Below, in pieces: positions 1-35,220 of a stretch of 35,220 nucleotides of DNA. The stretch is taken from positions 1-35,220 of the forward strand of contig VXQZ01000005.1 of NCBI GenBank assembly GCA_009838735.1, written 5' to 3'. The translations under genes were made by a program, and so were the position numbers. The notes under the pieces are model-generated. The model made no database searches, had not been told where the DNA came from, and saw nothing but the letters and a program-made list of their open reading frames with translations. This DNA is from Chloroflexota bacterium (GTDB lineage Bacteria > Chloroflexota > Dehalococcoidia > Bin125). The first letter of the stretch is position 1; each line of letters starts with the position of its first letter.

Positions 1-2
1 TG

Positions 3-116
3 TGTTTTAGAGACATTCGCCCCAACGCCCGCTGCCTCCCCGTCGACGCCCGCTCCCCCGACAACCTCCCCGACACCCTCAACACCATCCGCAACTTCAT
101 GCGCGAAGCCAGCTAA
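3..116 (+). CDS. C-terminal end of an unidentified protein (partial)
   Basis: An open frame enters from the left edge and stops at TAA (114-116), giving 37 visible residues that end in NTIRNFMREAS. Codon use is C-rich at third positions, like the AIM24 and TSUP genes that follow on the same strand, so it is probably real coding sequence. No motif or family is recognisable in so short a tail, and I assign no function. Confidence 0.5.
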   Translation, partial: CFRDIRPNARCLPVDARSPDNLPDTLNTIRNFMREAS

Positions 117-150
117 CCCGCAATGCAGACGCCGACCCGTCCCATGCTCC

Positions 151-192
151 CCCCTCCCCCTTGCAGGGGGAGCTGCCGAAGGCTGAGGGGGT
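151..192. repeat. Intergenic palindromic repeat, first of two
   Basis: Inside the gene-free stretch 117-399 there is a perfect 7-bp hairpin at 154-172 (CTCCCCC, loop TTGCA, GGGGGAG), followed by a conserved-looking tail AGCTGCCGAAGGCTGAGGGG. This CCCCTCCCCCTTGCAGGGGGAG type of element is recalled as a dispersed intergenic repeat in many GC-rich bacteria. No second copy of exactly this element is present in the window. Confidence 0.5.
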
Positions 193-243
193 CCCTCCGC
201 TTCATCCACACCCCCCTGTCCCGTCATTCCCCATCGCCCTCCT

Positions 244-282
244 ACTCCCTCTCCCTCTGGGAGAGGGCTGGGGTGAGGGCCG
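244..282. repeat. Intergenic palindromic repeat, second of two
   Basis: A perfect 9-bp stem, CCCTCTCCC (247-255), loop TCT, GGGAGAGGG (259-267), is followed by CTGGGGTGAGGGCCGG. In translation this type of element gives the familiar spurious peptide LPLGEGWGEG, which marks a widespread dispersed repeat and not a gene. Apart from the two repeats, 117-399 holds no convincing ORF. The last ~30 bases before 400 are the A-rich leader of the AIM24 gene, with AAGGAAACC (388-396) as a possible ribosome-binding region. Confidence 0.55.
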
Positions 283-399
283 GACAACCAATGCACCCCC
301 TTTCAGTACCCATCCCACAAACCGCACCCACCCATCCCCACAGCCGGCGCTTGACCATAAAGTGAAACCAACCACCCCAGAACCAAGGAAACCTCTCTG

Positions 400-1068
400 A
401 TGCAATACGAAATCCTCCACCGACCCTCCTACGCCCTCGGACGCATCGAACTCGCCTCCGGCGAGCAACTCCAGGCCGAGGCCGGCGCCATGGTCTCAAT
501 GTCCGCCTCCATCTCCATCGAAACTGGCGTCAAGGGCGGACTGCTCGGTGGCCTCAAGCGCTCCGTCCTCGGCGGCGAGAGCTTCTTCATCAACACCTTC
601 ACCGCCGAACAGTCCGGCGAGGTCACCATCGCCCCCGGACTCCCCGGCGACATCCAGGTCATCGAAATGAGCGGGTCGCCCGTACTCGTCCAGTCCGGCT
701 CCTTCCTCGCCGCCACCACCGACATCGAGGTCGACACCTCCTGGGCCGGGAAGAGTGGCTTCTTCTCCGGTGAAGGATTAATCCTCCTCCGCTGCACCGG
801 CCACGGACTGCTCTTCCTCTCCAGCTACGGAGCCATCCACCTAAAGGAACTCAACGTCGGCGAGCAATACACCGTCGACACCGGACACATGGTCGCCTTC
901 GACGAATCGGTCCGCTACAGCGTCGGCCGGTCCGGCGGCTGGAAGACCACCCTGCTCTCCGGAGAAGGCCTCGTCTGCAAGCTCGAGGGCCCCGGCCGCT
1001 TCTACATGCAAACCCGAAGCCAGGACGCCTTCCTCAGCTGGCTCCTCCCCAAGATCCCTAAGCAGTAA
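400..1068 (+). CDS. AIM24 / TIGR00266 family protein
   Basis: This 222-residue protein matches the AIM24 family in length and pattern. It has an N-terminal start like MQYEILHRPSYAL, an early EAGAMVSMS segment, a glycine-rich GGLLGGLKR loop near residues 46-54, the GGESFFINTF segment near 58-67, and a repeating beta pattern to the end. The family forms a beta-helix/jelly-roll-like fold. It is named after a yeast mitochondrial protein, and its bacterial role is unknown. There are no signal peptide or membrane segments, so it is probably cytoplasmic. A TSUP permease follows 31 bases downstream on the same strand and may be cotranscribed. Family assignment is firm; function is not known. Confidence 0.85.
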   Translation: MQYEILHRPSYALGRIELASGEQLQAEAGAMVSMSASISIETGVKGGLLGGLKRSVLGGESFFINTFTAEQSGEVTIAPGLPGDIQVIEMSGSPVLVQSGSFLAATTDIEVDTSWAGKSGFFSGEGLILLRCTGHGLLFLSSYGAIHLKELNVGEQYTVDTGHMVAFDESVRYSVGRSGGWKTTLLSGEGLVCKLEGPGRFYMQTRSQDAFLSWLLPKIPKQ

Positions 1069-1099
1069 GGAGTTCAATCCTCGGTCCTAGCCTGCGGGC

Positions 1100-1912
1100 A
1101 TGGATTGGCTCGAGTTCGTCGCCCTGATCGGAGTAGGCATCGCGGTCGGCGTCTACGCCACCGCCGTCGGAGCCGGAGGAGGCTTCCTCTTCGCCCCCGT
1201 CCTCCTCACCCGACACGCCGAGGCCAGCCCGGCCGAAGTCGCGCTCGCCTCCATGTGCCTGGTCCTCGCCTCCTCCGGCCTCGCAACCGCCAGGCTGGCC
1301 CGAGAGAAGCGAGTCGACTACCGCGCAGTCGGCATGGCCGCCGCCATCGCCGTCCCCGCCGGCCTGATCGGAGCCACCGGCACGGCCCAGTTGCCCAGAG
1401 AGATCTTCGCCGCCGGCTTCGCCACTCTGCTCGCCCTGCTCGGCGCCTACCTGATCTGGCGCCCCACCGGCGACGCCGGCACCCTCGGCCGTCGAGGTTG
1501 GCGCAGAATGATCCGCGACCGCCGAGGCGAGCTCTACCTCTACTGGATCCCCGTCCGCCGCTCCCTCGCCGTGATCGGCGTAACATCGATCTTGACGTCC
1601 CTCGCCGGCATCGGCGGAGGACTCTTCTTCGCCACCATCACGATCCGCGTGATGCGCATGCCGGCCTGGTTGGGCGTCCCCGCCTCCCACGCGATCGTCA
1701 GCAGCATCGCGCTGGTCGTCGTGATCTATCACACCGCGACCCAGCACTTCGGCGACCCGCTGACCGATGTGCCGCCGCTGCTGATCGGGGCAATGATCGC
1801 CAACCCCATCGGCCTCGTGGTCGCCACGCGGATGAGAGAGTCGCTCCTCTCGCGCCTCCTCGCGATCGGGATGCTGGTCGTCGCAGTCAGGGTCGCGTTT
1901 GAAGCCGTCTAG
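1100..1912 (+). CDS. TSUP (TauE/SafE) family membrane permease
   Basis: A 270-residue hydrophobic protein with about eight predicted membrane segments. Two internally related glycine-rich stretches mark the family's tandem repeat: AVGAGGGFLFAPVLL near residues 22-36 and SLAGIGGGLFFATI near 163-176. TSUP proteins export or import sulfite, sulfoacetate, organosulfonates or other small anions across the cytoplasmic membrane; the substrate cannot be told from sequence. The start at ATG 1100 directly precedes the first membrane segment. Its TAG stop (1910-1912) overlaps the stop of the convergent priA gene, leaving no room for a terminator between them. An alternative arginine-rich frame over the same bases is a shadow. 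Confidence 0.85.
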   Translation: MDWLEFVALIGVGIAVGVYATAVGAGGGFLFAPVLLTRHAEASPAEVALASMCLVLASSGLATARLAREKRVDYRAVGMAAAIAVPAGLIGATGTAQLPREIFAAGFATLLALLGAYLIWRPTGDAGTLGRRGWRRMIRDRRGELYLYWIPVRRSLAVIGVTSILTSLAGIGGGLFFATITIRVMRMPAWLGVPASHAIVSSIALVVVIYHTATQHFGDPLTDVPPLLIGAMIANPIGLVVATRMRESLLSRLLAIGMLVVAVRVAFEAV

Positions 1913-4353
1913 CCAACCGGATCGACATCGATCGACCAGCCCCGTCCCAACTCAAGCTGCGACAGCAACGCTGCCGGATCGTCGCCCTTGAGCAGCAACT
2001 GCCGACGCCACTGCCCGCGCCGCCTGGCCGGATACGCGGGCGCCGGACCAATCACATCGGCCACCTGCCCGACCGTCCGGCTCCGCAGCTGCCGCAACTC
2101 GCGCAACACTCGATCCGCTTCAGCATCCGCCTCACCGATCGTCGAGCGCGCAACAGTCAATCGAGCCAACCGTCCGAACGGCGGATAGTCGAGCTCCGAC
2201 CGCAGCCGCATCTCGGGGCCATAGAACGCGTCATAGTCATGCGCCGCCGCCGCCGTGATGGCGTAGTGGTCGGGAGCGTACGTCTGAACGATCACTCGAC
2301 CGCCAAGCGCGCCGCGCCCGGCACGTCCGGCGACCTGCGAAATCAGCTGGAACGTCCGCTCAGCAGCGCGGAAGTCAGACTCGCGCAGCGACAGGTCGGC
2401 GTTGACCACACCGGCCACCGTCACGCGCGGAAGGTCCAGCCCCTTGGCAATCATCTGCGTGCCGATCAGGACTCGAGAGCGCCCGCCGGCAAAGTCGCGC
2501 AACAGCGCCTCATGCGACCCGCTTGCCACGGTCGTGTCGCGATCCCAGCGCGTAATCGGTACGCCGCCCCACCGGCGCCTGACCTCGGCCTCCAGCTGGG
2601 CGGTGCCGAAACTCATGGCGCCCAGTCGCTCGTCGGAACATGCCGGGCACAACCGCGGAATCGCCTGTCGCTCGCCGCACTCGTGACATTGCAGGTACGG
2701 TCCGGGCCGGTGCAGCGTCATCGCAATCGAGCAGCGCCCGCACTCCACCGCCTCACCGCAGGCCCGGCAGACCAGCGCCGACATCCCGCGCCGATTCAGA
2801 AACAGCAGCACCTGCTCCTCGCGCTGCAGGGCATCGGAGATCGCCGCGTCCAGCTCTCGGCTGAACACCGACCGCACGCCGGCTGCCAGCTCCTCGCGCA
2901 TATCGATCACGTCAACGACCGGTTGCGGGATCGCTACCGGAGCACCGGCCCCCGACTGCAACCGATCGGTCAACCTGAGCAGTCGGCTCTGTCCGCCGCG
3001 AGCATGCGCCATCGAGACGACATCCGGCGTCGCCGAGCCGAGCACCGTCGTCACGCCCCACGCACGAGCCATCTCCCGGGCAACGTCGGTGGCCCGGTAG
3101 CGCGGCTGTGGATCCTGCTGCTTGTACGTCCACTCGTGCTCTTCATCGATGATCACCAGAGCCAGGTCGCGGACCGGGCCGAACAGGGCCGAACGCGCCC
3201 CGATCACGATGCGCTTCTCGCCCGAGTAGACCTGCCGCCACTGCTCCCGCGACTCACGACGCGACAAGCGAGAATGACGCACCGCCACCTGTCCCGGGAA
3301 TCGTGCCGCGAACCGCGCGACCGTCTGCGGGGCCAACGAGATCTCGGGCACCAGGACGATCACTCCACCGCCGGAGTCCAACGCTCGGCGCGTCGCCTCG
3401 AGGTAGACCTCGGTCTTCCCGCTGCCGGTCACGCCGTGCAACAAGAACGTCTCGCCGCCGACTGCGTCGAGTCCGGAAACGATCGCGCCAACAGCCTCGG
3501 TCTGGGCGGCGCTCAACGGAGGCGGGGCCGCGGGGTCACTCCGCTCAGTCGGTTCGGACGCCACCAGCCGCCGCAGGTAGCCCTGGGTCTCCAGCGCGTC
3601 GACATCCTGCTTGCGCGCGCCGCTGGAGCGCCTGGCCGCCGCTTCCTCCATGCCGCCTGCTGCCAGCAAACGCAGCAAGGTGAGTTGACGGCGCTCGGTC
3701 GACGTCCGTCTGAGCGAGTCGGCTGCAGCCCGCGCCTGGCCGGGATCAATCGCGAGGCTGATGACGTCTGCCTCGCGCGACGCCATGCTCGTCGAGGCGA
3801 GCCATCGGTCCAACGCCCGCTGACCGCCGACGACCTGAGCCGCTTCTACCGACTCGAGTGGCCTCTCGATCAGCCGCAGCAGCAGGTTGGCCGGGCGCGA
3901 GACTTTGCTCATCGGCCAGTGGGCAGTGACTTCCCGAAGCTGTTGATCGTTTATGTCAAGTATCAGCCGCTTCGGGAGCCTCGGCCTGGTCGGAGCAATC
4001 GAACGGAAGCCGTCCCCAGTTCGGCGTGGCCTCGACGGCGTACCCGGCGGCAGGAAGAGCGAGACGCAAGCCGAGATCGGCGCAACGTATCGCGACGCGA
4101 TCCAGTCGGCGAGTTCCAGTTGACCTTGCGACAACAGCGGAAGTGGATCGAGCACGCGGGCAACCTCGCGCGGGTCGTCGACTGCCGAATCGGTCGACAC
4201 CTCCAGCACAATCCCGATAACCCACTGCGTCCGCCAGGGGACGACGACCGACATCCCGCGTCGCAGCGCCATGCCAATCGGCACAGCGTACGTAAACGAT
4301 CCCCGTTGCGGGCTGCCGTTGAGGACCGCGACCTGCGCGTATCGATCGGTCAT
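1909..4353 (-). CDS. priA: PriA, primosomal protein N' (replication restart helicase)
   Basis: The 814-residue product is a 3'-to-5' superfamily 2 DNA helicase that reloads the replisome at stalled forks. The N-terminal DNA-binding domain contains FTYAVP near residue 20. Walker A GVTGSGKT lies near 307-314 and the DEEH Walker B box near 403-406. A zinc-binding insertion with CxxC pairs (CRACG, CGRC, CHECG, CPAC) lies at about 525-570, and the C-terminal helicase lobe has IGTQMIAKGLD and QVAGRAGRG. I place the start at ATG 4353, giving the normal MTDRYAQVAV N-terminus. The frame stays open upstream to 4662 but would then overlap the divergent CoA-transferase gene. Its stop overlaps the TSUP stop by four bases. 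Confidence 0.93.
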   Translation of the reverse strand: MTDRYAQVAVLNGSPQRGSFTYAVPIGMALRRGMSVVVPWRTQWVIGIVLEVSTDSAVDDPREVARVLDPLPLLSQGQLELADWIASRYVAPISACVSLFLPPGTPSRPRRTGDGFRSIAPTRPRLPKRLILDINDQQLREVTAHWPMSKVSRPANLLLRLIERPLESVEAAQVVGGQRALDRWLASTSMASREADVISLAIDPGQARAAADSLRRTSTERRQLTLLRLLAAGGMEEAAARRSSGARKQDVDALETQGYLRRLVASEPTERSDPAAPPPLSAAQTEAVGAIVSGLDAVGGETFLLHGVTGSGKTEVYLEATRRALDSGGGVIVLVPEISLAPQTVARFAARFPGQVAVRHSRLSRRESREQWRQVYSGEKRIVIGARSALFGPVRDLALVIIDEEHEWTYKQQDPQPRYRATDVAREMARAWGVTTVLGSATPDVVSMAHARGGQSRLLRLTDRLQSGAGAPVAIPQPVVDVIDMREELAAGVRSVFSRELDAAISDALQREEQVLLFLNRRGMSALVCRACGEAVECGRCSIAMTLHRPGPYLQCHECGERQAIPRLCPACSDERLGAMSFGTAQLEAEVRRRWGGVPITRWDRDTTVASGSHEALLRDFAGGRSRVLIGTQMIAKGLDLPRVTVAGVVNADLSLRESDFRAAERTFQLISQVAGRAGRGALGGRVIVQTYAPDHYAITAAAAHDYDAFYGPEMRLRSELDYPPFGRLARLTVARSTIGEADAEADRVLRELRQLRSRTVGQVADVIGPAPAYPARRRGQWRRQLLLKGDDPAALLSQLELGRGWSIDVDPVG

Positions 4354-4422
4354 CACAACTGGATCCAGGTGGTAGCGTCCAATCGAAGCATGACACTTGA
4401 GGAGTGAGAGAGGGACCGCCCG

Positions 4423-5712
4423 ATGCCCACAGATGCACCCGATCGAGGCAGCGAGCAGCCGTTCGATGGTATTCGGGTGGTGGAGTTCGGACAGTTCGTC
4501 GCGGTCCCGTTTGCCGCGCAACTCTTGTCCGAGGGTGGGGCAGAGGTGCTCAAGGTTGAAGCGTTGGAGGGCGATCCAACCCGTCGTCTGGCCCAGTTGG
4601 CGCCAATGGAATCCCGCATATATCTCTCTCGCAACCGGGGCAAGCGGTCGTTGCCGCTGCATCTACGCCACGAGCAGGCGCCGCTGATCATCGACGCGCT
4701 GCTCAGCCGCGCCGACGTCGCGCTGATGAACTTCCGCCCCGGACTGGCCGAGCGACTCGGGCTCGACGCGGACACCTTGCGAGCGAAGTATCCACGATTG
4801 ATCGTCGCTTCGGTGACCCCGTTTGGCCGCTACGGCCCTGATGCCGGCCTGGCCGGAATGGACATCGTTGTCCAGGCACGGAGCGGACTCATGGTTGCGA
4901 ACGGTCGACAGGGTGACGGCCGTCCGTTGAGCGGCGATCCGGTCAGCGCCGACTACATGGCCGCGATGTCGCTGGCCTTTGGGATTGCTTCCGCACTCTT
5001 CCGCCGCGCCAACACCGGACGGGGCGCAGAGGTACACGCATCTCTGATGCAGGCGGCGATGACGCTGAACAACAATCAGATGCTGCGGGTGGAGTCGGCC
5101 GACGGCCCGATCCACGACGAATCGCGTCAGGAACTGGCCGACATGCGCTCGCGCGGCGCCACGTACTCCGAGCAGCGCATGGCGCAGCCATCGGCGCGCG
5201 CGCGGATCATGGCCGACATCTACTTCCGCACCTACACGACCTCGGACGGCTGGCTCGCCGTGGCCTGCGGCAGCACGCGCTTGCGGGCCGCCTTCAGCCT
5301 GGCGATTGGGCTCGAGGACGAGTACACGGGCGACGATCCGAATCACCACGCGGAACATTACGAGCGCCTGCGCGAGGCGGCGGAAGCGATCATGCAAACA
5401 CGACCGACTCGCGAGTGGGAGACGCTGCTCGCTGAGGCCGGCGTCCCGGCTTCGAGGGTTCTAATGCCGTTTGAGATCCTTGACGATCCGCAGGCCGCCG
5501 CCAACGAGATGCTGTACGACCTCGAACATCCGCAGATTGGGCCGGTGCGAATCCTCGCGCCGCCGGTCGCGTTGGACCAAGATGGCTTCCGGAAGCCGCC
5601 GGCGACGAAGCCGTTTGCCAGCGAGACACGCGAGATCCTGAGCGAACTGGGCTTCGATGACTCACAGATCGACGGGTTCGTCGACGCGGGTGTGACCCGC
5701 GACTCGATCTAG
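4423..5712 (+). CDS. CaiB/BaiF family (class III) CoA-transferase
   Basis: A 429-residue protein of the family III CoA-transferases, which move CoA between acyl groups (formyl, carnitine, succinyl and others). The N-terminal signature is FDGIRVVEFGQFVAVPFA. Next come GGAEVLKVE near 38-46, RNRGKRSL near 70-77 and RPGLAERLGL near 105-114. In SADYMAAMSLAFG, Asp177 aligns with the catalytic aspartate of formyl-CoA transferase. A purine-rich GAGGAGTGAGAGAGGG precedes ATG 4423 and can act as ribosome-binding site. It is divergent from priA with 69 bases between. No neighbouring pathway gene indicates the substrate, so only the reaction class is assigned. The gene ends 9 bases before the convergent lysS. 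Confidence 0.88.
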   Translation: MPTDAPDRGSEQPFDGIRVVEFGQFVAVPFAAQLLSEGGAEVLKVEALEGDPTRRLAQLAPMESRIYLSRNRGKRSLPLHLRHEQAPLIIDALLSRADVALMNFRPGLAERLGLDADTLRAKYPRLIVASVTPFGRYGPDAGLAGMDIVVQARSGLMVANGRQGDGRPLSGDPVSADYMAAMSLAFGIASALFRRANTGRGAEVHASLMQAAMTLNNNQMLRVESADGPIHDESRQELADMRSRGATYSEQRMAQPSARARIMADIYFRTYTTSDGWLAVACGSTRLRAAFSLAIGLEDEYTGDDPNHHAEHYERLREAAEAIMQTRPTREWETLLAEAGVPASRVLMPFEILDDPQAAANEMLYDLEHPQIGPVRILAPPVALDQDGFRKPPATKPFASETREILSELGFDDSQIDGFVDAGVTRDSI

Positions 5713-5721
5713 CAACGCGGT

Positions 5722-7227
5722 TCAGAGCCTGCGCATCTGCGGGAAGAGGATTACGTCGCGGATTGACTGCGAGTTGGTCATCAGCATCGCCAGCCGATCC
5801 ATGCCCATGCCCAGTCCGCCGGTCGGCGGCATCCCGTGTTCGAGGGCGACGATAAAGTCCTCGTCCAGAAGTTCCGCTTCGTCGTCGCCAGCGGCCTTGA
5901 GTCGGAGCTGCTCTTCAAAGCGCTCGCGTTGATCGACCGGGTCGTTGAGTTCCGTATAGGCGTTGCCCAGTTCCCAGCCGCCGACGAAGAGCTCAAACCG
6001 CTCGACCAGGGTGTCGTCGTACTCGGTCCGCTTGGCCAACGGGGAGATCGCCAGTGGGTAGTCGAGCAGGAAAGTCGGCTGCTGCAAGTGCGGCTCCACA
6101 CGTTCTGAGACGAGTTCGTCAAAGAGCTTGCCCCAGCCAGCATCGGGAGGAATCGCAACCCCGTTTTCCCGCAGCAGGCCCTCCATTGCCTCAATGGTGG
6201 GATATTCGCGAAAGTCCACGCCGACGTGCTGCTTGACGGCGTCGACCATTGTCACCCTTGCGAAGGGCGGAGTGAAATCGAGTTCGCCGTCTCCCCAGGG
6301 CACGCGCGTCGAACCGGTGATTTCGGTGGAGATGTACGACAGAGCGGCTTCGACCATCTCGGCGACGCCGTGGTAGTCGGTGTAGGCCTCGTAGCTCTCC
6401 ATCATCGTGAACTCGGGATTCCAGCGGTTGCCGAATCCTTCGTTGCGGAAGAGCCGGCCGATCTCATAGACCTTGTCGAAGCCGCCGACGATCAATCGCT
6501 TGAGGTGCAGTTCCAGTGCGATCCGCAGTTGGCGCGGCTCGTCGAGCGCGTTGAAGTGGGTCAGGAACGGCCGAGCCGCAGCTCCGCCGGCTTCGGTTTG
6601 CAGGACCGGCGTTTCGACCTCCAGAAATCCGCGATTGTCCATGAAGCGACGCATCGCCGAGACGATCCGCGACCGAGTCCGAAGGATTTCCTTGGCCTCC
6701 TCATTGGCGATCAGGTCCAGGTAGCGCTGTCGGTACCGAGTTTCGACATCTTGCAGGCCGTGATACTTCTCCGGCGGCGGACGCAAGGTCTTGGTCAGCA
6801 TCGCGATGCTGTCGGCCTGGACCGAGATCTCACCGCGCCGGGAGCGAATCAATGGACCGGATGCTTCGACGAAGTCTCCGAGATCGAACGCATCGATCAG
6901 TTGCCAGTCCTCGCCCAGTGCCCTCTTGCTGGCGAGGATCTGAATCTGACCGGAGTCGTCGTGGAGGTCGATGAACGCGATCCGGCCCATGTTGCGCAAC
7001 GCCGCGATTCGTCCGGCCAACACGACTGCGGGCCCTTCGCTGTCTGGCGCTTCCACTTCATGCGTGGCGAAGATGTCCAGCGCCTCGCCGATTGAGTGCG
7101 TGCGGCCGGTACGCGGTGGGTAGGGATCAATCCCGCGCCCGCGCAGTTCTTCCGCCTTGGCCTGGCGTTCGCCGATGATCTCGCGGAGGTAACGGGTGTC
7201 GGTTGCTGACTGCTGGGATTCGGTCAT
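5722..7227 (-). CDS. lysS: Lysyl-tRNA synthetase, class II
   Basis: The 501-residue enzyme charges tRNA-Lys. It has an N-terminal OB-fold anticodon-binding domain (VVLAGRIAALRNMGRIAFID, near residues 67-86) and a class II catalytic core. Motif 1 is around the ETPVLQ segment near 202-207, motif 2 is FRNEGFGNRWNPEFTMME, and motif 3 is GLGMGMDRLAML near the C-terminus. Motif 2 reads FGNRWNPEFT where most LysS have a serine/threonine-Arg-His version, a mild family variation. It lies 57 bases downstream of greA on the same strand, an arrangement common in bacteria and probably one operon. Length and motifs are complete. Confidence 0.95.
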   Translation of the reverse strand: MTESQQSATDTRYLREIIGERQAKAEELRGRGIDPYPPRTGRTHSIGEALDIFATHEVEAPDSEGPAVVLAGRIAALRNMGRIAFIDLHDDSGQIQILASKRALGEDWQLIDAFDLGDFVEASGPLIRSRRGEISVQADSIAMLTKTLRPPPEKYHGLQDVETRYRQRYLDLIANEEAKEILRTRSRIVSAMRRFMDNRGFLEVETPVLQTEAGGAAARPFLTHFNALDEPRQLRIALELHLKRLIVGGFDKVYEIGRLFRNEGFGNRWNPEFTMMESYEAYTDYHGVAEMVEAALSYISTEITGSTRVPWGDGELDFTPPFARVTMVDAVKQHVGVDFREYPTIEAMEGLLRENGVAIPPDAGWGKLFDELVSERVEPHLQQPTFLLDYPLAISPLAKRTEYDDTLVERFELFVGGWELGNAYTELNDPVDQRERFEEQLRLKAAGDDEAELLDEDFIVALEHGMPPTGGLGMGMDRLAMLMTNSQSIRDVILFPQMRRL

Positions 7228-7284
7228 GTTGAGCGCGTTCCTCAGGCTGCGGCCTCCTGCCGCAGAGCCGGAGACCGCGTTCGA

Positions 7285-7764
7285 TTAGGAGATTGCCTTG
7301 ACCTTGAACTTTCGCACACCGGTTGGCGTGGCGACTTCGACGGTGTCGCCGACTTTGGCGCCCAACAGCGCTTTGCCGACCGGTGATTCGTCGGACAGCA
7401 AACCGTTCTTGGGATCGACTTCGGCAGGTCCGACGATCCGATAGTCGACGTCGGTTCGCTTGGGCATCGGGCGGACCGTGACGGTTGAACCGAGTCGGAC
7501 CACGTCGGAACCCTGAATTTCCTGCTCGTCGATGATCTCGGCGGCAGAAATGACCGCTTCAATTTCCAGAATGCGACCCTCGATGAAGGCCTGTTCGTTC
7601 TTGGTTTCGTTGCCGTCGCCCTCGTCTCGGGCACCGGGGGAATCCTCTCGGGATTGCTGGATCAGCTCGGCGGCTTCGCGCCGGCGTTCCTTGAGCGTGA
7701 GCAGCTCGTCTCGCAATCTCTGCAAGCCGTCTGCTGTGATTGGCACTGACCGTCTGAGTACCAC
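7285..7764 (-). CDS. greA: Transcription elongation factor GreA
   Basis: The 159-residue product has the GreA layout. An N-terminal coiled coil begins PITADGLQRLRDEL and carries an acidic tip (ARDEGDGNETKNEQAF near residues 45-60) that stimulates RNA polymerase transcript cleavage. A C-terminal FKBP-like domain follows, with GSTVTV, SPVGKALLGAKVGD and a final VKAIS. Eleven bases upstream of the coiled coil is GTG 7764, used here. An internal GTG at 7746 would give the more typical short N-terminus, and neither start has a strong Shine-Dalgarno. It is divergent from the HtrA-like gene with only 45 bases between, which must hold both promoters or serve leaderless starts. Confidence 0.92.
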   Translation of the reverse strand: MVLRRSVPITADGLQRLRDELLTLKERRREAAELIQQSREDSPGARDEGDGNETKNEQAFIEGRILEIEAVISAAEIIDEQEIQGSDVVRLGSTVTVRPMPKRTDVDYRIVGPAEVDPKNGLLSDESPVGKALLGAKVGDTVEVATPTGVRKFKVKAIS

Positions 7765-7809
7765 GTGTGTCGCCTGATCGTCCGATTCTACGAATAGTCG
7801 TACAACTTT

Positions 7810-9069
7810 ATGGCACGGTACGATAGCACCAATGGTTCAAATGTCGGCTCCTCGCTGAGACTTCCCTGTAGCGTGCGTCACACTTTCACAATCGTGGTTG
7901 CTTCTGCTCTGATCGGCGCGATCTGCGGCGCCGTTGTGGCAACGATCCTTACGTCTGGAAACGAGACTTCCCGGGAGCAGTTGGACGTTGTTGTCGGTTC
8001 TGCGGTGGATGCGGCACTGGAGCAGGCCGTCGACCAGGCGGTTGATCAGGCCATGCAACAGTCGACATCCGAATTGGCAGCACAGCTAGAGGACTCGGCG
8101 AACGCTCAACGAGCACGGATCGCGGGGATCTACGAGCAGATTTCCCAATCTGTGGTGATCATCGACGCCGAAGGGCCGGAACGGACCAACGATGAGGGCG
8201 TCGTCGTGATTCCGGCTGCTCTGGCGACCGGGTTTGTGCTTGATGCGGATGGTCACATCATTACGGCAGCGCACGTGCTGGAGGGAATGAGCAGATTCAT
8301 GGTCATTCTGCCGACCGGCGAGACGCTGGTCGCTGAGCGACTTGGCGACGACATTCCATTCTCGGATGTTGCGGTGCTGCGCATCGAGTCGGATGAGCTT
8401 CAAGAGGATCTGGTCGTGCCGAGTTTCGGAAGCTCAGTGGCGCTTCGCGCAGGTGAGACGGTGGTCGCGTTTGGCAATACGATCCTGGGGAAGGAGATTG
8501 CGATCAGTGTCGGGATCGTCAGCGATCCCGACACGACGTTCTTCCGCGAACGATATGAGCAAGACAACCTCATCCAGACCGACGCCGCGCTCAATCACGG
8601 CAACTCCGGAGGCGTACTCGTCGACCTTGACGGCGACATCGTGGGTATGACGGCCGTCATTGCGCGCGAGACGCGCGACGGGGAGTTCGTTGACGGAGTG
8701 GGTTTCGCCATCCAGATTGATGCCGTGCTGGAAGTCGCCCGCGAAATCGCGGAGAACGGCTTTTATCCACGACCGACCTTTGGGGTGGTCAACGAGCGAC
8801 TATTGACGCCGACTGCCGCTGCGCAACTGGATCTGGAAGTGACTGAGGGATCCTTCTTGATTGAGATTCAGCGGCTGGGCGCATTTGCCCGCGCGGGGAT
8901 ACGTCCCGGCGACGTGTTGCGGGAGCTCAACGGGATTGCGATTAACGCCGACACTCCGTATCTGAACGCTCTGGCGACGCTGGAGCCGAACGTCCCCGTG
9001 ATTGTCCATATCCACCGTGGAGGCGAGGACTATCGCCTCAGCGTGACACCTGATTTGCGCGCGCCGTGA
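7810..9069 (+). CDS. HtrA/DegP-like membrane-anchored serine protease with PDZ domain
   Basis: A 419-residue trypsin-like protease. A short cytoplasmic head is followed by one membrane segment (about residues 26-47, TIVVASALIGAICGAVVATI), then an alanine/glutamine-rich helical spacer to about 115. The protease domain carries a full triad: His155 in ITAAHVLEG, Asp186 in SDVAVLRI and Ser266 in HGNSGGVLVD. A single C-terminal PDZ domain (about 325-415) includes AGIRPGDVLRELNG. HtrA proteases handle misfolded envelope proteins outside the membrane. The start at ATG 7810 is the first in frame; an in-frame Met is not available before the membrane segment otherwise. Its TGA overlaps the GTG start of the next gene, suggesting translational coupling. 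Confidence 0.88.
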   Translation: MARYDSTNGSNVGSSLRLPCSVRHTFTIVVASALIGAICGAVVATILTSGNETSREQLDVVVGSAVDAALEQAVDQAVDQAMQQSTSELAAQLEDSANAQRARIAGIYEQISQSVVIIDAEGPERTNDEGVVVIPAALATGFVLDADGHIITAAHVLEGMSRFMVILPTGETLVAERLGDDIPFSDVAVLRIESDELQEDLVVPSFGSSVALRAGETVVAFGNTILGKEIAISVGIVSDPDTTFFRERYEQDNLIQTDAALNHGNSGGVLVDLDGDIVGMTAVIARETRDGEFVDGVGFAIQIDAVLEVAREIAENGFYPRPTFGVVNERLLTPTAAAQLDLEVTEGSFLIEIQRLGAFARAGIRPGDVLRELNGIAINADTPYLNALATLEPNVPVIVHIHRGGEDYRLSVTPDLRAP

Positions 9070-10922
9070 CGACTCCCGGGGGCGGCGAATGGCAGCCACG
9101 TCCTGTGCGCCGGATTGGCGAACCTCCGCCTAAGACTGCTCGGCGTTCCCGGCGTGTGCGCCGTCCGGCACCGAGTGCGCCATTCGATCCCGAGACAGAG
9201 GCGGCTCCAGCACCGGTGCCCGAGCCTCCGCGCCGCGTCAGCCAACCGCAGGGTCCAGGGAGCCGACTGCCGCCGGGCGCGTCCCAACCTGGCGGCAGCG
9301 GGCTTGGCATCTTGCTGGTTCTGGTCATTGCTGCCTTGCTCGCCGCCGTCGTCATTGTGCTGTTCTTCGAGCCGGGCCTGATCGATACCAGTTTCAATAC
9401 CGACAGCGAGACTGCGGCCGAGACCGAGGCGGACGGTGCGCCCCTCCTGGTGCCGGCCTCGTTCGAATCGCGATTGATGCGACAAGTGCCGGCGATTCCC
9501 GATGTGCTTGGTGTTGCCTCGCCGATTTACGAGGTGAAGGTGCCGGAGGGACACGTTGGACCGTTCGAGTTCACATTGCGTCTGACGACTCCAACGCAGG
9601 ACGCGCGGAATCTGGGAGCGTATAGCTGGAATGGACAAGACTGGGTCCGGTTGGGGGATGCTGCGCTGAGCAGCGACGGCATTTCAGCGGGGATCACGCT
9701 GTCGAGTGCGCCCGACAACATTGCGATTCTTCGCCGGTTGCAGTTCCGCGACGTGATCGCGGGGCGAGTGCCGCGGGGCGAGGAACCGCAGTCAATCCTT
9801 GCCGGTTCGTTGACGATTCTGCATCCCGACGGCTGGCAGCCTGGCGCGGACGGTTCGCTGCTTGGCCTCGTCGATCTGCCGACGCCTGTGATCGCGCAGA
9901 ACGTCTGGCCGACCGTCTATGCGGACGCGGATCAGGCGGATCTGGTCAACGACATCCTGGCGTCGGACGATTTGCGCCGACAGCACATCGCGAACATTCA
10001 GCACGCGATTCAGAGCGGGCAGCACGATGGCGTCGATATCCACTACCTCCATGTGTCGCCGGCGCTTCGTTCGCAGTTCACTTCCTTCATCAGCGAGTTA
10101 GCGGACCGGTTGCATCGCGATGATCGAGGTGTTTCGGTTCACATTCCGATCAATGCCTCAGGTGGGATCGGCGAAGGCGCCTATGACCTGTCTCAACTTG
10201 GCGCGTCGGCGGACTTCATCGTGATCGAGCCGCCTCTCGATCCAACCGTGTTCCAGGCGGCAATTGACGCCTCGCTGCCGACGCTGTTGCAACGGATTGA
10301 ACCGAACAAGTTGCTGCTGGCCTTGCGGTCGAACGCCGTCGTTCGCTCGTCGGCAGGATTTTCAGAGATCTCCCAACGTGACGCGCTCGGAATCGCGTCG
10401 ATGCTGAGCATTCGCGAACCCGGACCCTATCTGCCGGGCTCACGAGTGACATTGCAAGGCAACTCGATCATGTTGGACAACCTTGCCGGTGGTATCCGCT
10501 GGGACAACGTCAATCGAGTCACTACGTTTACCTATCCCGATCAGACGGGGGCTGCAGTCACGATTTGGATCCACAATCGGTTCAGTGCGGCGTTTCATCT
10601 GATGGTGGTGTCCGAATGGGAACTGGGCGGCGTCTACATAGGCAACGCTTCGGCCGATCCGGCCAACGCGAACCTCTGGCCGGCGATCGCTGCATTCTTT
10701 GAGTCGGGGATTCCCAGCTTGCGCTTACCGAATGCGATCCTGTTCGACCCGATATTCAGCGTCGAGGGTGGCGAGCTGTCCGGCAACAGCGGCAGCGGCT
10801 GGCAATTCTGGGACCTCCCGAGTAACGCCGGCGACTATCGCGCCCAGCTCGTCGTCTCGGACGGCGATGTTCGGGTCGGTCATGTGATTACGGTTCCCGT
10901 CAGGGCGGAGGCGTCCGAGTAA
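9066..10922 (+). CDS. Membrane-anchored protein with degenerate glycoside hydrolase 18-like domain
   Basis: A 618-residue protein with a proline- and arginine-rich cytoplasmic head (1-75) and one membrane segment (about 80-102), followed by a large extracellular part. After a beta-rich region (about 150-250) comes a TIM-barrel-like section. DGVDIHYL (321-328) sits where GH18 chitinases have DxxDxDxE, but His326 and Leu328 replace the last Asp and the catalytic Glu. The barrel-closing ELGGVYIGNASADPANANLW is GH18-like, and an Ig/PKD-like beta tail ends it. I infer a non-catalytic glycan-binding or structural role. The start is GTG 9066 within GTGA, overlapping the protease stop, so the pair is coupled; rsmD begins in its stop (TAATG). 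Confidence 0.55.
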   Translation: MTTPGGGEWQPRPVRRIGEPPPKTARRSRRVRRPAPSAPFDPETEAAPAPVPEPPRRVSQPQGPGSRLPPGASQPGGSGLGILLVLVIAALLAAVVIVLFFEPGLIDTSFNTDSETAAETEADGAPLLVPASFESRLMRQVPAIPDVLGVASPIYEVKVPEGHVGPFEFTLRLTTPTQDARNLGAYSWNGQDWVRLGDAALSSDGISAGITLSSAPDNIAILRRLQFRDVIAGRVPRGEEPQSILAGSLTILHPDGWQPGADGSLLGLVDLPTPVIAQNVWPTVYADADQADLVNDILASDDLRRQHIANIQHAIQSGQHDGVDIHYLHVSPALRSQFTSFISELADRLHRDDRGVSVHIPINASGGIGEGAYDLSQLGASADFIVIEPPLDPTVFQAAIDASLPTLLQRIEPNKLLLALRSNAVVRSSAGFSEISQRDALGIASMLSIREPGPYLPGSRVTLQGNSIMLDNLAGGIRWDNVNRVTTFTYPDQTGAAVTIWIHNRFSAAFHLMVVSEWELGGVYIGNASADPANANLWPAIAAFFESGIPSLRLPNAILFDPIFSVEGGELSGNSGSGWQFWDLPSNAGDYRAQLVVSDGDVRVGHVITVPVRAEASE

Positions 10923-11503
10923 TGCCCGGATCTCATGCACGCGTCGTGGGAGGATCACTGGCCGGCAGAAGACTTCGTTCGCCGGCCAACGGAACCAGAC
11001 CGGCCACGGCAATCGTCAGATCGTCGATCTTCGACCGACCCGCGATCCGCGACATCGTGGAGCACGCGCGTGTTGTTGACCTGTACGCGGGCGCGGGGTA
11101 TCTGGGGATTGAGGCTCTGAGCCGTGGAGCAGAGAGCGTGGACTTTGTCGAGCGCAATGGAGCGGCGTGCGCCGTCATCAGACGAAACCTGGAGGAGCTT
11201 GGCTTGACCCGGCATGCACGGGTACATCGATTGCCGGTGGAGCGCTGCTTTTCCCGGATACCACTCGATCCCGACCTGATCTTCATTGATCCCCCGTATC
11301 GGGTGGATGCACTGCCTGTGATCGAGGAACTGTCGCGGCGCGCGAACTTTCCCGAGGGCGCCCTGGCAGTCTGGCGACGCCAGGTCAGGGCGTCGGGAGG
11401 ACTGCGGCCGCCGCCTGAACGCATCGGCGGACTAGTACGGATTGATCAACGGCGCTATGGTGACGGCGCTATCGACACGTATCGCGCGGAGGCCTCGACA
11501 TGA
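10922..11503 (+). CDS. rsmD: RsmD-like 16S rRNA (guanine-N2)-methyltransferase
   Basis: The 193-residue SAM-dependent methyltransferase is predicted to methylate G966 of 16S rRNA. Visible motifs are the N-terminal RVVGGSLAGRRLRSP with TRPATAIVRSSIFD, the SAM-binding VVDLYAGAGYLGIEALSRGA, an ERNGAA acidic loop, and the catalytic DPPY in IFIDPPYRVD (near residue 120). The gene starts inside the upstream stop codon (TAATG) and ends in an ATGA overlap with coaD. The rsmD-coaD pair is conserved in many bacteria and supports both assignments. The N-terminal PxxDRVRExLFN element is slightly degenerate here (AIVRSSIFD), but length and the core are normal. Confidence 0.88.
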   Translation: MPGSHARVVGGSLAGRRLRSPANGTRPATAIVRSSIFDRPAIRDIVEHARVVDLYAGAGYLGIEALSRGAESVDFVERNGAACAVIRRNLEELGLTRHARVHRLPVERCFSRIPLDPDLIFIDPPYRVDALPVIEELSRRANFPEGALAVWRRQVRASGGLRPPPERIGGLVRIDQRRYGDGAIDTYRAEAST

Positions 11504-11982
11504 CGATCGCGCTCTATCCCGGCGGTTTCGACCCCATCACCAACGGCCACCTTGACATCGTGCAGCGCGCAGCAGGCATGTTCGACGAAGTCGTCATGGC
11601 CATCTATCCGCGTTCCAGCGAGACATTCGACGTCGACGAGCGTCTGGCGATGATCGAGGGAGCGACGAGCCACTGTCCCAACGTCCGCGCCGCGAAGTTC
11701 ACGGGTCTGGTCGTCAACTTCGCAGACGAAGTAGGCGCCAGCGTGCTCGTTCGCGGTATTCGCGCGGTCACTGGCTTCGAAGCGGAATTCGACATGGCGT
11801 TGATGAACAAGAAGATGGCGCCGCATATCGAGTCAGTGTTCCTGATGGCGGGACACAAGCATCTGTTCATCTCGGCCAGCAGAATCCGGGAGCTGGCATC
11901 ACTCAGACAAGCGGTCGATGACCTGGTGCCGGCGAACGTCAACGAAGCCCTGATCGAGCGCTACGGTCCGCCCGGGCGTTGA
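11500..11982 (+). CDS. coaD: Phosphopantetheine adenylyltransferase
   Basis: The 160-residue enzyme carries out the penultimate step of coenzyme A synthesis, transferring AMP from ATP to 4'-phosphopantetheine. It has the nucleotidyltransferase signature YPGGFDPITNGHLDI (T/HxGH as TNGH, residues 15-18), LVRGIRAVTGFEAEFDMALMN near 83-103, and the C-terminal ISASRIRELA, a small variant of the usual ISSSxVRE motif. The start ATGA overlaps the rsmD stop by four bases. After its TGA a short spacer with a TAG in the next gene's frame leads to the coiled-coil gene. Confidence 0.94.
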   Translation: MTIALYPGGFDPITNGHLDIVQRAAGMFDEVVMAIYPRSSETFDVDERLAMIEGATSHCPNVRAAKFTGLVVNFADEVGASVLVRGIRAVTGFEAEFDMALMNKKMAPHIESVFLMAGHKHLFISASRIRELASLRQAVDDLVPANVNEALIERYGPPGR

Positions 11983-12054
11983 GCCATTCCGCGATCCGAT
12001 CCTGGAGGCCTGCGCTAGAGTCGAAACAGGCGGGACGCTGGGCCGGAGTTCAAG

Positions 12055-12639
12055 ATCGACCTCCTCGAACTAATCGACCAGATAGAGAACGCGGTGCTGG
12101 ACGGACGGCGAAGCCGGTTTGGCTCCGGTTGGACCGTTGACCGAGAGCAATTGCTCGACCTGATCGACCGGCTGCGGATGGCTGCTCCTGCCTCGGCCGA
12201 TCAGGCCCAACGGTTGCTCGAAGAACGAGAACGGCTGCTCCAGCAAACACAGGAAGAGGCGGCAGTCCTTGCGCAACAGGCGCGGCTGGATGCTGAGCAG
12301 CAGGTTTCTGTCCACGAATTGGTCCAGGCTGCCGAGACTCGCGCACAGAGCATTGTTGACCAGGCGCACCAATCGGCGACCGAGACGATTACTCGGGCGA
12401 ACCAGGAAGCGGCGGCAGTCCGCGGACAGGCGACCACAGAGGCGGTCTCGCAGGCGCTAGAGGCCGACCGCTATTCGCTGGAGCTGTTGCGACGACTTAA
12501 CGATCAGCTGAGGACCATGCAGACCTCGGTCACTGGGGCCGTCGACCAGCTGGAACTCAAGGTCCAACAGGGCGAGCAATCGCAGGCCGTCGACCAGCGC
12601 GACGAGGCGGCACGCCGCGCGCTCACGAGTGAGTCGTAA
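12055..12639 (+). CDS. Coiled-coil protein (ATP synthase B subunit-like/DivIVA-like), probable ATC start
   Basis: A 194-residue, almost entirely helical protein rich in Glu, Gln and Ala, predicted as a long coiled coil (about residues 55-185) with no membrane segment. The N-terminus IDLLELIDQIENAV and the repeated DLIDRLRMA at about 35-43 look like one conserved unit. That unit is cut in half if translation begins at the first standard start, GTG 12094. Between the in-frame TAG (12016-12018) and 12094 there is no ATG, GTG or TTG. GGAG at 12045-12048 is six bases before ATC 12055, so I choose ATC. Its location behind coaD matches a gene seen in Chloroflexota-like genomes. The function is unknown, possibly in cell envelope or division scaffolding. 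Confidence 0.6.
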   Translation: MDLLELIDQIENAVLDGRRSRFGSGWTVDREQLLDLIDRLRMAAPASADQAQRLLEERERLLQQTQEEAAVLAQQARLDAEQQVSVHELVQAAETRAQSIVDQAHQSATETITRANQEAAAVRGQATTEAVSQALEADRYSLELLRRLNDQLRTMQTSVTGAVDQLELKVQQGEQSQAVDQRDEAARRALTSES

Positions 12640-12678
12640 GCAGCTGGGTTGGGTCGCTGGATCGGAAGGAGCAGCTCT

Positions 12679-12704
12679 GTCACTCCGGCCTCGGCCGGAG
12701 TGAC
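12679..12704. terminator. Perfect 12-bp palindrome between convergent genes
   Basis: GTCACTCCGGCC, two-base spacer TC, GGCCGGAGTGAC. The 12-bp perfect stem lies in the 89-base gap between the coiled-coil gene (plus) and aroF (minus), the last gene of the large aromatic operon. It is well placed as a bidirectional transcription end, but neither side has a T-run, so intrinsic termination is uncertain. This sequence type is also seen as a dispersed palindrome in GC-rich genomes. Confidence 0.5.
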
Positions 12705-12728
12705 GATTCGTAGACCTAACGCCGTCCG

Positions 12729-13778
12729 TTAGTCAGCGACGGCAGCGAGCTGGGGCTGCGGTGCGAGCGGATGACCGACCGCCTCACCGACCCGCTCGAG
12801 TGAGCGCATCAGAGAATCGAAGTTCTCCAGTGTCAGCGACTGCGGACCATCGGAGAGTGCGTGGTCGGGGTTGGGGTGAACCTCAACCATCAACCCGTCG
12901 GCGCCGACCGCCATCGAGGCACGGGCCATCGGATCGACCAGGTACCAGTGACCGGTGCCATGAGCCGGATCACTGACGATCGGCAAGTGGCTGAGCCGCT
13001 TGACCACCGGGATGGCCGAGAGGTCGAGCGTGTTACGGGTGGCAGTCTCGAAGGTGCGGATGCCGCGTTCGCAAAGGATGACGTCGCGGTTGCCCTTGGC
13101 CATGATGTACTCCGCGGCGAGCAACCACTCATCGATCGTTGCGGAGAGGCCGCGCTTGAGCATCACCGGCTTACGAGCCAGACCAACCTCGTCAAGCAGC
13201 ATGAAGTTCTGCATGTTGCGGGTGCCGATCTGGAGGATGTCGGCGTAGCGTGCGACGAGCTCGACGTCGCGAGCTTCCATCACCTCGGTGATGACCGGTA
13301 GACCCGTTGCCTCGCGGGCAGCGGCAAGGTGCTGCAGACCTTCTTCGCCCAGACCGCGGAACGCGTACGGCGACGTGCGAGGCTTGAACGCGCCGCCGCG
13401 CAAGATCTGCGCGCCCGATGCCGCAACGGCCCTGGCCGTTGTGACCATATGCTCCTCGTTCTCGATCGAACAGGGGCCGGCCATGACGACCATGGTCCCG
13501 TCGCCGATCTTGACGCCGCCGACATCGATGACGGTGTCTTCCTTCTGGAACTCTCTCCCGGTGAGCTTGTACGGACGCGAGATCGCGATGACCTCGTCGA
13601 CGCCGCTCATCCGACCCATCTGCGCGCGGATGTCGGGATCGCCAATGACTCCGACGGCGCCGATTACGACGCGTTCCTTGCCCGGGGACAGGTGGCCCTC
13701 GAGATTGAATTCCTTCAGTCGCGCGAGCACGCCGCGAACTTCTTCGTCGGTCGCGCCCATTCTCATGACAATCAGCAT
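12729..13778 (-). CDS. aroF: 3-deoxy-7-phosphoheptulonate (DAHP) synthase, type Ibeta
   Basis: The 349-residue enzyme joins phosphoenolpyruvate and erythrose 4-phosphate, the first committed step to all aromatic amino acids. Residues 1-70 ([14 protein letters not shown] to RPYKL) form the ferredoxin-like regulatory domain typical of Thermotoga-style type Ibeta enzymes, where it carries tyrosine feedback. The barrel shows [62 protein letters not shown] and [17 protein letters not shown]. These cover the metal-binding Cys, His, Glu and Asp. GAAGGTG six bases before ATG is a fair ribosome-binding site. It is the last gene of the minus-strand aromatic cluster, 16 bases after aroH. Confidence 0.94.
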
Positions 13779-13794
13779 GTCGTCACCTTCTCGC

Positions 13795-14259
13795 TCACTC
13801 GCTGTACGGTTCGGGATCTCCCCTGAATTGTCTCAGGAAATCGCCGACCGAACTTGATGATTCTGTGTTAACCGTTAAGTCTGTTCGCAACTCTCTAGCG
13901 CCGCGCAGATAGATGTGCTGGACCTGGTTCTGCCGGAGCGGGGTGTTGACATGCAACAGAATCCGCAAGCAGGACGGTAACGAGCCAGGCACCTGCATCT
14001 CGTGCCCGCACATCAGGGCGGCGTGACTCCACTTGAATGTGAGGCGCGCCGCCACCGCGGGGAACTCGGCGTTCAGGTCAGGAGTGGTCGTAAACCACAC
14101 CGAAGCCACTTCGCTCGATTCGATGTCGTTGGCGACGATCATCTCTGCGAGCAATTCCTCGGTCGCTTCGATGATGTCGGCGCGCGTGTTGGCTTCAACG
14201 GTTGTCGCACCGCGAATGCCGCGCAAGCGCCAGACAGGCTCGGAATCAGATGTGGCCAT
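13795..14259 (-). CDS. aroH: Chorismate mutase, AroH class
   Basis: The 154-residue product is a monofunctional trimeric chorismate mutase that makes prephenate for tyrosine and phenylalanine. Family motifs are [13 protein letters not shown] near residue 12-24 (active-site Arg), [20 protein letters not shown] near 88-107 (active-site Glu and Arg), and [15 protein letters not shown] near 118-132 (Tyr and Arg). A C-terminal extension of about 20 residues is rich in Ser and Asp/Glu and is unremarkable. The frame is open for about 20 codons upstream but has no good alternative start, so ATG 14259 is used. Position between trpA and aroF fits a shared aromatic operon. Confidence 0.93.
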
Positions 14260-14261
14260 CG

Positions 14262-14439
14262 TCAGGTGTTCAGTCGTTCCCAGCGGGTCGGCGTGGGGGT
14301 GGTCAGAGTTGCAGCGGTGCGATCAGCGATTCGACGAATCTCGTCGGCACGCGATCTAGCGACCGGCCTCAAAGATGCCGGCCGCGGAGATATAGACGCA
14401 GTCAACGAACATTGGAACCGTCCGGGTTCGGTCGCTCAT
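14262..14439 (-). pseudogene. Small ORF between trpA and aroH, apparently broken by one frameshift
   Basis: ATG 14439 overlaps the trpA TGA (ATGA) and encodes 27 residues (MSDRTRTVPM... to FEAGR) before TAG at 14356-14358. Directly across that stop, the adjacent frame reads on in good codon use as RADEIRRIADRTAATLTTPT and ends at TGA 14264-14262, two bases before the aroH ATG. Joined by a one-base shift, the two halves would be a peptide of about 57 residues that fills the gap exactly with operon-style junctions. I do not recognise it. It may be a pseudogene, a programmed frameshift, a base-call error, or simply spacer. Confidence 0.3.
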
Positions 14440-15311
14440 GTGGCTGTCTCTTCACTCCGGCGGCCAGTGACCACCTCGAGGTAGTGTTCGACGGCAGCCG
14501 CCCTGGCCCCGTCGGGCGCCGACGCAATCGTTGCGGTCAGCGCTGAACCGATGATAGCAGCGGGTACCAAATTGCCGACCTGTTCGACGTGTTCTCGCCG
14601 ACTGATGCCGAATCCGACTGCCAACGGCGTGTCAGTCAGCATGCTGACACGTGAGACGAATGCCTCAAAGTCGCGTGCCACCTCATCGCGCGCTCCGGTC
14701 ACGCCGGTCAGCGAGACGAGATAGATGAAGCCGGCGGCCCGCTCGGCCACGGCCGCGATTCGCTTCTCGGTCGAGGTTGGCGCCAGCAGGTAGATCAGTG
14801 CGATGCCGTGGTTGGCAAGCACTTCGCGTGCCGCGTCCGATTCGTCGACGGGCAGATCGACGACGATGATCCCGTCGACCCCGGCCTCGGCAGCTCTCCG
14901 CGCGAGCGGTTCCAGTGGCTGGGCGAGTGCATCGCCGGGGTCCGCTTCGCTGGATGGTGTCGACGACCCATACGAGAGAAACGGGTTGAGATAGCCCATC
15001 AAGGTGACAGGGACATCGGGGTCCGTCTGCCGTGCGACTCGGCAGGCCTCGAGCGCAGTTTCAATCGTGGCGCCGGCATTGAGCGCCACCGTGTAGGCGT
15101 CCTGATGCACCGGACCATCGGCCAGCGGGTCGGAAAACGGGACGCCGATCTCGAAACCGCCAGCGCCTCCACGGAGAGCGGCACGGACCAGATCGGGTGT
15201 TTCCTGCGGCGTGGGAAAGCCGGCGGTCAGAAACGGGAAGACGAGCGGACCATCGCCCCGCCCGCTGGAGGCTGCAAACGCTTCGCGAAACCGGGCTCCG
15301 AGTTCAGACAT
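14436..15311 (-). CDS. trpA: Tryptophan synthase alpha subunit
   Basis: The 291-residue alpha subunit cleaves indole-3-glycerol phosphate to indole and glyceraldehyde 3-phosphate, and passes indole to TrpB. It shows PFLTAGFPTPQET near residue 25, GGFEIGVPFSDPLADGPVHQ with catalytic Glu and Asp (near 51-70), and LMGYLNPFLSYG. A VDGIIVVDLP, LAPTST and VGFGISRREHVEQV follow. It is slightly longer than the usual 265-270 because of an insert after FLSYG (SSTPSSEADPGDAL) in the alpha loop 6 region that contacts the beta subunit. Unusually, a CPBP protease gene, not trpB, precedes it directly (9 bases). Confidence 0.95.
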   Translation of the reverse strand: MSELGARFREAFAASSGRGDGPLVFPFLTAGFPTPQETPDLVRAALRGGAGGFEIGVPFSDPLADGPVHQDAYTVALNAGATIETALEACRVARQTDPDVPVTLMGYLNPFLSYGSSTPSSEADPGDALAQPLEPLARRAAEAGVDGIIVVDLPVDESDAAREVLANHGIALIYLLAPTSTEKRIAAVAERAAGFIYLVSLTGVTGARDEVARDFEAFVSRVSMLTDTPLAVGFGISRREHVEQVGNLVPAAIIGSALTATIASAPDGARAAAVEHYLEVVTGRRSEETAT

Positions 15312-15320
15312 GCCGATCTC

Positions 15321-16076
15321 TCATCCAAGCTGTTGTACCAGCGTCGCCGAGAATCCGATTACGTTGAAGCCAAAGTGAGCGATTGAGGCGGCAGTGAGCG
15401 ATTCAGTGCGGATGTACACGATCCCCAGGACGACGCCGGCGATGGCGAAGGGGATCAAACTGCCCAGATCGGCATGTAGCGCCGAGAAGACTGCCGCTGA
15501 GACGACGAATGCCGGAATCATGCCCCAGTGCGGCCGGAGCCCACCGAGGACGAAGCCGCGCGCGAAGGCCTCCTCGTAGATCGGCGCGCAGACGATCACC
15601 AGGATCCCCAATGCGACCACGACCGATGTGTGAATGAAGAGGCGATCGTCGTCGATCGTCGATTGCGGTTCCAACGACTCGAGACCGGCGGCGGTGATGA
15701 TCGCCGTGTAGGCATACAACACGGCGTAGATCGCGAGCAGGCCACCGATCGCCCACGCGATGTCGGACCCACCCGGGCGCCGCCACGAGATGAGGCGCGA
15801 TTGATTCCTGCGGCGCAAGATCAACTTGGGCAGAATGAACCAGCCGAGGATGCCCGCGGCTCCCTGGCCAATCACGAACACCAACAGTCCCGTCTCGCTG
15901 GCTGCTTCGTCGGCCTCATCGATCGCGGCCACCAGGGCGCCGGTGATCAGTAGCACGACCAACCAGGCCAGCGTGCAGATCAGGCCCCAGCCGACCAGTT
16001 TGAAGCCCTCGAGGCCGCGGTCTTCAGGTGGTTGCTGTTGCGCCTCGCCGGACTCAGCGCCCTGAGACTGCGTCAC
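15321..16076 (-). CDS. CPBP family intramembrane glutamic protease
   Basis: A 251-residue membrane protein of the CAAX protease/bacteriocin-processing (CPBP, ABI) family. A hydrophilic head rich in Gln and Glu (1-25) is followed by about six to seven membrane segments. The family's active-site motifs are intact: EEAFARGFVLGGL near residue 168-180 (EExxxR), FSALHAD near 200-206 (FxxxH) and a final HFGFNVIGF (HxxxN-like). Members cut substrates inside the membrane; most bacterial ones have unknown targets. The GTG start lies two bases after the trpB stop and the gene ends nine bases before trpA, so it is cotranscribed with, and splits, the trpB-trpA pair. Confidence 0.87.
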   Translation of the reverse strand: MTQSQGAESGEAQQQPPEDRGLEGFKLVGWGLICTLAWLVVLLITGALVAAIDEADEAASETGLLVFVIGQGAAGILGWFILPKLILRRRNQSRLISWRRPGGSDIAWAIGGLLAIYAVLYAYTAIITAAGLESLEPQSTIDDDRLFIHTSVVVALGILVIVCAPIYEEAFARGFVLGGLRPHWGMIPAFVVSAAVFSALHADLGSLIPFAIAGVVLGIVYIRTESLTAASIAHFGFNVIGFSATLVQQLG

Positions 16077-16078
16077 AA

Positions 16079-17260
16079 CTAGCGCTCTCGCGCGGCCAGC
16101 GCGTCCCTGACGATCTCGACATCTTTGTCGCCTCGACCGGACAGACCGATCAGGATGGTTTCTTCAGGCTGCATGGTGGGTGCGATTTTGGTGGCGTAGG
16201 CGATCGCGTGGGCGGTTTCGAGAGCGGGGATGATGCCCTCGGTCTCGGACAGGAGCTTGAGGCCATCGAGCGCTTCGTCGTCGGTGACCGAGACGTACTC
16301 TGCGCGTTCCGTCAGCATCAGCCAGGCGTGTTCGGGTCCGACGCCGGGGTAGTCGAGACCGGCGGAGATCGAATGCGCCTCGGTGATCTGGCCGTGCTCA
16401 TCCTGGAGGACGTAGGTTCGCGTCCCGTGCAGGACTCCGGGTGAGCCGGCGGACAGCGTTGCCGCGTGTCGGGCCTCGAGTCCTTCGCCGGCCGCTTCGA
16501 CGCCGATCAGGCGGACCGGATCGTCGATCAGCGGGTGGAACAGCCCGATTGCATTGCTGCCGCCGCCAACGCACGCAACGGCAACGTCGGGCAGCTTGCC
16601 GATTTTCTGCTGCAACTGTTCCCTGGCTTCTCGGCCGATGCAGGACTGCAGCTCGCGCACGATCACCGGATACGGGTGCGGACCGATCGCGCTGCCGATC
16701 AGATAGTGGGTCGTGCGCACATTGGTCACCCAGTCCCGAATCGACTCGTTGATCGCGTCCTTGAGGGTGCGCGCTCCCGACTTGACCGGGACAACCTTCG
16801 CTCCAAGCAGTCCCATGCGGAAGACGTTCAGTGCCTGGCGACGTACGTCTTCCTCGCCCATGTAGACGATGCACTCGATGCCGAATCTGGCGCAGGCTGT
16901 GGCTGTAGCGACTCCGTGCTGCCCGGCTCCGGTCTCGGCGATGATTCTCGGCTTGCCCATCCTCCGAGCGAGTAGCACCTGCCCCAACGCATTGTTGATC
17001 TTGTGTGCGCCGGTATGGGCCAGGTCCTCCCGCTTGAGCCAGATCTGCGCGCCGCCGAGCTGTTCCGAGAGTCGTTCTGCATGGGTCAATGGCGTTTCGC
17101 GGCCGACGTAGTCGCGCAACAAACCGTCGAGCTCGGCGCGGAACTCCGCGTCAGCCTGCGCTTGAGTCCAGGCCTCTTCCAACTCGGCCAGCGCGGGCAT
17201 CAGGGTTTCCGGCGCGAACTGCCCGCCGAAGGGTCCGAAGGCTCCAGTCTCTCTCGTCAC
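16079..17260 (-). CDS. trpB: Tryptophan synthase beta subunit
   Basis: The 393-residue PLP enzyme condenses indole with serine to tryptophan. The N-terminus [19 protein letters not shown] is classic TrpB1. HTGAHKINN supplies the PLP lysine (Lys87), KREDLAHTG precedes it, [12 protein letters not shown] and the phosphate loop [14 protein letters not shown] follow, and the C-terminus has [13 protein letters not shown] start at GTG 17260, which overlaps the trpF stop (GTGA). The frame is open 33 codons further upstream, but those residues are only antisense of trpF coding and unlike TrpB. The length is normal. Confidence 0.95.
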
Positions 17261-17940
17261 GACACATCCTCCGCTTTCGCCGCGGCGACAAACGCCCGGA
17301 TTTTCTCTCGGTCCTTGGTTCCGTCGGTTTCCAGGCCGGACGATGCATCGACAGCCCACGGCCGCACGGCGCGTACCGCTTGCGCCACGTTGTCGGGGTT
17401 GAGCCCTCCGGCCAGCACCAGCGGACGGTTCGAGGCCACTTCGGCTGCGATCGACCAGTCGATGCGTTGGCCCATTCCACCGCCCTGCTTCGACCTCGCG
17501 TCGAGCATGGTGATCGTTTTCGGGGCGCGATCGACCTCTCGGAGTACCGCTCCCGCGTCCATGCCGTCGGCCACGTGGACGACGCGAACGACTGCACGAC
17601 GGATTCTCGAAGCGAGGGCCGGATGCTCTCCTCCGCTGAGCTGGACCAGGTCGAGGTCGACCTGATCCAGCACCCGTTCGATTTCGTCAACCGACTGCCC
17701 GGCGAACACGCCAACCAGGAGGGGCTGATTGGCCGCATGGCGCTCGCGCTCTACGGCTTCCGTTGTCACTTCTGCAATCTCGACCCGAGGACCCAACTCG
17801 CGGCGAACGGCGCGCGCAACCTTGAGGTCGATCCGCCTAGGTGCGTCGGCGAAGATCATGCCGATCTCATCGGCTCCGGCCTCGCGCGCCCAGACGGCGT
17901 GTTCGACGGCTCGCACGGAACAGACCTTGACGAACGTCAT
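17257..17940 (-). CDS. trpF: Phosphoribosylanthranilate isomerase
   Basis: The 227-residue TIM-barrel enzyme isomerises phosphoribosyl anthranilate. The N-terminal VKVCSVR holds the catalytic Cys7-type residue, and [17 protein letters not shown] holds the catalytic Asp. [34 protein letters not shown] and AVDASSGLE are the usual strand-end motifs. The sequence is more divergent than other genes in the cluster: KVCSVR where most have KICG, and FADAPRRI where most have F...SPR. It is joined by four-base overlaps to trpC upstream (ATGA) and trpB downstream (GTGA). Confidence 0.9.
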
Positions 17941-18722
17941 CGTCCTAACAGCTCTCGCGCTTTGGCGTGCGGGTCGGCGGCAGTCGATAGGGCCTCGCCG
18001 ATCAGGACCGCGTTGACGCCGCAGGCTTCCATCCGCTTCATGTCCTCGCGGGTGCGTACGCCGCTGGCTGCCACGACGGGAATCGAAGCGGGGATCGTGT
18101 GTCTCAGCCGCTCCGTCGTGCCCAGATCCTCCGCGAAGGTGTGCAGGTTGCGATTGTTGATACCGATCGCGGCTGCGCCGGCTTTCAGCGCCATTTCAGC
18201 TTCCGCTTCGTCGGTGACTTCAACGAAGGCCGTCAGGCCGTACTGCTCGCCGGCCCTGGCCAACTCGGTGAGCTGGGCGCCATCGAGCGTCTTGGCGATC
18301 AGCAGGTAGGCATCGGCTCCCAGGGCTGCTGCTTCGGCGACCTGGTAGGGGTCGACGTGGAACTCCTTGCGCAAAACGGGTAAGCCGCTGCCCTGAAGGG
18401 CGGTGACCGCATCGCACAGATCGTTGTCGGTGGCAAAGAATGCCGGCGCGGTCAGGACGGAGACAGCGACCGCCCCGATGTCGCAGTAGGTTCGCGCCAG
18501 GTCGGCGGGGACCAGGTCGGGGGCGAACAGTCCCTTGGACGGTGAACCTCGTTTGATCTCCGCCATCAGGCCGACTCCGGGTAGATTGAGCGCTGCCACA
18601 AAGTCATTTCGCTCAGTTCGAGCATGCACGCGCCGCTCCAGCTCTGCGAGAGGCGCTGTATCCTTGCGCTCCTCCACGGCTTCACGGGTTTCGTTGACGA
18701 TGCGCTCGAGGACGGATGACAT
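17937..18722 (-). CDS. trpC: Indole-3-glycerol phosphate synthase
   Basis: The 261-residue enzyme closes the indole ring. Motifs seen in order are the N-terminal helix with ERIVNETREAVEERK, MAEIKRGSPSKGLF (catalytic Lys and phosphate loop) near residue 53-66, VSVLTAPAFFATD, VLRKEFHVDPYQV, ADAYLLIAKTL, TAFVEVTDEAEAEMAL, IGINNRNLHTF and VAASGVRTREDMKRM. VLIGEALSTAADP comes near the end. It lies 12 bases after trpD and overlaps trpF by four bases, in a standard trp operon order. The protein is full length with no unusual substitutions in the active site. Confidence 0.95.
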   Translation of the reverse strand: MSSVLERIVNETREAVEERKDTAPLAELERRVHARTERNDFVAALNLPGVGLMAEIKRGSPSKGLFAPDLVPADLARTYCDIGAVAVSVLTAPAFFATDNDLCDAVTALQGSGLPVLRKEFHVDPYQVAEAAALGADAYLLIAKTLDGAQLTELARAGEQYGLTAFVEVTDEAEAEMALKAGAAAIGINNRNLHTFAEDLGTTERLRHTIPASIPVVAASGVRTREDMKRMEACGVNAVLIGEALSTAADPHAKARELLGR

Positions 18723-18734
18723 TATGTCAACTCT

Positions 18735-19779
18735 TTACGCTTCGGTTTTACCCGCGATAGCGCGTGACCGCTCGACGAACAGTTCCAGCTTACGCAGCGC
18801 GCGCTGATCGTCGATGCATTCGGCCGCACGGCTGACGCCTTCGGCGAACGTCGGAACTTCTTCTGCCGCCAACAACCCGGCGGCCGCATTGAGCGTGACG
18901 AATCCCGTGAGTGCTGACGTTTTGCCGCCGAGAACGTCGCGCATCATCGACGCAGACTCTTCGGCGGTCTGACCGCCGCGGACGGCGGAGAGCGGTACGG
19001 GGCGGATCTCGAAGTCGCCGGGTGAGACGGTGAATTCGATCAGCTCTTCACCATCAACCTGCCAGCAGGTGGTCTCACCCTCAGGGGAGACTTCGTCCAG
19101 GCCTTCTTGTCCGTGGACGACCAGTCCGCGGCGAACGCCCAGACGGCCTAGCGCTGTCGCCATCAGCAGACCCAGTTCGGGACGCGCGACGCCGATCAGT
19201 TGATGGGTTGCTCTGGCGGGATTCGTTAGCGGACCGAGGATGTTGAACACCGTTCGCACGCCGATGCGGCGTCGAATCGGGGCAACGAAGCGCATCGCGG
19301 GATGGAAGGCCTGGGCGAAGAGGAATCCGAATCCGACTTCACGGATGAGCGCGGCCGCCTGTTCGGGATTGACGCTGATCTGACCGCCAAGGGCCTCGAG
19401 CACATCGGCGCTACCGACGCTTGAGGACATCGCGCGGTTGCCGTGCTTAGCGACCGGAACACCGCAGCCGGCCATGACGAACGCGGCGGCGGTTGACGAG
19501 TTGAACGCGTGTGTTCCCGAGCCTCCGGTGCCGGCAGTGTCGGCGAGGCGCGGCAGATCCGAGAGGTGGACGGGCAGCGCGTGCTCCCGCATTGCGCGGG
19601 CCAGGCCGACGACCTCATCGACCGATTCGCCCTTCATCCTGAGGCCGGTGAGCAGGGCGGACGCCTGGATTTCATCGGCGTCGCCCGACATCAACGCGTC
19701 CATTGCGGCCGATGCTTCCACGTCGCTGAGGCTGCGACGTTCGTCGACCACAGCGGCAAGCGCCGCTCCGAGGTCGGGG

Positions 19780-19787
<8 letters not shown>
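18735..19787 (-). CDS. trpD: Anthranilate phosphoribosyltransferase
   Basis: The 350-residue enzyme adds phosphoribose from PRPP to anthranilate. It shows an N-terminal helical domain with [49 protein letters not shown], the metal motif [14 protein letters not shown] and NAAAGL near the C-terminus. The PRPP loop reads [19 protein letters not shown] where most TrpD have GTGGDG with TFNIST, so Asp to Ser is a notable change. The surrounding residues are kept and the enzyme is probably active. The GTG start 19787 overlaps trpG by eight bases. Confidence 0.92.
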
Positions 19788-20377
<590 letters not shown>

Positions 20378-20388
<11 letters not shown>

Positions 20389-21193
20389 GGTCGCCCTCTT
20401 CCTGTGACTTCCGTTCGCGGAGTATGCGCCGCAGCGTGCGGAAACCTTCGACGGCGCGCGGGAATCCGCAGTAGGGAGCGGCAGTGGCCATGACGCCTTC
20501 GAGTTCTGTTTCGGTGACGCCGTGATTGAGCGCGCCGGGGATGTGGAACTGGAGCTCCTCGGTCTTGTTGAGCGCGACCAGGATCGACACGACTACCAGC
20601 GAACGATCGCGGCGCGACAGTTGCGAGCGCGACCAGAGGTCGCCGAAGGCGAACTCGAAGGCAAGCTTGCCGACCGGTCCGATTCTCTCCATGCCGGCCA
20701 GCGCTTCAGCGGGATCCTGGGCCTCTTCCTGGCCGTTGAGCGTCCGCATTATGTCGACGGCGTCGCGGTGGCGCTGGTCGTCGTCCTTGTATTCGGCCGG
20801 AGGTATCCGGTACGGCTTGCCGTCGGCCTTGGTCCATGCTTCGACGAGGACGTTGATCATCTCGTTGCCGGCGGGGAAGCCGGAGTAACCGGCGATTTGC
20901 AGCGCGATCTCGGTCATTTCTTCGCGAGTTATGCCATTGGCCGGCGCGAAGCTGGCGTGGAACTGGACTGCTTGCAGGCGTTCCAGCGCGCCGAGCATGG
21001 CCAACGCGACGATGTTGCGGTCGCGGCGCGACAGTTCATCGCCTTGCCAGACCTGGCCGAAGATGTAGTCAACCACGAAGCTGCCGAACGCTCCGGTGCG
21101 CTGCTCGGCGGCCGAGGCGAAGCCAACCGGCTGGCCGGTCATCGCGGCCAATAACTCACTGCCGGCCTTGCGTCGTTCTGCGTGAGTCGCCAT
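20378..21193 (-). CDS. Two-domain carboxymuconolactone decarboxylase-like protein
   Basis: A 271-residue protein made of two CMD-like all-helical domains (about residues 25-115 and 180-262). Each carries the marker SRRDR followed by a helix and a later GFP segment ([29 protein letters not shown]; then [28 protein letters not shown]). The AhpD CxxC redox pair is absent, so this is not an AhpD-type peroxidase. I start at ATG 21193 ([11 protein letters not shown]), preceded by GAGGAACTGAG; an upstream ATG at 21241 would add 16 unconserved residues. It is a close paralogue of the C-terminal part of the next-upstream gene. The role in the trp operon is unknown. Confidence 0.75.
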
Positions 21194-21256
21194 CTCAGTT
21201 CCTCGTTCCTTCAATCCTTCAAGTGGTGCGTTGGCGCGCATTCTCGGTAGGCAACC

Positions 21257-22522
21257 TCAATCGCGGAGCCGCTGCAGGATGAGTCCGGCGTCTGAAGCGC
21301 GCGGCAATCCGCAGAACGCGGATGCGATCGCAATTGTGCCGTCGAGTTCATCCCAGCTACATCCGAACCGGTGAGCCGTGGACAGCGCATCCTCCAACTG
21401 CTGTGTCCGGCCGATCGCGATGTGCATGGCGAGAACGATCAGCGCGCGGTCGCGCTTCGCGAGTACGTCGCTTGTCCATATCTCGCCCAGGTTCCAGTCG
21501 ATCATCAGACGTCCGACCGAGCCAAACTGCGCCTGCATGTCCTGGGCGATCTGCCGTTCGTCGGTTGGACGATCAGTCAGGAGTTGCCAGACGGCCACGG
21601 CGCTGCGTCGGCGTTGCCCATCGTCTTTGCCCTCAGCTGGCTCAGGCTGGTACTCGTACCCCGACTCCGCCCAGTCCGACAGCACTCGAGTCAGCGCCAG
21701 ATTGGCGAATGGGAAGCCACACTCAACGGCAAGCTGCAGGCACACTTCCACAATCTCGTCGCGGTTGAGTCCGTTGCGTAGTCCGATCGAGGCGTTGAAG
21801 GCAAACCCGTCGACCTGCATCAGGGCGCCGGCCGCCGCCATGGCGGCGAGACTGCGATCGCGTCGCGAAAGCAGACCGTCCTGCCAGATGTCGCCCCAGA
21901 TGTGATCCACGAGGTACGACCCGAGCGGCCCCATCCGCGTCTCAATGGTCTGGGCAAACTGGTTCTGGCCCGTGAGTTCGGCGAGGATCGCATCGCCGGC
22001 TGCCCGACGGTCTGCGTGTGTTCGAGTCGGAATCGAAGCCAGGGGAGGCGCTTTGGGCTCGGCGAACAGATCGTCGAGGGTCGAGTCGGCTTCGAAGTCC
22101 CAGCCTGAAGCGCGGCGTTCGAACACTGTCGAGAGCAACTCGGCTTGCTGCTCGGGCAGTTCAGCGACGGCTGACGTCACTTCCCACCATTCCATGGCGT
22201 CGAACGGGTTGGTTTCGTCATCAGGTGCGCCGTCGAGCGCTTCCTCGACCATGACGACGTAGGCGTTGTGGACCGTGTGCCTGCCAGTGGCCGGCTCTTC
22301 GCCGTAGACCGTGTGCGCATAGCCGGCGCGAACGCGTTGGCGCAGCAGGTGCTCGAAGATGCGCGGCACCGTGTCGTCCGGCTCTTCGGACAGCGGGGTA
22401 GTGTCGCCGGGCAGCCACCAATGTCCGGGCCAGAGGGCCTCATCGGCGCGTCGGCGAAGCAGGAGCACGCGTCCGGCCTCGTCGAAGACGACGCCGTAGC
22501 CAATGATCAGGGACTCCGGCAT
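21257..22522 (-). CDS. Degenerate Nudix domain fused to two CMD-like domains
   Basis: The 421-residue protein starts with a Nudix-like fold (about 1-130): IIGYGVVFDEAGRVLLLRRR, then WPGHWWLPGDTT and HNAYVVMVEE. The Nudix box that should read Gx5Ex7REUxEExGU is GDTTPLSEEPDDTVPRIFEH here; the REUxEE catalytic glutamates are not in place, so hydrolysis is unlikely. Residues 165-421 repeat the two-domain CMD architecture of the neighbouring gene, with HADRRAAGDAILAELTGQ, SRRDRSLAAMAAAGAL and GFPFANLAL, then KRDRALIVLAMHIAI and CGLPRA. ATG 22522 shares a base with the trpE stop (TGATG). I infer a ligand-sensing or scaffold role, perhaps paired with the shorter paralogue. Confidence 0.7.
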   Translation of the reverse strand: MPESLIIGYGVVFDEAGRVLLLRRRADEALWPGHWWLPGDTTPLSEEPDDTVPRIFEHLLRQRVRAGYAHTVYGEEPATGRHTVHNAYVVMVEEALDGAPDDETNPFDAMEWWEVTSAVAELPEQQAELLSTVFERRASGWDFEADSTLDDLFAEPKAPPLASIPTRTHADRRAAGDAILAELTGQNQFAQTIETRMGPLGSYLVDHIWGDIWQDGLLSRRDRSLAAMAAAGALMQVDGFAFNASIGLRNGLNRDEIVEVCLQLAVECGFPFANLALTRVLSDWAESGYEYQPEPAEGKDDGQRRRSAVAVWQLLTDRPTDERQIAQDMQAQFGSVGRLMIDWNLGEIWTSDVLAKRDRALIVLAMHIAIGRTQQLEDALSTAHRFGCSWDELDGTIAIASAFCGLPRASDAGLILQRLRD

Positions 22523-24030
22523 CAGTAGCCCCGCGACCCACCGGTGACGGCTCCGGCGCGAGAGCGCTCCTCCGCCAGGTCGAGCGCGGTGAACATGCCC
22601 ATCGCCTTGTTCACCGTCTCTTCGAACTCGTCATTCAGCTTCGAATCGAAGACGATCCCGCCGCCGGCCTGCACCGAGGCGACACCGTCCTGCATGATGA
22701 TCGTGCGGATCGTGATGGCTGTTTCCATGTTGCCACCGAATCCGAAGTATCCCAGTGCGCCCGCGTAGGGGCCGCGTTGGTCCTGTTCGAGCTCGGAAAT
22801 GATCTCCATCGCGCGGATCTTGGGCGCTCCGGAGACGGTGCCTGCCGGGAACGTCGCGCGCACCGCGTCGAACGACGTTGCGCCTTCGGCCAGATCGCCT
22901 TCGACGTGCGAGACGAGGTGCATGACGTGGCTGTAGCGCTCGACATCGAGCTCCTGGGTGACGCGCACGGTGCCGGGCCTGGCGACGCGGCCGATGTCGT
23001 TGCGGCCCAGGTCAAGCAGCATGACGTGCTCGGCCACTTCCTTCTCGTCGGCGCGGAGTTCCGCTTCCAGGGCTCGGTCTTCGTCTTCGTCCAATCCTCT
23101 GCGGCGGGTGCCGGCGATCGGGTGAGTCGAGACCTTGCCATCCTCGACGATCACAAGCAGCTCGGGTGAGGTGCCGACGATCTGGTGGTCGTCCATCTCG
23201 AGGTAGTAGGTGTAGGGCGACGGATTCACGGTGCGCAAGGTGCGGTAGACGTTGAAGGGATGGACGAAGGTGTCGCGCGAGAACCGCTGCGAATAGACGC
23301 ACTGGATGATGTCTCCGGCGACGACGTAGTCGATGATCTGCTTGACGTCGGAGAAATAGGCCTCGCGCTCCATATTGGAGCGGATGGCGACAGAGTGGCC
23401 GGACGGCTCGGGCGCGTCGACGGGAGGGATGGGCGGTCCAGACTGCAGACGCTCGACCAGTTCGTCAATCCGGAACTCGGCGGCGCGATAGGCGGACTCG
23501 ATGTCCCCATCCAGTCGAACGTGAGAGACGACTTTGATCACGTGTTTCAGGTGATCGAACAGCAGGACCGTGTCGACGAATTGAAACAACGCCTCGGGCA
23601 GACCGTGCGGGTCGTAACCGGCGGGCTCGACGCGCGGCTCAAAGTGGCGGATCGCCTCGTAGCTGAGATAACCGACTGCGCCGCCGTGAAACGGCGGCAG
23701 ATCGGGGTTGGGTACCAGGTCGAATCGGTCCAGCTCGGCTTCGACCTCATGCAATGGGTCGACCGCGCCGCCGGATGGGGCGCGGAGGATTCGGTACGGC
23801 TCGGTGCCGATGAAGGAGTAGCGGCTGGGCCGCTCGCCGCCTTCCACCGATTCGAGCAGGAACGAGTATGCACCGCGCTTGACCTTGAGGAAGGCGGACA
23901 CGGGCGTTTCGAGATCGGCCAGGACTTCTCGGTAAACGGCGGCGTAGTTGCCGCGGCCAGATGCCCTGGATTCGGCGGCCAACTGCTTGAATTGATCGAG
24001 ACTGGGGCTGAGTGTGCCGGTCAACGGCAT
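22522..24030 (-). CDS. trpE: Anthranilate synthase component I
   Basis: The 502-residue enzyme turns chorismate into anthranilate with TrpG. The N-terminal regulatory domain has the tryptophan-binding element SFLLES (56-61) and RYSFIGTEP, so feedback inhibition by Trp is expected. The chorismate-binding core has GTSPELLVIVEDGKVSTHP, IAGTRRRG, AEHVMLLDLGRNDIGRV, GAPKIRAMEIISELE and GPYAGALGYFGFGGNMETAI. I start at ATG 24030, with a strong AAGGAG (24040-24045) nine bases before it. The frame is open back to ATG 24180, but those 50 residues are proline/arginine-rich and lie in the leader RNA. This is the first gene after the trp promoter. Confidence 0.94.
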   Translation of the reverse strand: MPLTGTLSPSLDQFKQLAAESRASGRGNYAAVYREVLADLETPVSAFLKVKRGAYSFLLESVEGGERPSRYSFIGTEPYRILRAPSGGAVDPLHEVEAELDRFDLVPNPDLPPFHGGAVGYLSYEAIRHFEPRVEPAGYDPHGLPEALFQFVDTVLLFDHLKHVIKVVSHVRLDGDIESAYRAAEFRIDELVERLQSGPPIPPVDAPEPSGHSVAIRSNMEREAYFSDVKQIIDYVVAGDIIQCVYSQRFSRDTFVHPFNVYRTLRTVNPSPYTYYLEMDDHQIVGTSPELLVIVEDGKVSTHPIAGTRRRGLDEDEDRALEAELRADEKEVAEHVMLLDLGRNDIGRVARPGTVRVTQELDVERYSHVMHLVSHVEGDLAEGATSFDAVRATFPAGTVSGAPKIRAMEIISELEQDQRGPYAGALGYFGFGGNMETAITIRTIIMQDGVASVQAGGGIVFDSKLNDEFEETVNKAMGMFTALDLAEERSRAGAVTGGSRGY

Positions 24031-24216
24031 GGGAACAGGCTCCTTGGGATCGGGGGTGCGCTCAACAGTCGAGTCAGCCACCCCGGGGCGTGGCGAGTTA
24101 ACTCTCGCTTCGCCAGACCCCCTGCCCGCCGGACGTGTGGCAATGCGCGGACGGACGCGTGTGAGAATCCACCACACCATCGATCATCGTCGCCGACATT
24201 GCGCACTTCCGTTCCT
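24031..24216 (-). promoter_or_regulatory. Putative trp leader/attenuator upstream of trpE
   Basis: The expected transcript start is near 24216. About 36 nt in, ATG-GTG-TGG-TGG (24180-24169) gives tandem Trp codons in a frame reading MVWWILTRVR. GTGTGG (24177-24172), which includes the first TGG, can pair with CCACAC (24140-24135), while GTGTG alone can pair with the nearer CACAC (24163-24159); these exclude each other. Downstream are TGGCGA/TCGCCA (24115-24091) and GGGGTG/CACCCC (24084-24053), the latter competing with GCCACGCCCC and ending just before the AAGGAG of trpE. There is no T-run, so control may act on translation or through Rho. No stop separates the MVWW frame from trpE. Confidence 0.45.
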
Positions 24217-24222
24217 GAGAGA

Positions 24223-24250
24223 AGCCTACGCCAACGTCGGCCGATGTCAA
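24223..24250 (-). promoter_or_regulatory. Sigma70-like promoter for trpE operon
   Basis: On the minus strand a perfect -35 TTGACA (24250-24245) is followed by 16 bases and a -10 TAGGCT (24228-24223, matching TAnnnT). It lies in the 240-base gap between the gmk stop (24270) and trpE, which is the only sizeable gap in the minus-strand cluster. Transcription would begin near 24216. Confidence 0.55.
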
Positions 24251-24269
24251 AGGTCAGAGATAACAGCCG

Positions 24270-24866
24270 TCAAGGCGCCCGGTGACGGCGCGCGCGTGCG
24301 GAGGAAATCGCCTTCACCAACTGTTCGGCTGCGTCGTCGTGGGAACCGTCCTGGTTGACGATCACGAGATCAAACCAATCGGCTTCCGCCAGTTCCGCTT
24401 CAGCCTCGGCGAGACGCGCGACGATTTCGGCTTCGGTTTCTGCAGCCCTTGAGCGGATTCGCCGTTCCAGCGACTCGACCCTGGGCGCAGTCACGAACAC
24501 CAGCAGTGGATTCTCAAGGTTTGCCTTGAGGGTGCGCGCGCCCTGGACGTCGGTGCGCAGGATGGGCGTTCGCCCGTTGCGCAGCAGTTCCTCTACTGCG
24601 GCCCTGGGCACCCCGCTTCGGTGCCCATAGATTTCGACGTGTTCGAGGAATGCGTCATCGGCGATCCAGCGTCGGAACTGCTCATCGCTGAGGAAGACGT
24701 GATGCACGCCTTCGATTTCGCCGGGGCGGGGCGGCCTGGTTTTGGCCGTGGCCACCTTCGACAACGACGGATCCAATGCCAGCGCTGCTGCGATGACCGT
24801 GTCCTTACCGGCCCCGGAGGGACCGGAAACGACCACAACGAGTTGGTCAGGGTCAACGTCCGTCAT
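24270..24866 (-). CDS. gmk: Guanylate kinase
   Basis: The 198-residue P-loop kinase phosphorylates GMP to GDP. It has VVVVSGPSGAGKDTVI (P-loop, residues 8-23), the GMP-binding KTRPPRPGEIEGVHHVFLS segment with Arg and the Tyr-like/His contacts, EIYGHRSGVP, ILRTDVQGARTLK, and LVFVTAPRVESLERRI. Most homologues have YGTP and a DIDxQG element; here YGHRSGVP and TDVQG are mild variants. Start at ATG 24866 (MTDVDPDQL) overlaps the aroA end by 14 bases; 54 upstream codons in the open frame are antisense-like and rejected. A nucleotide-metabolism gene sandwiched between aroA and trpE is unusual. Confidence 0.9.
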   Translation of the reverse strand: MTDVDPDQLVVVVSGPSGAGKDTVIAAALALDPSLSKVATAKTRPPRPGEIEGVHHVFLSDEQFRRWIADDAFLEHVEIYGHRSGVPRAAVEELLRNGRTPILRTDVQGARTLKANLENPLLVFVTAPRVESLERRIRSRAAETEAEIVARLAEAEAELAEADWFDLVIVNQDGSHDDAAEQLVKAISSARARRHRAP

Positions 24867-26154
24867 GTCGCAGTCGATCGAGGTCGCTCCAGAAGCTCGG
24901 ATACGAGATCTCGACGGCTGAGGCTCCCCGGATCGTGGTCGGCCCAGACTCCGGGTCACTGGCCAACGCGGCGACCGCGGCCGACATCGCCAGGCGATGA
25001 TCGCCATGTGAGTCGACCGTGGCGCCACGTGGTTGTCCTCCCACGATCCGCATCCCGCCGGGCCACTCCTCTACTTCGACGCCCATCGCGGTCAGCATGG
25101 CGGAAGTGGTCTCGATCCGGTCGGATTCCTTGACGCGCAGCTCCGCGGCGTCGTGAATCTCGGTTACGCCTTCGGCGAATGCCGCAGCGACGGCGAGAGC
25201 TGGCAGCTCGTCCAATGCGGTAACGATCAGATCGCCGTCGATTCGCGTGCCGTACAGCTGCGATCCTCTGACGGTGATATCCGCGACCGGTTCGCCCGAT
25301 ACGTCGCGTTGATTGTGCAACTCGACGACCGCGCCCATCGAGCGCAGCACGTCGATGACACCGCTGCGCGTGGGATTGACGCCGACGTTCGGCAATCCGA
25401 TATCGGAGCCGGGAATCAGCGCGGCGGCGATCATCCAGAATGCGGCTGCGCTGATATCGCCTGGGACATGAACGTCGCTGGTGGCCAGGTCGGCGCCAGG
25501 TCGAACACGGATGCACGAGCCGTCAACCTCTATGTCTGCGCCCATGGCGCCGAGCATTCGCTCGGTGTGATCGCGCGATGGTCCAGGTTCGACGATGCGG
25601 CTGGGATGCTCGGCGCGCAAGGCGGCAAACACGATGCAACTTTTGACCTGACCACTGGCTACTGCCAGGTTGCCGTTGAATCCCTGGTGCAATCCGTCCG
25701 AGCCGTCGACCCAGAACGGCGCGGTGTCTGAGTCAGCTACTCGGGCGCCCATTGCGGCCAGTGGATCGAGCACGCGGCGCATGGGGCGGCTGCGCAGCGA
25801 TTCATCTCCGTCGAACTGGCTGCGAAACGGGAGCCCGGCGGCGACTCCGCTGAGCAAGCGAATTGAGGTGCCGCTGTTGCCGCAATCGAGTGTGCCCGGG
25901 GCCTGGTGAAAGGAATGCTGACCCGGACTGCGAACCAGAAGGTTGTCGGCATCGATCTCGAACTCGACGCCCCATTGGCTGAGGCAAGCCATGGTCGAGC
26001 GGCAGTCGGCGCTGTCCAGCAGTCCGCGAATCCTGGCCTCGCCTTCGGCGAGGGCATTGCAGATCAGGGCGCGGTGGGAGATCGATTTGTCTCCCGGAAC
26101 GCGAAGCTCGCCTCGCAGGGGTCCGCCGGGTGCGACAACGATTTCGTCGCCCAT
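24853..26154 (-). CDS. aroA: 3-phosphoshikimate 1-carboxyvinyltransferase (EPSP synthase)
   Basis: The 433-residue enzyme makes EPSP from shikimate 3-phosphate and PEP. It has PGDKSISHRALI near residue 19-30 (catalytic Lys and Arg), LDCGNSGTSIRLLSG, ESLRSRPM, SGQVKSCIVFAAL, RDHTERMLGAMG, VPGDISAAAFWMIAAAL, and RVKESDRIETTSAM. SHGDHRLAMSAAVAAL follows toward the C-terminus. I use ATG 26154, four bases after the tyrA stop; the frame upstream (to 26205) is inside tyrA. All catalytic residues are present. It overlaps gmk by 14 bases. Confidence 0.95.
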   Translation of the reverse strand: MGDEIVVAPGGPLRGELRVPGDKSISHRALICNALAEGEARIRGLLDSADCRSTMACLSQWGVEFEIDADNLLVRSPGQHSFHQAPGTLDCGNSGTSIRLLSGVAAGLPFRSQFDGDESLRSRPMRRVLDPLAAMGARVADSDTAPFWVDGSDGLHQGFNGNLAVASGQVKSCIVFAALRAEHPSRIVEPGPSRDHTERMLGAMGADIEVDGSCIRVRPGADLATSDVHVPGDISAAAFWMIAAALIPGSDIGLPNVGVNPTRSGVIDVLRSMGAVVELHNQRDVSGEPVADITVRGSQLYGTRIDGDLIVTALDELPALAVAAAFAEGVTEIHDAAELRVKESDRIETTSAMLTAMGVEVEEWPGGMRIVGGQPRGATVDSHGDHRLAMSAAVAALASDPESGPTTIRGASAVEISYPSFWSDLDRLRHDGR

Positions 26155-26158
26155 TGGA

Positions 26159-27187
26159 TCAGCCGCGTCCCCAACGGCGTCCCCGCGATTCGCGTTCTTT
26201 CTCACGTTCCTCGCTGCGCTTGGTCATGCTGCGGACTCGGTCGTAGAGACGCGGGCTAATCAGCAGCGCCGCCATCTGGGATGTTGCATCGGGAATGTCG
26301 GGCTGCGCTCCGGCGTCGGGATCGAGGTCGTCGCCGCCGAGGAACTTGGCGTGATTGATTTGCGCCGTCGAATACTCCTTGAAGACCTCTTCCTCCTCTT
26401 CGTCAAGGAGGTTGCGGACCCGATTGAGCTCGAGCACGAAGCGGTCGATCCAGTGTTGGACCTGTTCCCTGTTGGTGACCGCGATCTCGGTCGTCATCGT
26501 CGGGTCGCCGGAGTTGTAGGCGGTCATTGAGCGGAAGGTCTCGCCGGCGGCGCGTCCGAAGTCGGGCCAACCGTCTGAGCCGCGAAGCATGGTGAACAAC
26601 GCTGAGGAGACCACCAGGGGCAGGTGAGAGACGCCGGCCAGGACGTAGTCGTGTTCTTCGGAGCTGAGGAAGTGCGGCGAGGCTCCCAGTTCACGGACCA
26701 TTCCGAGGACCGACTTGACCGCGCTGTCGGAGGCATTGGGCGAGGGGCTGAGGAACCAGCGCTTGCCGCGGAACAGATCCGCGCTCGCGTTATCGATGCC
26801 GAATGCGGAGGCGTCGCCGGCCAATGGGTGGCCGCCAATGAAGGAGACGCCGTTCGGCAGGTGGTTGCCCGCCCATTCCTCGATCTTGACTTTGGAAGCG
26901 GCAGTGTCGGTCACGGCTGCGCCGCGACCGAGCGCGGGCGCGATGTCTTCAAGCAACTCGGATGTTGACGCCGGAGGCGTGGCAAGGATGACGAGTCCTG
27001 CGCCATCGACTGCCTCGCGGGGACTGCCCACAATCTGGTCCACGGCGTCCTGCTTGTCCGCCGCTCGTCTGGCTGAACGCCAATCGTCGAAGCCGACGAT
27101 TTCGGTGTCTCGCAGTTTTGCTGCGCGTAGGCCGAGTCCGATTGAGCCGCCGATGTAGCCCAACCCGATAATCGCAATGCGCGCCAC
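26159..27187 (-). CDS. tyrA: Prephenate/arogenate dehydrogenase
   Basis: The 342-residue NAD(P)-dependent enzyme oxidatively decarboxylates prephenate on the way to tyrosine. The N-terminus VARIAIIGLGYIGGSIGLGL is the Rossmann GxGxxG, followed by VGFDDW, LVILATPPAST, AAVTDTAASKV, FIGGHPLAGDASAFG with the catalytic His, and EEHDYVLAGVSHLPLVVSSAL. A Lys/Arg/Glu-rich tail follows (MTKRSEEREKERESRG). The start is GTG 27187, five bases after a perfect AGGAGG (27193-27198, complement strand). A frame open to 27820 overlaps the divergent gene and is rejected. No ACT domain is fused. First gene of the minus-strand cluster. Confidence 0.93.
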   Translation of the reverse strand: MARIAIIGLGYIGGSIGLGLRAAKLRDTEIVGFDDWRSARRAADKQDAVDQIVGSPREAVDGAGLVILATPPASTSELLEDIAPALGRGAAVTDTAASKVKIEEWAGNHLPNGVSFIGGHPLAGDASAFGIDNASADLFRGKRWFLSPSPNASDSAVKSVLGMVRELGASPHFLSSEEHDYVLAGVSHLPLVVSSALFTMLRGSDGWPDFGRAAGETFRSMTAYNSGDPTMTTEIAVTNREQVQHWIDRFVLELNRVRNLLDEEEEEVFKEYSTAQINHAKFLGGDDLDPDAGAQPDIPDATSQMAALLISPRLYDRVRSMTKRSEEREKERESRGRRWGRG

Positions 27188-27254
27188 ACGCGCCTCCTGT
27201 CCACGCTCTGGATGAAGCAGTCCTACCGCGGGTGGTTCACGGCATTCTGCCCAC

Positions 27255-27293
27255 AGTATCGCAGCGTTGATGTCGTGAGGTGCGTGGTAGAGT
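27255..27293. promoter_or_regulatory. Divergent promoter candidates between tyrA and the transglycosylase-like gene
   Basis: The 219-base gap 27188-27406 must drive both genes. On plus, TGGTAGAGT is an extended -10 (TAGAGT 27288-27293) with only a weak TTGATG upstream at short spacing. On minus, TGCGATACT is an extended -10 (GATACT, 27260-27255) with no clear -35. Nothing else stands out in the gap. Confidence 0.25.
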
Positions 27294-27406
27294 CGGAACG
27301 CGTGGCGACATGCGAGTGGGAGCGGCCGGGCGGGGCCGAGGGTGATGATGACGGTGGGTGCGACCGGGTCGATGCCGCCCAATGCCCAATGGTCGGTTGA
27401 CGTGTC

Positions 27407-28741
27407 GTGGTGACCAGGCTTCTGGTTCGAAGCGTGTTGCTCGCGCTGTTGATGGGGATTGGCGCCGGGGTGCTCAGCGTCAACGTGGTTTCGGGCGCAC
27501 CCCACAGCTGTCCCTACAGCGGAGGAGGGCCTCCCTTCGCGGTTGAGTCGTTCGAAGCGGATCGAATGCGCCGCACCTACCTCCAGGCTCAGTTGCTGGC
27601 GGCCCAGAACCGGTTGTTTCCGGACGACGCGGAGTTTGCCATGCCCGCCCTGAAGGTGGGCGCCAATCGGACGGCGTCGGCGTCGGCAACGATTCCGGCA
27701 CAGCTGCTTCATGCGATCAGCTGGATCGAGAGCAAGATCAACCAGGTGCATATCAACGTTCCCTACGGCGATGTCGGAGCGGCGCTGATATCGCCGGATT
27801 GCGGCTACGGGATCATGCAAGTGACGAGCACGATCGACAACGACGGCGGCTTGCCTTCGCGATATGAGGCATTGGCAATCTCACACTTTGCCTACAACAT
27901 TGCGGCCGGCGCCGGGATCCTGGCGGAGAAGTGGAACGAGGACTACTTCCCGGTGGTGGGCGATAGCGATCCGAGCTACGTGGAGTCCTGGTACTTCGCA
28001 CTGTGGGCTTACAACGGTTGGGCCTGGATTAACCATCCGGGGAACCCGATGTACGATCCGGCGCGACCGCCGTACGACTGTGATGACGACGAGAGCGGCT
28101 ACTGGGATTACCCGTACCAGGAGCGGGTGTTGGGCTGTGTGCTCAGCCCGCCGGTTGTCAATGGTCAGCGGTTGTGGGAGCCGCATCCGGTGGTCCTGCC
28201 CGATGTTCCCGGCCTGACGGCGCCGGGCGGAGCGCTCGATCCGGACCTGTTCCGGCAGCGGTTGGACCAGGTGCGGGAGCGGATGAGCCTGGACCTGCCC
28301 GGCAGTGCCGTGCCGGCGCGGCTGACGATCGGCGGGCCGGAGTCGAGCCGGGAGGCGTTGCTGGGGATGCCTGAGCTGGATGGGATACCGACTGAGGTGG
28401 AGTTGTCGTCGAGCGAGCTGGCGCGGGGCGGCACGCAGCTGACGATCGCGAACGAGGGCAGCGGGCTGCTGGCCTGGCGGGTGGTGAGCACGCCGAGCTG
28501 GCTTGACGTGGGGATTCAGGCGGGGGTCGCACTGGGCAACGGTTACGACTTTTCGAACATGCCACAGCAGTCGATCATTCCGATCTCGGCGTCGGCCGGC
28601 GGCGTCCCGGAGGGGTCGCATCGAGGGCAGATTGTGCTGGAGTTCAACTATCCCGACGGCACGTCGGAGACGGAGAGCGTCGCCATATCATTGGACAAGC
28701 GGGGCGCCGCCTACTACGAGGCCGGCCGCCCGCAAAGCTGA
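27407..28741 (+). CDS. Secreted lytic transglycosylase (SLT)-like protein
   Basis: The 444-residue protein has an N-terminal signal or anchor (about 1-31, LLVRSVLLALLMGIGAGVLS), then a transglycosylase-like domain. AISWIESKINQ (103-113) supplies the expected catalytic Glu108, GYGIMQVTS (133-141) is the SLT motif 2, and FAYNIAAGAGILAEKW near 165-180 and ALWAYNGW near 205 match later SLT motifs. Residues 230-444 form a beta-rich, proline-bearing tail ending in two Ig-like repeats (VELSSSELARGGTQLTIANE, then LDVGIQAG). It presumably acts on peptidoglycan outside the cell. Start is GTG 27407; the next codon is also GTG. Its TGA ends at 28741, directly against the tRNA. Confidence 0.72.
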   Translation: MVTRLLVRSVLLALLMGIGAGVLSVNVVSGAPHSCPYSGGGPPFAVESFEADRMRRTYLQAQLLAAQNRLFPDDAEFAMPALKVGANRTASASATIPAQLLHAISWIESKINQVHINVPYGDVGAALISPDCGYGIMQVTSTIDNDGGLPSRYEALAISHFAYNIAAGAGILAEKWNEDYFPVVGDSDPSYVESWYFALWAYNGWAWINHPGNPMYDPARPPYDCDDDESGYWDYPYQERVLGCVLSPPVVNGQRLWEPHPVVLPDVPGLTAPGGALDPDLFRQRLDQVRERMSLDLPGSAVPARLTIGGPESSREALLGMPELDGIPTEVELSSSELARGGTQLTIANEGSGLLAWRVVSTPSWLDVGIQAGVALGNGYDFSNMPQQSIIPISASAGGVPEGSHRGQIVLEFNYPDGTSETESVAISLDKRGAAYYEAGRPQS

Positions 28742-28818
28742 CCCCCCGTAGCTCAACCGGACAGAGCGACGGACTTCTAATCCGTAGGCTGGAGGTTCGA
28801 GTCCTCCCGGGGGGACCA
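28742..28818 (+). tRNA. tRNA-Arg (anticodon UCU)
   Basis: A 77-nt cloverleaf with perfect acceptor pairing CCCCCCG/CGGGGGG, D-arm GCTC/GAGC, anticodon arm ACGGA-CTTCTAA-TCCGT (anticodon TCT), five-base variable loop, T-arm GGAGG-TTCGAGT-CCTCC, discriminator A and encoded CCA at 28816-28818. The gene begins at the base after the preceding stop codon, so the mRNA and tRNA are probably separated by RNase P cleavage. Confidence 0.93.
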
Positions 28819-28892
28819 TTTGCTCAGCGTCGCCTGGCGGAGTGATCGTTGGCGAGTGGTGCTGAGGGCCGAAGGCGGCGGCCGGCATGGCA

Positions 28893-28937
28893 CATGGCAG
28901 CACGGCACGTGGCGGCACGGCACGTGGCGGCATCAAG
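28893..28937 (+). repeat. Three imperfect tandem 15-bp units
   Basis: Units at 28893-28907, 28908-28922 and 28923-28937 share CGTGGCGGCACGGCA, with changes in the first (CATGGCAGCACGGCA) and last. They lie 75 bases after the tRNA in a gene-free stretch. No coding or regulatory role is evident. Confidence 0.45.
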
Positions 28938-29143
28938 ACTGCCCTGTCAGGTGGGCTACCACAGTGCCTCAAGTGGCTATTGCGCGATAACGCGGATGAC
29001 GTTTTGGCGCTTAGGCTGGAAGACACATCTGAAACAGCCTTGAGACCTTACACAACATCCCGTCTTCATTCTTGCTTCATTTGGCCCACGTTCCGCTCTG
29101 ATTCAACCATCCGAGACCACCTCCTGAGGAGTCCTTCCCACCC
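28938..29143 (+). other. Gene-free leader upstream of the DEAD-box helicase
   Basis: Together with the repeats, 28819-29143 (325 bases) has no gene. The second half is lower in GC and pyrimidine-rich (for example GTCTTCATTCTTGCTTCATT), as in long 5' leaders of helicase genes. I see no convincing -35/-10 pair and no strong hairpin. GAGGAG (29126-29131) lies twelve bases before the helicase ATG and can serve as ribosome-binding site. Confidence 0.3.
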
Positions 29144-30571
29144 ATGCCTTCAGCATCCGTATCCGCGCGGCCACGGTCGCGCGCGCGCAAACCTCGCCAC
29201 CAAGTCACGTGCGCCGACTGCGGCGTCTCGACTTCTGTTCCATTCCGTCCGCGCGGCGACCGACCGGTGTACTGCACGTCGTGCTACGCGGGTCGACGGG
29301 GCAGCACCAGCGCAGAGCTTCCATCCGACGCTCGGAATGCCACGCGCCGGCGAAGCGAACCCAGCGTGCCGGTCCGGGCCAACGATCGGGACTCCACCGG
29401 CAAAGCAGCGACCTTCTCTGAAATGGAGCTGAGTCGAGCGACCAGGACAGCGCTGGCCGCGATGGAGATCTCGGAACCCACGCCGATTCAGCAGGAGACG
29501 ATCCCGCTGTTGCTGGCCGGTCGCGACGTGATTGGTCAGGCGCGAACCGGTTCCGGCAAGACCCTGGCGTTCGCGACTCCGATGGTTGAACGCTGTGAGC
29601 CAACTGTTCGCGAGGTGCAGGCGCTGGTGCTGACGCCGACTCGCGAACTGGCGATCCAGGTGGGAGAGGTGACGGACGCCGTCGCCAAGTCGCAGGGGCT
29701 GCACACGACGCTGCTCTATGGCGGCCGCTCGGCGCGGCCGGAGCAGAGCGCGCTCCGGCGGGGGGCACAGATCGTGATCGGGACACCGGGTCGCACGCTG
29801 GACCATCTTCGCCAGGGGACGCTCGACCTGCGGTCGGTGCGATTCCTGGTGCTGGATGAGGCCGACGAGATGCTGGATCGCGGGTTTGCCCGTGATGTCG
29901 AGGGGATCCTGGGCTACACGCCGTCGGAGCGGCAGACGGCGATGTTCTCGGCGACGCTGCCCGACTGGGTGGCGACGACCGCCGCCAAGCACCTGCGCCA
30001 GCCCGCCACCGTGGAGGTCGACGCCGACCTGCAGACGCTGCCCAGCGTGACGCACCTGGTCTATTCGATCCGGCGAGACCACAAGATCGGGGCGCTGCGT
30101 TCGCTGCTGGACGAGCGCAACGGCGAGGCGGTGATCGTGTTTGGGAAGACCAAGCACGGGGTGAAGAAGCTGGCCCGACAGCTGGACGAACTGGGCTATC
30201 CGGTGGGCGCGCTGCAGGGGAACCTGCGTCAGAACGCTCGCGAGCGGGTGATGCGTGAGTTTCGGTCGGGCGGGACTCCGATCCTGGTCGCGACCAACGT
30301 GGCGGCGCGGGGGCTTGATATTGACGGCGTCGGGCAGGTGATCAACTACGACCTGCCCGACTCTCCCCAACTGTTCACGCACCGTGTCGGTCGCACCGGC
30401 CGGATGGGTCGCGACGGCGAAGCGATCACGTTCGTCACGCCGGAGGAAGAGTCCAAGTGGCGCGAGATCGACCGAAGCCTCGGGGTCCGCTTCATCCGGC
30501 GACCGTGGAACGACGACCCGGGGTTGCAGCAGCCGGTCCGGCGCCGCTCGCGGGTGAAGCGAATCCGCTAG
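29144..30571 (+). CDS. DEAD-box RNA helicase with N-terminal zinc ribbon
   Basis: A 475-residue ATP-dependent RNA helicase. Residues 21-47 form a zinc ribbon: CADC (Cys23, 26), VPFRPRGDRPVYC, then Cys44 and Cys47 (CTSC), a small domain also found alone or on other Chloroflexota/Deltaproteobacteria-type proteins. A linker rich in Arg and Ser leads to a full helicase core: Q motif FSEM... EPTPIQQETIP, ARTGSGKT (133-140), PTRELAIQ, TPGRTLDHL, LDEADEMLD, SAT, VIVFGKTKHGVK, ARGLDIDGVGQVINYD, and HRVGRTGRMGRDG. It probably remodels rRNA or mRNA at low temperature. A 493-codon antisense frame over the gene is a shadow. Confidence 0.92.
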   Translation: MPSASVSARPRSRARKPRHQVTCADCGVSTSVPFRPRGDRPVYCTSCYAGRRGSTSAELPSDARNATRRRSEPSVPVRANDRDSTGKAATFSEMELSRATRTALAAMEISEPTPIQQETIPLLLAGRDVIGQARTGSGKTLAFATPMVERCEPTVREVQALVLTPTRELAIQVGEVTDAVAKSQGLHTTLLYGGRSARPEQSALRRGAQIVIGTPGRTLDHLRQGTLDLRSVRFLVLDEADEMLDRGFARDVEGILGYTPSERQTAMFSATLPDWVATTAAKHLRQPATVEVDADLQTLPSVTHLVYSIRRDHKIGALRSLLDERNGEAVIVFGKTKHGVKKLARQLDELGYPVGALQGNLRQNARERVMREFRSGGTPILVATNVAARGLDIDGVGQVINYDLPDSPQLFTHRVGRTGRMGRDGEAITFVTPEEESKWREIDRSLGVRFIRRPWNDDPGLQQPVRRRSRVKRIR

Positions 30572-30590
30572 CGCCCGGGTTGTTGACGCG

Positions 30591-30630
30591 GCCTCGAGGG
30601 GCCGGAGGTTCGAATCCCTCGGGTGGATCA
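30591..30630 (+). other. tRNA 3'-end-like remnant
   Basis: GGAGGTTCGAATCCCTC (30604-30620) resembles a T-arm with the invariant GGTTCGAATCC, followed by GGGTGGATCA like an acceptor strand with a CCA-like end. The T-stem has a mismatch, and no matching 5' half, D-arm or anticodon arm lies upstream, where the helicase coding sequence is. It is 19 bases after the helicase stop and six before the end of the HTH/SEC-C gene, at the left border of the accessory stretch. A degenerate integration-site copy is possible. Confidence 0.35.
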
Positions 30631-30636
30631 TTTCAA

Positions 30637-31407
30637 TCAGGGCCCGAGCAATTCGGCGAGTTGGCCGAGCGCGGCGACCTCGGCGCGCGGGTCGTTGTTG
30701 CGGCTTGCGGCGCGGGCTTGCTCAGAGAGGCGGAGCGCTTCGGCCTCGATGTCGGCTGCTTGAGGAGGCGCCTGCGCGTGCTGGGGGTGGCAGAGTTTTC
30801 GCTTCTTGCCGCTGCCGCAGGGACAGGGTTTGTTGCGTCCGGTGTTCTTGGGCAACGGCAGGTTCAGGTTTTCGGACGAACTTTTTTCTGAGGGGGTTGT
30901 GGCTGCGATTTCCTTTGTTTTCCGGGGGATCGAGGCCTGTGCGCTTTCAGGTTCTTTCAGGTTTTTTCGGGGTCGTTGAGGGTCGGCGAGTTCGTCGTCG
31001 GGGTAGTCGGCGAGTTCGAGTTCGATGATCTCGCCGCTTGGCGGGCCATCGCTGGGGAGTTCGCGGAGCAGGAGGCGGAGTTCGCGGCAGGCGGCGTTGA
31101 GTTCCTGGGCATAGAGGGCCCTGGCGCGCAGGGCCTCGTTCATGGTGGCGCAGAGTTCGAGGCCGACGACGCCGGTGTTGATCAAGCGGCTGATGCGGCG
31201 GTTGACGCGGTTGATCTGCTGGAGCAGGATGTCGTTGCGGGTGGCCTGGGCGAAGTCGGACCAGTTGGTCTCGAGCAGGCGCAGGTCGGCGTGGACGGTG
31301 GCGACGGAGACGTTGACCTTGTCGGCGATCTGCTCGAGGGTGTGGCCGTTCTGCCGGAGTTGGTGCTCTCTGAGAGTGCGTCGGCGTCGGCGTGGTGAGA
31401 TGGTCAT
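30637..31407 (-). CDS. HTH plus SEC-C zinc-binding protein
   Basis: A 256-residue basic protein. The N-terminus (1-48) has a run of arginines and a helix-turn-helix, GHTLEQIADKVNVSVATVHA (21-40), reading like a sigma-70 region 4 or Fis/Trp-repressor-style HTH. A helical middle (50-120) with CATMNEALRARALYAQELN could oligomerise. A low-complexity linker (120-190) leads to the SEC-C motif RNKPCPCGSGKKRKLCHP (191-208; Cys195, Cys197, Cys206, His207), which in SecA binds zinc and SecB or ribosomes. CAGGAG seven bases before ATG is a good ribosome-binding site. The combination suggests a DNA- or ribosome-associated regulator; function is unknown. Confidence 0.68.
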   Translation of the reverse strand: MTISPRRRRRTLREHQLRQNGHTLEQIADKVNVSVATVHADLRLLETNWSDFAQATRNDILLQQINRVNRRISRLINTGVVGLELCATMNEALRARALYAQELNAACRELRLLLRELPSDGPPSGEIIELELADYPDDELADPQRPRKNLKEPESAQASIPRKTKEIAATTPSEKSSSENLNLPLPKNTGRNKPCPCGSGKKRKLCHPQHAQAPPQAADIEAEALRLSEQARAASRNNDPRAEVAALGQLAELLGP

Positions 31408-31480
31408 CGTTGGGCTCCTGTTCGTCTTCGAACATTAGAGCGCGTTTGGTCGCTGGGTGGTGTGTCGGGGTTTGCGGTAG

Positions 31481-31502
31481 GCCGGCAAGCGGGGATGCCG
31501 GC
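31481..31502. repeat. Hairpin in the divergent intergenic region
   Basis: GCCGGC (31481-31486), loop AAGCGGGGAT, GCCGGC (31497-31502) forms a short stem between the HTH/SEC-C gene (minus) and the truncated antitoxin-like gene (plus). It could be a dispersed repeat or an operator-like element; no second copy is in the window. Confidence 0.3.
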
Positions 31503-31529
31503 GATACGGTTGGGTTGGAGGTAGAGCTG

Positions 31530-31715
31530 ATGGCACTGACTCGGGACTTCAAGGAGACGGTGCGGGCGCGGGCTCGACGCGACCCGGCGTTTCGTCGGGC
31601 GTTGCTGCGGGAGGAGATTGGGCGTTTGGTGGGTGGGGAGGTGGAGACGAGCAAGATCTTGCTGCGGGACTACCTTCAGTCGGCGATTCGCAGGCTCGGG
31701 CCCTCTTCTAGGTGA
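31530..31715 (+). pseudogene. Truncated antitoxin-like regulator
   Basis: ATG 31530 with GGAGGT seven bases upstream opens a 61-residue frame, MALTRDFKETVRARARRDPA..., that resembles the N-terminus of small DNA-binding regulators/antitoxin proteins (MALTRDFKET, RDPAFRxALLRE, ETxKxLLRDYL). Those usually continue for about 30-50 further residues with an HTH, which is missing: the frame ends after SAIRRLGPSSR at TGA. None of the three frames just downstream (31716-31866) continues the family. I treat it as a truncated remnant, or a stand-alone short protein; no partner toxin is seen. Confidence 0.4.
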
Positions 31716-31866
31716 CTGTCTGCCTGCAGGATCACGAGGACGTCCAGATGGAGGATTCCAAGCGCGACCATACGCCGACAGTGGAGGTGGCTGTCGCGGA
31801 CTCTGAGGTGGAGGGGGAGGTCGGTCGCCAGCGTACGAGTTTCGGTACTGCTGGTGAACCTCTGCG

Positions 31867-33537
31867 TCAGTTGAGCACCCACAAATCTGCCAACTTCGCC
31901 AAGAGTTCGTCTTGTCGCGTCTGCAGTACCTTGGGAGTCCACTCATCCTCACCAAGCACCTGGGTCGTCAAGGCAAACGGCGACACTCCTCCTCGCACAA
32001 AGTACTCGTGCTTCTTTCGCTTGAAGTCCCAGTTCGATGCGGCGGAGTTCTTTCGACGCGCTAACAGCACAAGGTTGGCCAGCTTGTGCGTCCAGAATTC
32101 ACGCACCTCTTCGTCGGGAAAGTCCTGAAGCCACTCCGATTCTGCCGGCGGCTGCTGCGGCAGCACGTGCTCTACGGTGATGATCTTGTGGTCGTATGAG
32201 GCTCCGGCATCAGCGAGAAGCCCATCAAGTCGGAGCAGAAGCGGCAACCTTGCCCGCGTCACAAGGTAAATGTCACCAGCCAGCCGTTCGCGAATCTCAG
32301 CCTTCTCCGTGTCAGAGAAATCGAACGCGGAAAACTCTTGACCTGCGGGCTCGCCATCGGCAATCTCGGCCAGGAGTTTCCCGTATCTGTCGATGCGCTC
32401 GTACGTGTCCGCTCTACGAATGAACAGGCCGTAGGCGAGCCGGTCCAGCCTTTTGACGAACCGGAGAAGGTCGACACTCGAACCAGAGTGCAGTCGGAAG
32501 AACTCCATCGTAGGGGGGATCCAGTCGAAGTTATCCAAGAAGCCCAGGAAACTCAGGTAGCGGTTGATTGCCTCAGCATTCTCAGTGCTCACAAACGCTG
32601 CGTCTTCGATCAATTCATAGAGCTTGGCATAGGGCACGAGGACATCGTCGATGAACGCTGGACCGCTTTCCTCGCTCAGAACGTGCTCGCGAAATCCCTC
32701 CTGCAACGTCACCCTCAGCTTGTCCTTGCCATAGATCATCCGAATGTGTGCGAAGAGCTCTCGGAACTTCTCGCGGCCAAGTTCCTCCTCAAGTTCTTCC
32801 CACTTCGCTGCGTACTCACTCTGAAGCCGCTCTTCCAAGTCTCCGATTGCTTCCGCCTTCAGGATGTCCGTTGGGGACAGGTCCAACCCGCGGGTGTTCA
32901 TCACGGTGAAAATGCGATACGCGGAGTCTCTATCCTTCGCGGTCACAAGCACAAGGAAACACTGGTGAAGAACGAACTGCGTGAGGTCTTCCCGGACCTG
33001 TTCTGACAAGGAACCCAGCTCCGTCTGCATGTGCTCCACGTTCTCTATCACTCGCATCTGTGTGTCAGGGCGACCGGCACGGTCCAGTTCCAGGAGTGCT
33101 TGGATGCCTCCTCCACTTTGTACGTGCGTTCGAAAGAAGTCACGGTCCCGTTCTCGTAGACTCAGGCGATATTCGTCCTGGGTACCTTTGAGTTTGTTGC
33201 CAGACTGCCAGATGAAAGCGTCGATCTCCCTCGTGTACTCCTCGCTACTGCTCAGTTCACGTAGAACACAGAGCAACATGGTCAACGTGGTCAGCCGCTG
33301 CTGACCATCAACAACATCGCTATCCGGGGCATCCTCATGTTTGATGAGAATGATGTTGCCTAGGAAATATGGATCCTCTGGAGCCTCCCGCAGAGATTTC
33401 AACAGGTCTTTGAGGAGCTCGTCCGCATTCTCGGTGGTCCAAGCGTAGGGACGCTGATAGGCGGGAATCTTGAACAAGTAGTCATCGTCGAACACGGCCC
33501 TCATGGCGAATTCGCTTGCCTTGAATACCTGCGGCAC
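31867..33537 (-). CDS. DUF262/DUF1524 (GmrSD-like) putative restriction nuclease
   Basis: A 556-residue protein with the N-terminal DUF262 (GmrS/ParB-like) marks IPAYQRPYAW (24-33), FLGNIILI, and VDGQQRLTTLTMLL (76-89), and a C-terminal DUF1524 HNH-type nuclease region: ITVEHVLPQQPP near 453-464, then HKLANLVLLARRKNSAASN near 488-506 and KKHEYF. The order and spacing match one-polypeptide GmrSD-type IV restriction enzymes, which cut modified phage DNA, and SspE-like proteins. The middle contains long helices (LEERLQSEYAAKWEELEEEL). It is lower in GC than neighbours and stands alone without a modification gene, as expected for type IV defence. The start ATG is preceded by weak GGGAATAG; start confidence is moderate. 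Confidence 0.85.
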   Translation of the reverse strand: MPQVFKASEFAMRAVFDDDYLFKIPAYQRPYAWTTENADELLKDLLKSLREAPEDPYFLGNIILIKHEDAPDSDVVDGQQRLTTLTMLLCVLRELSSSEEYTREIDAFIWQSGNKLKGTQDEYRLSLRERDRDFFRTHVQSGGGIQALLELDRAGRPDTQMRVIENVEHMQTELGSLSEQVREDLTQFVLHQCFLVLVTAKDRDSAYRIFTVMNTRGLDLSPTDILKAEAIGDLEERLQSEYAAKWEELEEELGREKFRELFAHIRMIYGKDKLRVTLQEGFREHVLSEESGPAFIDDVLVPYAKLYELIEDAAFVSTENAEAINRYLSFLGFLDNFDWIPPTMEFFRLHSGSSVDLLRFVKRLDRLAYGLFIRRADTYERIDRYGKLLAEIADGEPAGQEFSAFDFSDTEKAEIRERLAGDIYLVTRARLPLLLRLDGLLADAGASYDHKIITVEHVLPQQPPAESEWLQDFPDEEVREFWTHKLANLVLLARRKNSAASNWDFKRKKHEYFVRGGVSPFALTTQVLGEDEWTPKVLQTRQDELLAKLADLWVLN

Positions 33538-33694
33538 TATTCCCTACTCACCATTGCGCCATGCTGGACAATGAACACCCGTGGCACTCGCACTCTAACG
33601 GTGCAGTCCCGCCCGATGCGCCTGTGTGGGGGCGCGGGGGCACGACGGCCTAGCCGCGAAGCTCCGCCGGCACGGTAATGACGGTGTTGGGGGC

Positions 33695-33865
33695 CTACTG
33701 CGCGAAGACGCCGGCTCCGGGGCCTTCGGCGGTGGCCCAGAACTTTTCGCTGATCTGGTCGATCAGGTCCTGGCCCTTGACGGGGCCGTTGGTCTTCTTG
33801 GTTTCGACGGCGACCCTGGTGGCGTTCCACATGAGTTCGTGGATCGAGGCGTCGGACGGGCAGCA
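33695..33865 (-). pseudogene. C-terminal gene fragment, origin unknown
   Basis: From just after the alpha/beta hydrolase stop to TAG 33697-33695, one frame reads about 56 residues with good codon use: ...ASIHELMWNATRVAVETKKT, then NGPVKGQDLIDQISEKFWAT, ending GAGVFAQ. An in-frame stop 10 bases into the hydrolase end closes it off upstream. A start exists at ATG 33832 (45 residues), but no ribosome-binding site is clear. It reads as the tail of a larger enzyme, truncated at its 5' end. I do not recognise the family. Between 33538 and 33694 nothing else is seen. Confidence 0.4.
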
Positions 33866-33866
33866 G

Positions 33867-35129
33867 CTAGTCGTCTATCAGGTCGAGCACCGGGAGCAGG
33901 TACTTGATGAACTCAGTTGGGTTTTCCTGCATGGGGAAATGGCCGACGTTTGTCATCACCGTGTGAGTCGAGCCGGGGATCGCTTCTTTCGCGGCCTGAC
34001 CGAGGGCGACTGTTCCTGACCAGTCGTATTCGCCGGTCAGGATGTGAACACCTACGCGTTCGGTGTCGATTTCGTGGGCGCGCTCGGTGATGTCGAAGTC
34101 GACCAGGTAGTAGTACAGGTCGCCGAGAAAGGCCGCCGGCCAGCCTGCGGAGTACACCTGCGAAACCTCTTTGACGTAGACCTCGGGCGATGACGGCGCG
34201 CAGAGCGATTCCATCATGCGCGCCTTGGATTGATTACTGACTTGCGGACTCCAGAACCCGGTCAAACCGTCCGGGTTGCCACCGATCTTCAGGGCTCCCT
34301 CGAGTGAGATCACGGCGCGGAAGTCATCTGGATGATGTAGCGCCAGGTCCAGCGCCATTAACCCGCCGACAGAACAGCCCATGAAGGCCGGCCGTTCGAG
34401 GTCGAGCGCCTCAGCGAGCGCCAAGGGTACCTGACGCAAGAACGCACCATGTAACTGGTACTCCTGTTCCCACCAGCGAGGACCGACCGGGGGAAGGGAC
34501 TTGCCGTGGTAGGGGAGGTCATAGGCGATCAGCCGGAAGCGGTCGGTGATGGCCGGCTCCTCAAACAAGTGGCGATACTGCGCGCCGTGCGCCCCGGCCG
34601 TGTGTTGCATGAGCAGCGGGATGCCTTGACCAGCCTCTTCGTAGTAGAGGCGGTAGTCCTGGCCGTCGAGGTCAAGGTGGACGTAGCGTCCGACCGGGTT
34701 GTCGTGACGCGGAGTCTCGCCTGACTCGAAGGCGAGCGGACGGTCGGCCATCGGCTCGCTGAGCAATTCGGCTGCTCGCTCGGCGGCGGGCGCGTACTGC
34801 CAGTAGAGCATGTCCTCGGTCGGCGAGCGCCGGAGCCCACCATCACCCAGCCCAGCCAGCACGGTGAGCTGTCCAAACGGCGGCGAGGGAGACATCAGCA
34901 GCGGCGACCATACGTCAGCCGGCCCCGAGACCTGAACGATGTCCGGTCCCATCTCAGGCACTTCTGCGCTGATCGCCCCGTCGACCACGGTGAAGCCGAG
35001 CCAATGATCACCAATGCCGAACCGGAGTCCACCGGTCCAGTGGCGCACGGCGAGGCGTAGTTCCGGGTCCGCCAGGCAGCGAGCGGCGAACACAGCTTGT
35101 GAAGGTGGCGAAAGGTTGACCGTCGACAT
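33867..35129 (-). CDS. Alpha/beta hydrolase with extra N-terminal domain
   Basis: A 420-residue protein. Residues 140-420 are an alpha/beta hydrolase: oxyanion-type HTAGAHGAQ near 176-184, DLPYHGKS near 204-211, the nucleophile elbow GCSVGG (Ser253), GEYDWSG with acid Asp369, and VGHFPMQENP with His397, so the triad is complete. Residues 1-125 are an unrelated alpha/beta segment (ADPELRLAVRHWTGGLRFGI, GFTVVDGAISAEVP, GPADVW) that resembles SCP2-type lipid-binding domains. I pick ATG 35129; TTG 35135 would add two residues. Substrate is not predictable. The last residues run into a neighbouring fragment. Confidence 0.8.
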   Translation of the reverse strand: MSTVNLSPPSQAVFAARCLADPELRLAVRHWTGGLRFGIGDHWLGFTVVDGAISAEVPEMGPDIVQVSGPADVWSPLLMSPSPPFGQLTVLAGLGDGGLRRSPTEDMLYWQYAPAAERAAELLSEPMADRPLAFESGETPRHDNPVGRYVHLDLDGQDYRLYYEEAGQGIPLLMQHTAGAHGAQYRHLFEEPAITDRFRLIAYDLPYHGKSLPPVGPRWWEQEYQLHGAFLRQVPLALAEALDLERPAFMGCSVGGLMALDLALHHPDDFRAVISLEGALKIGGNPDGLTGFWSPQVSNQSKARMMESLCAPSSPEVYVKEVSQVYSAGWPAAFLGDLYYYLVDFDITERAHEIDTERVGVHILTGEYDWSGTVALGQAAKEAIPGSTHTVMTNVGHFPMQENPTEFIKYLLPVLDLIDD

Positions 35130-35164
35130 TGTCAACTCATCTCAATGCGCACGTCCGCAAACGG

Positions 35165-35207
<43 letters not shown>

Positions 35208-35220
35208 CGCGGGCGGGGGG

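Follow-up and report, generated by a model that had tools for sequence, protein, structure and literature searches.

The question raised by this locus is how the tryptophan operon of a Chloroflexota bacterium could be adjusted to the supply of tryptophan, and in particular which reading frame and which RNA structures in the trpE leader would do the sensing. A sequence-only reading of the window (the whole 35,220-nucleotide stretch analysed here, contig C52 of a 3.15 Mb genome that is 96.6% complete) had proposed an attenuator with two tandem Trp codons behind an ATG at 24180, in a frame open into trpE, with alternative helices that would respond to ribosome stalling. In this study, the leader was compared with those of the other genomes of the genus and of one sister-genus genome, G017 (16 leaders altogether), and its coding capacity, folding and distribution were analysed.

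Promoter and operon

The locus is read on the minus strand, and the assigned start of trpE, ATG 24030, agrees with the conserved alignment. The promoter and the genes that it faces are as follows.

24223 to 24250, minus strand: promoter, with TTGACA at 24250-24245, a 16-nt spacer and TAGGCT at 24228-24223, from the sequence
24040 to 24045, minus strand: Shine-Dalgarno sequence of trpE, AAGGAG, from the sequence, with GGAG conserved in the leader alignment
22522 to 24030, minus strand: trpE, anthranilate synthase component I, starting at ATG 24030 (TIGR00564, 535 bits, above the cut-off)
12729 to 22522, minus strand: remainder of the putative operon, with overlapping or closely spaced ORFs on one strand and family matches

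The -35/-10 pair had already been pointed out in the sequence-only reading; it is present and has equivalents in all 16 aligned leaders, with an invariant TTGAC and an invariant TA in the -10 element. From this arrangement, the RNA would be expected to start near 24216. Upstream of the promoter, at about 24270, is the end of a guanylate-kinase-like gene. The gene order after trpE is NUDIX/CMD protein, CMD protein, trpG, trpD, trpC, trpF, trpB, Rce1-like, trpA, aroH and aroF, the last two of which, at the operon end, are a chorismate mutase and a DAHP synthase, respectively, according to family matches. The series from trpE to aroF is presumably co-transcribed. Among named records, the sequences nearest to TrpE are from Dehalococcoidia and SAR202, which suggests that the genome belongs to the class Dehalococcoidia of the Chloroflexota. 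As side observations, two carboxymuconolactone-decarboxylase-like genes, one of them NUDIX-fused, sit between trpE and trpG, and a gene for an Rce1-like membrane protease lies between trpB and trpA. The window also contains a tRNA gene at 28742-28815 on the plus strand (RF00005, 72.6 bits).

A conserved leader peptide upstream of trpE

The run ATG-GTG-TGG-TGG at 24180 is present in this genome, but ATGGTGTGGTGG, and even TGGTGG, occurs in none of the 15 relatives. Its frame is indeed open into trpE here (a 552-amino-acid ORF); however, this is not conserved, and the length of the open frame ranges from 508 to 756 amino acids in the genus. A classical tandem-Trp attenuator, or a leader-TrpE fusion, starting from ATG 24180 would have the codons and the open frame of this one genome in its favour, whereas the frame is missing in 15 of 15 relatives and the helices proposed with it are unconserved, so that this explanation is scarcely credible. 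The sequence-only reading had itself set a lack of conserved TGG codons in relatives as the refuting condition, and this applies to the tandem-Trp ORF, which is private to this genome and was rejected as the sensor.

A different frame, overlooked in that reading, is conserved in its place and has its own Shine-Dalgarno-like sequence.

24206 to 24216, minus strand: Shine-Dalgarno region of the leader ORF (AGGAACGGAAG), from the sequence
24199 to 24098, minus strand: leader peptide ORF of 33 codons plus TAA, with start and stop in frame in 16 genomes
24113 to 24115, minus strand: the sole conserved Trp codon, UGG, residue 29, the proposed stall site, invariant in 16 genomes

From ATG 24199 to TAA 24098 this ORF encodes MSATMIDGVVDSHTRPSAHCHTSGGQGVWRSES, in a frame other than that of ATG 24180. 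The GGAAG at 24210-24206 belongs to it, and most of the 16 aligned leaders have GGAG or GGAAG about 6 nt 5' of the start codon of this ORF. The homologous ORFs in the 15 genomes of the genus and in G017 have 32-36 codons, and their stop codons lie 54-81 nt 5' of the trpE start. In the alignment of the 16 peptides, the N-terminal third is variable and is followed by a conserved block, RPSAxCHTSGGQGVW(R/P), the G017 version of which is RLLARHRTSGGEGGW. Conservation stops at W29 and the next residue, which is Arg in 14 genomes and Pro in two; beyond W29, the tail varies in sequence but is constant in length at four residues (five in G017). Only six genomes have an additional, unconserved Trp at codon 5. 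Thus, instead of multiple or tandem Trp codons, the leader ORF has one conserved Trp across the 16 genomes.

The type of variation is that of a coding sequence. Among all 16 genomes, the 16 codons of the block vary at 14 of 16 third positions and at 13 of 32 others (p 0.002), and in the 13 close genomes the corresponding figures are 13/16 and 6/32 (Fisher p 4.6e-5); the tests assume independent columns and take no account of the tree. Since third positions vary while the amino acids do not, the peptide, and not the RNA alone, is under selection. Together, the promoter, the Shine-Dalgarno sequence and the coding-type conservation in 16 genomes fit a putative translated leader ORF upstream of trpE. 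The peptide has no match in Pfam or PDB, and its origin as a fragment of a known protein was rejected on these grounds; HTSGGQG was not found in the papers searched.

RNA structure of the leader

Between the conserved Trp codon and trpE, the leader can fold into two hairpins.

24087 to 24114, minus strand: hairpin H1, with the leader stop codon in its loop; it folds in all 16 leaders (mean z -3.15)
24053 to 24084, minus strand: hairpin H2 (mean z -2.11), which the relatives have with different stem sequences

The 5' arm of H1 begins at the second base of the W29 codon, and H2 ends about 7 nt 5' of the trpE Shine-Dalgarno sequence. Covariation was assessed by permutation among eight sequence types in fixed windows, comparing native with swapped pairings. 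For H1, nine of 40320 permutations were as good as the native pairing, and for H2 the number was 75 of 40320; the latter support uses the fixed-window test alone, as hand-picked H2 arms would be circular. The 2:3 antiterminator helix reached 8125/40320, and the corresponding local hairpin had a mean shuffle z of 0.04, no better than chance. Of a mutually exclusive set, therefore, 1:2 (H1) and 3:4 (H2) are supported and 2:3 is at the level of chance. The covariation and folding suggested as a check in the sequence-only reading thus hold for the arms of H1, which it had not named, and of H2, but not for the 2:3 helix. Among the individual helices that it had listed, GGGGUG with CACCCC is part of the conserved H2, whereas GGGGUG with GCCACGCCCC is the 2:3 pairing; the GUGUGG:CCACAC helix, both arms of which are found in only three of the 16 genomes, was rejected.

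The absence of a T-run terminator was borne out: the minus strand of the leader has no U-run intrinsic terminator, and all 16 sequences are free of U-runs. The predicted pairing of the trpE Shine-Dalgarno sequence was the same at three ribosome positions (0.26, 0.23 and 0.26), and sequestration that varies with ribosome position was accordingly not seen in the predicted folds. With no terminator, no support for 2:3 and constant Shine-Dalgarno pairing, the folds do not explain the step from stall to expression. The trpE leader matches no Rfam family.

Distribution and the relation to T-boxes

The peptide is encoded once per genome, directly upstream of trpE, in 15 of 15 genomes of the genus (g1) and in G017. 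A profile search of 393 Dehalococcoidia and of a 400-genome phylum sample that overlaps them gave no convincing match in the approximately 375 other Dehalococcoidia or in the phylum sample. The best outside matches (E 6e-4 and weaker in the 393-genome search) look like chance matches, and no retrieved one is near trpE; extra copies elsewhere in the class were therefore rejected, and the genome under study likewise has one copy only. TrpE identity to the query is 84% for G017 and 74-77% for T-box-bearing family members, which is consistent with a single origin of the leader peptide in the g1-g4 lineage. In one genome of the comparison (G010, leader L007), the DNA 5' of the trpE leader looks unlike the upstream DNA of the other relatives, so that leader and trpE appear to be one unit.

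This distribution bears on the possibility that the product is a small protein acting in trans, as has been proposed for peTrpL of Sinorhizobium (PMC7298713), with H1 and H2 incidental. The conserved C-terminal half would suit such a protein. However, the ORF is invariably directly 5' of trpE and has no second copy, its conservation ends at the Trp codon where H1 starts and its N-terminal third is variable, all of which make action in trans very improbable.

The relatives use a different device at the same gene. The trpE leaders L018-L021, L027, L030 and L031 match the T-box family RF00230, L018-L021 being from members of the same family, and among these T-box leaders L030 and L018, for example, end in U-runs; trpE T-boxes were previously reported in Dehalococcoides (PMC2494555). 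RF00230 has no match in the window, in L002 or in L017. Genome-wide, T-boxes were found in 13 of 13 scanned relatives that do not have the peptide (G015, G016, G018-G019 and G020-G028) and in 0 of 16 peptide carriers (G000-G014 and G017). With the trpE T-boxes of L018-L021, this agrees with one control having functionally replaced the other at trpE. The leader peptide has probably replaced the T-box of the relatives as the control of the trp operon by tryptophan supply. Neither TRAP (PF02081) nor TrpR (PF01371) has a match in the present genome (G000).

Analogous leaders at leuA and ilvB

Two further leaders in the same genome were compared.

Contig C28 of G000, minus strand: leuA leader L171, upstream of leuA at 61467-62951
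Contig C27 of G000, minus strand: ilvB leader L198, upstream of ilvB at 71586-73241

The leuA genes of the genus have a conserved upstream ORF encoding MKQCVLGGAEPRAVARGVLVA, with the consensus M(K/T)QCVLGG(A/V)EPRAVARGVL(V/G)A before the stop (L170-L180). A TATAGT-like -10 element lies about 7 nt 5' of its ATG, so that this leader ORF may be leaderless; it is accompanied by GC-rich hairpins, the second of which includes the stop codon. The ilvB gene of the genus likewise follows a leader that ends in RVHVAVAGGRAFRA and a stop, with three Val codons; in the conserved ORFs of the ilvB leaders L190-L200, most of which end in VHVAVAGGRAFRA and a stop, the Val codons are followed by a large nested hairpin. 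Neither the leuA nor the ilvB leaders match Rfam. As read from the sequences, the leuA, ilvB and trpE leaders have a similar plan, in which a GC-rich hairpin after the regulatory codons overlaps the stop codon.

Proposed mechanism and alternatives

The explanation that we favour, and consider fairly probable, is that the trp operon is controlled by a ribosome-mediated leader-peptide attenuator, with a stall at one Trp codon, perhaps with help from the nascent chain. Transcription would begin near 24216 and the 33 codons of the leader would be translated. Under a shortage of charged Trp-tRNA, the ribosome would stall at the single Trp codon (24115), where the nascent RPSAxCHTSGGQGV in the exit tunnel would probably sensitise this codon by slowing peptide-bond formation. 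The stalled ribosome would cover the 5' arm of H1, H1 would be blocked and the trp operon would be on. When tryptophan is plentiful, the ribosome would read through to the stop codon within the H1 loop, terminate there and be released; H1 would then fold beside H2, just 5' of the trpE Shine-Dalgarno sequence, and expression would be lowered, most likely via translation initiation, an output favoured by the lack of a U-run terminator. We infer the stall, its dependence on tryptophan, the contribution of the nascent chain and the output step from this arrangement; the direction, on at low and off at high tryptophan, is expected from the biosynthetic role of the operon. The critical ribosome is placed at W29 because conservation ends at W29-(R/P)30, H1 begins there and the tail is constant in length.

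In favour of the attenuator are the presence of the peptide before trpE in 16 of 16 genomes, its coding-type variation, the start of H1 at the Trp codon, the stop codon in the loop, the covariation of H1 and H2, the distribution of T-boxes, the absence of TRAP and TrpR matches in the genome and the similar leaders at leuA and ilvB. Against it stands the single conserved Trp codon; codon-starvation attenuators mostly carry two or more regulatory codons. The missing intrinsic terminator, the unsupported 2:3 helix and a predicted Shine-Dalgarno pairing that is the same at all three ribosome positions also count against it. The data support the general idea of the sequence-only reading, in which trpE is regulated through the translation of Trp codons in its leader, but the sensing ORF would be another one, with one conserved Trp.

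Conservation of the peptide points to a role of the nascent chain, which could sharpen a starvation stall at the single codon or be an arrest peptide in its own right. In the latter case, nascent TSGGQGVW, in the exit tunnel or the peptidyl-transferase centre, would sense tryptophan, either free or as Trp-tRNA at the P or A site, and arrest would occur at W29/R30, similar in kind to TnaC but with another motif and repressing. The approximately 15 conserved residues up to W29 and the following Arg or Pro exceed what codon counting needs, only a single Trp codon is conserved and residue 30 is Arg in 14 genomes and Pro in two, both of which serve poorly as A-site substrates in known arrest peptides. 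However, there is no resemblance to the TnaC motif (Trp12, Asp16, Ile19 and Pro24 before the stop; PMC8429421), and arrest at high tryptophan must repress, opposite to TnaC, so that an arrest peptide proper seems rather unlikely. A broader and tentative proposal, possible but doubtful, is that RPSAxCHTSGGQGVW(R/P) defines a new class of arrest peptide that makes the ribosome Trp-responsive at one codon and controls a trp-aro operon in a T-box-free lineage, with sister leaders at leuA and ilvB on the same plan.

The output could also lie in transcription, if the position of the ribosome set termination by Rho or pausing of RNA polymerase at H1/H2 before trpE. The absence of a U-run terminator would suit such Rho- or structure-dependent attenuation, and there are precedents: Rho has been proposed for the terminator-less cys leaders of Mycobacterium (PMC1262725) and acts at tnaC (PMC8429421). 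Nevertheless, just 54-81 nt separate the leader stop from the trpE start, and this stretch is largely within H2 and is not a C-rich single strand; we regard this output as unlikely.

Comparison with known systems

The trpE leader is an element that probably works like a leader-peptide attenuator, yet it departs from the classical tandem-Trp and U-run features, from the TnaC motif and from the T-box. With the classical trp attenuators (Escherichia coli trpL and the trp leaders of Corynebacterium and Streptomyces; PMC1262725) it shares a promoter, a short ORF with a regulatory Trp codon, a hairpin starting from that codon and a second hairpin before trpE. Those leaders have two or three Trp codons, whereas one is conserved here; furthermore, the present leader has no U-run terminator, its antiterminator is unsupported and the peptide around its Trp codon is conserved. 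The terminator-less actinobacterial leaders (the cys leaders and the LEU element; PMC1262725) are similar in having conserved peptides or in lacking terminators, but their peptides, genes and phylum are different and the leader described here is without an Rfam match.

In comparison with the trpE T-box riboswitch (RF00230), the same gene is regulated in the same class and family, whereas the sequence and structure of the T-box are absent here. If the proposal is correct, trpE in this one family is a case of a translated leader peptide taking over from a tRNA-binding RNA switch, and living relatives represent both states.

TnaC (PMC8429421) is likewise a short peptide with a critical Trp and amino-acid conservation upstream of genes of tryptophan metabolism. 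However, its D16/I19/P24 motif is missing from the 16 peptides, its Trp is 12 residues up the tunnel whereas the present one is five codons before the stop, and its operon is catabolic whereas the present one is biosynthetic and arrest is only proposed. If borne out, a single-Trp leader with conserved amino acids would join the few known natural, metabolically tuned nascent-chain elements.
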